Origin: an uncultured Selenomonadales bacterium | Lineage (GTDB): Bacteria; Bacillota; Negativicutes; Selenomonadales; Selenomonadaceae | Assembly (NCBI GenBank): GCA_946408105.1 | Contig: CAMJQS010000002.1 | Coordinates: forward strand, 1 to 59,215 | Length of the DNA stretch: 59,215 bases | Direction: 5' to 3' | Part shown: in pieces, positions 1 to 59,215 of the stretch | How positions within the stretch are numbered: the stretch's first letter is position 1 | Layout of the letters: each line of letters opens with the position of its first letter | Notes under the pieces: model-generated | What the model was told of the DNA's origin: nothing | Database searches by the model: none | Seen by the model: only the letters and a program-made list of their open reading frames with translations | Made by a program: the position numbers and the translations under genes

Positions 1-724
1 GCTCGCGTTCGCGTTGTTCAAGTTCACGTTCACGCCGCGCAAGTTCCAATTCGCGTTCGCGTTGAGCCTGAAGCTCGGCGTCTTGCCTGGCTTTGAGTTC
101 GGCGTCTTGTTGAGCTTTGAGTTCAGCGTCTTGTTGAGCTTTAAGTTCGGCGTCTTGTTTGGCTTTGAGTTCGGCATCTTGTCTTGCTTTAAGTTCGGCG
201 TCTTGCTTGGCTTTAAGCTCGGCGTCTTGTTGTCTCTTCAAAGCGTCGGCGTCGGGTTGAGGCTTGGTCGGCTCGACAGTTGGTTTGAAGTCGGCGTTGC
301 CAACGTCAATGATGAATCGATGACCTTTGGGACCGCCGTCGAGGTGAAACGGTTTTATCTCCGCCATGCTCTCAATGACAATTCGGACGGTCGACGGGTC
401 GAACTGCGCGACGCGAATTTTTTTTGCCGCCAAAGATTTCAATTCCATTTCGCGCTTGACGGTCGGATTGAGCCACGAATTTTTTAAGTCGATGATTATG
501 CGCGAAGGATTTTCAGCGGAAGCCTCCGTGAAGTCGACTTTCTTTGTCATGTCGACGACGATACGAATCGTGCCCGCGCCGTAGCCTACACGAATCGCGC
601 TGACCTCGGCAAGGTTTGCTTTGCGTTCGCTGAAAGTCGGTTCGGCTTTTTGTTCCTCCGCCGCATGAGCCGCTGAAGTCGCCGCAATTAAAATGAGGAG
701 ACTCAGCAATATTTTTCTAATCAA
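1..724 (-). CDS. AMIN-domain-like exported protein (possibly N-acetylmuramoyl-L-alanine amidase), partial, with a charged octapeptide repeat tract
   Basis: Reverse strand reads (TTG)IRKILLSLLILIAATSAAHAAEEQKAEPTFSERKANLAEVSAIRVGYGAGTIRIVVDMTKKVDF... after GGAGG; signal peptide; AMIN-like beta motif; C-terminal (QDAELKAx)n runs off the window edge. Missed by the ORF track because of the TTG start and edge truncation. Confidence 0.7.
   Translation of the reverse strand, partial: MIRKILLSLLILIAATSAAHAAEEQKAEPTFSERKANLAEVSAIRVGYGAGTIRIVVDMTKKVDFTEASAENPSRIIIDLKNSWLNPTVKREMELKSLAAKKIRVAQFDPSTVRIVIESMAEIKPFHLDGGPKGHRFIIDVGNADFKPTVEPTKPQPDADALKRQQDAELKAKQDAELKARQDAELKAKQDAELKAQQDAELKAQQDAELKARQDAELQAQRERELELARRERELEQRERE
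20..240 (-). repeat. 24-bp tandem repeat encoding (QDAELKAx)n
   Basis: Forward strand repeats ttcggcgtcttgnnnngctttgag at a 24-nt period. Confidence 0.8.
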
Positions 725-741
725 TCCAAAGCCTCCTCTTC

Positions 742-817
742 AATGCGTAATTCGTAATGCGTAATGCGCAATGAAACTGCAAAACCATTACGCATTACGC
801 ATTTCGCATTCCTAATT
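742..817. repeat. Heptad-phased intergenic inverted repeat, element A
   Basis: Arms 742-773 (aatgcgtaattcgtaatgcgtaatgcgcaatg) and 786-817 (cattacgcattacgcatttcgcattcctaatt); 7-nt period; 12-nt loop. Confidence 0.85.
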
Positions 818-821
818 GATT

Positions 822-1466
822 TCAAGTTTCGTAAGAGCCGTAACGTTGTTCGAGTTTCTTGAACATCCACGTCAGCACCGCCGTCATTGCCAGGTAGAAC
901 GCGCCCGCGATAACGAACGGCGTCATGTCGAATTCGCGCTGGACGATTGTGCGCGCCACTCTAAGCAGGTCGTTCATTGCCAAGATGTAAATCAGCGACG
1001 TGTCCTTGACGAGGTTTATCGTTTCGTTGGAAATCGGCGGGAGCACGACGCGCAGCACTTGCGGGAAAATTATGTAGCGCATCATCTGCCAATGCTTGAG
1101 CCCAAGAGCCTTCGCCGCCTCGTATTGTCCTTTGGGTATCGCTTGAATGCCCGCGCGGAAAATTTCTGCAAAGTACGCCGCGTAATTGAGCGTGAACGCC
1201 AGCAGAGCCGCCGCCACGTCCGGCAACATTATTCCGACCATGGGAAGCGCGAAGTACACGAACAACAGCTGCAACATAAGCGGCGTCCCGCGCATTATCC
1301 AGACGTAGAACTCCATTAAATATCTCAGCGGCGCGAAACTCGATATCCTCCCCAACGCCGCCAGTGCTCCAATCGGCAAGCTTAAAATTAAAGTCACGAA
1401 GAAAATTTCCAGCGTGACTTGTGCGCCCTCCAAGATGAGGACTGTCATATCCAAAAATTTTTCCAT
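822..1466 (-). CDS. Polar amino acid ABC transporter permease
   Basis: 214 aa; ILSLPIGALAALGR...YVWIMRGTPLMLQLLFVYFALP...EIFRAGIQAIPKGQYEAAKALGL, typical HisM/GlnP EAA loop. Confidence 0.95.
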   Translation of the reverse strand: MEKFLDMTVLILEGAQVTLEIFFVTLILSLPIGALAALGRISSFAPLRYLMEFYVWIMRGTPLMLQLLFVYFALPMVGIMLPDVAAALLAFTLNYAAYFAEIFRAGIQAIPKGQYEAAKALGLKHWQMMRYIIFPQVLRVVLPPISNETINLVKDTSLIYILAMNDLLRVARTIVQREFDMTPFVIAGAFYLAMTAVLTWMFKKLEQRYGSYET

Positions 1467-1496
1467 AACAGATATTCCCTAACTCCCGTCAAACGC

Positions 1497-1574
1497 AATT
1501 AGGAATTAGGAGTGAGGAATTAGGAATTAAAAGTCGCGTCACAATTCCTAATTTCTAATTCCACATTCCTAATT
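1497..1574. repeat. Heptad-phased intergenic inverted repeat, element B
   Basis: Arms 1497-1528 (aattagg aattagg agtgagg aattagg aatt) and 1543-1574; exact 7-nt period; 14-nt loop. Confidence 0.9.
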
Positions 1575-1618
1575 GAATTCGCGGCGGTCACTGTTTGTGA
1601 GTCAGCAGTAACTGCCGA

Positions 1619-2428
1619 TTATTTTTTCTTTTTGATAAGGTCGGCTTGGAACCATTGCTCGGAAATTTTCTTGGCGGCTCCGTCTTTAACCATCTCGTCG
1701 AAAACTTTTTGAACTTTATCGCGCAGCTCGTTGTCGTCTTTGCGGAAGGCAATGCCGAATTCGCTGACGGGGCCGACAGTCACGTTGAGCGCGTCGAATT
1801 TTCCTTCCTGCTTGCTCATCGCGTAACGCCCGACAATTTCGTCGCAGACAAGCGCGTCGATTCTTCCGTTCTCCAAATCCATGAACGCGCTCACGTAGTC
1901 GCCGTAAGTTTTGAACTCTTTAAGAGAATCTTTAAGAGCCGCGTTGCCGGCAATGTAAGCTTCGGCAGTGGAACCGGCTTGCGTGCCGACGGTCTTGCCC
2001 GCCAGGTCATTCTCCGAGGTGATGCCCTGGTCGTTGCCCTTCTTCACGAAAACGATTTGGCGGTTGTCCATGTACGGGTCGCTAAAAAGCATATTTTGTT
2101 GACGTTCGGGCGTGATGTCCAAACCGTTCCAGATGATGTCGATTCGTCCGCTTTTAAGTTCGGCCTCTTTGCTGTTCCAGTCAATGGCTTTGAATTCGAC
2201 TTCGGTGCCTAGACGTTTGGCGGCCTCTTTTGCCAAGTCAACGTCGAAGCCGACGATTTTGTTTTGTTCGTCTTTGAAGCCCATAGGCGCGTATTCGTCG
2301 TCGAGGCCGATAACGATTTTGTCAGGTTTTTTGGCGTCATCGGTCTTGGCTTGCTCGCCGCCGCCTCCGCCGCAGCCGGAAAAGACCATCGTCACCAGAA
2401 GCAACGCCGCCACAAAAATTTTTTTCAT
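1619..2428 (-). CDS. Amino acid ABC transporter substrate-binding lipoprotein (paralog 1)
   Basis: Lipobox VFSGC; IVIGLDDEYAPMGFKDEQNKIVGFDVDLAKEAAKRLG; SBP family 3. Confidence 0.95.
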   Translation of the reverse strand: MKKIFVAALLLVTMVFSGCGGGGGEQAKTDDAKKPDKIVIGLDDEYAPMGFKDEQNKIVGFDVDLAKEAAKRLGTEVEFKAIDWNSKEAELKSGRIDIIWNGLDITPERQQNMLFSDPYMDNRQIVFVKKGNDQGITSENDLAGKTVGTQAGSTAEAYIAGNAALKDSLKEFKTYGDYVSAFMDLENGRIDALVCDEIVGRYAMSKQEGKFDALNVTVGPVSEFGIAFRKDDNELRDKVQKVFDEMVKDGAAKKISEQWFQADLIKKKK

Positions 2429-2544
2429 CCTTCAAACTTCCTTTCGCTAAAAAAAATTAATAGCCGCGTTGCATTATACTTTACGAAAAGTTTCATTGCA
2501 AGCGCGGCAGAAATTTTTTGAAAACAAAATGAAAGGCTTAAACC

Positions 2545-3357
2545 CTACTGTTGCTTGATGACGTCGGCTTGAAACCATTGCTCGGAAATTTTTTTGGCAG
2601 TGCCGTCCGCAATCATTCCGTCGAAAGTTTGTTGAACTTTATCGCGCAGTTCGGTGTTGTCTTTGCGGAAGCCGATTGCCATTTCCGCGACGGAACCGAT
2701 TTTCACGTTGAGCAATTCAAATTGGCCGGGGTGATTGTTCGCCTCGTAGCGCGCGATGAGTTCGTCGCAAACGAGCACATCAATTTCGCCGTTCTTCAAA
2801 GCCTCGGCCACTTCCGTGAAATGTTTGTAAGTTTTGAAATCCTTCAGAGCGTTTCTAATTTCTTCGTTCCCGCTGATGTAATCGTCCGAAGTGGAGCCGG
2901 CCTGCGCGCCGACGATTTTCCCTTCAAGGTCGCCCTCGGAGTGAATGTCCAAATTGTTGCCTTCCTTAACCAGAAGAATTTGGCGGTCGTCCATGTAAGG
3001 TCTGCTGAAAATCATGTACTCTTTGCGCTCTTCGGTTATGTCCAGCCCGTCCCAAATCATGTCGACGTTGCCGGAAGTAATTGCTTCGCGCTTTTTGTCC
3101 CATTCGATAGCTTTAAATTCTATCTCGACGCCCATGCGTTTTGCGGCCTCTTTGGCCAAGTCAATGTCGAAGCCGACAAGTTTGTTGCGCTCGTCGTGAA
3201 AACTTATCGGAGCGAAGTCGTCGTCGATACCTATTACAATTTTTTCGACCTCGTTAAAACTGCTGCTTTCGTCGGTTTTGGCGGGAGTTTCTTTCACGCC
3301 GCAACCGGTAAAAAAAACTGCGATGATAAGTAAAGCTGCCGTAAAAAATTTTGTCAA
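2545..3357 (-). CDS. Amino acid ABC transporter substrate-binding lipoprotein (paralog 2)
   Basis: Lipobox FFTGC; IVIGIDDDFAPISFHDERNKLVGFDIDLAKEAAKRMG. Confidence 0.95.
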   Translation of the reverse strand: MTKFFTAALLIIAVFFTGCGVKETPAKTDESSSFNEVEKIVIGIDDDFAPISFHDERNKLVGFDIDLAKEAAKRMGVEIEFKAIEWDKKREAITSGNVDMIWDGLDITEERKEYMIFSRPYMDDRQILLVKEGNNLDIHSEGDLEGKIVGAQAGSTSDDYISGNEEIRNALKDFKTYKHFTEVAEALKNGEIDVLVCDELIARYEANNHPGQFELLNVKIGSVAEMAIGFRKDNTELRDKVQQTFDGMIADGTAKKISEQWFQADVIKQQ

Positions 3358-3384
3358 AGTTCGCTGACCCCTCTGCTGAAAAAT

Positions 3385-4185
3385 TTACCTTCCGCTTTTA
3401 ATCAAATCTGCTCCGAACCATTGCTCGGAAATTTTTTTTGCCGTGCCGTCTTTAATCATTTCGTCGAAAGCTTTTTGAACTTTGTCGCGCAACTCGATAT
3501 TATTTTTTTTGAAGCCGATTCCAAATCCCGTGACGGAGCCGACAGTAACCTCGACCGTCTCGAACGTGTCGGGTGTTCTGTTCATTTCGTAACGCGCGGC
3601 AATTTCGTCGACAACCAGCGCGTCCAATTCTCCTCTGCTCAAAGCCGCGAACCCTTCTTTGAAGTTGTCGTAAGTTTTGAAGTCCGCGAGACTGTCTTTA
3701 AGGTATTTGTCTTCGTTGATGTAAGTTTCGGAACTGGAGCCGGCTTGCGTGCCGACGATTTTATCCGCGAGTTCGCCCAAAGAGTAAATGCCTTGAGGAT
3801 TATTTTTTTCGACCAAAAGAATTTGGCGGTTGTACATGTACGGCCTGCTGAAAATCATGTACTCTTTGCGCTCGCGAGTTATGTCCAGCCCGTTCCAAAT
3901 CATGTCGACATTGCCCGAAGTTATTTCCGTTTCCTTGTCGTCCCAAAGGATTGGTTTGAATTCAAATTCGACACCCATACGTTTTGCGGTCTCTTTGGCC
4001 AAGTCGATATCAAAACCGACAATGTTTCCCCGATCGTCGCGAAAGCTCATGGGCGCAAACTCATCGTCAATGCCGACCGTCACAATTTGGCTGTGCTTTA
4101 TGCTGTTGATGTTGTTTGAAATTTTTTCTCCGCTGCAACCCGCAACAAAAAAAATCGTCAGCAGGAGCAAAAAAATTTTCTTCAC
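3385..4185 (-). CDS. Amino acid ABC transporter substrate-binding lipoprotein (paralog 3)
   Basis: SBP family 3; probable GTG start (VKKIFLLLLTIFFVAGCSG) after aaaggag; longest ORF extends to 4218. Confidence 0.93.
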   Translation of the reverse strand: MKKIFLLLLTIFFVAGCSGEKISNNINSIKHSQIVTVGIDDEFAPMSFRDDRGNIVGFDIDLAKETAKRMGVEFEFKPILWDDKETEITSGNVDMIWNGLDITRERKEYMIFSRPYMYNRQILLVEKNNPQGIYSLGELADKIVGTQAGSSSETYINEDKYLKDSLADFKTYDNFKEGFAALSRGELDALVVDEIAARYEMNRTPDTFETVEVTVGSVTGFGIGFKKNNIELRDKVQKAFDEMIKDGTAKKISEQWFGADLIKSGR

Positions 4186-4214
4186 GCCCGACATCTCCTT
4201 TCGCCGAAAAAAAA

Positions 4215-5015
4215 TCACCTCTTGTATTTAATTAAATCAGCCTGGAACCATTGTTCGGAAATTTTTTTGGCAGTGCCGTCTCTTACCATGTCGTCGAAAA
4301 CTTTTTGAACTCGGTCGCGCAGTTCGACGTCGCTCTTGCGGAAGCCGATACCTATTTCCGTGACGGGGCCGATTGTTATTTCGATTATCTCAAACTTGCG
4401 CGGGATTTTGCTCATCTCGTAACGCCCTGCCAGTTCGTCGACAATCAGCACGTCAACTTTTCCGTCCGACAAATCCAAAAAGGCCTGCTTGAACGTCGCG
4501 TAAGTTTTAAAATCTTTGAAGCTGTGCATCAGCGTTTCGTTCGCGGCGATGTAGTCTTCTGAATTCGAGCCGGCTTGCGTGCCGACGATTTTTCCCGCCA
4601 AGTCTTGTTCCGCGCGAAGGTTGAAGTCGTTGCTCTTCTTTGCCAAAAGAATTTGGCGGTTATCCATGTACGGTTTGGTGTAAAGGATTCGCTCCTGTCG
4701 TTCGGGCGTGATGTCCAGTCCGTTCCAAATGATGTCGATGTTCCCGGAGTCCAACTCGTTCTCTTTGTTGTTCCAGTTTATCGGCTTGAATTCAAATTTC
4801 ACGCCCATGCGTTTTGCGGCCTCTTTCGCCAAGTCGATGTCGAAGCCGACGAGCTCTCCGTCCTTGTCGCGGAAACCGAACGGCGCGTATTCGTCGTCAA
4901 TGCCGATGACGAGCGTCCCGCTGAATTTACTGCTGTTGACGTTCTTTGAATCTTCGCCGCCGCAACCCGTCACAAAAAAAATCAGCAACAGGAGCGGCAA
5001 AAAAATTTTTTTCAT
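4215..5015 (-). CDS. Amino acid ABC transporter substrate-binding lipoprotein (paralog 4)
   Basis: Internal start MKKIFLPLLLLIFFVTGCGG with GGAGG upstream; the longer ORF (to 5069) would overlap the promoter. Confidence 0.93.
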   Translation of the reverse strand: MKKIFLPLLLLIFFVTGCGGEDSKNVNSSKFSGTLVIGIDDEYAPFGFRDKDGELVGFDIDLAKEAAKRMGVKFEFKPINWNNKENELDSGNIDIIWNGLDITPERQERILYTKPYMDNRQILLAKKSNDFNLRAEQDLAGKIVGTQAGSNSEDYIAANETLMHSFKDFKTYATFKQAFLDLSDGKVDVLIVDELAGRYEMSKIPRKFEIIEITIGPVTEIGIGFRKSDVELRDRVQKVFDDMVRDGTAKKISEQWFQADLIKYKR

Positions 5016-5067
5016 GCACAAAAAACCTCCCACGCCAAAAATTTTATTGCCAATCAAAATTTTTTTC

Positions 5068-5096
5068 ATTATATTTGCCCGTCAACGCCTTGTCAA
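5068..5096 (-). promoter_or_regulatory. Sigma-70-type promoter for the SBP/permease operon
   Basis: Reverse strand TTGACA (5091-5096), 17-nt spacer, TATAAT (5068-5073). Confidence 0.8.
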
Positions 5097-5253
5097 AAAA
5101 TTTTTGTCGACGAGAAAAATTTTTCCTGTTATAATTTCCGCGAACGAAAAATTTTTTGGAGGATGATTGGAATCGCGTGGTCTCTCCGTCAGTTGTTTCC
5201 GGATTTCAAAGAGGAGCGACCGCGCAGAAAAAATTTTCGGCGGGTGATGTGAC

Positions 5254-5607
5254 ATGAAAAACAGTTTGCGAAATTTTTTCCGACGAATCGGCAAGACGGG
5301 CTTTTTAATTTTGCTTTTTATTCTGTTCGGCGCGTGGGGCTTCTGCCGAAACGGTTGGCTCGGAGTCGCGGCGGCGATTGTCGGCTGCGGGCTCGGCTGC
5401 TTCCTTTACGAAAATTGGAGCGGCATAAAAAAATTTCCGTGGAGAAAATTTTTTCGACAACACGTCAAAGCGATTGTTAAGCTCGTGATTTTGGTTCCGA
5501 TTGTCTCGGCGTGCTGTTACTTCTACGGATGGAAAGGTTTGCTCGGTTCAGTCTTGGGCGTGCTTGTCGGCGAAATTATTTCTCGAAAAATTTTTAAGCT
5601 CAAGTGA
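5254..5607 (+). CDS. Small multi-pass membrane protein, unknown function
   Basis: 117 aa with several hydrophobic segments; ggtgatgtgac upstream of ATG. Confidence 0.6.
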   Translation: MKNSLRNFFRRIGKTGFLILLFILFGAWGFCRNGWLGVAAAIVGCGLGCFLYENWSGIKKFPWRKFFRQHVKAIVKLVILVPIVSACCYFYGWKGLLGSVLGVLVGEIISRKIFKLK

Positions 5608-5678
5608 AAAAATTTTCCTCGCGAAGAGCGGGGAATTTTTTTGCGCGGAAAAGTTTTCAGAAAAAATTTTACAAACGG

Positions 5679-5707
5679 TTGACCGAAGCTCAAATGTGCG
5701 CTACACT
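5679..5707 (+). promoter_or_regulatory. Putative promoter of glpABC
   Basis: TTGACC, 17-nt spacer, TACACT, 44 nt upstream of the glpA ATG. Confidence 0.55.
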
Positions 5708-5750
5708 TTACACAAAATTTTCAGGAGAAATTTTAACGAGGGTGAGCATA

Positions 5751-7364
5751 ATGGAAAAGGCAACTGTTGTTGTAATCGGCGGCGGCGCGACCGGGTTGGG
5801 CATCTTGCGCGATTTGTCCATGCGCGGCGTCAAAGCTCTGCTCGTCGAGAAAAACGATTTGGTCAACGGCGCGAGTTCCCGCTACCACGGACTGCTCCAC
5901 AGCGGCGGGCGTTACGCCGTTAAAGACCAAGAGGCGGCGCGCGAATGCATTATCGAAAACCAAATCATGCGCAAGATTGGCAAGAGTTGTGTCGAACCGT
6001 GCGGCGGAATGTTCACGCGGCTGGACATCGACGACGAATCTTACGAAGAGCTTTGGGTTAAAGGTTGTGCGGACAGCGGAATCGAGGCGACGCCCATAAC
6101 TTTGGACGAAGCTTTTAAATTGGAGCCGCGACTTTCCCGCAAGCATGTTAAGAGCGCGTATCTTGTGCCCGACGCGGCCGTTGACGGTTTCCGCATGTCG
6201 TGGCAGCTCGTCGACTCTTCGAAACGTTACGGCGGACAAGTCAAAACTTATACGGAAGTTATCGGCTTCGACACGGTGAGCGGCGAACTGCGCGGCGTCA
6301 AAGTTCGCGACCACTTCACGGGCGAAGAATACGAAATCGGCTGCGACATCGCGGTAAACGCGGCGGGCGGCTGGGCAGGTTTCGTCGGAAAAATCGCGGG
6401 CGTCGAAATCGGCGTTCAGCCCGACAAAGGAACGCTCATTGCGTTCAATCAAAGAATAGTTAATCATGTCGTCAATCGGTTGCACAAGTCTTCCGACGGC
6501 GATATTTTTGTTCCGCACGGTTCGATAACAATTTTGGGCACGTCGTCGATGAGCGTACCCGACCCCGAAGACACTTCCACGAGCCGCGAAGAAGTCGAGA
6601 GCCTTTTGAAAATCGGCGAGCAAACTTTTGAGGACTTACGCGACTTCAGAATTTTGCGGACGTTCGCGGGCAGTCGACCGCTTTACATTCCGCCCGGCGG
6701 CGCAGTCGGGCGCAGCGCGTCCAGAGGTTTTGCAATCGTTGACCACGAACGCGACGGCTTGAAAGGTTTCTTTACAATCGTCGGCGGGAAGTTCACGACG
6801 TATCGATTGATGGCGGAAAAAATGTGCAATCAAATTTGCGCGAAGCTCGGAAATAAAACTCCGTGTCGAACGGCTGAAGAACCGCTCGTTGAAGAAGTCC
6901 CGCAGGCAGACAAAGACCGCGCCAAAAAATTTTTTCCGTCTTACGGCGTGAATCTTGCGGCGACTCGTTTGGGCGTCGAACGTTTTAAAAAAGTTGTCGA
7001 ACGTTTGGAGGCCGAACCCGAAAGCCGCGAACTTGTCTGCGAATGCGAAAACGTCACGCGCGCCGAAGTCGAAGAAATTTGCAAGGACGACACGAGCTTT
7101 ATCGTCAACGACGTACGGCGGCGTACGCGAATCGGCATGGGCACCTGCCAAGGAAATTTCTGCGCGTTGAGGGCGGCGGCAATTTTTTCTGATTTGGGCG
7201 TCGAACCTTCCGCGAAAAATTCTTTGGAACGCTTGAAAGAATTTTTGCAGGGACGCTGGAAAGGAATTCGCCCCGTGCTTTTGGGGCGAACTCTTCGCGA
7301 AACGGAAATGACGCGCGCGATTTACGAACTTTCCATGAACGTGACGGGAGGCGAGCCGCAATGA
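5751..7364 (+). CDS. glpA: Anaerobic glycerol-3-phosphate dehydrogenase subunit A
   Basis: MEKATVVVIGGGATGLGILRDLSMRGVKALLVEKNDL; C-terminal BFD-like [2Fe-2S] CxCx..C..C region; followed by glpB and glpC. Confidence 0.95.
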   Translation: MEKATVVVIGGGATGLGILRDLSMRGVKALLVEKNDLVNGASSRYHGLLHSGGRYAVKDQEAARECIIENQIMRKIGKSCVEPCGGMFTRLDIDDESYEELWVKGCADSGIEATPITLDEAFKLEPRLSRKHVKSAYLVPDAAVDGFRMSWQLVDSSKRYGGQVKTYTEVIGFDTVSGELRGVKVRDHFTGEEYEIGCDIAVNAAGGWAGFVGKIAGVEIGVQPDKGTLIAFNQRIVNHVVNRLHKSSDGDIFVPHGSITILGTSSMSVPDPEDTSTSREEVESLLKIGEQTFEDLRDFRILRTFAGSRPLYIPPGGAVGRSASRGFAIVDHERDGLKGFFTIVGGKFTTYRLMAEKMCNQICAKLGNKTPCRTAEEPLVEEVPQADKDRAKKFFPSYGVNLAATRLGVERFKKVVERLEAEPESRELVCECENVTRAEVEEICKDDTSFIVNDVRRRTRIGMGTCQGNFCALRAAAIFSDLGVEPSAKNSLERLKEFLQGRWKGIRPVLLGRTLRETEMTRAIYELSMNVTGGEPQ

Positions 7365-8575
7365 AAATTTCTGACGTGATTGTTATCGGCGGCGGGCTTG
7401 CAGGATTTATGGCGGCGGCCGCGGCGGCCGACAACGGACAAAAAGTTTCGCTGCTCACTTACGGTTCGGGCTCGTTGCCTTTGGCGAGCGGCGCGATTGA
7501 TATTTTAAACTCGAAGGCTCCCGACGAAGCGATTAAACTTGTGCTTGAAAATCATCCGTACAAAAAAATCGGCTTGAAAAATATCGACGCGGCCGCAAAA
7601 TTTTTCGTCGACGTGACGAATAAATCTGACTTGCATTATGTCGGAAGGTTGAGCGCGCAAATTCCAATCGTTACGGCCGTCGGCACGCTCAAATATTCTT
7701 GCCTCGTCCCCGAATCGATGGACGCGACGAATCTTGCCGACAAGAAAAAAATTTTTGTCGTCGAGATAAAAGGCTTGAAAGATTTTTACGCCGCGATGAT
7801 TGCCGACAACTTGAAAAAATATTTTCCCGAAAAAATTTTTGAGACCGCCAAACTTGATTTAAATCTTCTCGGCGGGCGCGATATCACTTGCATGGACGCC
7901 GCGCAAATTTTGACGGGCAACGAACAAATCCTTGCGGACGGTCTGAAAACTTTAAATGCAACCGAAGACGACGCGATTATCATTCCGCCGATTTTGGGTT
8001 TGGAAGGAAATTCTTCACGCGCCGCCGTCAAATCGCAACTTCGCGCTCAAATTTTCGAGACGACCTGCTTGCCGCCTTCGCCGCCGGGTATCAGACTTCA
8101 ACGCGCCTTCATAAAATTTTTGCAGAGCGCGGGCGTCAGGATTTTTGAAAACTCAAAAGTCGTTCGCGGCGTCGTCGAAGGAAAAAAAGTTACGGGCGTC
8201 GTCGTAGAAAATTCTGTCCGCGAAAAAATTTTCCGCGCGAAAAAATTTATCTTGGCGACGGGCGGCTTTTACAGCGGCGGAATCGTCATGCGTGAGTTCG
8301 ACAATCCAATCGAGCCGATTTTTGATTTGCCCGTGTTCTATCCTTCGGGCGCGGAAAAGTGGAGCAACAAAAATCTTTTCTCCGACAAGCCGCAAAATTT
8401 TTCGATGACGGGAATTTTCACGGACGAAAATTTGAATCCGATTGACGGCGACGGAAAAGTTTTGTTTGAAAATCTTCACGTGGTCGGCGCGAATCTCGGC
8501 GGCGTTGATAAAATTTTTGAACGCTCGGCGGGCGGCATTTCGATTGCTTCGGCTTACAAGGGGGCGATTTTATGA
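7361..8575 (+). CDS. glpB: Anaerobic glycerol-3-phosphate dehydrogenase subunit B
   Basis: DVIVIGGGLAGFMAAAAAADNGQKVSLLTYGSGSLPLASGAIDIL; ATGA overlap with glpA. Confidence 0.93.
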   Translation: MKISDVIVIGGGLAGFMAAAAAADNGQKVSLLTYGSGSLPLASGAIDILNSKAPDEAIKLVLENHPYKKIGLKNIDAAAKFFVDVTNKSDLHYVGRLSAQIPIVTAVGTLKYSCLVPESMDATNLADKKKIFVVEIKGLKDFYAAMIADNLKKYFPEKIFETAKLDLNLLGGRDITCMDAAQILTGNEQILADGLKTLNATEDDAIIIPPILGLEGNSSRAAVKSQLRAQIFETTCLPPSPPGIRLQRAFIKFLQSAGVRIFENSKVVRGVVEGKKVTGVVVENSVREKIFRAKKFILATGGFYSGGIVMREFDNPIEPIFDLPVFYPSGAEKWSNKNLFSDKPQNFSMTGIFTDENLNPIDGDGKVLFENLHVVGANLGGVDKIFERSAGGISIASAYKGAIL

Positions 8576-9777
8576 GCGACAAGACGCAAGCGATTTTCAC
8601 GGGCGACCGCTGCCTGTCGTGCACGTCGTGCATGGCCAACTGCCCGGTCATGGCGGCGATTAAAGATTATCGCGGGCCGAAACTCGTCGGGCCTGCGCAC
8701 GGGCGAATGCATTTTTCTCAAGAGGACGTCGAAGCGACTTTGGAATTTTGCTCCAACTGCAAGAGCTGCGACAGGGCGTGTCCGTCGGGCGTGGCGGTCT
8801 CCACGCTCAACATGCTAAAGCGCGCAGAATTTTATAAAACTCATCCGCACACGCAGGCCGAAGACATGATTGCTCACGGCGAGCGCGCAGGCAAAATGGT
8901 TCGCAAAATTCCGTTCGGCGCGACGTTCGCAAATATCGGAATGAGTATCGGGAAAGCTTTGAACATTTTCGACAAACTCGGCCTTGCGGGCGAACGAAAT
9001 ATGCCCGCTTACGCCTCCGACCCGTTCAAAGAATTTTTCCCGCGAATCAAACAGACGGCCGCCGACAAAAAAGTTGTGCTGTTCACGGGCTGCTACATAA
9101 ACGACAACGAGCCGCACGTCGGCGAAGCTTTTGTCAAAGTCATGAACGCGAACGGCTATGAAGTTTTAATCGACAAAGAATTTAATTGTTGCGGGTCGCC
9201 GCTGGTCGTCACGGGCTACTTGGACGAGGCTAAACAGCACGCCGACAACAACGCCGCAAGAATTTTGGAATGGAAGAAAAAAAATATTCCCGTCGTCACT
9301 CCTTGCACGAGCTGTTCGCTGATGTTGAAGGAAGAGTATCACGAACTTTTCGGCGAAGAAAAATTTCACGAGGCGGCTCAAAATGTTTTCGACGCCTTCG
9401 AGTTCTTGGAAATTCTTCAGGAGCGCGGCGAGTTCAACGACAACTTGAAACCGATTAATCAAAAATTTTTGTATCACGTGCCCTGCCATTTGAAGTCGCA
9501 AGCAATCGGACTGCCCGCCGCGAACATTTTGGAAGAGGCGGGCGCAAAAGTTCAGACGGCCGACGCGGGCTGCTGCGGCATTTCCGGCAATTACGGCTTC
9601 CGCAAAGACAAGTACGAAATTTCCATGAAGATTGGCGCGAAACTTTTCGAGCGCGTCAAGAAAAAAGACTTCGACAAAGTTATCAGCGACTGCGGCACGT
9701 GTCGAATGCAAATTCATCACGGTTCGGGAATCAAGCCCTGCCACCCGATTGAAATTTTGGCGGCAGCATATGGTTAA
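8572..9777 (+). CDS. glpC: Anaerobic glycerol-3-phosphate dehydrogenase subunit C
   Basis: CLSCTSCMANCPV / CSNCKSCDRACPSGV ferredoxin motifs plus two CCG domains. Confidence 0.95.
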   Translation: MSDKTQAIFTGDRCLSCTSCMANCPVMAAIKDYRGPKLVGPAHGRMHFSQEDVEATLEFCSNCKSCDRACPSGVAVSTLNMLKRAEFYKTHPHTQAEDMIAHGERAGKMVRKIPFGATFANIGMSIGKALNIFDKLGLAGERNMPAYASDPFKEFFPRIKQTAADKKVVLFTGCYINDNEPHVGEAFVKVMNANGYEVLIDKEFNCCGSPLVVTGYLDEAKQHADNNAARILEWKKKNIPVVTPCTSCSLMLKEEYHELFGEEKFHEAAQNVFDAFEFLEILQERGEFNDNLKPINQKFLYHVPCHLKSQAIGLPAANILEEAGAKVQTADAGCCGISGNYGFRKDKYEISMKIGAKLFERVKKKDFDKVISDCGTCRMQIHHGSGIKPCHPIEILAAAYG

Positions 9778-9784
9778 GGGACAA

Positions 9785-9896
9785 GAGGCCGTCATGGATG
9801 ACGGCCTGCCCGCGCAATGAGCGTGACGCGAATTCTGCGGGCACGCCCTTTTCTTTGCTTACTTTCTTTTGGGCGCTGCAAAAGAAAGTAAGATTA
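9785..9896 (+). repeat. Dispersed structured intergenic repeat, copy 1
   Basis: aggccgtcatggatgacggcct hairpin, gcccgc...gcgggc stem, cttactttcttttg/caaaagaaagtaag 14-bp stem; shared with 33178-33348 and 38355-38513. Confidence 0.85.
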
Positions 9897-9981
9897 AACC
9901 GCAAAGAGAAAGTAAATCCTTAACACAAAACCAAAAGGGCTAAAGACTTTTTAAATACGCCAAAGGAATGAGGAATGAGAG

Positions 9982-10464
9982 ATGAAAATTTTTTTCACGG
10001 CGATTTTGGCAACGTTTTTATTTCTGACAAATGTCGCGTCCGCCGAAGTCGAAATCAATCGCGCCGAATTGATTCAACGTGCGCTCGACGTTCAAAAAAA
10101 TGCCTACGCGCCGTATTCAAATTTCAAAGTGGCGGCGGCGGTGTTGTGTTCGTCGGGAAAAATTTACACGGGTGTTAATGTCGAAAACGCTGACTACACC
10201 GCAGGAATTTGCGCCATACGCAATGCAATCTTTCACGCGATATCCGAAGGCGAACACCAAATTTGCGCGGTAGCGACCGTCGGCGGAGCAAACGGCGTCA
10301 ACAAGGATTATTGTCCGCCGGGCGGAGCATGTCGGCAAGTCATGCGCGAATTTTCCAATCCGAAAAAACTTTTGATTATCATGGCAAAGACGCCGAACGA
10401 TTATATCGAAAAGACGCTCGAAGAACTTTTGCCAATGAGTTTCGGGCCCGATAACTTGAATTGA
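9982..10464 (+). CDS. Exported cytidine-deaminase-fold protein with degenerate active site
   Basis: Signal peptide MKIFFTAILATFLFLTNVASA then CDA fold (YAPYSNFKVAAAVLCSSGKIYTGVNVENADYTAGICAIRNAIFHAISEGE...CPPGGACRQVMREF); CAE is CAI and PCGAC is PGGAC. Confidence 0.85.
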   Translation: MKIFFTAILATFLFLTNVASAEVEINRAELIQRALDVQKNAYAPYSNFKVAAAVLCSSGKIYTGVNVENADYTAGICAIRNAIFHAISEGEHQICAVATVGGANGVNKDYCPPGGACRQVMREFSNPKKLLIIMAKTPNDYIEKTLEELLPMSFGPDNLN

Positions 10465-10533
10465 TTGGGAGGTGATGTGGAAGAAAAATTTTTCGTGGTA
10501 AAGCGTTTCAAAATTTTTGGGAGGGATTTTTGA

Positions 10534-12030
<1,497 letters not shown>

Positions 12031-12099
12031 AATTTTTTTGCCCGAAAAATTTTTGGGACGGGAAATTTTCGCTTCCCGTCCCTTGAGGAGGTATTATTC

Positions 12100-12825
12100 A
12101 TGGATAATTTGTTCGGCGAATTTATGGGCACAATGGTTCTTATCGTCTTCGGTGCAGGCGTCTGCGCGAACATGACGCTGACGAAATCCAAAGGACAGGG
12201 CGCGGGCTGGATTTGCATAGCGTTCGGCTGGGGCTTCGCGGTCACGCTCGGCGTCTTCACTGCCACGACGCTCGGTGCTCCTCAAGGCGATTTAAATCCT
12301 GCCGTCACGCTCGCGAAGACGATGGTCGGCATTTACACGCCCGCACAATTTTTGGCGACGTCCGCCGCGCAACTCGTCGGCGCAATTCTCGGCGCGGCTA
12401 TCGTTTGGCTTGCTTATCTTCCGCACTGGGCAGAGACTGAAGACCCCGCCGCCAAGCTCGGTGTCTTCGCGACGGGTCCCGCCATTCGCAGCCCGATTGC
12501 AAACTTCCTCACCGAAGCTATCGCGACGTTCTTCCTCATGTTCGTTATCTGGATGATTTTCGGCAAACCCGTCGGCGCACTTCCTCCGGGAGTCGGGCCT
12601 TACTTGGTCGGCATTTTGATTGTTGCTTTGGGCTTGTCGCTCGGCGGCCCCACGGGTTACGCGATGAATCCCGCCCGTGACCTCGGCCCGCGCATTGCTC
12701 ATGCCATTCTGCCCATTGCCGGCAAGGGCGGCTCCGATTGGGGCTATGCTTGGGTTCCGATTGCAGGTCCGTTCGCCGGTGCTGCTGCAGCTTATGTTGT
12801 CGCTTCGGTCGGCGGTGCCTTGTAA
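12100..12825 (+). CDS. glpF: Glycerol uptake facilitator (MIP/aquaporin)
   Basis: Two NPA motifs (DLNPAVTLAKT, AMNPARDLGPR); adjacent to glpK. Confidence 0.96.
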   Translation: MDNLFGEFMGTMVLIVFGAGVCANMTLTKSKGQGAGWICIAFGWGFAVTLGVFTATTLGAPQGDLNPAVTLAKTMVGIYTPAQFLATSAAQLVGAILGAAIVWLAYLPHWAETEDPAAKLGVFATGPAIRSPIANFLTEAIATFFLMFVIWMIFGKPVGALPPGVGPYLVGILIVALGLSLGGPTGYAMNPARDLGPRIAHAILPIAGKGGSDWGYAWVPIAGPFAGAAAAYVVASVGGAL

Positions 12826-12850
12826 AAATATTTTTCTTGACCAAAAAAAG

Positions 12851-12880
12851 TCGGGAGCTTTTCGGGCTCTCGATTTTTTT
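12851..12880 (+). terminator. Rho-independent terminator after glpF
   Basis: tcgggagc-ttttcggg-ctctcga stem followed by T-tract. Confidence 0.8.
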
Positions 12881-12922
12881 TGAGCGGCGAACTTAAATTG
12901 TCAAAAAATTTTTGATTGATTG

Positions 12923-12952
12923 TTGCAACTTTGCCCGTGAGTGTGTTAAAAT
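12923..12952 (+). promoter_or_regulatory. Putative promoter of fba
   Basis: TTGCAA, 18-nt spacer, TAAAAT. Confidence 0.5.
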
Positions 12953-13017
12953 GCAACTGTTTTTTAAAGGGGCGCAAGCCCGCGAATCTGTGTAAAATTT
13001 TTGGGGAGGTAGTTTAA

Positions 13018-14019
13018 ATGCCGTTAATCACAACAAAAGCAATGTTCAAGAAGGCTCACGAAGGCGGCTTCGCTATCGGCGCGTTCAACGTCAACAACAT
13101 GGAAATCGTTCAGGGCATCACCGGTGCCGCTGCCGAACTTCAATCGCCTGTCATTCTCCAGTGCTCCGCCGGCGCAAGAAAATATGCGAACCATCAATAT
13201 CTCGTTCACCTCGTCCGCGCGGCTCTCGAAGTCAGCGACATTCCGATTGCTCTGCACCTCGACCACGGCCCCGACTTCGCAACCTGCAAATCCTGCATCG
13301 ACGGCGGCTTCACTTCCGTTATGTTCGACGGCTCGCACTATTCCTTCGCGGAAAACATTGAGAAGACCAAAGAAGTTGTCGAATACGCGCACGCTCACGG
13401 CGTAGTTGTCGAAGCCGAACTCGGCCAGCTCGCAGGCGTTGAAGACGACGTTTCCGTTGACGCCGACAAAGCTCACTACACCAAACCCGAAGAAGTTTTC
13501 GAGTTCGTCGAAAAGACCGGCTGCGACTCTTTGGCTATCGCTATCGGCACCAGCCACGGCGCATTCAAATTCACGCCCGAACAGTGCACCCGCAACCCCG
13601 AAACCGGCGTGCTTGAACCGCCCGAACTGCGCTTCGACATTCTTGCCGAAATCGAAAAGAAAATCCCCGGCTTCCCGATTGTTCTCCACGGCGCAAGCTC
13701 CGTCATTCCCAAATACGTCAAAATCATCAACGACAACGGCGGCAACCTCAAAGACGCTGTCGGCATTCCCGAAGCACAACTGCGCAAAGCGGCAAAATCG
13801 GCTGTCTGCAAAATCAACATCGACTCCGACCTGCGCCTCGCGTTGACTGCGGGTATCCGTGAACACTTCGTGCAACACCCCGAACACTTTGACCCGCGCC
13901 AGTACCTCGCACCCGGCCGCGCGTACATCAAAGAACTCGTCGAGCACAAGATTAAAGAAGTTCTCGGCTCCGACGGCAGTGCACCCGCCATCATGGAACT
14001 TGCAAAAGAACTCAAATAA
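13018..14019 (+). CDS. fba: Class II fructose-bisphosphate aldolase
   Basis: AFNVNNMEIVQGI...; LHLDHGPDFATCKSCIDGGFTSVMFDGSHY; EAELGQLAG; strongly biased codon usage. Confidence 0.95.
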   Translation: MPLITTKAMFKKAHEGGFAIGAFNVNNMEIVQGITGAAAELQSPVILQCSAGARKYANHQYLVHLVRAALEVSDIPIALHLDHGPDFATCKSCIDGGFTSVMFDGSHYSFAENIEKTKEVVEYAHAHGVVVEAELGQLAGVEDDVSVDADKAHYTKPEEVFEFVEKTGCDSLAIAIGTSHGAFKFTPEQCTRNPETGVLEPPELRFDILAEIEKKIPGFPIVLHGASSVIPKYVKIINDNGGNLKDAVGIPEAQLRKAAKSAVCKINIDSDLRLALTAGIREHFVQHPEHFDPRQYLAPGRAYIKELVEHKIKEVLGSDGSAPAIMELAKELK

Positions 14020-14043
14020 TTTTTTACTCGTCTTGAAACAAAT

Positions 14044-14077
14044 AAACCGCTCTCAACTTTTGAGGGCGGTTTTGTTT
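14044..14077 (+). terminator. Rho-independent terminator after fba
   Basis: aaccgctctcaa-ctt-ttgagggcggtt then ttgttttt. Confidence 0.85.
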
Positions 14078-14144
14078 TTGAAAAATTTTTTAGCTTTGTC
14101 CCTGAAACGAAATAATCCGCTTGCGCGGAAATGTTTTTCAAATT

Positions 14145-14220
<76 letters not shown>

Positions 14221-14272
14221 GTGACGCGGCATATATTAAACCATTTGCCGCACGTTGTCAAGGAAAAGAATT

Positions 14273-15658
14273 TTAAATTTCCGCAGGGTCGTCGAAGCCG
14301 ATAAACCACGTGGCGATAAAGCCGACGACGTAAGACGTGACGAGCCCCGCAAAGTAAACGGGAATGTTATTCGTGGTGGCGGCCAGCGGCAAACCCGAAA
14401 TGCCGAGTGTCGCCGCGCCGACCGTGAACGACGCCACGACCGCTCCACCGAACGCCCCGCCGATACACGCGCCGATAAACGGTTTGAACAGCGGGAAAGT
14501 CACGCCGTAAATCAGCGGCTCGCCCACGCCCATCATGCCGACGGGAAGTGCCGAGGCGATTGTCTTCTTTAAAAATTTGTTTTTCGTTTTGAAGTAAACC
14601 GCGATTGACGCGCCGACTTGACCCGCGCCCGCCATCGCCAAAATCGGCAACAAAATCGTAACGCCGAATTGAGCAATTAAATCGACGTGAATCGGTGTCA
14701 TCGCCTGATGAATTCCGAGCATGACCAGCGGCAACCATACGCCCGCCAAAATGAATCCGACGAACGCGCCGCCCGATTGAATTGCAGTGGTGGCCGCCGC
14801 GCCGATTGCGTCCGACAACGCGCCGCCAATCGGTTGCAGAACCAAGACGGCTGCCGCGCCCGCGATTAAAACCGTCACGAGCGGCGTTAAAAATAAATCG
14901 AACATTTCGGGAATAAGTTTATGCAATTTTTCTTCGAGCCACGAGGCAAACGCCGCGACGATTATAACCGAGATGACACCGCCGCGACCCGGGACAAACG
15001 GCGTGTTAAAAATGCTTATATCGGCAAGCGCGGGATGAGTCATCAACGCCGCCAAAACTCCGCCGATAATCGGAGTGCCGCCGAAAATTTTTGACGCATT
15101 CAAACCGATAAACAAATTCATTCCCCAAAAGACCGCGTTGCCCGCGACCATTGCAAGCTGAATTCCTTTTTCGTTTGCGAGCGCGGGAGAAATTTTTATC
15201 ATGCAACTGACGATGCCCGTTATCAGACCGCAGGCAATGAAGCCGGGAATCAGCGGCGTGAAGATGCCGGAAATTTTTTTGAAGAACAATTTTATCGGCG
15301 TGGCATTTTGCTTGCGAAATTTTTCGTGGAGAGCTTTTGCGTCACCGATTTTAACTTCGCCGACTTTGACGGTGTTTGTCGCCTCCAAAATTTTGTTGAC
15401 CGCGTTGGTTACGGTCGTGGCTCTGCCCACGCCGAGGATAACTTGAACTTCATCGCCGTCCTCGTTGACGCCAAACACGCCGTCGATTTTTTTCAAGGCT
15501 TCAATCATGTAATCGTTTTTTTCAATCAGTCGCAGGCGCAAACGTGTCATGCAGTTCGTCGCTTGAATCACGTTGGAATAAAGGACGTTGCCCGTGCCGC
15601 CGACCGTGTTCAAAATATTTTTCGCAAGCTCGTCAGTGTTAATTTTAATCGTCTCCAA
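14273..15658 (-). CDS. PTS transporter subunit EIIBC (glucose/sucrose/MurNAc superfamily)
   Basis: N-terminal EIIB NCMTRLRLRL motif; EIIC GHQAMTPI-like GIHQAMTPIHVDL and MGVGEPLIYGV; no EIIA domain. Confidence 0.9.
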   Translation of the reverse strand: METIKINTDELAKNILNTVGGTGNVLYSNVIQATNCMTRLRLRLIEKNDYMIEALKKIDGVFGVNEDGDEVQVILGVGRATTVTNAVNKILEATNTVKVGEVKIGDAKALHEKFRKQNATPIKLFFKKISGIFTPLIPGFIACGLITGIVSCMIKISPALANEKGIQLAMVAGNAVFWGMNLFIGLNASKIFGGTPIIGGVLAALMTHPALADISIFNTPFVPGRGGVISVIIVAAFASWLEEKLHKLIPEMFDLFLTPLVTVLIAGAAAVLVLQPIGGALSDAIGAAATTAIQSGGAFVGFILAGVWLPLVMLGIHQAMTPIHVDLIAQFGVTILLPILAMAGAGQVGASIAVYFKTKNKFLKKTIASALPVGMMGVGEPLIYGVTFPLFKPFIGACIGGAFGGAVVASFTVGAATLGISGLPLAATTNNIPVYFAGLVTSYVVGFIATWFIGFDDPAEI

Positions 15659-16252
15659 TCAATAGAACGGCTCGAAGTATCCCCAACGCACGCGGGCACC
15701 GTAATAGGAGCCGGGCGTTTCGTCATAAGTCACGCAGAAGCGATAGTAAACGTCCGCGCCGATGTTGTCGTCGATTTGCGGGTCGAAAACGTATTCCACG
15801 CCGTCAACGGCAATGACGCACCAGATGTGGCCGGTGTAGCCGCCGTTGGCGCGCGCCGTCTGCCCGTAGACCGTGTAGCAGTTCAAACCGATTGCCCTCG
15901 TCAACGCGGCGAACGCGCAAGAATAATCGTCGCAGGCTCCGACGTGCCCGACCAACATTCCGTAAGCGCGAGCCGTGCCGTTGTCTTCGGGAAAATCCAA
16001 TCGCAAAACGTTGTCGCCGTAGCTGCAGGTGTCGACGAGGTAATCGTAGCACGCGCGAACTTTTTGATAAGTCGTCATGTTTTCCGTCGTGATTTGATTC
16101 AGCGTCTGCCAAACAATTTCGTCGCAATAATCTGCGCCCGTCGACGTCGGATAAAGTGCGGCGTTGTTCAAAATATATTCGGCGTCCGCAGCTTTGACCG
16201 AGCCCGTCATCAAAATTAAAATCGCCGCGAAGGTTAATAAAAATTTTTTCAT
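15659..16252 (-). CDS. Exported transglutaminase-like cysteine protease/peptidase fold protein
   Basis: Signal peptide; HVGACDDYSCAFAALTRAIGL...GHIWCVIAVDGVEYVFDPQID (C-H-D triad). Confidence 0.8.
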   Translation of the reverse strand: MKKFLLTFAAILILMTGSVKAADAEYILNNAALYPTSTGADYCDEIVWQTLNQITTENMTTYQKVRACYDYLVDTCSYGDNVLRLDFPEDNGTARAYGMLVGHVGACDDYSCAFAALTRAIGLNCYTVYGQTARANGGYTGHIWCVIAVDGVEYVFDPQIDDNIGADVYYRFCVTYDETPGSYYGARVRWGYFEPFY

Positions 16253-17178
16253 TGCTTATTCTCCAACCATTCGCTCCAAGGCAAACCGATTTGTTCGGCG
16301 CGCGTCCCTTGAACGAATTCATAAAACAGCCGAATTTTTTTTGCGCGGTCGCGAGCCATTTTTGCGTTCCAGTCGTCGCCTTCGGGCTCAAGCAAAAGAT
16401 TCGAGCCGCCCAAAAGATATTGCCGCTTGCAAATTTCTTCCAACGCCACGTCGGGATTTTTCATGATGTCGTACATGACAAGGAAGGTCGTCGTGCGCCC
16501 GTGGCCGGCCTGGCAGTGGAAGTGCAGCCAAGAATTTTCGGGAAGGTTTGCGACGAAAAGTATAAAGTCGTCGACGATTTCGGGCGCGGGGAATTGCATG
16601 TCGGCCGCCGCGAATCTTCTGTAGTCGAAGCCGATTTTTTCTGCGGCGTCTCGTTCGGTCTGCACCACGCGCGGAATAATTTTAATCGGCTTGAGGCGTT
16701 TGGTGTCGGCGTTGCCCAGCGGCGTGAAAATCGTATCGACGCCGCGAAGATTTTTCAGCTGTTCGCGTTCAATCTTTTCGACCTCGGCAGAATTTTTCCC
16801 GGCGTTGGCGGCGTTGTGTTTGATGTAAAAACTTACGGGCAAAGAGTTCGCGAAGCCGTGACTTTCTTGGCGCAAGTCAATCAAAAAAATTTTTGCGTCG
16901 GGCTCGCGCGTGTGAATTTTATCGTAAAGTTCGGGCAGGGCGACCAAAGACGGTTGAGTGCCGGCCGAAGCGTGAAGACTTTCCATGCCTTGCCGCGTCG
17001 GTTCCTTCCCGCGAACAGGATTTTTCCAAGCGTCCGTCATCAGCCGAAAATTTTTGAGGCCGTCGGAAGCAGCTCCGTCGAGCCGCCACGTCCCGTCAAT
17101 TTTTTTTGCATTCGCCGCAGAAAAAATCGACGCGCCAAAAAAAATAATCAGCACGCCGAGAAAAATCTTCCTGAACAA
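16249..17178 (-). CDS. Exported protein-tyrosine-phosphatase-like (cysteine) phytase
   Basis: Signal peptide; P-loop HCQAGHGRTTTF as in PTP-like inositol polyphosphatases; IDGTWRLDG, FLIDLRQESHGF. Confidence 0.88.
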   Translation of the reverse strand: MFRKIFLGVLIIFFGASIFSAANAKKIDGTWRLDGAASDGLKNFRLMTDAWKNPVRGKEPTRQGMESLHASAGTQPSLVALPELYDKIHTREPDAKIFLIDLRQESHGFANSLPVSFYIKHNAANAGKNSAEVEKIEREQLKNLRGVDTIFTPLGNADTKRLKPIKIIPRVVQTERDAAEKIGFDYRRFAAADMQFPAPEIVDDFILFVANLPENSWLHFHCQAGHGRTTTFLVMYDIMKNPDVALEEICKRQYLLGGSNLLLEPEGDDWNAKMARDRAKKIRLFYEFVQGTRAEQIGLPWSEWLENKQ

Positions 17179-17240
17179 AACTTTTCACTCCCAAAAAATT
17201 TTTCAGCTTATTTTAATTTATCGCCTTGATTTGGTCAAGT

Positions 17241-19439
17241 TCAATCGGTCGTCAACGGGTCGATGTCAATCAAAACGTCTTCGCGCTTGTGAAGTTCGTG
17301 CGCTCGCAAAAAATTTCTCACGGCCGACAAGTCCGCCGAACCAATCAGCAAAACGAAACGATAAATGCCGCGCAAGTTTGAAATGGCGGCGGGAATCACT
17401 CCGAAAATTTCTTGACGCGCCGAAGAATTTTTGACGACCTCCTCGCTGAAGGCGGTGTGAATTTTTTTTGCGAAGTCTTTGGCCTTGGTCTCGTTGGCGT
17501 TCATGAAAATCAATTTGACCAGACGACAGAACGGCGGAAAAAAATTTTCTTCGCGCTGGGAAATTTCGTTGGCGAAAAATTTTTCGTAGTCTTGCGCGCA
17601 ACCGAAACGAATCGCCGCGGCGTTCACGTCGTAGGCCTGCACGATGACTTTGCCCGGCAAGTCCGCGCGACCCGCCCGACCCGCCGCCTGCGTTATCAGC
17701 GTGAAACAATTTTCCGCCGCCCGAAAGTTCGAAAAGCTCAAAGCCGCGTCCGCGCTCAACACGCCGACCGCCGTCACGCCGCTGATGTCGTGGCCTTTGG
17801 CGACCATTTGCGTGCCGAACAAAATATCTGCCTCGTGCGCCGCGAACGCGTCCAAAATTTTTTTGTGGCCGAACTTGCCGCCCGTCGAGTCTCTGTCCAT
17901 GCGCAAAATTTTTGCGTCGGGAAAAAATTTTTTCAACGCCGCTTCCAATTTCTCCGTGCCCGTTCCCAAAAATTTTATTCGACGTGAGCCGCAAACGGGA
18001 CAGACCGTCGGCGGCTCCGAAACAATTTCGCAACGATGACAAAGTAATTTTCCGTCCGCGTGATAAGTCATGGGCAGGCCGCAATCGGGACACTTGGCAA
18101 CCTCGCCGCACGACCTGCACATAACGACCGTCGACCAGCCCCGCCGATTCAAAAGCAGTATCGCCTGATTTTTTTCCGCCAAAGTTTTTTTCAGCAGCTC
18201 GACCAACGCGCGACTCAAGACCGAATTATTTCCCGCATAAAGTTCGCCGCGCATGTCCGCGCATTTCACTTCGGGCAAGGGATTGTTCAAAACTCGTCGC
18301 GACATTTTTAAAAGAATGAGTTCGCCCTGCTTCGCGCGATAAAAATTTTCCAAGCTCGGTGTCGCTGAACCGAAAACGATTGCCGCTTCGTGAAACTTTG
18401 CAAACTCTTCGGCGACGATGCGTCCGTGGTAGCGCGGCGAATTTTTGTCTTGCTTGTAAGAATTGTCTTGCTCCTCGTCGACGACAATCAGCCCGACGTT
18501 TTCTATCGGCGTGAACAGAGCCGACCGCGCTCCGATTACAATTCCGACCTCGCCGTTTCTGATTCGGTGGAAAGTTTCGCTGCGCTCCTCAACGCTCAAG
18601 CGGCTGTGAATGACCGCAACGTCCGCGAAGTGCGCTTTAAAATTCGTGACGATTTGGCTCGTCAAAGCGATTTCGGGAACCAAAATTATCGCGCGCCGCC
18701 CCAGTTGCCGAATGATTTTTGTCAGCTCGATGTAAACTTGCGTCTTGCCCGAACCCGTCACGCCGTGCAGCAAAAATCCTTGGAACCTTCGCGCCGCCAA
18801 AAATTTTTCCACCGCCGCAACCGCCGCCGATTGTTCTGCTGTCAGCTCAAAAGTTTTCGGCACGGATTTTATCAGCGAATAACTGTCGCGCAAAACTCTT
18901 CGTTGCTCGACCTCGACGAAGCCCGCCTCGATTAAAATTTTAATCGTCGCCGAAGAAAAATTTTTTGATTTTAAATCTGCCGCCCGAATTTCTCCGTGCT
19001 CCTCCAAAAATTTTAAAATCTTCAGTTGCGCGGGCTTGTTTGAAAAATTTTTTGCGTCGAAAGTTTTTGTGAGCTTGTAAAATTTTTTAAAGCGCACGGA
19101 AATTTTTTTGCCGCGCCGCCCCGGCATGAACAGAGCCATCGCCGCCGACAGCGGGCACAAATAAAATTCCGACAGCCAACGCGCCGCGCTCATCATCTCC
19201 GGCGTGAACCACGGCTCCTCGTCGATTGCGTCGATTATTTCTTTCAACTCGAACTCAAATTTTCTCGCGTCGTCGACTTCATAAATTTTCATTACGAAGC
19301 CGTCAAACTTTTTCGCGCCGAACGAGACAATCACTCGCCAGCCCGCCGACAAAAATTTTAAACGTTCGGGCACGCGGTAAGTAAAATTTTTTCGGACGCT
19401 GTTGGCCGTGACGTTCACGCACACTTCAGCGATTATCAT
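17241..19439 (-). CDS. priA: Primosomal protein N' (helicase)
   Basis: LLHGVTGSGKTQVYIEL, VDEEQDNSYKQD, CRSCGEVAKCPDCGLPMTYH...CHRCEIVSEPPTVCPVCGS zinc binding, GTQMVAKGHD. Confidence 0.96.
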   Translation of the reverse strand: MIIAEVCVNVTANSVRKNFTYRVPERLKFLSAGWRVIVSFGAKKFDGFVMKIYEVDDARKFEFELKEIIDAIDEEPWFTPEMMSAARWLSEFYLCPLSAAMALFMPGRRGKKISVRFKKFYKLTKTFDAKNFSNKPAQLKILKFLEEHGEIRAADLKSKNFSSATIKILIEAGFVEVEQRRVLRDSYSLIKSVPKTFELTAEQSAAVAAVEKFLAARRFQGFLLHGVTGSGKTQVYIELTKIIRQLGRRAIILVPEIALTSQIVTNFKAHFADVAVIHSRLSVEERSETFHRIRNGEVGIVIGARSALFTPIENVGLIVVDEEQDNSYKQDKNSPRYHGRIVAEEFAKFHEAAIVFGSATPSLENFYRAKQGELILLKMSRRVLNNPLPEVKCADMRGELYAGNNSVLSRALVELLKKTLAEKNQAILLLNRRGWSTVVMCRSCGEVAKCPDCGLPMTYHADGKLLCHRCEIVSEPPTVCPVCGSRRIKFLGTGTEKLEAALKKFFPDAKILRMDRDSTGGKFGHKKILDAFAAHEADILFGTQMVAKGHDISGVTAVGVLSADAALSFSNFRAAENCFTLITQAAGRAGRADLPGKVIVQAYDVNAAAIRFGCAQDYEKFFANEISQREENFFPPFCRLVKLIFMNANETKAKDFAKKIHTAFSEEVVKNSSARQEIFGVIPAAISNLRGIYRFVLLIGSADLSAVRNFLRAHELHKREDVLIDIDPLTTD

Positions 19440-19642
19440 TCGGCTGCTCCCCGTCGAAAAATTTGCCCGATATAAAACGCGCTCACGTCAACCGGTCGAT
19501 AATTTTTTCTTGCGATAAAGTTCTCGTAAGTTTGAACGTCGGAGCCGATGACTTCCAATTTTCTGCACCACTTCACGATATGGAAAAGTCTTTGCAAATC
19601 CGCTTGTCTACCTCGCATAAAGCAACACCTCATCCTTTGCAA
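19436..19642 (-). pseudogene. Truncated HepT-like (HEPN/DUF86) remnant
   Basis: RGRQADLQRLFHIVKWCRKLEVIGSDVQTYENFIARKNYRPVDVSAFYIGQIFRRGAAE; about 60 aa versus the usual 110 or more, ends at the priA start; lacks the C-terminal RxnHxY region. Confidence 0.6.
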
Positions 19643-19904
19643 TTTTACTTAAAAATTTTTGGCGCGTGCCGCGTCTGCTGAGCACGTCGAGTTCAACGCC
19701 CAGAGCGTCGTGAAGGTCAGCATAAAAGCCGCCCCATTCAAAACCCACGAGTTTGCCGCCGTCGACTAACAAATCCACGTCGCTTTTTTCGTCCGCCTCG
19801 CCGCGCGCGTAACTTCCGAACAAACAAACTTTATCCACGCCGTATCGTTCGCAAATCGGAGTCACGGCTTTTTTTATTTCTTCTATCGTCAACACTTGAA
19901 TCAT
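19608..19904 (-). CDS. MntA-like minimal nucleotidyltransferase (antitoxin)
   Basis: VCLFGSYARGEADEKSDVDLLVD (GSx10DxD); directly upstream of the HepT-like remnant. Confidence 0.85.
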   Translation of the reverse strand: MIQVLTIEEIKKAVTPICERYGVDKVCLFGSYARGEADEKSDVDLLVDGGKLVGFEWGGFYADLHDALGVELDVLSRRGTRQKFLSKIAKDEVLLYAR

Positions 19905-20000
19905 CTCCCCGAAAAATTTTGTTTCGTAATTCTAAGCGAAAATTTTTGCGCGGGCAAGAATTTATGATATAATCGCGGCGAAAGGAGCGGAAAATTTTTT

Positions 20001-20738
20001 ATGAAAGATATTCTCGATGTCCACGTCCACACGACGGCCAGCGGTCACGCTTACAGCACGATTGGCGAATGCATTGCGGCGGCTCGCAAAAAAAATTTGG
20101 AGCTTGTCGGGTTCGCCGACCACGCGCCGCTTATGCCGGGTGCCACGCACGATTTTTATTATTTAAACTTCAAAGTGATTCGCCGCGAACTCGACGGAAT
20201 AAAAGTTGCAATGGGCGCGGAGCTGAACATAATCGATTTTTCGGGCAGCACCGACTTACCCGCGCAAATTCTCAAGCGGATTGACTACGCCATTGCCAGC
20301 CTGCACAACCCGTGCATTGACCCCGGCTCGTTGGAAGAAAACACGGCGGCTCTTATCGGCGCGATGAGAAATCCGCACGTCGTGATAATCGGCCACCCCG
20401 ACAACCCGAATTTTCCCGTGGACTTCGATGCGGTCGTTCGTGCCGCCAAAGACAATCACGTTTTGCTGGAGATAAACAACAGCTCGTATTACACGGGCGG
20501 ACACCGTGCCGGCTCGGCCGAAGCCGCAAAAAAAATGTTGGCAGTCTGCAAAAAATACGGCGCGGAAGTCATCATGGGTTCGGACGCGCACGTTGAACAG
20601 GACGTCGGCAACCACGAGTTAAGTCAAAAAGTTTTGGCGGAAAATAATTTTCCTGCCGAACTCGTCATAAACTCAAGCGCGGAAAAATTTTTCGAGTACG
20701 TCAAGTACAGAAAATCTTTGGCACCGAAAGGAGCATGA
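20001..20738 (+). CDS. PHP-domain metal-dependent phosphatase (YcdX-like)
   Basis: LDVHVHTTASGHAYSTIGECI...GFADHAP...IIGHPDNP...MGSDAHV. Confidence 0.9.
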   Translation: MKDILDVHVHTTASGHAYSTIGECIAAARKKNLELVGFADHAPLMPGATHDFYYLNFKVIRRELDGIKVAMGAELNIIDFSGSTDLPAQILKRIDYAIASLHNPCIDPGSLEENTAALIGAMRNPHVVIIGHPDNPNFPVDFDAVVRAAKDNHVLLEINNSSYYTGGHRAGSAEAAKKMLAVCKKYGAEVIMGSDAHVEQDVGNHELSQKVLAENNFPAELVINSSAEKFFEYVKYRKSLAPKGA

Positions 20739-20741
20739 TAA

Positions 20742-22202
20742 ATGTTAGTTCATGAAGTTATAAACAACGGGCGCGAAGACGCAATCGCCGTCGTCGACGA
20801 AGGGCGGCAGATAACTTACGCGCAGCTCAAGCAGGGCATAAAAAAATATCGCAATCGCCTTTACGTACTCGGAATCCGTCAAGGCGACCGCGTCGGAATT
20901 TTTTCACGCAACAGCGCGGAATTCATTTACGCTTACTTCGCGACGACTTCCTTGGGCGCAATCAACGTCCCGATAAATTTTCAGCTCAGCCCGCGCGAAA
21001 CCGCTTACATCCTCCGCGACGCCGGCGTCGAACATTTGCTCACTTACGAGCCGTTGACGTTCGAGGAAAAAGTTTCTGTCGTTCAATATGACATTGCGAC
21101 TTTCGGCGACAAAAATTTTCCCGACGCTCCCGACTTGCCCGCCGACTTCGACGAGAACAAACCCGCCGTCATAATTTACACGAGCGGCACGACCGGCAAC
21201 CCGAAAGGCGCGATTCTCTCCCATAAAAATCTTGTCTGCAACACCCGCCAATGCGAAGTCTTCAAATGCCACAGCGGCTGCCGCGTGCTTTGCGTCCTGC
21301 CCATGTATCATTGCTTCGAGTGGACGTGCGCCGTGCTCAACACTTTTTATCGCGGGGCGGCGGCTCACGTTATGCGCGTCTTCAAACCAAAAGATATGGT
21401 CGACATGGTTCGCGAACAACAGATAACAGACATCATCGCGGTGCCGTCGATTTTCAAATTGGTTACGGGTCTTGCCAAGCCCGAAGATTTTAAAAGCGTT
21501 CGATTCTTCATGAGCGGCGGCACGACTTTGCCCGATAAAATTGTCGACGAGTTCAAGAAAAAATTCGGCGCGCCCATTGCCGAAGGTTACGGCCTGTCGG
21601 AGGCGTCGCCCGCTGTCTTCTTGACAACCCACGGCGAAGAGCGGCAGGGTTCTTGCGGAAAACTTCTTGCGGGCACGGAAGTCAGATTGATCGACGAGGA
21701 CGGCAACGACGTTGCCCAAGGCGAAGTCGGCGAAGTTTTGGTGCGCGGCGGTCAAGTCATGCTCGGCTATTGGAACAACCCGAAGGCCACGGCCGAAGCT
21801 CTCGACGCGGACGGCTGGCTCCACACCGGCGACGTGGGCAAGGTCGACGAGGACGGCTACTATTACATCGTCAATCGAATCAAAGAATTGATTATCAGCA
21901 TGGGCGAAAATATTTATCCGCGCGAAGTCGAAGAGGTCGTCTATCGTTTCGCGGGCATAAAGGACGCGGCGGTCGTCGGCGTCGATGACAAATTGCGCGG
22001 ACAAGTCGGCGCGTGTTTCTTTGAAGTTCAAGACGGCGCGACGGTCGACACGCGCGAACTGAAAAAATTTTTGCAGAAAAATCTTGCGCTGTATAAAGTT
22101 CCGCGCGAATTCCACAGGCTCGACGAAATCCCGCGCACGTCGACGGGAAAAATTTCCAAGCGAACAATCCTTGAAAATTATCTTGCCGCGAAGGGAAACT
22201 GA
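20742..22202 (+). CDS. AMP-dependent acyl-CoA synthetase/ligase
   Basis: IIYTSGTTGNPKGAILSHKNLV; GYGLSEASPAV; GWLHTGDVGKVDEDGYYYIVNRIKELIISMGENIYPREVE; STGKISKR. Confidence 0.95.
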   Translation: MLVHEVINNGREDAIAVVDEGRQITYAQLKQGIKKYRNRLYVLGIRQGDRVGIFSRNSAEFIYAYFATTSLGAINVPINFQLSPRETAYILRDAGVEHLLTYEPLTFEEKVSVVQYDIATFGDKNFPDAPDLPADFDENKPAVIIYTSGTTGNPKGAILSHKNLVCNTRQCEVFKCHSGCRVLCVLPMYHCFEWTCAVLNTFYRGAAAHVMRVFKPKDMVDMVREQQITDIIAVPSIFKLVTGLAKPEDFKSVRFFMSGGTTLPDKIVDEFKKKFGAPIAEGYGLSEASPAVFLTTHGEERQGSCGKLLAGTEVRLIDEDGNDVAQGEVGEVLVRGGQVMLGYWNNPKATAEALDADGWLHTGDVGKVDEDGYYYIVNRIKELIISMGENIYPREVEEVVYRFAGIKDAAVVGVDDKLRGQVGACFFEVQDGATVDTRELKKFLQKNLALYKVPREFHRLDEIPRTSTGKISKRTILENYLAAKGN

Positions 22203-22203
22203 T

Positions 22204-22767
22204 ATGAAAAAATTTTTAATCGCGACGCTTGCCTTCCTGCTGTTGGGCGCGCAGGTCGAAGCCGTTCCGTTCACACGCACGCAGCTCGACAAAATGTTTT
22301 TGGACGTCGGACAAATTCAAACTTCCGCGACGCTCAACCTCAACGCCGAAACCTTCAAAGAAAATTTCAACGCGCGAATCACGCCGATTTTGAAAGAGGC
22401 GATGGGCACCGACGACGTTTCGGCAATGGAGCATCTTTTCTTGATTAAGAACGAAAAAATTATCGGCGAGACGTTCACAAATATTTTCGGCGACTATCGA
22501 ATCGGTATCGTCGGCGGCCTGGCGGCGGACGGAAATTTTAAAACGTTGAGCCTCTACTACACCACGCCCGAAGAGAAGGACGAATCGATTTTTACAATTT
22601 GGTTGATGACGGCGTTCGTGAAAAGCATCGCGCCCGACGTCAACCCGCAAACTTTGATGAACGATTTGACGGCGAAAAATTCTTCGGGCTCGGTCGTGGC
22701 GGGCGGCGTGAAGTTTTCCGTTTCCGAAGACGGCAACTTGAACGCTTTGACGGCGGCGGCTCCCTGA
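22204..22767 (+). CDS. Exported protein of unknown function
   Basis: MKKFLIATLAFLLLGAQVEA signal peptide; start inside the longer ORF, 1 nt after the previous stop. Confidence 0.75.
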   Translation: MKKFLIATLAFLLLGAQVEAVPFTRTQLDKMFLDVGQIQTSATLNLNAETFKENFNARITPILKEAMGTDDVSAMEHLFLIKNEKIIGETFTNIFGDYRIGIVGGLAADGNFKTLSLYYTTPEEKDESIFTIWLMTAFVKSIAPDVNPQTLMNDLTAKNSSGSVVAGGVKFSVSEDGNLNALTAAAP

Positions 22768-23564
22768 TGAAAAATTTTATCGTGACGACAACCCGCAAGC
22801 CCGACGCCGCGACGGAAAATTTCGCAGAAAAAATTTCTTTGAAGCTCGGCGGGCAATTTGTTCGCCGCGAAGATTTTTCCTTCGACGCGCTGAAAAAAAT
22901 TCACGGCGCGGAAAATATTTTGCTCGTCAAGAAAAATTCGCTCGGCGTCGTGACGGCGGAGGGCGAATTATTTTTTCACCCGAACACCGCGCACTTGAGG
23001 ATAAAAAATTTGCGCGGCGGCGACGGCGACCGATTGACTGACGCGCTGAAAATTTCCGCCGGCTCGAAAGTTTTGGATTGCACGCTCGGCCTCGGCTCCG
23101 ACGCCATTGTCGAAAGTTTTATCGTCGGCGAGTCGGGCAAGGTCGTCGCGCTTGAAGTTAATCCGCTCATTGCCGAAGTCGTTCGTAACGGCCTGAAAAA
23201 TTTTTCTGAAGACAGCCCGCACATTTTGCAGGCCATGCGCCGCGTCGAAGTCGTCAACGTCGACTGCGAAAATTTTTTGAAGACTTGCGCGGAAAATTCT
23301 TTCGACGTCGTTTACTTCGACCCGATGTTTCGTCGCCCGATAAAAAAAAGTTCGGGGCTCAATCCGATTCGCCCTCTGGCCGACGCTCGTCCGTTGACCG
23401 AAGAAATTATCCGTGAGGCGTGCCGCGTCGCAAAATTTCGCGTCGTCATGAAAGAGCATTCGGGCAGCGCGGAGTTCGCTCGGCTCGGCTTCAAAATTTT
23501 GGACGGAGGAAAATACAGCTCGGTTGCCTTCGGAGTGATTGACAAGGGTTATCGCCTTTTGTAG
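22767..23564 (+). CDS. Class I SAM-dependent methyltransferase (RsmJ-like)
   Basis: VLDCTLGLGSDAIVES...VVALEVNPLIAEVV...DVVYFDPMFRRP. Confidence 0.8.
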   Translation: MKNFIVTTTRKPDAATENFAEKISLKLGGQFVRREDFSFDALKKIHGAENILLVKKNSLGVVTAEGELFFHPNTAHLRIKNLRGGDGDRLTDALKISAGSKVLDCTLGLGSDAIVESFIVGESGKVVALEVNPLIAEVVRNGLKNFSEDSPHILQAMRRVEVVNVDCENFLKTCAENSFDVVYFDPMFRRPIKKSSGLNPIRPLADARPLTEEIIREACRVAKFRVVMKEHSGSAEFARLGFKILDGGKYSSVAFGVIDKGYRLL

Positions 23565-23592
23565 AATCATAAAAAATTTTTCGGAGGCTCAA

Positions 23593-24516
23593 ATGTTTGA
23601 AGTTTTACAGTACAAAGTCGGCGGGCTGCTTTACATGCCGGCTTTCCAAAAAAATATCGTTCAGAAAATTTCGCAAAAAAAATTGCCGCGCTTAACGTCA
23701 GCGGCTTTTTGTTTGGAAGATTCGATACGCGACGAATCACTCGACGCGGCGGAAAAATCTTTGCAGTTCATCTTGCGCGAACTCGACGGCGTGAAAAATT
23801 TGCCGCTTGTGTTCGTGAGGATTCGTTCGCCGCGGCACTTGAAAATTTTTCATGAGGCAATCGGCTCGCGCTCAAAAATTTTGACGGGCTACATCCTTCC
23901 GAAATTCGACATGAGCAACGCGCCCGAATATTTGAAACTCGCGCGCGAAATAAATTTGCCGATAATGCCGACGCTCGAAACCGACCGCGTGGCAAATCTT
24001 TTGACGCGGCGCACGGAACTTTTGTCGCTGAAAGAAATCCTCGACGACTCAAAAAAAATCGTGCTCAACATTCGCGTCGGCGTGAACGATTTTTGCAACC
24101 TGTACGGCCTGCGCCGCGACGTTCGCCGAACGATTTACGACATTGGAATTGTCCGCGACGTGTTGACCGGTATTTTGAACGTCTTCGCGAAAGATTACGT
24201 CGTGGCCGGCTCGGTGTGGAATTTTTTCGGCGGAAATTTTTGGGCGGACGGTTTGCGCCGCGAAATAGAACTCGACCGCTTGAACGGCTTCATCGGCAAA
24301 AGCGCGATTCATCCCGCTCAACTGCCGATTATTTTTGACGGCATGAAAGTTTCGCGCACAGACTTGGAAGACGCCGAACAAATTTTAAATTGGAAGTCGG
24401 ACACGCACGGAGTCTTGAAAAGTTTCGACGGCTCGCGCATGAACGAAGTTAAATGTCACACGACTTGGGCGCGACGCATAAAAATTTTGAGCGAACTTTA
24501 CGGGGTGATTGAATGA
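23593..24516 (+). CDS. HpcH/HpaI aldolase / citrate lyase beta-like protein
   Basis: MPAFQKNIVQKI...AAFCLEDSIRDE...VFVRIRSPRHL...GYILPKFD; IGKSAIHPAQL; GGAGG upstream. Confidence 0.85.
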   Translation: MFEVLQYKVGGLLYMPAFQKNIVQKISQKKLPRLTSAAFCLEDSIRDESLDAAEKSLQFILRELDGVKNLPLVFVRIRSPRHLKIFHEAIGSRSKILTGYILPKFDMSNAPEYLKLAREINLPIMPTLETDRVANLLTRRTELLSLKEILDDSKKIVLNIRVGVNDFCNLYGLRRDVRRTIYDIGIVRDVLTGILNVFAKDYVVAGSVWNFFGGNFWADGLRREIELDRLNGFIGKSAIHPAQLPIIFDGMKVSRTDLEDAEQILNWKSDTHGVLKSFDGSRMNEVKCHTTWARRIKILSELYGVIE

Positions 24517-25619
24517 CTTACACGGCGGAAAAAATTTTGCGCGTCGCCAAAAGATTCAACAACGCGCGGCGAAATTATTTGCTGGTCAATCCGCTGCAGG
24601 GAAAACATTTGCCGACGAGACCGACGGACGCCCTCGACATGATGAACGCGCTCGGAAAAAAAGTTGCGGAAAAATTTTCGTCGGCGCGATTGGTCGTCGG
24701 CTTCGCGGAAACGGCAACGGCAATCGGCGCGGTCGTCGCGAAAAATTTATCGGACGAATGTTTTTACATTCAAACGACGCGGGAAAATTTTGACGGAGCG
24801 TTCGTGGAATTTTTGGAGGAGCACAGCCACGCGCCAGAACAAAAACTTTTTGCCGAAAATCTTTCCGCGCGGATTGATTCGACGAACGAAATTATTTTTG
24901 TCGACGACGAACTTTCGACGGGCAAAACTCTTTTGAACATCGTCCGCCGGCTCAAAAAAATTTTCCCCGCGCTCAACGACAAAAAAATCTGCGCGGCCTC
25001 GATAATCAATCGGCTCACGGAAAAAAATTTGGCGGCCTTGGCGGAAGAAAATATTTCTTGCGTGTGGCTCGTCAAGCTCGAAAAAAATTTCGACGCGGAA
25101 AAATTTTCTGTCGTTGAGGCCGAAAAAGTTTTGCCGCTCAAAAAAAATATTTCCTTCTGCAAAAAAATTTTCACGTTCGACACGCGGCGCGGCGTCAAAA
25201 TCGGCGAATACTTTTCACAATGCGTTGAGCTCGGAAAAATTATTTCGGAAACTCTCAAGCGCGAAAAAATTTGCGGCGAAGTTTTGATTCTCGGCACGGA
25301 AGAATTTATGTTGCCCGTTCTTGTCGTCGGAAAAATTTTGGAGGAAAATTTTTCTGTCGTGACGCACTCGACGACGCGCAGCCCGATTGGCATTTGCGGC
25401 GAAAAAAATTATCCGATTCGTTCCGGCTTCAAGCTCAAAAGTTTTTACGACGCGGCGCGCACGACTTATATTTACAACTTGAAATTTTATGACGCGGCGG
25501 TTATCGTCAGCGACGCCGAAAATTTTTCTGCGGGCTTGGAAGATTTGATTGGCGCGCTGAACGTGCACGGCGTCGACAAAATTTTTTTCGCGGAGGTAAA
25601 AAATGTTCGGGACTTATAA
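24513..25619 (+). CDS. Phosphoribosyltransferase with C-terminal TRSP domain
   Basis: PRPP loop-like IIFVDDELSTGKTLLNIVR; diagnostic THSTTRSPIG; ATGA overlap with previous gene. Confidence 0.85.
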   Translation: MTYTAEKILRVAKRFNNARRNYLLVNPLQGKHLPTRPTDALDMMNALGKKVAEKFSSARLVVGFAETATAIGAVVAKNLSDECFYIQTTRENFDGAFVEFLEEHSHAPEQKLFAENLSARIDSTNEIIFVDDELSTGKTLLNIVRRLKKIFPALNDKKICAASIINRLTEKNLAALAEENISCVWLVKLEKNFDAEKFSVVEAEKVLPLKKNISFCKKIFTFDTRRGVKIGEYFSQCVELGKIISETLKREKICGEVLILGTEEFMLPVLVVGKILEENFSVVTHSTTRSPIGICGEKNYPIRSGFKLKSFYDAARTTYIYNLKFYDAAVIVSDAENFSAGLEDLIGALNVHGVDKIFFAEVKNVRDL

Positions 25620-26652
25620 GCCGCAAGACGTGACGATTTTATTAAAAGACATCAGCGGGCTGGTCGAGCCGCTCCCGACGCGCGAACGAGAAAAATTAAT
25701 TCAAGCGGGTCGGCACTACTCGGAAATGTTGCCGCTTGAATACGAGCCGTCGGAAAAATATTTGCAAGCATACTTCGACGCGCTCAATCGTTACGGAAAA
25801 ATCACGGCGGCCGCCGTCGCCAACGTCGCCGAAAAAATTTTCCTCGACAAGGGCAAAAAAATCGCGCTGGTTTCTCTCGCCAGAGCCGGCACGCCGATTG
25901 GAATTTTGATTAAACATTACTTGGAGAAAAAATTTTCTTGCGACGTAAAACATTACACGATTTCGATTATTCGCGGCGTCGGTATTGACGAAAACGCCGT
26001 GAAATTTATTTTGGCTCGGCACGCGCCCGAAGAAATTCAATTCGTCGACGGGTGGACGGGCAAGGGAGCAATTCAGCGCGAACTTTCTACCGCCATGAAA
26101 AATTTTCCGCAAATTGATTCGGGCTTGGCGGTTTTGAGTGACCCGGCGAGCGTCGCGGAAAAGTGCGGCACTCACGAAGATTTTTTAATCGCAAGCTCGT
26201 GTTTGAATTCGACGGTAAGCGGACTTTTGAGCAGAACTTTTTTGCGCAAAGATATCATCGGCGCGCAAGATTTTCACGGCGCGGCTTTTTATTCCGACCT
26301 TCGCGAAAAAGATTTGACTTACCAATTCATCAACGCGATAGAAAAAAATTTTGACGACTTGCCCGAAATAAAAAATTCCGCCGTGGAAAAAAACAGCGGG
26401 CTTGCCGAGGTAAAAAAAATCGCCGAAGATTTTTCAATCGACGACGTGAATTTAATCAAGCCCGGAATCGGGGAAGCGACGCGCGTTTTGTTGCGTCGTC
26501 TGCCGTGGAAAATTTTGGTGCACAGCTTGCACGACGAAAAAAATTTGGGACATCTTTATCAGCTTGCAAAGGAGAAGGACGCGCCGCTCGAAGTTTATCC
26601 GCTGAAAAATTACAAGGCGTGCGGATTGATTCGACGGCTCGCCGATAACTGA
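25603..26652 (+). CDS. StiP-like / PRTase protein with C-terminal PELOTA-like RNA-binding domain
   Basis: IALVSLARAGTPIGILIKHYLEKKF...HYTISIIRGVGIDENAVKFIL...FVDGWTGKGAI; C-terminal PWKILVHSLHDEKNLGHLYQLAKEKDAPLEVYPLKNYKACGLIRRL. Confidence 0.8.
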   Translation: MFGTYKPQDVTILLKDISGLVEPLPTREREKLIQAGRHYSEMLPLEYEPSEKYLQAYFDALNRYGKITAAAVANVAEKIFLDKGKKIALVSLARAGTPIGILIKHYLEKKFSCDVKHYTISIIRGVGIDENAVKFILARHAPEEIQFVDGWTGKGAIQRELSTAMKNFPQIDSGLAVLSDPASVAEKCGTHEDFLIASSCLNSTVSGLLSRTFLRKDIIGAQDFHGAAFYSDLREKDLTYQFINAIEKNFDDLPEIKNSAVEKNSGLAEVKKIAEDFSIDDVNLIKPGIGEATRVLLRRLPWKILVHSLHDEKNLGHLYQLAKEKDAPLEVYPLKNYKACGLIRRLADN

Positions 26653-26653
26653 C

Positions 26654-27358
26654 ATGAAAATTTTATTCGCCTGCGATTTGGACAACACGCTGATTCATTC
26701 TTACAAGCACCGCCGCGCCGACGACATTTGCGTAGAAATTTACGACGGACGCGAGCAAAGTTTCATTTCGCCAAAAGCTTTGGACTTGATAAAAAAAATT
26801 TCTGCGCGAATTTTTTTTGTGCCCGTGACGACCCGTTCAATCGTGCAGTATCGGAGAATTTTTTGGACGGAAAATTTTTGTCCGCGCTTTGCAGTCGTCG
26901 CGAACGGCGCATTTTTTTTGGACGGCGATAATCGGGAAAATTTTTTGCGGGAAGTCGTCGCGCCTTACGAGGAGGAATTGAAACTTCAGCTTGCGGCGGC
27001 GGACGAAAAAATTTTTTCAATCGCGCGAATCGTCGACGAGAGCTTTTTATTTTTGAAGTGCCGCGAAGACTTCGACGCGGAAAAAATTTCCTTCGACACG
27101 AGCTTAAACGTTCAGCACTTCAGGAAAAAAATTTATCTCTTCCCGCCGCGACTGAACAAGGGCGAGGCTTTGAAGTTGCTGACAAAAAAATTTTCGCCCG
27201 AAAAAATTTTTGCGGCGGGCGACAGCGAAATTGATTTGCCGATGTTGGAGCTTGCCGACGTTGCCTTTGCTCCGAAAAATTTGCGCGGAAAAAATTTTAC
27301 GGAATTCGTCGACGCCGAAGATTTTTTGGAAAAAATTTTTACGTCGATAACTTTTTGA
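26654..27358 (+). CDS. HAD-superfamily hydrolase
   Basis: FACDLDNTLIHS (DxDxT), VTTRS, FAAGDSEIDLPMLELAD. Confidence 0.88.
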   Translation: MKILFACDLDNTLIHSYKHRRADDICVEIYDGREQSFISPKALDLIKKISARIFFVPVTTRSIVQYRRIFWTENFCPRFAVVANGAFFLDGDNRENFLREVVAPYEEELKLQLAAADEKIFSIARIVDESFLFLKCREDFDAEKISFDTSLNVQHFRKKIYLFPPRLNKGEALKLLTKKFSPEKIFAAGDSEIDLPMLELADVAFAPKNLRGKNFTEFVDAEDFLEKIFTSITF

Positions 27359-28070
27359 AAAGACGCGTCGCCAGCCACAGCGCGAAAATCGCGTAAGCCG
27401 ACAAAATTAAAATCGACGGCAAGTTGAAACCTTCGCGCAAAAGGCAGCTCGTGTGAGTGAGCGGCAAAATTTCTATCACTAATCGGACGACGGGCGGCAA
27501 CTCTGCCGTTGAAAAAAAAGTTCCGCACAAAAAACTCATCGGCATTAAAAGGTACGTGTTGACCTGCGCCAGCTCCTCGTAAGTTTGAACCTTCAACGCC
27601 GCGCAGAAGCACGCGCCCGCAAAGATTATCGAGTTGAGCACGACGACGCAAAAAAAATTCAGCGGCTCGGAAAAAAATTTCAAACTCGCGCCGAAAATTA
27701 TTGCGACGATTAAAATCAGCGCGGTGGAGATTAACGCTCGGACGACCGCCGAAAAAATTTTCCCAAGAACGAACGCGGCCGGCTCAATCGGTGCGCTCAA
27801 ATATTCTTCCAAACTTTTGTGATAGACGCGCTCGGCGTGCACGGAAGTTATGCTCATGTAGCTGACGTTCATGGTGTTCAGCGCGATGATGCCCGGCACG
27901 AGGAAATCGAGGTAGCTGCCCGACGCGAGATTAATATTTCTTCCTAAGCCCCAACCGAACGCGACCATGTAAAGGACGGGCGTGACCAGCCGCGACAAGA
28001 TAAATTTTTTCAGCCGCCGCCGAAGGACAATCCAATCGCGCCACATGACAGTTAAAATATCGTCAATCAT
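27339..28070 (-). CDS. ABC-2 type transporter permease
   Basis: 243 aa; RRRLKKFILSRLVTPVLYMVAFGWGLG...DFLVPGIIALNTMNVSYMS...SMSFLCGTFF-type membrane segments. Confidence 0.85.
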   Translation of the reverse strand: MIDDILTVMWRDWIVLRRRLKKFILSRLVTPVLYMVAFGWGLGRNINLASGSYLDFLVPGIIALNTMNVSYMSITSVHAERVYHKSLEEYLSAPIEPAAFVLGKIFSAVVRALISTALILIVAIIFGASLKFFSEPLNFFCVVVLNSIIFAGACFCAALKVQTYEELAQVNTYLLMPMSFLCGTFFSTAELPPVVRLVIEILPLTHTSCLLREGFNLPSILILSAYAIFALWLATRLFKKLST

Positions 28071-28425
28071 CTTTCAAACGTTCGAGGCGTTCGATTTCTT
28101 TTTTGTGGCTGTCGAGCGCGTAACCGATTCGGATATGTTCGTCCTCGTCGAAGTCGGAGCTTTCATACGCCGCAGAAATTTTTTCGAGCCGCGCTTTGAC
28201 TTCGGCGATTTCGTCATCCAAAATAAATTTTTCTTTCAGTGCTAAGCCGTACACCGCCAAAATCTGTTCGCGCGTCGTATAATAGAAAGAGTCTTCGCCC
28301 GAAAGTTCGCCGACATCTTTTGCCAGCTCCAAAACTATTTCGAGCGGCGGCTGCCCCGCGTTTATCATCTCGGAAAGTTTTATTTTAAGTTCTTGCGCCG
28401 CGCCGAAAAATTTTTTGTCCGCCAA
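28063..28425 (-). CDS. Hypothetical protein
   Basis: 120 aa, overlaps permease start by 8 nt; no recognised motif. Confidence 0.6.
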   Translation of the reverse strand: MADKKFFGAAQELKIKLSEMINAGQPPLEIVLELAKDVGELSGEDSFYYTTREQILAVYGLALKEKFILDDEIAEVKARLEKISAAYESSDFDEDEHIRIGYALDSHKKEIERLERLKDD

Positions 28426-28438
28426 AAAAATCTCTCCT

Positions 28439-30808
28439 TTATCGAATCGTGACGAGCGTCGCGCCGGTGCCGCCTTCGTCTTGGTCGGCGAACTGAAAAT
28501 CCGCGACGGAATTGTTCACGCGCAAAAAATCTTGGACGCCTTTTCGGAGTGCGCCCGTGCCTTTGCCGTGAATAATCAAAATTTGCTTGAGGCCGGAAAG
28601 TTGCGCGTCGTCGATAAATTTTCCGCAAACAAGTTCCGCCTCGTCGACAGTCATTCCGCGAATGTCAATGCTGCGTCGAACGGTCGCTGCCTTTTGCATT
28701 AAGCCGAACGAGCCGCGATTTTGATTCGCAACGGGCGGCGAAAAATTTTCCTGTTGATTGTGGCTGACGAAGCGGCAAGAAGAAATTTTTACGGTCGTGC
28801 GCATTGCTCCGATTTGCACGCTCAACGAATCGTCTTCGATGGCAAGAATCGTTCCCTTTTGGTCGAGCGGCTTGATATAAACCGTGTCGCCGACGAGAAG
28901 ATTTTTTTTGTTGATTCGGGTGCCGACGTGTTTTTCCGCGATGATTCCCGTTGCCGAATCGATTTCCGCCTCACGCAATTTATCACGCGCCTGCTGAATT
29001 ACTTGTTGTCGACGTTTGACGCCCAAATCGTCGAACTGCTCTTTCAGCGCGGCGATAATTTCTTCCGCCTCGCGTTTGGTCTCGCGAACCAGCGCGGCGG
29101 ATTTTTCTTTTGCCTTGCGGATAATGTCGCCTTTGGTCTTTGCGATTTCGTCGCGCATTTCGGAAATTTTTTTCTCGTGCTTGAGGACTTGCTGTTGACG
29201 CTCAAAAATTTCTGCGTTGCGTTGCTCAAAAATCATGCGTTGACTTTCAAGCTCGGAAATAATTTTTTCAAAGTTCGCGTGGTCGGCGGTGATTAATTGT
29301 TTCGCGCGAAGAATCAGACTTTGCGGCAAGCCCAAACGTTGACTGACGGCAAAAGCGTTGCTCGCGCCTGGAATGCCAATCAGCAGTCGATAAGTCGGGC
29401 GCAAAGTTTCCGAATCGAATTCGACGCTGGCATTTTCAATCCCGTCGGTCGAGTAAGCAAAAGTTTTCAGCTCGGAATAATGCGTCGTGGCAATCGTCGC
29501 CGCTCCGATTTGCAAAAGCCGTTCGAGAATCGACATTGCCAAAGCCGCGCCCTCGTCGGGGTCGGTGCCCGCTCCGATTTCGTCGAGCAAAACCAAATCG
29601 GTCGGCGTCACGTCGTCGAGAATCGCGACAATTTTTTTCATGTGCGCGGAAAAAGTCGAGAGGCTCTGTTCAATCGATTGTTCGTCGCCGATGTCCGCAA
29701 AAATATTCGTGAAGACAGAAATTTTCGAGCCGGCCGCCGCGGGAATGTAAAGCCCCGCCTGCGTCATCAAAGCCAACAGCCCCAAAGTTTTCATGGAAAC
29801 GGTTTTGCCGCCGGTGTTCGGGCCGGTCACGAGCAGCATTGAAAAATTTTCGCCGAGTTGAATGTCGACGGGCACGACTTCGGCGGGATTAATCAGCGGG
29901 TGACGCGCGGCTTTCAAGTCCGTGAAATTTTCGAGCTGCGGCTCCGTGGCATCGAGGTCGCGGGCGAATTTTGCCTTGGCGAAAAGTAAATCGACGTCCG
30001 CCAAAATTTTTATGTTGTTCGTGAGCGCGTCCAAATTTTTTCTAACGGCGTCGCTCAAGCCGCGCAAAATCCTCAAGACTTCGTGGCGTTCGGCGGCTTC
30101 GAGTTCCTTGACGCTGTTGTTTAGGTTGACGACGGCCAGCGGCTCAATAAAAACGGTCGCGCCCGTGGCGGATTGGTCGTGAACGATGCCTGCGAATTGC
30201 GATTTGTATTCGAGCTTGACGGGCAGGACGTAACGGTCGCCGCGCATGGTGACAATCGCGTCTTGAAAAAATTTTTGCTTGCCCGCGTCGTGGAGAATGT
30301 TAAAAATTTCCGTCTTGATTCGGCTTTGAGCACTGCGCAGGTCGCGACGAATTTTTTGCAGCTCCGAAGTGGCCGTGTCCCGAACGTTTCCGTGCTCGTC
30401 GATTGCGTTGTCGAGTTGGCGTTCCAGGTTGCCGAGAATTTCAATTTCGGTCGCGCGTGATTTTAATTGCGGTGCGTCGACTTCCGTTTCCTTGAAAAAA
30501 ATTTTTACCTGCCGCATGGTGTACATCGTCGACAGCACGTCCAAAAGTTCTTCGGCGTCGGCCGCACTCCCGATTTTTATTTTCTTGAACGTCTCGCGAA
30601 CGTCGCGGAATCCTCCGAGGGGCGGCGCGCTCACCGCGAAAATTTTTACGGCCTCCGTTGTCAGCGACAAATTTTCTTTTACCGTGTCGAAGTCGTCGGC
30701 CGGCTCAAGTTTTATCGCCAGCTCCTTGCCAAAATTTGAAGTCGCGCAATCCCGAAGCCGCGACAAAATTTTATCAAACTCCAGCGTCTTGAACGAATCT
30801 TTAATCAT
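28439..30808 (-). CDS. mutS2: Endonuclease MutS2
   Basis: LLVTGPNTGGKTVSMKTLGLL; LLDEIGAGTDPDEGAALA; C-terminal Smr domain DIRGMTVDEA...IIHGKGTGALRKGVQDFL. Confidence 0.97.
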   Translation of the reverse strand: MIKDSFKTLEFDKILSRLRDCATSNFGKELAIKLEPADDFDTVKENLSLTTEAVKIFAVSAPPLGGFRDVRETFKKIKIGSAADAEELLDVLSTMYTMRQVKIFFKETEVDAPQLKSRATEIEILGNLERQLDNAIDEHGNVRDTATSELQKIRRDLRSAQSRIKTEIFNILHDAGKQKFFQDAIVTMRGDRYVLPVKLEYKSQFAGIVHDQSATGATVFIEPLAVVNLNNSVKELEAAERHEVLRILRGLSDAVRKNLDALTNNIKILADVDLLFAKAKFARDLDATEPQLENFTDLKAARHPLINPAEVVPVDIQLGENFSMLLVTGPNTGGKTVSMKTLGLLALMTQAGLYIPAAAGSKISVFTNIFADIGDEQSIEQSLSTFSAHMKKIVAILDDVTPTDLVLLDEIGAGTDPDEGAALAMSILERLLQIGAATIATTHYSELKTFAYSTDGIENASVEFDSETLRPTYRLLIGIPGASNAFAVSQRLGLPQSLILRAKQLITADHANFEKIISELESQRMIFEQRNAEIFERQQQVLKHEKKISEMRDEIAKTKGDIIRKAKEKSAALVRETKREAEEIIAALKEQFDDLGVKRRQQVIQQARDKLREAEIDSATGIIAEKHVGTRINKKNLLVGDTVYIKPLDQKGTILAIEDDSLSVQIGAMRTTVKISSCRFVSHNQQENFSPPVANQNRGSFGLMQKAATVRRSIDIRGMTVDEAELVCGKFIDDAQLSGLKQILIIHGKGTGALRKGVQDFLRVNNSVADFQFADQDEGGTGATLVTIR

Positions 30809-30812
30809 TGAA

Positions 30813-31631
30813 TCAACCTTCCAAAAAATTGCAAAGGGCGGCGAATTCTTCCAAACTCAAAGTTTCGGCGCGGCGGCGAACGTCGATGCCCGACGCCAAA
30901 AGTTTTTCCTTGCCGAAGGGAGCCAAAGAGTTGAGCAAAGTTTTTCTGCGTTGAGCAAAAGCAGTTCGCACGACCTTGAAAAAAAATTCTTCGTCGACCT
31001 CGAACGGCGGCTTGCGCACGTCACAGACGACGACCGCGCTCGTGACTTCGGGCGGCGGCAAAAAACTTTCGGGCGACACTTCAAAGGCGATTGACGGCAC
31101 CGAGCGGAACTGAACGGCCACCGACAACGCCCCGTAAATTTTTGAGCCGGGCGCGGCGGTCATCCTCTGCGCGACTTCCTTTTGAACCATGGCGACGATT
31201 TTTGTCACGGGCAAATTTTTTTCCAGCAGCGTCAGCAAAATTTGTGTCGTGATGTAGTAGGGCAAGTTCGCCGCGACTTTGAAACTTTGCGGCATGAGCT
31301 CCGACAAATTTATTTTTAAAATGTCGCCTTCGACGAGCCGAAAATTTTCGTAGCCCGCGAGTGTTTCCTTGAGGACGGCGGGCAATTTTTTATCGAGTTC
31401 GACGGCCGTGACATGTGCGCCCGCCTCCAGCAGTCCTTGCGTCAAAGTTCCGATTCCCGCTCCGATTTCCAAAACGTCTTCGCCCGCAGAAATTTGAGCG
31501 GCCTCGACGATTTTTTTCACAACGTGAGCGTCGATTAAAAAATTTTGTCCGAGACCTTTGACTGCCCGCAATTTAAATTTTTTGAGTATGTGGCGCGTGG
31601 CGTGAGGGTTAGCAATCAGCGGGTGCAACAT
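30813..31631 (-). CDS. rsmA: 16S rRNA (adenine1518/1519-N6)-dimethyltransferase
   Basis: GLGQNFLIDAHVV...VLEIGAGIGTLTQGL...VAANLPYYITTQI. Confidence 0.96.
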   Translation of the reverse strand: MLHPLIANPHATRHILKKFKLRAVKGLGQNFLIDAHVVKKIVEAAQISAGEDVLEIGAGIGTLTQGLLEAGAHVTAVELDKKLPAVLKETLAGYENFRLVEGDILKINLSELMPQSFKVAANLPYYITTQILLTLLEKNLPVTKIVAMVQKEVAQRMTAAPGSKIYGALSVAVQFRSVPSIAFEVSPESFLPPPEVTSAVVVCDVRKPPFEVDEEFFFKVVRTAFAQRRKTLLNSLAPFGKEKLLASGIDVRRRAETLSLEEFAALCNFLEG

Positions 31632-32169
31632 TTTTCAACGCCTCCAAAAATTCTTCGCGGGTGACGCCGTAACTGTTGAGCCGCCGCACGAAAGTTTTTA
31701 CGTTGCCAAAGCCGATACCGAGAATTGCCCCGACCTTGTCGCGAAGTTTTGAACTGCCTGCGCCGCCCGCCAGATTGAATTGAATCATTTCGGCCGCGGT
31801 GAATTCTTCGCGCGGATTAATTTCAAGCGTGCGGACTTTGCTCAAAGCTTTGCGGATTGATTCGGGCGCGGCCTGCTCAACTCCGACGTCATCATTTGCG
31901 GTCGCCTCGTCGCGGGGAATGTAAGCGTGTTTGGCGGCGGGAAATTTTTTCGACAAAAATTTTCTGATGTTCTCGCCCGCCGAGTCGGGGTCGGTCAAAA
32001 TAATTATCCCGCGCTTTTTGTACGCCGCCGAAATATTTTCCAGCGTGCGCCGCGTGAGATGAAAGCCGCCCGTCGTTATGCATTCGGCCTCGACAGCACG
32101 CTTGACGGCTGCAACGTCCGCTTTGCCTTCGACGATTAAAATTTCTTTCAGCAAAAAAAATTCCTCCAA
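31609..32169 (-). CDS. rnmV: Ribonuclease M5
   Basis: ILIVEGKADVAAVKRAVEAECITTGGFHL (TOPRIM), adjacent to rsmA. Confidence 0.93.
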   Translation of the reverse strand: MEEFFLLKEILIVEGKADVAAVKRAVEAECITTGGFHLTRRTLENISAAYKKRGIIILTDPDSAGENIRKFLSKKFPAAKHAYIPRDEATANDDVGVEQAAPESIRKALSKVRTLEINPREEFTAAEMIQFNLAGGAGSSKLRDKVGAILGIGFGNVKTFVRRLNSYGVTREEFLEALKNVAPADC

Positions 32170-32237
32170 AAAAATTAAGCCGCAAAATTTTTCGCGGCCA
32201 TTATATCATTTGAAAATTTTTTGTCACGAACGAGATT

Positions 32238-33128
32238 TTAACTCCACATTTTTGTTTTGAGAACGTCGTAATAATTTTTGTCGTCGAACTTTACAATTTG
32301 CGCGGCGTCTTTTGCTTTACGGACGATAACTTCATCGCCGGGCTGAATCTTGTGGCTGACTTGTCCGTCCAACGTGACCATGACATCTTGGGTTGCCGAA
32401 ACTTTTATCAAAACTTCGTCGTCCTCGTTGACGATGAGCGGACGCATTTGGAAAGTGTGCGCGCAAATCGGCGTTAAGAGCAGAGCGCGAATCGTCGGGT
32501 TGAGAATGGGACCGCCCGCGCTGAGAGAATACGCCGTGGAACCCGTCGGGCTCGAAATGATAATTCCGTCGGCTTTGTAATCCATGAGGTGCGTTTCGTT
32601 TATGTGCAGGCCGAGGCGCAACATGCGGGCGACGCCGCCTTTGGTTATCACAACGTCGTTAATTGCGTTGCCCAAAAATTTTTCGCCCCGATCGTTGCGA
32701 AGGTAGCCGCTCAAAAGCAGCCGACGTTCGACGCGATATTCTCCCGCCAAAATTTTTGCAAGACGGCTTTCAAGTTCGCGCGGCTCGATGTCCGCCAAAA
32801 AACCGAGCGTGCCCAAATTGATTCCGCAGACGGGAACGCTCTGCCCGCTGAATCTTCTGCACACGCCAAGCAAAGTTCCGTCGCCGCCGATACTCAACGC
32901 CATGTCCACGTGAACGCGTTCGACGCACGGCAAACCGTATTCGTCTTTGCGAAATTGACGCGCCTCTGTCGCGGGCATGACGAGCCGCACGTTTTTGTTG
33001 TTGTAGAAATTGAAAATGCGGTCGACGATTTCGCCCGCCCGCCGTTTGCTCATGTTCGGGAAAACCGCCAACTGCATCATGCCCGCGTCGACGCCGAACG
33101 TCGTCCCGAAAATATTTTGTCTTGCCAT
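32238..33128 (-). CDS. nadK: NAD kinase
   Basis: LSIGGDGTLLGVCRRF; GINLGTLGFLADIEP; DGIIISSPTGSTAYSLSAGGPIL. Confidence 0.96.
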   Translation of the reverse strand: MARQNIFGTTFGVDAGMMQLAVFPNMSKRRAGEIVDRIFNFYNNKNVRLVMPATEARQFRKDEYGLPCVERVHVDMALSIGGDGTLLGVCRRFSGQSVPVCGINLGTLGFLADIEPRELESRLAKILAGEYRVERRLLLSGYLRNDRGEKFLGNAINDVVITKGGVARMLRLGLHINETHLMDYKADGIIISSPTGSTAYSLSAGGPILNPTIRALLLTPICAHTFQMRPLIVNEDDEVLIKVSATQDVMVTLDGQVSHKIQPGDEVIVRKAKDAAQIVKFDDKNYYDVLKTKMWS

Positions 33129-33177
33129 TTTTGTGCTCTCCGTCGTCGTTTAAAACTTTTTAATGTTGAGTTGAAGG

Positions 33178-33348
33178 ATCTACTTTTTCTTTGCACGCCC
33201 AAAGAAAAAGTAGCAAAAAGAAAAGGCACCTCGCGGGGGCGTTGCTCGTTCGTGACTTCAGCGTTGAGCCTGCCCGCAGCGTTGAGTTGCCCGCTGAATT
33301 CGCGTCACGCTCATTGCGCGGGCGAGGCCGTCCATCCGGGACGGCCTC
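33178..33348 (-). repeat. Dispersed structured intergenic repeat, copy 2 (inverted, diverged)
   Basis: ctactttttctttg...caaagaaaaagtag-type stem, gaattcgcgtcacgctcattgcgcgggc exactly matches the complement of copy 1, gaggccgtccatccgggacggcctc hairpin. Confidence 0.8.
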
Positions 33349-33356
33349 CGGTTTCG

Positions 33357-34154
33357 TCAGCAATTCAATTCATCGTGAGCCGAATTAACTACAGATAAAA
33401 TTTCGACGTCCGCCGCCGAAAAATTTTTCGCCAAATGCGCAAGGTATTCGATGTTGCCTTCGGGGCCTTTGACGGGCGAAAAGTCCAAACCCTTCACGCC
33501 GAAGCCGAGACAAGCCGCGAAGTTCAAAATTTTTTCGATAACAGCCGCGTGAATTTTTTTATCGCGGACGACGCCTTTCTTGCCGACGTGTTCGCGCCCG
33601 GCTTCGAATTGCGGCTTAATCAACGCGACGACTTCGCCCGAATCTTTCAGCACGTCGAAGACAATCGGCAAAACTTTTTCCAGCGAGATGAACGCCACGT
33701 CGATTGAAACAAATTCCGGCAAGCCGTAAAAAAAATCTTCGCGCGTCACGTTGCGAATGTTCGTGCGCTCCATGTTGACGACGCGAACGTCGCTGCGAAG
33801 TTTCCACGCAAGCTGACCGTAGCCCACGTCGATGGCATAAACCATTTTCGCGCCGCGCTGCAACATGCAATCGGTGAAGCCGCCCGTCGACGCTCCGACG
33901 TCCGCCGCGATTTTCCCGCTCAAAATTATTTTGAACACGTCGAGAGCTTTTTGGAGTTTCAAGCCGCCGCGACTGACGAAAGGCATTTCTTCGCCGAGGA
34001 TTTTAATTTGCGCGTCGGGCGGAATGAGCGTGCCCGCCTTGTCGATTTTTTGTCCGTTGACCAAAATTTTTCCCGCCATAATCATCGCTTGGGCGCGCGC
34101 GCGGCTGTCGAAAAATTTTTTCTCCGTCAAAAAAATATCAAGTCGTTGCTTCAT
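33357..34154 (-). CDS. tlyA: TlyA family rRNA (cytidine-2'-O)-methyltransferase
   Basis: MKQRLDIFLTEKKFFDSRARAQAMIMAGKILVNGQ (S4 domain), DVGASTGGFTDCMLQRGAKMVYAIDVGYGQL. Confidence 0.95.
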   Translation of the reverse strand: MKQRLDIFLTEKKFFDSRARAQAMIMAGKILVNGQKIDKAGTLIPPDAQIKILGEEMPFVSRGGLKLQKALDVFKIILSGKIAADVGASTGGFTDCMLQRGAKMVYAIDVGYGQLAWKLRSDVRVVNMERTNIRNVTREDFFYGLPEFVSIDVAFISLEKVLPIVFDVLKDSGEVVALIKPQFEAGREHVGKKGVVRDKKIHAAVIEKILNFAACLGFGVKGLDFSPVKGPEGNIEYLAHLAKNFSAADVEILSVVNSAHDELNC

Positions 34155-36052
34155 GTCGTCACCGTCAAGAATCCGAAAATTATTTCGTTGAGCCGTTCGA
34201 TTATCTGCCGCGAAATTTTTTCCGCCGTCAAGCCGCAAATGTCCAAAAGCTGAGCGCGACTTCCCTGCTCAATGAATTTGTCTTTTATACCGAGCCTTAA
34301 AAGCGGCGTAGAAATTTTTTCGTCCGCCAAAAACTCTGCGACCGCCGACCCGAAGCCGCCGTTCAAAGTTCCCTCTTCGCACGTGACCAAAAGTTTCGAC
34401 GAGCGCGCAGATTTTCTTATCAGCTCCGCGTCGAACGGTTTGACGAAGCGAACATTTATCACGTCGACGAAAAATTTTTTCTCGCGCAAAAGTTTCGCCG
34501 CGTCCGCCGAATTTTTTACCATCGTCCCGACCGCGAAGATTGTCACGTCCGCCGAAGAATTTTTTTCGACGACTTCAGCCTTGCCCCAAGAAATTTTTTC
34601 GGGCTCCGCTTTAAGTTCGACGCCCAAGCCCGCGCCGCGCGGATAACGAATCGCCACGGGAAAATTTTTTTCAAACGCCGCGAAAATCATTTGCCGCAAT
34701 TCGTTTTCGTCTTTTGGCGCAAGAATGTTCATGTTCGGAATCGTGCGCAGATAAGACAAATCGAACGCGCCGTGATGAGTTGCGCCGTCTTCGCCGACGA
34801 GCCCGGCTCTGTCCAAGCAAAAGAGCACGGGCAAATTTTGCAAGCAGACGTCGTGAAGAATTTGGTCGTAGGCGCGCTGCAGGAACGTGGAGTAAATCGC
34901 GACGACGGGTTTCAGTCCGCCGGCCGCCATGCCCGCCGCCAAAGTCACGGCGTGTTCTTCGGCAATGCCCACGTCAAAAAATCTTTGCGGGAATTTTTCC
35001 GCGAATTTTTTTAAGCCGGTGCCCGTCGGCATTGCGGCAGTTATCGCGACAATTTTTTCGTCACGCGCCGCGCAATCAATCACTGCTTGCGAAAAAATTT
35101 CCGTGTAACTTGGCGGCGATTTTTTCTTGAGCACTTGCCCTGTCGTCTTGTCGAACTTGCCGACGCCGTGAAATTTTTCGGGCGAATTTTCGGCGGGCGC
35201 GTAGCCTTTGCCCTTCTTTGTGTTGACGTGAATCAGCACGGGCGAGTTAATCACTCCGACGCGGGTGAAAACGTCCTTCATGCCGCCAATGTCGTGGCCG
35301 TCAATCGGGCCGAGATAAGTGAAACCCAGAGCCTCGAACATTGCGCCGGGGAAGACAGCCGCCGACACGCCCGCTTTAACAGAATTTGCCGCGAGCAAAA
35401 TTTTTTCACCGACGTCGCGGAAGGGAATATTTTTTACGAAGTCTTCAAATTCTTTTTTCGCGCGATGATATTGCGGCTTGAGACGAATTTTGGAAAGGTA
35501 TTCGCTCAACGCGCCGACGTTTTTATCAATCGACATTTCGTTATCGTTGAGGACGACGAGCAAATTTTTTTTGAGTTGCCCCGCGTGATTGAGAGCCTCG
35601 AAGGCCATGCCGCCAGTCAAAGCTCCGTCGCCGATGACCGCGATAACTTTTCGCTCGACGCGTTCAATTTCTGCGGCGATTAAAAATCCCAGCGCGGCAC
35701 TGATTGACGTGGACGCATGACCGACGCCGAACGAATCAAAAGGCGACTCGGCACGCTTCGGGAAGCCGGTAATGCCTCCCAAAGTCCTAAGCGTGTGGAA
35801 TGTGTCGCGTCGCCCTGTTAAAATTTTGTGCGTGTAAGCCTGGTGTCCGACATCCCAAACAAGTCTGTCGCGGCTGAAGTCGAACACGGAATAAAGTGCC
35901 AGCGTCAACTCGACCGTGCCCAAGCTCGGTGCAAGATGTCCGCCGTTTTTCGCGACCGTCGTCAAGATTAGCTCGCGAATTTCGCCCGCCATTTGCTCAA
36001 GTTCAGCCAAGCTCATCGTGTGAAGTTCTGCGGGCGACGTTAATCTTTTCAA
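34151..36052 (-). CDS. dxs: 1-deoxy-D-xylulose-5-phosphate synthase
   Basis: GDGALTGGMAFEALNHAG; YLGPIDGHD; DRAGLVGEDGATHHGAFDLSYLR. Confidence 0.97.
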   Translation of the reverse strand: MKRLTSPAELHTMSLAELEQMAGEIRELILTTVAKNGGHLAPSLGTVELTLALYSVFDFSRDRLVWDVGHQAYTHKILTGRRDTFHTLRTLGGITGFPKRAESPFDSFGVGHASTSISAALGFLIAAEIERVERKVIAVIGDGALTGGMAFEALNHAGQLKKNLLVVLNDNEMSIDKNVGALSEYLSKIRLKPQYHRAKKEFEDFVKNIPFRDVGEKILLAANSVKAGVSAAVFPGAMFEALGFTYLGPIDGHDIGGMKDVFTRVGVINSPVLIHVNTKKGKGYAPAENSPEKFHGVGKFDKTTGQVLKKKSPPSYTEIFSQAVIDCAARDEKIVAITAAMPTGTGLKKFAEKFPQRFFDVGIAEEHAVTLAAGMAAGGLKPVVAIYSTFLQRAYDQILHDVCLQNLPVLFCLDRAGLVGEDGATHHGAFDLSYLRTIPNMNILAPKDENELRQMIFAAFEKNFPVAIRYPRGAGLGVELKAEPEKISWGKAEVVEKNSSADVTIFAVGTMVKNSADAAKLLREKKFFVDVINVRFVKPFDAELIRKSARSSKLLVTCEEGTLNGGFGSAVAEFLADEKISTPLLRLGIKDKFIEQGSRAQLLDICGLTAEKISRQIIERLNEIIFGFLTVTT

Positions 36053-36094
36053 CAGCCCCGTGACAATCTCTCCTTAAATTTAAAATTTTTTGTA

Positions 36095-36589
36095 TCAGGT
36101 ATACGGCTCGTATTTTTTGCCGTCGACAATCAAGTACGCGTTATAGTATTCAACGTCGACATTGGAAGCAACAGGAATTTCCTGCCAAGTGGGTTCTGCA
36201 TTTTGGTAGTGCATGTTCGGAATCTCTGCGCCGTTTGCGTTGTAAGAGTCGCGGTCGGAAATGTGATAATATCTCTTGTCGCCTTCCTTTTTAAATTGAA
36301 TCGTCGAGATGTCATAGGAAAGGCTTTCGATGCCGGCCGGAACGATTGAATAATCGCGGTACCATTTAATCAGAGCGTTGCGGCCTTTGTCGCTGTAGTC
36401 CATGCGGAACTTCGCGCTAAACGTGACGACGTCTCTTGTTTCCGTAATCGAATTGATTTGAACGGAGTTCGCGTCGAAGTAAAGCACGTTGTCGTCGTTG
36501 TCGGTGTAAATCTGTTGCCAGTTGGCCGCCAACGCAGTCGCCGCGCTCATCATGAAAACAAGCAAGGTCGCCAAAAAAATTTTCCTCAT
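36095..36589 (-). CDS. Exported protein of unknown function
   Basis: MRKIFLATLLVFMMSAATALA signal peptide; WQQIYTDNDDNVLYFDANSV resembles surface-adhesin-E-like small exported proteins. Confidence 0.7.
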   Translation of the reverse strand: MRKIFLATLLVFMMSAATALAANWQQIYTDNDDNVLYFDANSVQINSITETRDVVTFSAKFRMDYSDKGRNALIKWYRDYSIVPAGIESLSYDISTIQFKKEGDKRYYHISDRDSYNANGAEIPNMHYQNAEPTWQEIPVASNVDVEYYNAYLIVDGKKYEPYT

Positions 36590-36658
36590 TATAAACAACT
36601 CCTTAAAAAGATTTTATTTGCTATTCGGCGCAGTAAAAGAAAAATCCTTCACAGAAAA

Positions 36659-37537
36659 TTATTTTTTGCGGGCGATTAAATATTTAACGAGTTCGCGCAA
36701 AAAGTTTGCTTCGTCGCCGAAATTTTTCAGCGCGTCCAAAGCTTTGTCGACGGCCGCCTGCGCAAAATTTTTTGCCGCGTCGAGTGAAGTCAAGCTTACG
36801 TAAGTCGACTTTAAATTTTTTTCGTCGGAGCCCGTCGGTTTGCCCAAAATTTTTTCGTCGCCGGTCACGTCCAAAATGTCGTCGGTGATTTGAAAAGCCA
36901 AGCCGAAATTTTCTGCGTAGCGCGTGAGGTCTTCCAAATTTTTTTCGGAAGCTTGAGCGAGTATCGCGCCCGAACGAATCGCCGCTTTGAAGAGCGCGCC
37001 CGTCTTGCCGCTGTGCATGAGCTTGAGCGTTTCAAAATCGATTTGAATTCCCTCCGAGCGCAAGTCAATCGCTTGGCCGCCGACCATGCCCGACGCGCCC
37101 GCAGCCGTGCTTATCTCTTTTAAAACGCGCAACAAAATTTCGGGCGCAACGTCTTTTTGCCTGAGCACAACTTCAAACGCCAAAGTCAAAAGCGCGTCGC
37201 CCGCAAGAATCGCCGTCGCCTCTCCGAAGACTTTGTGATTGGTCGGCTTGCCGCGTCGAAGGTCGTCGTTGTCCATTGCCGGCAAGTCGTCATGAATCAG
37301 CGAATACGTGTGAATCATTTCCAGCGCGTCGGCCGCCGTGATAAATTTTTCTCCGTCGCCGTTAATCGTGTCCGCCGCCGCCATTAAAAGTATCGGGCGC
37401 AATCTTTTTCCGCCCGCCATCAAACTGTATTCCATTGCCCGCGATAAATTTTCGTCAAGCGATTTCGTCCGCCGCAATTCTTTCAACAAGTCCGCCTCGA
37501 CCAACGCCGCTCTCCGCTTCCACAAATCTTTGAACAT
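36659..37537 (-). CDS. ispA: Polyprenyl (farnesyl) diphosphate synthase
   Basis: IHDDLPAMDNDDLRRGKPTNHKVFGEATAILAGDALL; second DDxxD QITDDILDV. Confidence 0.95.
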   Translation of the reverse strand: MFKDLWKRRAALVEADLLKELRRTKSLDENLSRAMEYSLMAGGKRLRPILLMAAADTINGDGEKFITAADALEMIHTYSLIHDDLPAMDNDDLRRGKPTNHKVFGEATAILAGDALLTLAFEVVLRQKDVAPEILLRVLKEISTAAGASGMVGGQAIDLRSEGIQIDFETLKLMHSGKTGALFKAAIRSGAILAQASEKNLEDLTRYAENFGLAFQITDDILDVTGDEKILGKPTGSDEKNLKSTYVSLTSLDAAKNFAQAAVDKALDALKNFGDEANFLRELVKYLIARKK

Positions 37538-37540
37538 GAT

Positions 37541-38317
37541 TTATCCTCCAAACTTCAGCGCGAAATATTTTTCTTGCATTTGCTCACGAGTTTTGGGCGC
37601 GTCCCACAGCTCGCCGATTGAATTTTTTCGCAACGCCGCCGCCAAATGACTGAACAGGTCGGGGAAAGATTTTTCCAGCTCCGCGATTAAATTTTTTGTC
37701 CGCTGACGATTCGTCGCGCCGTCGAACGGGCACGGCGATTTTAAAACTTCAAAGCCGCGCGTGAAATTTTTTATCTCGGCCTCGCGCAAATAAATCAGCG
37801 GGCGAATCACCGTTAAATTTGTTCTGTCCAAAAAAGTTTTCGGCTGAAAGGTCGTAAGCTGCCCGCTCGAAAGCAAACTCATAAAAAAAGTTTCAACGGC
37901 GTCGTCCAGATGATGAGCGTAAGCAATTTTGTTCGCGCCCAACTCTTGAGCCTTGCGATTCATCACGGCGCGGCGGAAGTAAGCGCAGGTGTAGCACGGG
38001 CTTTTATTTTTTTGCTCGCGAATGAGCGCGGCGATGTCGACTTCGCAAACGTCGTGAGAAATTTCCAGCTCGTTGCAAAAATTTTTTACGGCGGAAATTT
38101 TTTCGCTCAAGTCGTCGCTGAACTTAGAATCAATCGTCAAAGCGGTAAGGGAAAAATTTTTCTTCATGCGTTCTCGCAAAGTTGCCAGGGCGTAAGTCAA
38201 AAGCAAACTGTCCTTGCCGCCCGACACGCCGATTAAAATTTTATCGCCGTCGTCAATCAAATCAAACTCGACGACCGCCCGAATTATTTTGCTGAAAATT
38301 TTTTGCGGCAGAACCAT
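37541..38317 (-). CDS. TtcA-like tRNA thiolation PP-loop ATPase
   Basis: ILIGVSGGKDSLLLTYAL; CYTC; AYAHHLDDAVETFFMSLL. Confidence 0.85.
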   Translation of the reverse strand: MVLPQKIFSKIIRAVVEFDLIDDGDKILIGVSGGKDSLLLTYALATLRERMKKNFSLTALTIDSKFSDDLSEKISAVKNFCNELEISHDVCEVDIAALIREQKNKSPCYTCAYFRRAVMNRKAQELGANKIAYAHHLDDAVETFFMSLLSSGQLTTFQPKTFLDRTNLTVIRPLIYLREAEIKNFTRGFEVLKSPCPFDGATNRQRTKNLIAELEKSFPDLFSHLAAALRKNSIGELWDAPKTREQMQEKYFALKFGG

Positions 38318-38354
38318 AAATCCTCCTGAAAAAATTTTTTAACGCCGCGAACTT

Positions 38355-38513
38355 GAGGCCGTCATGGATGACGGCCTGCCCGCGTAGAAGACGTGATGTC
38401 TTCTCAGCGGGCAACAGTCGGTCGCGGGTGGTCGTAACGTTTGAGCCATTGTTAGTGTCCCGCCCTTTTCTTTGCTTACTTTCTTTTGGGCACTGCAAAA
38501 GAAAGTAAGATTA
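38355..38513 (+). repeat. Dispersed structured intergenic repeat, copy 3
   Basis: gaggccgtcatggatgacggcctgcccgcg and cgcccttttctttgcttactttcttttgggc-ctgcaaaagaaagtaagatta identical or nearly so to copy 1; different middle. Confidence 0.85.
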
Positions 38514-39479
38514 TAACGCATTCAAAAGTTCCTCGCGGTTCACGGCGTAAGTTCCGACCTTGGCCACGACGACGCCCGCCGCCACGTTCGCAAGATATGC
38601 CGCCGCCGCCGAATCAATTCCGCCGGCCAACGCCGCCGAAAAAACCGCAATGACCGTATCGCCCGCGCCGGACACGTCGAAGACCTCCTGCGCCCGCGCC
38701 TTGATGTGAGAAATTTTTTCTCCGGTAATCAAGCTCAAACCTTCGGCCGAACGCGTGACGACCAGCCCGCGCAAATTAAATTCGTCAATAATTTTATGCG
38801 AGGCCTCTTCAATCTGCGCGTCGACGTTTGAAATTTTTTTCGGCAAGACGGCGTTAAGTTCTTTCAAGTTCGGCGTGATGAAGCTCGCGTCAAAATATTT
38901 TTGCCAGTTGTCGCCTTTCGGGTCGACGACGACAAATTTTTTTTGCGCACGACACGCGCCGATAATTTCGCGGCAAATTTTTTTCGTGCAGACGCCCTTG
39001 CCGTAATCGGAAATAATCACGCCGTCGACGTCAGAAATTTTCGCGGAAAAATTTTTCAAAAGCTCTTCGGTGCTCAAGGCGTCGAGTTCGCTCGCGTCTT
39101 CAAAGTCCAAACGAATCATTTGTTGATGACCGCTTATCACGCGCGTTTTCGTCGTCGTCGGCTTTGAAGTTTCAATCACGCCCGAATAATCGACGCCGAG
39201 ATTTTTTAACTTGCTCAAAAAAATTTCGCCGTGAACATCGCGCCCGACCTGCCCGATTATCGACGTGCGACAGCCGAGCAAAGCCAAATTGTGCACGACG
39301 TTGGCCGCGCCGCCCAAAGTTTCTTTGACTTCCGTGACGCGGGCAATCGGCACGGGGGCTTCGGGCGAAATGCGCGTGACTTCCCCGAAATAATATTTGT
39401 CCAACATCACGTCGCCGACGACAAGAATTTTACACGCGCTCAAACCGTCCGCAACAAAATTTTTCAGTTCGTCAATCAT
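38511..39479 (-). CDS. D-glycero-beta-D-manno-heptose-7-phosphate kinase (RfaE1/HldE kinase domain)
   Basis: [31 protein letters not shown]...[34 protein letters not shown]. Confidence 0.92.
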
Positions 39480-40762
39480 TTGAGTCCTCCAAAAGAAATT
39501 TTCGCCGCCGCCAAAGTTTTTTCCAAATCTTCGTCCGTGTGAGCCGCCGACATGAACAGAGTTTCAAATTGTGACGGCGCAAGATAAATTTTTTGCTCCA
39601 ACATCGCCGCGAAAAATTTTTTGAACTGCGTTTGATTCGCGGCGGCCGCCTCGTCGTAGTTTGTGACTTCGCGCGCGCTGAAAAATATTCCGAACATGGA
39701 GCCGGCTTGCGGCGTTTGAATTTTTACGCCGAAATTTTTTGCCGCGGCCTGAAGTCCTTCGACGAGCTTTGAAGTCTTCGCGGAAATTTTTTCCGTCAAA
39801 TTTTCTTCAAGCAAAATCGTCAACGTCTCTATGCCCGCCGTCATCGCCAAAGGATTGCCGCTCAAAGTTCCCGCCTGATAAATTCTGCCGTCGGGCGAAA
39901 CGTTGCGCATAATTTTTTCCGCTCCGCCGTAAGCCGCACACGGGAGCCCGCCGCCGATAATTTTTCCCAGGCAAGTTAAATCGGGCGTGACGTGAAATTT
40001 TTCTTGCGCGCCGCCGAGCGAAACTCGAAAGCCGCACATGACTTCATCGAAAATCAAAAGCGCGCCGAATTTTTTTGTAACGTCACGAAGTCCGCGCAAA
40101 AAATTTTCTTTCGGCAAGACGAGCCCCATGTTGCCCGCGACAGGTTCGACGATAACCGCCGCAATTTCTTCGCCGCATTGAGCAAAAATTTTTTCGACGG
40201 CGGCAAGGTCGTTGTAAGGCAAAGTAATCGTGTCTTGAGCCGTGCCGCGCGTGACGCCGGGGCTTGACGGTTCGCCGAAGGTCGCCGCGCCGCTGCCCGC
40301 CTTAACCAAGAGCGAATCGCTGTGGCCGTGATAGCAGCCGACGAACTTTAAAATTTTTTCGCGCCCCGTGAAACCTCTGGCAACTCGCAACGCACTCATC
40401 GTCGCTTCGGTGCCGGAATTGACCATGCGCATGACTTCCATTGACGGAAAAATTTTGTTCACGAGCTTTGCAAGTTTCGTTTCAAGTTCGGTCGGCGCGC
40501 CGTAACTCGTGCCGCGTTCGACGGCTCTTTTCAAAGCGTCGACAACTTTCGGATGAGCGTGACCCAAAATCAGCGGCCCCCACGAGCCCACGAAGTCAAT
40601 GTATTCGTTGCCGTCGATGTCAAAAATTTTTGAGCCTGCGCCGTGAGAAATGAACGGCGGATTCGAGTCGACGCTTGAGTAGGAACGCACGGGGCTGTTC
40701 ACTCCGCCCGGCATAAATTTTTTTGCTTCGACGAACGCCGCCAAAGATTTTTTTAAGTTCAT
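39476..40762 (-). CDS. hemL: Glutamate-1-semialdehyde 2,1-aminomutase
   Basis: [13 protein letters not shown]...; [28 protein letters not shown]. Confidence 0.97.
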
Positions 40763-40791
40763 GATACAACCTCCCAAAATTTTTCTGACGC

Positions 40792-40863
40792 TCAAGCGCG
40801 GCGAGGAGCCGAAAATTTTTTAAAGTTGCAACGCGTCAGCTGTTGAGCCGCTTTCAAAGCGGC
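40792..40863 (-). repeat. Inverted repeat copy, mate of 42055-42127
   Basis: Complement reads gccgctttgaaagcggctcaacagctgacgcgttgcaactttaaaaaattttcggctcctcgccgcgcttga, closely matching 42055-42127. Confidence 0.85.
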
Positions 40864-40866
40864 CGA

Positions 40867-40936
40867 CGCCCGGCATAAAATTTTTTGCTTCGACGAACGC
40901 CGCGAGAGATTTTTTTTAATTCGTGATACAATCTCC
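40867..40936 (-). pseudogene. Duplicated remnant of the hemL 5' end
   Basis: cgcccggcataaaattttttgcttcgacgaacgccgc...tgatacaatctccc matches 40704-40775; start codon ATG is ACG and the frame is broken. Confidence 0.85.
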
Positions 40937-40979
40937 CGAAAAATTTTAGCAGATTTTATCACAGCGATAAAAAAAAAAG

Positions 40980-42002
40980 TCAATCGGGCAGACGATCGAG
41001 CAATTTTAAATTCGTGCCGTCCGCAAAAATTATTTCCGTGACTTCGATGTGTATGTCGTTTTTCTTGAAACCGTGCTTCATTGCGTCGGCGTCGGCGCGC
41101 ACGAACGGATTTAAAGTTTTCGTCACGTTAAAAATCTGCACGCCTTGTTCGGCCTCTGTCATATCGATTGCAAACGGCGCGAGGCTTTCGCGGTCGTCCT
41201 TCCCTCTCAAGGCGACGTTGCCGATAATTTTTGCAAGCGGCTTGTCGGACTTCACGTCGGCCTTTATCGAAATTTCCAGCGTCTGCGAAAAGCCGTACTC
41301 GTCGCCGCCCTCGTTCTTGATAGTGAAACCTTTTACTTTAAAAATTTCGTCCATCTTTTGGCCAATCGGCAAGTTCAGCGAATTTAATTTTTTCTTCAGC
41401 GCACGACGATAGCCGACGTAAAATTTTTCAAAACCTTTCGCGCCCGTTATGCGCCAAGAATTTTCTTCGGCGGGTTCGAGCGCAAGCTCCAGCTCAAAAC
41501 TGAATTTCATTTGCGAATTATAAAAGGCAATCGTCGCGACTCGGTCGTTGCCGTCTTTTTGCGGCTTGGTTATGCTTTTTATTTCGCAGGAGGCCGCGCC
41601 CGATTCTTTTAAAAATTTTTGCGCGTCGGTTAAATTTTTCGGGAAGGTAACTTTGCCCACCGTGATGTATTCTTCGGCCGCCGCGCGTGCCGCGTTCACG
41701 AAGTCGGGCTTAAGTTTTTCGTAGCGCAAATTCAGTTCGTCCATCGAGTAAGCGGTCGGGGCGAGCGTCGAATTAATTTGTTCGGTCAAAATTTCTTCGG
41801 CCGCCTGCTCGATCAGCGCGTCGAGGTCGACAGCTTTTCTAAAAGTTTCAAGGTCGTGAGCTTCGACGGCGTGGCGTGCGACGACTGCGGGATTGCCGCT
41901 GCGTTTTTTGAGCTCCTGCCAATTTTGAAACGCCGCGACGCCGACGGCAACCGCCAGAATCAAAAGGACGGCAACCGCCGCCAAAATTTTTTTCGTGTTC
42001 AT
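40980..42002 (-). CDS. Secreted/membrane-anchored protein of unknown function
   Basis: 340 aa, N-terminal hydrophobic segment MNTKKILAAVAVLLILAVAVGVAAF; ATG overlaps the stop of a trmD 3' remnant (ATGA). Confidence 0.8.
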   Translation of the reverse strand: MNTKKILAAVAVLLILAVAVGVAAFQNWQELKKRSGNPAVVARHAVEAHDLETFRKAVDLDALIEQAAEEILTEQINSTLAPTAYSMDELNLRYEKLKPDFVNAARAAAEEYITVGKVTFPKNLTDAQKFLKESGAASCEIKSITKPQKDGNDRVATIAFYNSQMKFSFELELALEPAEENSWRITGAKGFEKFYVGYRRALKKKLNSLNLPIGQKMDEIFKVKGFTIKNEGGDEYGFSQTLEISIKADVKSDKPLAKIIGNVALRGKDDRESLAPFAIDMTEAEQGVQIFNVTKTLNPFVRADADAMKHGFKKNDIHIEVTEIIFADGTNLKLLDRLPD

Positions 42003-42056
42003 TTAATCAAGTCCGGTCTTCTTGTGCGTGTCAGATTTAAAGCTTGCTCTTCGCGG
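42003..42056 (-). pseudogene. Duplicated remnant of the trmD 3' end
   Basis: Reverse strand encodes REEQALNLTRTRRPDLIK*, versus REEQALNLTQTRRPDLIK* at the current trmD C-terminus. Confidence 0.88.
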
Positions 42057-42127
42057 TCGCTTTAAAAGCGGCGGAACAGCTGACGCGTTGCAACGTAAAA
42101 AAATTTTCGACAACTCGCCGCGCTTGA
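42055..42127 (+). repeat. Inverted repeat copy, mate of 40792-40863
   Basis: ggtcgctttaaaagcggcggaacagctgacgcgttgcaacgtaaaaaaattttcgacaactcgccgcgcttga. Confidence 0.85.
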
Positions 42128-42142
42128 ATTCATTTCCAATTC

Positions 42143-42823
42143 TTATTTAATTAAATCCGGTCGGCGTGTCTGAGTTAAGTTTAATGCTTGCTCTTCACGC
42201 CACTTTTTTATTTGCGCGTGGTTGCCCGAAAGCAAAACTTCGGGAACGATTTTTCCTTCAAATTCTCGCGGGCGCGTGTATTGCGGGAAACCGAGCAGCC
42301 CGTCGAAGAAAGAATCCGTCGCCGCAGACTCCGCCGAGCCCAAAACGTTCGGGAGCATTCTTGCCACCGCGTCGACGATAACCATCGCGGGAAGTTCGCC
42401 GCCCGTCAAAACATAATCGCCGATTGAAATCAATTCGTCGGCCAAGTCGTAAATGCGCGCGTCGAAGCCTTCGTAATGTCCGCAGACGAAAATAATTTGG
42501 TCGAGCGCGGCCAGCTCCTTTGCTTTTGCTTGAGTGAAAACTTTTCCGCCGGGGTCGGTGATGATTATCTTGCGGGAAAAATTTTCGTCGGATTTGTTCA
42601 GCACGTCGCGCACGGCACGATAAACGGGTTCGGGCTTAAGCACCATGCCCGCGCCGCCTCCGAAGGGCGAATCGTCCACTTGCCTGTGCTTGTCGAAGGC
42701 AAAGTCTCGCAACTGTGTGAAACGAATTTCCAAAATATTTTTCTCGACGGCGCGCTTGATGATACTTTCGCCGAAGACGCCCGCAAACATTTCGGGAAAC
42801 AACGTGATGATGTTAATAAGCAT
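42143..42823 (-). CDS. trmD: tRNA (guanine37-N1)-methyltransferase
   Basis: MLINIITLFPEMFAGVFGESIIKRAVEKNILEI; DDSPFGGGAGMVLKPEP; GDYVLTGGELPAMV. Confidence 0.96.
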   Translation of the reverse strand: MLINIITLFPEMFAGVFGESIIKRAVEKNILEIRFTQLRDFAFDKHRQVDDSPFGGGAGMVLKPEPVYRAVRDVLNKSDENFSRKIIITDPGGKVFTQAKAKELAALDQIIFVCGHYEGFDARIYDLADELISIGDYVLTGGELPAMVIVDAVARMLPNVLGSAESAATDSFFDGLLGFPQYTRPREFEGKIVPEVLLSGNHAQIKKWREEQALNLTQTRRPDLIK

Positions 42824-43304
42824 TTGAGTCGACCAAAATTTTTTTCGCGGCAATGTCAATCGAACGGACGACGGACTTAAGCGCGGGAATTAAAATTTTT
42901 CCGTCGACCTCGAAAACATCGTTGCTGCCGGTCTTGAGGACGTTTGTGACGGCTCCGATTTTTTTTTCGCCGTCGAAAACTTCGCAACCGATGATGTCGA
43001 ACGTGTAAAACTCTCCGTCGGCCAGGGGCGCGGCGTCAGCTCTGTCGACCGTCAAAAATTTATTCGTCAGAGCCTTGGCGGCCTCTCGACTGTCCACGCC
43101 CGCGAACTTCATAAAGATTTGTCCGCCGATGTGTTTGACTTCCTCGACGCGAAAAATTTTTCCGCCGACAGAAATTTTTTCCAGAGCGTCGAAGCGTCCT
43201 TCAAAATCTGTCAGCGGAATTATTTTCAGCGTGCCGTCCAGCCCGCGAGCCGCGCCGATTTTCCCGACGATTATTTCAGCTGCGGATTGCAATGATTTTG
43301 TCAT
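42813..43304 (-). CDS. rimM: Ribosome maturation factor RimM
   Basis: IIVGKIGAARGLDGTLKIIPLTDFEGRF; adjacent to trmD. Confidence 0.93.
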   Translation of the reverse strand: MTKSLQSAAEIIVGKIGAARGLDGTLKIIPLTDFEGRFDALEKISVGGKIFRVEEVKHIGGQIFMKFAGVDSREAAKALTNKFLTVDRADAAPLADGEFYTFDIIGCEVFDGEKKIGAVTNVLKTGSNDVFEVDGKILIPALKSVVRSIDIAAKKILVDSNAY

Positions 43305-43671
43305 CTTCCACCAAAATTTCCACGTTCATGGCTTCGCGCAGGTTGTCGCCGACTTTCAGCTCGACTTGCCGCTGCGTCGTCCCCTGAATAATTTCCGCGC
43401 CGTCCGCCAACTTCTCGAACGTTTCTTTGCGGCGACGAGCCTCGTCCAATCTGCCTTGGCGCGGGGCGATTTCGTTGCCGAAAAAGTTTCTGATTTGCGG
43501 TTCGTGTTCGGGGCTTCTCTCAAGTTCGCGTTGCATGTCGATATTAATTTGCTTGAGCTCAAGTTCCATTTGTTCGGCGACCTTTGTTGCCTCGTCGACG
43601 AGCCGCGCCCGAAGTTTCTCCGTGAGTTTTGCTTTCACCGTGACGGGAAGAGTTAATTTGATGCTGTTCAT
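43276..43671 (-). CDS. YlqD family protein
   Basis: MNSIKLTLPVTVKAKLTEKLRARL...ELELKQI...; position upstream of rimM-trmD. Confidence 0.8.
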   Translation of the reverse strand: MNSIKLTLPVTVKAKLTEKLRARLVDEATKVAEQMELELKQINIDMQRELERSPEHEPQIRNFFGNEIAPRQGRLDEARRRKETFEKLADGAEIIQGTTQRQVELKVGDNLREAMNVEILVEDDKIIAIRS

Positions 43672-43748
43672 TTTTTTAGCTCCTTTGTTTGAAAATCATT
43701 CGTAAGTTTAGCAGGTAATTTTTCAAAGTCAATCGGCAAAAGTTTTTC

Positions 43749-43778
43749 TTGTCGACGCCCGCGCTTTTAATGTAAAAT
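43749..43778 (+). promoter_or_regulatory. Putative promoter
   Basis: TTGTCG, 18-nt spacer, (TG)TAAAAT. Confidence 0.45.
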
Positions 43779-43801
43779 CTGCGGCAAGAAAGGTGATGAG
43801 C

Positions 43802-45277
43802 ATGATAAAAAAACATTGGCGAAAAATTTTGGCGGCGGCTCTGGTCGCGGGAAATTTATTTTGCTTGCCGATTGTCGACGCGGAAATTAAAACTTACACG
43901 GCGATGGGCGTCGACTACGGCAACGAATTTGAATCGCAGGAAATTGTTAAACTTCGCGCGCGCGACAAGGCGATTAAAAATGCCGTCAAGCAAGCGGGCG
44001 TTTATCTTAAAAGTTATTCGCGCTCCGTTAATTCCGAACTGACCGACGACGAGATAACCGCGATAACCGGCAACACTTATGAACTCGTCGGCGAAGTCAA
44101 ATACAATCGCGTTGCAAAGCAAGTGACCGACCAAGTTATCCTCGTCATGTGGGAGGCGACCGTTGATGTTAAAGTCGACGACAGCGAAATTAAAAATTGG
44201 TACAAGCGCGACTTCGACGAACGCTCAAAGATTATAAATCAGACGCGCGAATCGAACGAAGCCGCCGCCGATAACGAACGCAAAGTTGAAGACCTGCGCA
44301 AGCGTGCTCAAAACGTAACCGACGACGCCGGCCGCGCCCAACTCAAAAAAGATTTCGAGCAGGCCGACAACGAATTCCTTTACAATCAAAAAATCGAGGA
44401 AGGCACCCGCGCAAGCTACAGAGGCGACCTTGACGAGGCGGCAAAATTTTACACCGAGGCCATCGAGCTCAATCCGAACAACCCGAAAGCTTACGTCGCT
44501 CGCGGCAGCACTTACACCGGCACCGTTTCAGTGTTAAAGCACAAAATCGAAGACACTCCGCGTTTTAAAAGAGTTAAATCACACGGCAACAGCGCGGAAA
44601 CTTATTACAGGCTGGCACTGGAAGATTTCGGCAAGGCGATTGAACTTAACCCGAACGACGCAATGAATTATGCTTATCGCGGCAACGCCCATTACACCTT
44701 TGGAAAATATCCGCAGGCTTTAAAAGATTGGGACGAGGCTTTGAAAATTGATTCGGCGTGCTTGCAAGTTTATATTTATCGCAGCATGTACTACAGCTTT
44801 GTCTTGAAGGATAACAAAGCGGCTCTGGCAGATTTGAACGAAGCGATTGAGCTAAATCCCGACAAGGCGGGCGGCTATTCCATGCGCAGTTTATGTTACA
44901 AGAACACTAAGCAATATCAGTTGGCTCTCGCCGACATAAACAAAGCCGTTGAGTTGGAACCGAACAACGCCTTTTCCTATTATTCAAGAGGTAATCTTTA
45001 TCTGGAGTTTGAAAATTACAATCGCGCGCTTGAAGACTTCAACAAATGCTTTGAGCTTGACCCCGAATTTTATGTTGTCCGGCTCGGCATGGTGAAGGCT
45101 CACGAGAAACTTGGACGATACGATTTGGCGATAGAAGACTACAACCAAATTATAAAAGATTCACCCGACATGGCGATTTGGTATTACAGGCGCGGCAAGT
45201 GCTACGAAAAGCTCGGCGACACGGCCAAGGCTAAGGCTGACTTCGACAAAGCAAAGGCTCTGGGCTTCAGCGTTTAA
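43802..45277 (+). CDS. Exported tetratricopeptide-repeat protein
   Basis: Signal peptide; multiple TPRs (A..DFGKAIELNPNDAMNYAYRGNAHYTFGKYPQALKDWDEALKID...). Confidence 0.9.
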   Translation: MIKKHWRKILAAALVAGNLFCLPIVDAEIKTYTAMGVDYGNEFESQEIVKLRARDKAIKNAVKQAGVYLKSYSRSVNSELTDDEITAITGNTYELVGEVKYNRVAKQVTDQVILVMWEATVDVKVDDSEIKNWYKRDFDERSKIINQTRESNEAAADNERKVEDLRKRAQNVTDDAGRAQLKKDFEQADNEFLYNQKIEEGTRASYRGDLDEAAKFYTEAIELNPNNPKAYVARGSTYTGTVSVLKHKIEDTPRFKRVKSHGNSAETYYRLALEDFGKAIELNPNDAMNYAYRGNAHYTFGKYPQALKDWDEALKIDSACLQVYIYRSMYYSFVLKDNKAALADLNEAIELNPDKAGGYSMRSLCYKNTKQYQLALADINKAVELEPNNAFSYYSRGNLYLEFENYNRALEDFNKCFELDPEFYVVRLGMVKAHEKLGRYDLAIEDYNQIIKDSPDMAIWYYRRGKCYEKLGDTAKAKADFDKAKALGFSV

Positions 45278-45320
45278 AATTTTTGATTCCTTTCGGCGGC
45301 GGGCGACAGAAATATTTTTC

Positions 45321-45350
45321 TTGTCACTTGCCGCTTTTTTGGTGTAAAAT
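45321..45350 (+). promoter_or_regulatory. Putative promoter of the ireB-ruvX-DUF1292-mltG operon
   Basis: TTGTCA, 18-nt spacer, (TG)TAAAAT. Confidence 0.55.
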
Positions 45351-45388
45351 GCGCGGAGTAAATCGGCAGTTTGTAAGGGAGTGATTTC

Positions 45389-45670
45389 ATGAGCGGCGAC
45401 GAGACTAAAACCGTCGGCGACGAGACCAGAATGTTCAGCTTCGGCGTCGAGGAAAATCGTGCGCAAAAAGTCATAAAGAACGCCTACAAGGCAATGACCG
45501 AAAAAGGCTACAACCCTGTGCACCAGCTTGTCGGCTATCTTTTGAGCGGCGACCCCGCTTACGTGACGAGCCACCTTGAGGCGCGCAGCATGATTCGCAA
45601 AGTTGAGCGCGACGAACTTTTGGAAGAACTCGTGCGTTTCTATCTTGAGCGACTGGGGGGCAAGACGTGA
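45389..45670 (+). CDS. IreB family regulatory phosphoprotein (UPF0297)
   Basis: TRMFSFG...[39 protein letters not shown]. Confidence 0.93.
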
Positions 45671-46083
45671 GGGCTTTGGCTCTTGATATCGGCGACAAGA
45701 CAATCGGCGTGGCGGCCTCCGATTTGCTCGGCATTACCGCGCAAGGCGTCGAGACGATTCGCCGCACGTCGAACAAAGACGACTTGAAACGGCTCGGCGA
45801 ACTCGTAAAAAATTTTGAGGCGACGACTTTTATAATCGGCTTGCCAAAAAATATGGACGGCACCGAAGGCACGCGTTGCGAGCTTGTAAAAAAATTCGCG
45901 GAAAAAATTTCTGCGGCGTTCCCGACGGTCAATCAAATTTTTTGGGACGAACGCTTGAGCACCGTGGCCGCCGAAAAAAATTTAATCGCGGCCGACGTGA
46001 GCCGCAAGAAACGCAAAAAAGTTATCGACAAGATGGCCGCAGTTTATATCCTGCAAGGCTGGCTTGATTCAGTTAGGAGTTAA
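45667..46083 (+). CDS. ruvX: Holliday junction resolvase RuvX/YqgF
   Basis: [45 protein letters not shown]. Confidence 0.94.
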
Positions 46084-46085
46084 AG

Positions 46086-46418
46086 ATGAGCAAACGTGAA
46101 GAACTTTTTGACGACGATGTTTTGATTGAAATGACCGACGAGGACGGAAACGTTTTCTATTACGTCGAGGAAATGATTATCCCCGTCGACGGCGAAAATT
46201 TTGCGCTGTTGGTCGAATACAAAGGCGACGACTGCGACTGCGGTCACGACCACGAATGCGGCTGCGGCGGCGAATGCGATTGCGATTGCGAAGACGACGT
46301 TATCATTGCAAAAATTGTTATCAACGCGGACGGCGAAGAAGAATTTATCGAGCCGACCGATGAGGAGTTTGAAAAAGTTCAAGCGGCTTACGAAAAACTT
46401 TTGGATGAGGAAGAATGA
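46086..46418 (+). CDS. DUF1292 family protein with Cys/His-rich insert
   Basis: IEMTDEDGNVFYYVEEMIIPVDGENFALLVEYKGDDCDCGHDHECGCGGECDCDCEDDVIIAKI. Confidence 0.88.
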   Translation: MSKREELFDDDVLIEMTDEDGNVFYYVEEMIIPVDGENFALLVEYKGDDCDCGHDHECGCGGECDCDCEDDVIIAKIVINADGEEEFIEPTDEEFEKVQAAYEKLLDEEE

Positions 46419-47593
46419 GCAACGCCGACGACAAAAAAATTTCGAGCGACGCCGACACCGTTAAAACTCAAATTCCTTCTCGTCGCGAAGGCAAAAAAAC
46501 TTTCCGCGAAAAAATCAGCGGCTCAATCGACGACCTGCGCGCGGAAATTTCTTTCAAGTACGTGGCGACCGTGGCGGGCGTGGTATTCGCTTGCGTCGTG
46601 GTTGTCGGCGCGCTTTTGGTTTTCGTCGACCCGACCGTCGCGCAAACGGAAAAGCCCGCGAAAACCGAGCAGACGACCGACGCCGCCGGTGAGGAAGAAG
46701 AAAAACGAATCAACGTAAAAATTCGCGAAGGACTTTCGACAGCCGAGATTGCGGAACGCTTGGCGGAAAAAGGAATCATCGACAGCAGCTTCAGGTTCAG
46801 ACTTCTTGCGCGCTTCTACGGCTACGACGATAAATTTCGTCCGGGTGCTTACACGTTCAACGCGAACATGAGCGACGAGGAAGTTTTCCAAAAACTTTTG
46901 ACGGGCGAAAAAAAATTTGTGCGCTTCACCGTGCCCGAAGGTTTCGGCGTCAAAGAAATTGCCGAGCGGCTTTACAATCTTGACTTGGCAGACAAAGACG
47001 AATTCTTGAAGGCGGCCGAAGACTTCGCGCCCTACGATTACATGCGCAAAAGAAAAAATGTTTTCTTCGCGGCGGAAGGTTTTCTTTTCCCCGACACCTA
47101 CAACGTCGAAAGCGACATTGACATTGAAGAAATTTTGGGACTCATGGCGGCCAACTTCGACGACCGAGTAACGCCGACCATGCGCACGCAGGCCGAGAAA
47201 ATGGGCTTGTCGGTTTACGATTTGATAACGCTGGCGTCTTTGGTCGAACGCGAAGTCCGCTACCCCGAAGACCGCCCGATTGTCGCGCAGGTTTTGTTGA
47301 AGCGGCTCAAGTTGAACATGCCGCTGCAAACCGACGCGACGCTTCAATATTTAATGGACACACCAAAGGAAGACGTTTCAATCGAGGACACGCAAATTGA
47401 TTCGCCGTTCAACACTTATCAGCACACGGGACTGCCGCCCGGCCCGATTGCCAACCCCGGCATGGCGTCGATTACGGCCGTCCTCCATCCCGCAGAGACC
47501 GATTATCTTTACTTCGTCGCCGACCGCCAAGGCCACAACCATTACGCCTACACTTACGAGGAGCATTTAAATCTTGTCAATCAATATCGTTAA
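46415..47593 (+). CDS. mltG: Endolytic transglycosylase MltG
   Basis: VEREVRYPEDRPIVAQVLLKRLKLNMPLQTDATLQY; FNTYQHTGLPPGPIANPGMASI. Confidence 0.95.
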   Translation: MSNADDKKISSDADTVKTQIPSRREGKKTFREKISGSIDDLRAEISFKYVATVAGVVFACVVVVGALLVFVDPTVAQTEKPAKTEQTTDAAGEEEEKRINVKIREGLSTAEIAERLAEKGIIDSSFRFRLLARFYGYDDKFRPGAYTFNANMSDEEVFQKLLTGEKKFVRFTVPEGFGVKEIAERLYNLDLADKDEFLKAAEDFAPYDYMRKRKNVFFAAEGFLFPDTYNVESDIDIEEILGLMAANFDDRVTPTMRTQAEKMGLSVYDLITLASLVEREVRYPEDRPIVAQVLLKRLKLNMPLQTDATLQYLMDTPKEDVSIEDTQIDSPFNTYQHTGLPPGPIANPGMASITAVLHPAETDYLYFVADRQGHNHYAYTYEEHLNLVNQYR

Positions 47594-48788
47594 GCCGGAG
47601 TTGCTTGCGCCTGCGGGAAATTTTGAGAAGTTGCAGGCCGCGCTGATTTACGGAGCCGACGCAGTTTATTTCGGCGGAAAAAATTTCAGCTTGCGGGCGT
47701 TCGGCGACAACTTCACCCGCGAAGAAATTTTATCGGCCGTCGACTTCACTCACGCGCGCGGCAAAAAAATTTACGCGGCGGTGAACGTCTTCGCGCACAA
47801 CGCAGACCTCGACGCGCTCAACGATTACTTAAAATTTTTGGACGCGGCAAAAGTCGACGCGGTTTTAATTTCCGATTTGGGCGTTTTGTCTTTGGCGAAG
47901 GAAACGAATTTAAAAATTCACGTCAGCACCCAAGCGAACGTCACGAACTTTCAAGCGGCGAAATTTTTTTCTGAACTCGGCGCAAGTCGAATCGTCCTTG
48001 CCCGCGAACTTTCCCGCGAAGAAATTTTGACGATAAAAAATTTTTGCGCGGCGGAGCTGGAAATTTTTGTCCACGGCGCGATGTGCATTTCATATTCGGG
48101 AAGATGTTGGCTGTCAAAATTTTTGACGGGGCGCGACGCGAATTCGGGCGCGTGCACTCACTCTTGCCGCTGGAAATATAATTTGGTTGAGGAAACTCGA
48201 CCGAATGAATTTTTCCCCGTCGGCGAAGACGTGCGCGGCTCCTACGTCATGAACTCGAAAGATTTGTGCTTGCTCCCGTATCTCGATAAGGTGATTCAAA
48301 GCGGCGTGGCCTCTCTGAAAATCGAAGGGCGCATGAAGAGCGTAAACTACGTGGCGGGCGTCGTCAAAGTTTATCGCGCGGCGATTGATTCATACTTCGA
48401 CAACCCGAACGATTTTAAAATTCGCGATGAGTGGCTCGACGAACTCGACAAGGTTGCTCACCGACCGTACACGACGGGATTTTTTTTGAGTGACGGCAAG
48501 CCGACAGAAATTTATTCCACGTCGAAGCCGAAGCGTTCGTCAGAATTTTTGGGAATCGTTCGCGCCTTCGACGCCGCGACGAAACTTGCGACGATTGAAC
48601 AGCGCGGAAAGTTTGAAGTCGGGCAGCGCGTGGAATTTTTTCAGCCGACGGGAAAAACTTTTTCACAGACGATAACTTCAATGCGCGACGAAAACGACGA
48701 AAAAATTTTTTCCGCGCCGCACGCTCAACAGCTCGTAAAAATTCCCGTCGACGAGCCTTTAGAAATTTGGTCACTGATGAGGAGTTGA
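47574..48788 (+). CDS. U32 family peptidase / tRNA hydroxylation-type protein
   Basis: PELLAPAGNFEKLQAALIYGADAVYFGGKNFSLRAFGDNF; EIFVHGAMCISYSGRCWLS; TTG start overlapping mltG by 20 nt. Confidence 0.93.
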   Translation: MSINIVKPELLAPAGNFEKLQAALIYGADAVYFGGKNFSLRAFGDNFTREEILSAVDFTHARGKKIYAAVNVFAHNADLDALNDYLKFLDAAKVDAVLISDLGVLSLAKETNLKIHVSTQANVTNFQAAKFFSELGASRIVLARELSREEILTIKNFCAAELEIFVHGAMCISYSGRCWLSKFLTGRDANSGACTHSCRWKYNLVEETRPNEFFPVGEDVRGSYVMNSKDLCLLPYLDKVIQSGVASLKIEGRMKSVNYVAGVVKVYRAAIDSYFDNPNDFKIRDEWLDELDKVAHRPYTTGFFLSDGKPTEIYSTSKPKRSSEFLGIVRAFDAATKLATIEQRGKFEVGQRVEFFQPTGKTFSQTITSMRDENDEKIFSAPHAQQLVKIPVDEPLEIWSLMRS

Positions 48789-48792
48789 TAAA

Positions 48793-49140
48793 ATGAGTTT
48801 CTGGAAAAATATTTTTGGCGGCTCTTCCGAGGACGCCGAACCCGTCGCGCCCGTCAATCTTGAAAACGCCGTGCGCAAAGCCGGCCGCGCAGAAGGTCGC
48901 GTGCAAGGCGTCGGCTTCAGATTTTTTGTTCAAAGCAACGCAAAGACGATGGGCATAACCGGCTGGGTCAAGAACATGAGCGACGGCTCCGTTACAATGG
49001 AACTGCAAGGCGAGGCTCCGACTGTCGAACGCCTTATCGCAAAAATTAAACGCGGCAACGATTGGATTAAAGTCACCAACTTTGAAATTTCCGATTTGCC
49101 CGTCGTGAAAGGAGAAGATAAATTTGCAATCAGATACTAA
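48793..49140 (+). CDS. Acylphosphatase with N-terminal extension
   Basis: GRVQGVGFRFFVQSNAKTMGITGWVKNMSDGSVTMELQG. Confidence 0.93.
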   Translation: MSFWKNIFGGSSEDAEPVAPVNLENAVRKAGRAEGRVQGVGFRFFVQSNAKTMGITGWVKNMSDGSVTMELQGEAPTVERLIAKIKRGNDWIKVTNFEISDLPVVKGEDKFAIRY

Positions 49141-49600
49141 CGGCGTGAACGTCAAGCGAATTTTGGTTTTGCACGGCCCGAACTTAAATTTGCTCGGCAC
49201 ACGCGAGCCCGAAATTTACGGGTGGACGACGCTAAACGACATAAACGAACTTTTGCGGGCGCGGGCGAAGGAAGCGGGCGTCGATACGATAGATTTTTTG
49301 CAGTCGAACTTTGAGGGCGAACTCGTCGAGGCGATTCAAAAAGCGCGCGGGCGTTACGATTTTATTTTGCTCAACGCGGGCGCGTTCACTCACTACAGCA
49401 TTGCTCTGCGCGACGCAATTTCCGCCGTGCCCGTGCCCGTCATTGAAGTTCATCTGTCGAACGTTCACCGCCGCGAAGAGTTCCGCCGCACGTCGGTTAT
49501 CGCGCCGGTCGTCATGGGGCAAATCTGCGGCTTCGGCGTCGACAGCTACATTGCCGCGCTCGACGTTGCCATCCGCAAAATTCGGAAGGACACCAAATGA
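49124..49600 (+). CDS. aroQ: Type II 3-dehydroquinate dehydratase
   Basis: ILVLHGPNLNLLGTREPEIYGWTTL; EVHLSNVHRREEFRRTSVIAPVVMGQICGFG; TTG start after aaaggag. Confidence 0.96.
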   Translation: MQSDTNGVNVKRILVLHGPNLNLLGTREPEIYGWTTLNDINELLRARAKEAGVDTIDFLQSNFEGELVEAIQKARGRYDFILLNAGAFTHYSIALRDAISAVPVPVIEVHLSNVHRREEFRRTSVIAPVVMGQICGFGVDSYIAALDVAIRKIRKDTK

Positions 49601-50661
49601 ACAGGCGACTGATTAATCTTTTGGAAAAAATTTCCGCCGAGGAAGTCGACGCAATTTTAATCACAAAAATTCCGAACGTCACTTACTTCAGCGGTTTTCG
49701 CGGCGACAGTTCCGCGCTGTTCATCGGGAAAAATTTTCGCAAGCTCATCACCGACGGACGATACCTTGAGCAGGCCGTAACGGAAGCAAAAAATTTTACG
49801 CTCGTCGAACAAACCGAAGGACTTTATAAAAAAATCGTCGAGGAAATAAAAATTTCGGGCTGCAAAAAAATCGGCGTCGAAGGTCTCGTCATGACGGTTG
49901 CCGAACACAGCTACCTGAAGAAGGAACTTGCCGATGTCGAATTTAAATCCGTCGTGCTTGATGATTTGCGGCAAGTCAAAGACGCGGCGGAGATTGAAAA
50001 CGTTCGCAGGGCGTGCAAGATTGCCGACGACGCTTTTAAAAAAATTTTGTCCGTCATCAAGCCCGGCGTCCGCGAGTTTGAAGTTGCGGCGGAGCTGGAA
50101 TATTTTATGCGGCGGCTCGGCTCGGAGGCGGCGGCCTTCACGACGATTGTTGCTTCGGGTTGGCGCGGCAGTCTTCCTCACGGTACGGCGTCCGACAAAA
50201 AAATTTCTGCGGGCGAACTCGTGACGCTGGACTTCGGCGCGATTTACAACGGCTACTGCTCGGACATCACGCGGACGGTTTGTGTCGGCAAAGCTTCGGA
50301 CGACCAAAAAAAAATTTACAATCTTGTCCTCGACGCGCAACTTTACGGCCTGGAAATTATCACGGCGGGCAAGAGCGGCAAGGAAATCGATTCGGCCGTT
50401 CGCGACAGATTGACGGCGGCGGGCTACGGAAGATTTTTCGTCCACGGCTTGGGTCACGGCGTCGGCCTGGAAATTCACGAGGAGCCGCGCTTGAGCAAAC
50501 TAAGCAAGTGCGAAAAACTTTTGCCCAATATGATTGTCACCGACGAGCCCGGACTTTATCTCGGAAATTTCGGCGGCGTTAGGATTGAAGACACGGTTTT
50601 GGTCACGGGCGGCAAGGCTCAACCTTTGACGCTCTCGCCAAAAAATTTGATTGAACTATAA
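49597..50661 (+). CDS. M24 family Xaa-Pro aminopeptidase
   Basis: [60 protein letters not shown]. Confidence 0.95.
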
Positions 50662-50681
50662 AAATTTTTGGAGGTTACAAA

Positions 50682-51239
50682 ATGATTTCAAGTACAGATT
50701 TTCGGACAGGCTTAACGATTGAGATTGACGGCATGGCGTGGCAGGTCGTCGAATTCCAGCACGTCAAACCCGGCAAAGGCGCGGCGTTCGTCCGCACGAA
50801 AATTAAAAACGTGGAGACGGGCGCGGTCGTCGAACGCACCTTCAACCCCAACGAAAAAATGCCGCCCGCCCGCCTCGACACCAGCCGCATGCAGTTCCTC
50901 TACGAATCCGACGGCCAATACACTTTCATGGACGTTGAGACTTACGAGCAAATCGAACTCAACAAAGAGCAACTCGGCAACGCGCTCAACTTCCTCATGG
51001 AAAACATGGAAGTCAACCTGCAGACTTTCAAAGGGCGCATTATCGGCGTCAATCTTCCCAACAGCGTCGAGCTCAAAGTCACCGAATGCGAGCCCGCCGT
51101 CAAAGGCAACACCGCCACCGGCGCGACCAAAAACGCCACGCTTGAGACGGGCTACGTCGTTCGTGTGCCGCTGTTCATAAACGAAGGCGACGTCTTGAGA
51201 GTCGACACGCGCACGGGCAACTACATCGAACGCGCTTGA
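50682..51239 (+). CDS. efp: Elongation factor P
   Basis: [43 protein letters not shown]. Confidence 0.97.
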
Positions 51240-51241
51240 TT

Positions 51242-51290
51242 AACGGTTAGTGATTAGTGGTTAGAAAATTTTTAATCACTAATCACTATT
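51242..51290. repeat. Heptad-phased intergenic inverted repeat, element C (shorter)
   Basis: ggttagtgattagtggttag-aaaattttt-aatcactaatcactatt; 7-nt period in both arms. Confidence 0.8.
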
Positions 51291-51308
51291 TTTCGCGGAG
51301 GATTTTTT

Positions 51309-51614
51309 ATGCAGGAAAAAATTTTTTTCGCGGGCGCGTATCTTCTCGTCGTCAACGTCGTGACGTTCGCGCTGTTCGCCTGGGACAAATATTGCGCGAC
51401 GCACGACAAATGGCGCGTTAGAGAGAGCACGCTTTTGTTTTGGGCGGCAATCGGCGGAGCACTCGGCGCGGGCGCGGCCATGGAAATTTGTCATCACAAA
51501 ACTTTGCACTTGAAATTTAAATTCGGCGTCCCGTTTCTTTTGTTCGTGCAAATAATTTTAATCGGCGTCCTGCTTTTCAATTCCGGCAACATCATCGAAA
51601 AACTTTTGAGGTGA
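51309..51614 (+). CDS. DUF1294-like small membrane protein
   Basis: NVVTFALFAWDKYCATHDKWRVRESTLLFWAAIGGALGAGAAMEICHHKTLHLKFKFGVPFL. Confidence 0.85.
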   Translation: MQEKIFFAGAYLLVVNVVTFALFAWDKYCATHDKWRVRESTLLFWAAIGGALGAGAAMEICHHKTLHLKFKFGVPFLLFVQIILIGVLLFNSGNIIEKLLR

Positions 51615-51618
51615 GAGC

Positions 51619-52947
51619 GTGAAAAAAAATTTGGTAATGGGTTCGGCAAGCGGCTACGATTGGGATACTTTGGAGCCGTTCATTACTTCGTTCGTCATGA
51701 ATGTTAAAAATGCCGAGCTTGTGCTTTTCCTTAAAGACGTTTCGGATTTTACTATCGACCGCTTGAAACGTTGCGGGAAAGATGCATTGAAAATCGAGCC
51801 GTTTGAGCACAGAGAACTTAAAAATATTGGCATTGACCGTTTCAAAAATTTCAAAAGATATATCGACTTGCACGGCGACGAGTACGAACAAATTTTTATC
51901 ACCGACACCCGCGACGTGATTTTTCAAAAGGACATCTTCGAGTGTTTTAAAGACTGCAAAAATTTTCTCGGATATTCGACGGAAGCAGACGACATTCGCG
52001 GGAGCAAAACGGGTAATCGATTAAATTACAACTGGATTGCGGACAGTTTCGGCAAAGAAGAAGCAGATAACCTTCTGGACAAAAAAATCGTTTGCGCCGG
52101 CGGAGCTGTCATTGGAACGCCGCGCGAAGTAAAAATCTTCCTGGAAATATTTTTGTCGAAAAATTTTTCGAGTGAAAAATTTGCTTTTGACCAAGCCGCG
52201 TTCAATTATCTTGTGTGGAATAATCTTTTGCCGATTGAAAATCTTATAGAAAATGACATAGAGAGCGGCGAAATTTTTTCGATGGCAACCTTCGTCTTTT
52301 TGTATCCGATAAATATTCGAGGCGGAAAAATTTTGCGCGGCGACGGCGGCATTCCTGCCGTTGTTCATCAATACGACCGACATCAGGAATTGGTTAAAAT
52401 TGTCGACGGAATTTATCGCGCCAAAGATTTTCAAGTTGAGGAACACTTTACCGACACGCAAAGTGCGATTGAACAGGTGATATCCCTTTTGCGAGTGAAT
52501 AAAACGGGCGCGGCCACTCGTCTTTTCCTGAGAAATTTTTTGGGCAAAACGGACTTCAACAGCTACAAAGGAATTCTTATAAAACTTTGGGATATTTCTT
52601 CAAAGAAGCCGCTTTCTCAAACGCTCGAACTTTTGGAGCTGGCTGTTCAAGATGCTTTAAAATCTGTTCATGTTCTTTCAAATATAGATTTGTCTGCAAT
52701 TTACTCAATCTTGAAACGCGCCGAACAAAACGGACGCCCTATCGACGCCGATTTTAAAATTTATTTTGCGAATTTTCTTTTGATAATCGCCGAACAATGT
52801 CTCAAGTCAAATCAGCCGGACAGATATTTTGAATTTATAAATTTGTTTAAAGGACTCGGCGTGCCGCTCGACGAAAAATTTTATCGGTTGGAAGCAGAGG
52901 CAAACAGAATTTTGAATCGGAGGAAACTTTTTGAGCAAGAAAATTAA
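51619..52947 (+). CDS. Glycosyltransferase-like protein, copy 1
   Basis: GTG start; GT-A-like FITDTRDVIFQKD; 442 aa; paralog of 53435-54763. Confidence 0.7.
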   Translation: MKKNLVMGSASGYDWDTLEPFITSFVMNVKNAELVLFLKDVSDFTIDRLKRCGKDALKIEPFEHRELKNIGIDRFKNFKRYIDLHGDEYEQIFITDTRDVIFQKDIFECFKDCKNFLGYSTEADDIRGSKTGNRLNYNWIADSFGKEEADNLLDKKIVCAGGAVIGTPREVKIFLEIFLSKNFSSEKFAFDQAAFNYLVWNNLLPIENLIENDIESGEIFSMATFVFLYPINIRGGKILRGDGGIPAVVHQYDRHQELVKIVDGIYRAKDFQVEEHFTDTQSAIEQVISLLRVNKTGAATRLFLRNFLGKTDFNSYKGILIKLWDISSKKPLSQTLELLELAVQDALKSVHVLSNIDLSAIYSILKRAEQNGRPIDADFKIYFANFLLIIAEQCLKSNQPDRYFEFINLFKGLGVPLDEKFYRLEAEANRILNRRKLFEQEN

Positions 52948-53413
52948 AAAGACAAACGCCGCCCGAATCCTCGACGGGCTGAACATTTCTTACGAGATAA
53001 AAACTTACGCGGTCGACGAAAACGATTTGTCCGCCGTGCACGTGGCGCAAATGAGCGGACTCGACATCAAAACGATTTTCAAAACGCTGGTGGCGCGCGG
53101 CGACAAGTCGGGCGTGATTATGGCGGTCATCGGCGGCGGCGACGAACTGGACTTGAAAGCGTTGGCAAAGGCAAGCGGAAATAAATCCGTCGAGATGATT
53201 GCGTTGAAAGAACTTTTGCCGTTGACGGGCTACGTGCGCGGAGGTTGCTCGCCACTTGGCGCGAAGAAAAATTATCCCGTGTATTTGGACGCGCGCGCCT
53301 TGACGTTGGAAAAAATTTCGATAAGCGCGGGGCAACGAGGAATGCAAATTATTTTGTCGCCGAAAGATTTGGTAACGGCCGTGAACGCGACGGTTGCCGA
53401 ACTCGTACAATAA
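52931..53413 (+). CDS. ybaK: Cys-tRNA(Pro) deacylase (YbaK/EbsC)
   Basis: KTNAARILDGLNISYEIKTY; RGGCSPLGAKKNYPVYLD; TTG start, 17-nt overlap with previous gene. Confidence 0.93.
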   Translation: MSKKIKKTNAARILDGLNISYEIKTYAVDENDLSAVHVAQMSGLDIKTIFKTLVARGDKSGVIMAVIGGGDELDLKALAKASGNKSVEMIALKELLPLTGYVRGGCSPLGAKKNYPVYLDARALTLEKISISAGQRGMQIILSPKDLVTAVNATVAELVQ

Positions 53414-53434
53414 TTTTAATGATGAGGTGAGAGC

Positions 53435-54763
53435 GTGAAAAAAAATTTGGTAATGGGTACGGCAGGCGGCTTCGATTGGGATACTTTGGAGCCGTTCGTT
53501 ACCTCGTTCGTAATGAATGTCAAAAGTGCCGAGCTTGTGCTTTTCCTTAAAGACATTTCGGATTTTACGCTTGACCGCTTGAAACGTTGCGGGAAAGGTG
53601 CATTAAAAATCGAGCCGTTTGAGTACAGGGAAATTAAAAATATTGGTATTGACCGTTTTAAAAATTTCAAAAGATACGTCGACTTGCACGGCGACGATTA
53701 CGAACAAATTTTCATAACCGACACCCGCGACGTAATTTTTCAAAAGGACATCTTCGAATCTTTCAAAGACTGCAAAAATTTTCTCGGATATTCGACGGAA
53801 GCAGACGACATTCGCGGGAGCAAAACGGGTAATCGATTAAATTACAACTGGATTGCGGACAGTTTCGGCAAAGAAGAAGCAGATAACCTTCTGGACAAAA
53901 AAATCGTTTGCGCCGGCGGAGCTGTCATTGGAACGCCGCGCGAAGTAAAAATCTTCCTGGAAATATTTTTGTCGAAAAATTTTTCGAGTGAAAAATTTGC
54001 TTTTGACCAAGCCGCGTTCAATTATCTTGTGTGGAATAATCTTTTGCCGATTGAAAATCTTATAGAAAATGACATAGAGAGCGGCGAAATTTTTTCGATG
54101 GCAACCTTCGTCTTTTTGTATCCGATAAATATTCGAGGCGGAAAAATTTTGCGCGGCGACGGCGGCATTCCTGCCGTTGTTCATCAATACGACCGACATC
54201 AGGAATTGGTTAAAATTGTCGACGGAATTTATCGCGCCAAAGATTTTCAAGTTGATGAACGGTTTATTGACGAACGCAGCGCGATTGAACAAACGCTTCC
54301 TCTTTTGCGAGCGAACAAAACGGATGCGGCCACTCGTCTTTTCATTAAAAATTTTTTGGGCAAAACGGACTTCAGCGGCTACGGCAGAATTCTTATAAAA
54401 CTTTGGGATATTTCTTCAAGGAAGCCGCTTTCCCAAACGCTTGAACTTTTGGAGATGGCTGTTCAAGATGCTTTAAAATCTGTTCATGTTCTTTCAAATA
54501 CAGACTTGCTCGCAATTTACTCAATCTTGAAACGTGCCGAACAAAACGGACGAACCGTCGACGCCGACTTTAAAATTTACTTCGCGAATTTTCTTTTGAT
54601 AATGGCCGAACAATGTCTTAAGTCAAAACTGGCGAACGTATATTTTGAGTTTATAAATTTGTTTAAAGGACTCGGCGTGCCGCCCGACGAAAAATTTTAT
54701 CGGTTGGAAGCGGAGGCGAATAAAATTTTCGGCAGGAACGGACGAGGCATTGGCGGCTTGTAA
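53435..54763 (+). CDS. Glycosyltransferase-like protein, copy 2
   Basis: GTG start; central ~158 aa identical to copy 1. Confidence 0.7.
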   Translation: MKKNLVMGTAGGFDWDTLEPFVTSFVMNVKSAELVLFLKDISDFTLDRLKRCGKGALKIEPFEYREIKNIGIDRFKNFKRYVDLHGDDYEQIFITDTRDVIFQKDIFESFKDCKNFLGYSTEADDIRGSKTGNRLNYNWIADSFGKEEADNLLDKKIVCAGGAVIGTPREVKIFLEIFLSKNFSSEKFAFDQAAFNYLVWNNLLPIENLIENDIESGEIFSMATFVFLYPINIRGGKILRGDGGIPAVVHQYDRHQELVKIVDGIYRAKDFQVDERFIDERSAIEQTLPLLRANKTDAATRLFIKNFLGKTDFSGYGRILIKLWDISSRKPLSQTLELLEMAVQDALKSVHVLSNTDLLAIYSILKRAEQNGRTVDADFKIYFANFLLIMAEQCLKSKLANVYFEFINLFKGLGVPPDEKFYRLEAEANKIFGRNGRGIGGL

Positions 54764-54808
54764 GCGGGCTTTGAAACTTAATTGAATTTGCTTTGAGCAG
54801 GTGATTCG

Positions 54809-55840
54809 TTGGATTTAAAAATTTTGGCGGCGCGGCTGAAAAAATTTTTCCGCGAAGACTCGGACGAAATTATCGGCGCGTATTTCGACGGAGAAAAAAT
54901 TTTCGTCGTGCGCCTGACGGAAAATTTTGAGGCGGCTGAAGTTTTTGCGGACGGCGCGGAGCCCGAAAAGTTCGCGGAAAAAATTTCGCTCGTGTGCACT
55001 CAAAAAAACTGGAAAGCTTCGGCGGTCGGCTTTTGTCTTCGCGAGGACGACGCCGTAACTTATCAATCCGAAATCTCGAACTTGCCCGAAAAAGAAATTC
55101 CCGCGTTCGTGAAAAGTTGGGCGATTGCTCAAACGGGAAAGGACGCGGCGTTTTCTTTTGCGCGGGTCGGAGAAGAACTTTGGATGGAAACTTTGCCGCG
55201 CACGCGGCTCGAAGAATTTTGCGCGGCATTCAAAAAATTTAATTTGAATTTGCGCGCGCTGTCGGTCATGCCGCCCGCCTTGCTGACGAAGGGCACGCCG
55301 TTCGACAAAACAAAATTCATCACGGAGGTCGTCCGCGAAAAAAAATCGCCGAACTTTTTATCGGGCGGCGGCGTGTGGAATTGGAAAAAAATTTCGTTGG
55401 CGGCGGCGGCAATTTTTTTAATCGGGCAAATTATTTTTTCGGCAAAAATTTTTTTCGACTACCGCGCGGCTCAAAACGAACTGAACGCGGCGAAAATTTC
55501 TGTCGAAGAGTTGAGCGCGGAGCTTGCCTTGAAAAAAAATCTCGACGCCGACATCGACGAGCTGCACAAGCTTAACGCACTCGCCGCGCAAATCGACTCG
55601 GAAATAAATTTTAATCTGCTTATCAATCTCGGACAAATTGCGGGCGACGACGTTCGCCTGACGAAAATCCGCGCCGAAAAAAATTTTTTGGAGCTGGAAG
55701 GCTTGGCGGAAAAACCCGACGCCGTGAAAAATTATCTTGCCCGCGTGAAAAGTTCTGTTGTACAATCTGCGCGACTTGAAAATTCTTCGGAGCGCGACGA
55801 CGGAGAAATTGTTTTCGCGATTCGCGCCGACTTTAAATGA
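54809..55840 (+). CDS. PilM/PilN-like fimbrial-assembly-type membrane protein
   Basis: N-terminal PilM-like segment, TM (ISLAAAAIFLIGQIIFSAKIFFDYRAAQNEL) then coiled coil and PilN-like C-terminus; no other pilus genes in the window. Confidence 0.5.
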   Translation: MDLKILAARLKKFFREDSDEIIGAYFDGEKIFVVRLTENFEAAEVFADGAEPEKFAEKISLVCTQKNWKASAVGFCLREDDAVTYQSEISNLPEKEIPAFVKSWAIAQTGKDAAFSFARVGEELWMETLPRTRLEEFCAAFKKFNLNLRALSVMPPALLTKGTPFDKTKFITEVVREKKSPNFLSGGGVWNWKKISLAAAAIFLIGQIIFSAKIFFDYRAAQNELNAAKISVEELSAELALKKNLDADIDELHKLNALAAQIDSEINFNLLINLGQIAGDDVRLTKIRAEKNFLELEGLAEKPDAVKNYLARVKSSVVQSARLENSSERDDGEIVFAIRADFK

Positions 55841-55855
55841 CTTCGGGGCGCAGAG

Positions 55856-58800
55856 GTGACCAAAATGGAAACGGAACAAAAAAATATCATGAAGGAAATC
55901 ATCATCGGCGCGCTGGTCGTCGCGGTGATTCTTATCGTCGGAACTTTTTGGATGGGCAGAAGCGTGAGCAAAGACAATGAGGACGCCGTACGCACGGTGA
56001 GCCTTTTGTATTTGGACGAGCTGGCCGGCCGCCGCGAACAGGTTGTCGCCGGCAAGTTGAGCGATTACATAAACGACATGGATATTGCCATGGGGCTCAT
56101 GACGAAAGACGACTTGAGCAGCGTGGAAAAGTTGCAAGCCTATCAAGCGCGAATGAAACAACTTTACGGCCTGGAAAAATTTGCCTTCGTCGACGCGGAC
56201 GGATTGATTTACACTTCGCGCGGCACACGCAACGACATCGGCGTTTATAATTTCGATTACAAAAATCTTGTCGAGACGGAAATTTCAATTAAGAACGTTC
56301 AAGGCAACATAAGAAAAATTGTCATTGCCATGCCCGCCGACAATCTTCCGTTCATGGGAAAAACGCTCGTGGCGTGTTTCGTGGAGATTGACATTAACCG
56401 AATGTTGGAGGCCATATCCTTGCAGACGACCGGCAACAACACGACCTTTTGCAATCTTTACACGAACGACGGCTCGGCTTTGACGGGAATTGTTTTGGGC
56501 GGACGTTCGGGCGAAAAAAATTTATTTTCGGCAATGGAGCGTGCGAAGTTTGAACAAGGTTATTCGATTGACAAAATGAAACGCGACTTTGCGAACGGGA
56601 TAAAAGGTTTCGCAGCCTTCAACTACAACGGCGTGCAGGAGACAATGTATTACGTTCCCGTCAAAGGCACCGACTGGATTTTGACTTATCTGATTCGCGA
56701 AAGCATCATCAGCGAACAAATCAGTTCCATTACCGACGGAATTATAACCCGCAGTTTGATTCATTCAATCGCGACGGCTCTCGTCTTGGTTGCGATGTTC
56801 GTCCTCGTAATTTTTCAGTTGCGCAAGACCGCGAAGGCTCAACTGGAAAAAGAAACCGCCGACGCCGAAGCCCGCGTTAAGCAGCAGGAACTGGAAGAAC
56901 AGCTCGCCCTGCAGGAAGAACTTCTTGCGCAGGAACAGGAGAAGGCTCAACAGGACAACATGATACGCGCCTTGTCGAGCGATTATCGCAGCGTGTACTA
57001 CGTAAACCTTGCCGACGATTCGGGCATTTGCTACAGAGGCGACACGAAATTGGAAAACGCGCTTGCCGAGGGCGAAGGCTTCAAGTTCAGCAGAAGATTT
57101 ACCGAGTACGCAAATCTTTACGTCACGGCAGAATATCGCAAAGACTTTTTGGAATTCATCAAGCCCGAAAAAATTCGCGACGCCTTGGAAAAAAATTCCG
57201 TCATAAATTATCGCTACCTTGCCAACAGAAACGGGCACGAATCTTACGAGATGATTCGCATTGCAAGCGTCGGCATTGCTGACGACGGCACCAGAATTTC
57301 CAATCACGTCGTGGGCGTCGGCTTCACGGATATTGATTCGGAAATGCGCGACGCCATGACAAAGAGCCAGGCTTTAAGCGACGCGCTCAAGGCGGCCGAA
57401 GAGGCAAGCAAGGCCAAGACCGCGTTCCTTTCCAGCATGAGCCACGAGATTCGCACGCCCATGAACGCGATTATCGGTTTGGACAATCTTGCGCTGCACG
57501 AGCCGGGCATTTCTGCCACGACCAGAAGTTACCTTGAAAAAATCGGAACCTCCGCTCAACATCTTTTGAGTTTGATTAACGACATCTTGGACATGAGCCG
57601 AATCGAAAGCGGGCGCATGACCGTACGCAACGAAGAATTTTCTTTCCCGAAATTGATTGAGCAGATTAATACAATCTTCAGCGGGCAGAGCAAAGAAAAA
57701 AATTTGGAATACAACTGCCACATAAACGGGCACCTCGGCGAATATTATATCGGCGACAGCGTAAAGTTGCGGCAAGTGCTGATTAACATTTTGGGCAACG
57801 CCGTCAAGTTCACGCCCGAAGGCGGCAAGGTCGATTTAATCGTCGAGAAGACCGCCGACTTTGACAAAAAATCCGCGATTAAATTCACGATAAAAGACAC
57901 GGGCATCGGCATGAGCAAAGATTATCTGCCGAAAATTTTTGACACGTTCAGCCAAGAAGATTCGACCGCCACGAACAAATACGGCAGCTCCGGTTTGGGC
58001 ATGGCGATAACAAAAAGTATTGTCGAGATGATGAACGGCAAAATCGAAGTGGAAAGCGAGAAGGGCAAGGGCACGACCTTTACCGTGACCGTAACTTTGA
58101 TGAACTCCGACAAAAATATTTCCGAGAGTGGCGACGTGGAAATTAAGCCGCATGAAATGAACGTGCTGATTATCGATGACGACCCGATTGCTTGCGACCA
58201 CGCAAAGTTGGTTTTGGAAAAGTCGGGCATCGCCGCTGAAACCGTGATGAGCGGCAAGGAAGCCGTCGAGCGCGTTAAACTCCGTCACGCGCGCCGCGAG
58301 CCGTACAATTTAATCATCGTCGATTGGCAAATGCCCGAAATGGACGGCCTGGAAGTCACGCGGAAAATTCGAGAAATTATCGGCAACGAGACGGCGATTA
58401 TAATTTTGACGGCGTACAACTGGGACGACGTGATAGAAGAGGCTTTGGCGGCCGGCGTGGACAGTTTCATCGCCAAACCGCTTTTCTCCGGCGCATTGAT
58501 TGAAGAATTTAAAAACGCGCTCCGAAGAAAAAATCTTACCGTCGCCGAAACCAAGACGAAAGCCGAGCTCAAAGGCAAAAGAATTCTTTTGGCGGAAGAC
58601 ATGCCCGTCAACGCGGAAATTATGATGATGGTTTTGCAAATGCGCGAGATAGAAGCCGACCTTGCCGAGAACGGAAAAATCGCCGTGGAAAAATTCCAAG
58701 CTTCGCCCGAAAATTATTACGACGCAATTTTAATGGATATGCGTATGCCCGAAATGGACGGCCTGGAGGCGACGCAAAAAATCCGCGCGCTCAATCGTCC

Positions 58801-58954
58801 CGACGCGAAAAAAATTCCGATAATCGCGCTCACTGCCAACGCCTTTGATGAGGACGTTCAACGGTCTTTGCAGGCGGGATTGAACGCGCACTTGAGCAAA
58901 CCCGTCGAGCCCGATGTTTTGTTCGAGACGCTGGAAAACATGATTAAAGATTAA
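55856..58954 (+). CDS. Membrane hybrid sensor histidine kinase with two receiver domains
   Basis: Two TM segments around a periplasmic sensor; HisKA SSMSHEIRTPMNAIIG; HATPase GNAVKFTPEGG, DTGIGM, GSSGLGMAI; REC VLIIDDDPIA...IVDWQMPEMDG and ILLAEDMPVN...LMDMRMPEMDG. Confidence 0.95.
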   Translation: MTKMETEQKNIMKEIIIGALVVAVILIVGTFWMGRSVSKDNEDAVRTVSLLYLDELAGRREQVVAGKLSDYINDMDIAMGLMTKDDLSSVEKLQAYQARMKQLYGLEKFAFVDADGLIYTSRGTRNDIGVYNFDYKNLVETEISIKNVQGNIRKIVIAMPADNLPFMGKTLVACFVEIDINRMLEAISLQTTGNNTTFCNLYTNDGSALTGIVLGGRSGEKNLFSAMERAKFEQGYSIDKMKRDFANGIKGFAAFNYNGVQETMYYVPVKGTDWILTYLIRESIISEQISSITDGIITRSLIHSIATALVLVAMFVLVIFQLRKTAKAQLEKETADAEARVKQQELEEQLALQEELLAQEQEKAQQDNMIRALSSDYRSVYYVNLADDSGICYRGDTKLENALAEGEGFKFSRRFTEYANLYVTAEYRKDFLEFIKPEKIRDALEKNSVINYRYLANRNGHESYEMIRIASVGIADDGTRISNHVVGVGFTDIDSEMRDAMTKSQALSDALKAAEEASKAKTAFLSSMSHEIRTPMNAIIGLDNLALHEPGISATTRSYLEKIGTSAQHLLSLINDILDMSRIESGRMTVRNEEFSFPKLIEQINTIFSGQSKEKNLEYNCHINGHLGEYYIGDSVKLRQVLINILGNAVKFTPEGGKVDLIVEKTADFDKKSAIKFTIKDTGIGMSKDYLPKIFDTFSQEDSTATNKYGSSGLGMAITKSIVEMMNGKIEVESEKGKGTTFTVTVTLMNSDKNISESGDVEIKPHEMNVLIIDDDPIACDHAKLVLEKSGIAAETVMSGKEAVERVKLRHARREPYNLIIVDWQMPEMDGLEVTRKIREIIGNETAIIILTAYNWDDVIEEALAAGVDSFIAKPLFSGALIEEFKNALRRKNLTVAETKTKAELKGKRILLAEDMPVNAEIMMMVLQMREIEADLAENGKIAVEKFQASPENYYDAILMDMRMPEMDGLEATQKIRALNRPDAKKIPIIALTANAFDEDVQRSLQAGLNAHLSKPVEPDVLFETLENMIKD

Positions 58955-58958
58955 TTTG

Positions 58959-58987
58959 TTGCACGAAGCAAAGAAAAGTTGTATACT
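58959..58987 (+). promoter_or_regulatory. Putative promoter of dapF
   Basis: TTGCAC, 17-nt spacer, TATACT. Confidence 0.6.
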
Positions 58988-59013
58988 TCGCGAATCAAAG
59001 GAGGCTGATTGCT

Positions 59014-59215
59014 TTGCAGAAATTTGAAAAGTGGCAAGGTTGCGGAAACGATTTCATTTTGATTGACCGACCGGGCGACGCGATTGACGAGCCGGAAAAA
59101 ATTAAGCAGCTCTGCGACAGGCATTTTGGAATCGGGGCGGACGGTGTGATTTACGTCCTCAGCTCCAACAAGGCGGCCACGCGCATGAGAATTTTTAACG
59201 CGGACGGCACCGAGG
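59014..59215 (+). CDS. dapF: Diaminopimelate epimerase, partial (5' end)
   Basis: TTG start after aaaggagg; QKFEKWQGCGNDFILIDRPGDAIDEPEKIKQLCDRHFGIGADGVIYVLSSNKAATRMRIFNADGTE. Confidence 0.95.
   Translation, partial: MQKFEKWQGCGNDFILIDRPGDAIDEPEKIKQLCDRHFGIGADGVIYVLSSNKAATRMRIFNADGTE

Follow-up and report, generated by a model that had tools for sequence, protein, structure and literature searches.

Four tightly packed genes, all on the forward strand, lie at positions 23593-27358 of the window, the whole stretch of 59,215 nucleotides from an uncultured Selenomonadales bacterium of the gut (family Selenomonadaceae) analysed here (Table 1). They encode an HpcH/CitE-like C-C bond lyase (CCL), a PRTase_2-TRSP phosphoribosyltransferase (PRTase), a StiP-PELOTA protein and a HAD phosphatase, and they are packed so closely that the first two overlap by 4 nt (ATGA) and the second and third by 17 nt, with 1 nt separating the third from the fourth. 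This layout had been read from the DNA letters in an initial annotation, and all four ORFs were recovered where it had placed them. Its domain assignments (CitE-like, TRSP-PRTase, StiP-PELOTA and HAD) are confirmed, since Pfam and NCBIfam give named domains in the four genes: the families proposed there for verification (PF12500, PF11202 and PF15608/PF15609) were all matched, and every Pfam match lies over its cut-off, far over it for the lyase (PF15617, cut-off 28.4), PRTase_2-TRSP and StiP-PELOTA proteins, and less so for the HAD protein (52 bits versus 20.9). The NCBIfam results consist of distant CitE and PRTase similarity and the HAD-IIB assignment, with nothing further, and searches of PADLOC and PHROGs gave no specific match for the operon. 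A GGAGG or GAGG at the ribosome-binding site of the lyase gene is also seen across the aligned loci.

Table 1. Positions, strand and supporting evidence of the operon genes and their upstream signals in the window
Feature	Position	Strand	Evidence
Sigma-70-like promoter TTGACA-17-TAGAAT	23539..23567	+	11/12 consensus matches
GGAGG ribosome-binding site of lyase gene	23583..23587	+	sequence reading
CCL, HpcH/CitE-like C-C bond lyase	23593..24516	+	PF15617 314 bits; nearest structure CLYBL
PRTase_2-TRSP phosphoribosyltransferase	24513..25619	+	PF15609 148 bits; PF12500 73 bits
StiP-PELOTA protein (predicted PRTase-fold domain and L7Ae/PELOTA-like C-terminal domain)	25603..26652	+	PF11202 344 bits; PF15608 104 bits
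HAD-IIB phosphatase	26654..27358	+	PF08282 52 bits; TIGR01484 above its cut-off

Judged from their sequences, the four ORFs are intact and have conserved active sites. Human CLYBL is the closest solved structure to the lyase (E = 9e-8); E129 and D166, which align with metal ligands of CLYBL, are retained by 90% or more of 28 homologues and are putative metal ligands in the window protein as well. In the HAD protein, residues D8, D10, T12, K169, D190 and D194 are invariant in 28/28 homologues. The PRPP loop of the PRTase_2-TRSP protein (VDDELSTGKT) is intact: D132, E133, T136, G137 and T139 are invariant among 40 homologues, the same residues together with D131 are invariant in four distant homologues, and the loop is retained even by the enterobacterial plasmid homologue, at 24% identity. 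The AlphaFold2 model of this protein (pLDDT 94.7) has adenine PRTases as its best Foldseek matches in the PDB (E = 2e-7) and thus predicts a phosphoribosyltransferase fold. That the TRSP domain may be a second, degenerate PRTase repeat is only suggestive, the hhalign comparison giving P = 2.6e-4 but a probability of 19%.

StiP calls for separate treatment, the name given to it by Pfam and NCBI being that of a cysteine protease. If these database names, which make up the case for this reading, were taken at face value, the operon would be a protease-plus-metabolism unit and not a nucleoside pathway. Such a reading is very improbable. No cysteine is invariant among 45 StiP homologues; C200 and C340 are nearly conserved, but the enterobacterial homologue has other residues at both positions, as does one congener (L032) at C200. 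The conserved pattern of the protein (LARAGTPIG, ISIIRG and FVDGWTGKGA) looks instead like that of a PRTase, and the confident AlphaFold2 model (pLDDT 92.3) points to the same fold. Twelve of its 14 PDB matches with E ≤ 0.001 in Foldseek are phosphoribosyltransferases or PyrR, the remaining two are a single capsule-synthesis multienzyme, and none of the 14 is a protease. The matches are mostly PRTases of the HPRT/PyrR type, with a Foldseek probability of 1.00 and E of about 1e-4 against HPRTs; with moderate TM-scores, near 0.5 by target length, the assignment is to be read at the level of fold. StiP is thus predicted to have a type I phosphoribosyltransferase fold. Catalytic activity is uncertain, because the equivalent of the PRPP loop (DGWTGKGA) lacks the usual acidic pair. 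For the C-terminal domain, a PDB search with the StiP profile returned weak L7Ae matches only. Altogether, the name 'cysteine protease StiP' seems to be misleading, and homologues bearing it account for matches equivalent to more than 2,500 plasmid records.

The lyase gene is preceded by a sigma-70-like promoter whose -10 box includes the stop codon of the preceding RsmJ-like methyltransferase gene. The pattern TTGAC-N-17/18-TANAAT precedes the lyase gene at 13/13 of the congeneric loci examined, with a chance expectation of about 0.0005 per region; the hexamers persist although the spacer differs, also at one locus that has no methyltransferase gene upstream. It is not at that place in L062 and in two basal congeners (L035 and L036). 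Since the pattern was chosen post hoc, the loci are related and these exceptions occur, the case for a promoter belonging to the module is strong but not formal. A conserved site of this kind ahead of the lyase gene would make the module its own transcription unit, and would leave the genes before it as neighbours, not as parts of the pathway, since it lies between them and the lyase gene. The three preceding genes, for the methyltransferase, an exported protein and an acyl-CoA ligase, were considered as participants and are rejected in view of this intervening promoter and of their own distribution: the methyltransferase gene adjoins the module in many congeners, is widespread in relatives that have no module and does not flank the module in L032 and L035, while the acyl-CoA ligase and exported protein genes precede the module at two other loci only (L062 and L063).

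The initial annotation had described the operon as being without ter genes. This description stands for the window, where no ter gene occurs in the neighbourhood of the operon and the absence of adjacent ter and ATP-grasp genes is borne out; it fails for the genome, in which a profile search gave three TerD matches (best 287 bits). The genome survey that had been proposed to settle the matter thus located TerD on contig C99, and the operon is on contig C2, with no physical linkage seen between the two in this genome. Besides TerD, the 4.7-kb contig C99 holds an LpxB-like gene and two glycosyltransferase-like genes (names taken from reading of the sequence and from Pfam matches of their counterparts in congeners). 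The source genome is a 1.85-Mb draft in 232 contigs that is 61% complete; within this assembly TerC has no match, and the ATPgrasp_Ter family (PF15632) has sub-threshold matches only, inside a CarB-like frame of 1081 residues.

The relation between StiP and TerD becomes clearer when related genomes are compared. TerD is present in all 37 of the same-genus genomes first sampled, 15 of which carry StiP (15/37). Another 13 StiP-carriers of the genus likewise have it (13/13), which brings the StiP-carrying congeners with TerD to 28/28. In a wider survey of the class, StiP was found in 46/345 genomes; outside the genus, TerD occurs in 22/23 StiP-carriers versus 0/23 non-carriers of the same family (Fisher p = 6e-12, from counts of related, non-independent genomes, uncorrected by a full phylogenetic model). 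In addition, the five genera that show both states (g26, g27, g35, g42 and g44) have StiP and TerD either jointly present or jointly absent. Co-presence counts and mixed-state genera agree, and StiP therefore goes with TerD. Within the genus, ter does not need the module, since TerD occurs in many congeners that have no StiP. As for the ATP-grasp ligase, ATP-grasp_Ter is present in 12/28 StiP-carrying congeners versus 1/28 StiP-less ones (p = 9e-4) and was not found in the other 16/28 carriers; it adjoins the module in only two congeners (G033 and G192) and is distant in ten. Co-occurrence with TerD despite genomic separation supports a functional, and not merely positional, link. Together with the domain content, it upholds the connection, already drawn in the initial annotation, with the predicted nucleoside pathway associated with Ter systems.

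Separation from ter is the rule in the genus. By contig position, with a few short contigs being uninformative, TerD and the module are on separate contigs or far apart in 27/28 StiP-carrying congeners. A complete lack of linkage to ter in the genus is ruled out by G202, in which a ter cluster with TerD lies about 5 kb from the module. The StiP proteins of the genus, which share 72-86% identity, form a single group in the tree (support 88), and the dispersed arrangement therefore probably arose within the genus. Several other Selenomonadaceae have the arrangement TerD genes-CCL-ATP-grasp-TRSP-StiP-HAD, others show the same order without ATP-grasp, and in sister genera (L150-L152) a module without ATP-grasp adjoins TerD; in other families of the class the order is TerD x3-TerC-CCL-[PRTase_2-TRSP-StiP-PELOTA fusion]-HAD. 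More broadly, a scan of public genomes gave at least 591 relatives, of which the 80 best loci, chosen by similarity and represented by many short stretches, were examined. Among these best 80 of at least 591 loci, TerD lies within the fetched stretch in 45 and ATP-grasp in 17, so that a missing ATP-grasp gene nearby is not unusual. Because other loci show comparable arrangements, the four-gene set of the window is an ordinary version of the module.

These distributions bear on two other readings of the operon. According to the first, the module was rewired in this genus to work independently of TerD, under a separate promoter and towards a different nucleoside-like product made without the ATP-grasp step. 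The lack of linkage in 27 of 28 carriers, the promoter of the module and the 16 carriers in which ATP-grasp_Ter was not found are consistent with such a change; however, TerD is present in all genomes of the genus examined, modules devoid of ATP-grasp adjoin TerD in L150-L152 and on an Alkaliphilus plasmid, and ter-linked versions have the same catalytic motifs, which makes rewiring unlikely. The initial annotation had likewise envisaged a minimal or rewired, ter-free pathway. This view is not supported, given the finding of TerD in the source genome and in every congener examined and the family-wide restriction of StiP almost entirely to genomes with TerD; nor can the lack of an adjacent ATP-grasp gene be taken as the sign of a minimal version when ATP-grasp_Ter is present, usually at a distance, in 12 of the 28 StiP-carrying congeners. 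The second reading holds the operon to be what is left of a ter island gained by lateral transfer, decaying and no longer functional here. It could draw on two congeners (G035 and G013) where StiP stands alone beside LytB-S1, and on additional DNA that parts the lyase gene from the TRSP gene in L024 and L034. It is highly improbable for the window copy in view of the intact ORFs and conserved active sites, of promoter hexamers that are maintained beside a variable spacer and of the identity retained by the StiP homologues of the genus.

Very probably, then, the operon represents the biosynthetic branch of the Ter stress response, which in this genus of Selenomonadaceae has left the vicinity of the ter genes and is expressed from a promoter of its own. 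In Ter (tellurite-resistance) systems, a nucleoside or nucleotide signal that TerB/TerD may sense is proposed to be made by PRTases together with HAD enzymes (PMC7824862). Literature searches brought up no more recent studies of StiP or of the Ter metabolite. For the window operon, we infer the reactions, their order, the product and the protein-level link to TerD as follows. The CitE-like lyase would make or trim a small acid precursor, to which PRTase_2-TRSP would transfer ribose-5-phosphate from PRPP. StiP, with its altered loop, may carry out a second transfer, or may bind the product or RNA, and the HAD enzyme would dephosphorylate the 5' position. Where congeners have an ATP-grasp ligase, whether next to the module or at another site, this could add an amide-type bond. 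The product would finally be sensed or used by the TerD proteins encoded elsewhere. The new findings are modest: within one genus the module and ter have come apart, the promoter is conserved, co-occurrence has been counted across genomes, and the evidence speaks against StiP as a cysteine protease. A compact four-gene version, separated from ter and with its own promoter, offers a convenient unit for finding the Ter product.

Ter-linked modules of other Selenomonadaceae (L147-L152 and L154) and of Selenomonas sp. ND2010 (L065) have the same genes as the window, ordered CCL-(ATP-grasp)-TRSP-StiP-HAD, and differ by lying directly downstream of terD genes, as the window module does not. More distant counterparts are found in the ter locus of IncHI2 (L173, Enterobacter plasmid pGENC414), where ATP-grasp-PRTase-hypothetical-StiP-CCL stand beside terZABCD, and on the Alkaliphilus plasmid pB6464 (L172), with the order CCL-PRTase-StiP-HAD-TerD-TerD-AIM24-P-type ATPase. 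Both have a PRTase, StiP and lyase homologous to those of the window, whereas gene order and ter linkage differ and StiP is just 36-51% identical. From the biosynthetic module of Ter systems reported from comparative genomics (Anantharaman, Iyer and Aravind 2012, a study to which PMC7824862 and PMC8115787 refer), the window operon differs in being unlinked to ter, with ATP-grasp and TerC not found in the 61%-complete assembly; it likewise comprises a CitE-like lyase, PRTase_2-TRSP, StiP-PELOTA and HAD proteins, and likewise has TerD in the same genome. The module type is therefore a known one, of which the window copy is a real, intact and dispersed member.

Pfam (PF11202) and the plasmid records that match StiP label it a 'cysteine protease'; contrary to this name, the protein has no conserved cysteine, and a phosphoribosyltransferase (PRTase) fold is predicted for it. 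Solitary StiP-PELOTA genes occur in two congeners, with no lyase, TRSP or HAD gene in their vicinity (L027 in genome G035 and L037 in G013). A StiP 56% identical to that of the window is encoded at 7238-8275 of MT836648.1, a human faecal sequence of 15 kb that is deposited as 'Bacteriophage sp.' and carries no annotation, reflecting either bacterial contamination or carriage by a phage.

The single frames of L086 and L131 appear to be additional fusions of pathway steps. In the product of window 24513-25619, the PRTase_2 and TRSP halves align in register, with paired motifs (GFAET/GTEE and TTRE/TTRS), and the sequence hints, weakly, at an ancient duplication behind both halves.

Coordinates of features in the window and in related loci (L-numbers)
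Feature	Location	Context
StiP-PELOTA, solitary	L027:9206-10255	congener G035; LytB and S1-domain genes adjoin; Pfam check
StiP-PELOTA, solitary	L037:8782-9966	congener G013; LytB and S1-domain genes adjoin
Lyase + TRSP	L086:7824-10001	apparently one open frame
TRSP + StiP	L131:4855-7044	apparently one open frame
TerD + HEPN_Swt1-like domain	L041:4273-5427	one fused protein; congener G014, ter cluster of the genus
ORF, 442 codons	window 51619-52947	GTG start
ORF, 442 codons	window 53435-54763	GTG start

Elsewhere in the window, the two ORFs of identical length are consecutive and possibly arose by tandem duplication. Besides the TerD fusion, the ter cluster of L041 contains genes for a P-type cation ATPase and a family 2 glycosyltransferase, and one that resembles a nucleoside phosphorylase gene.
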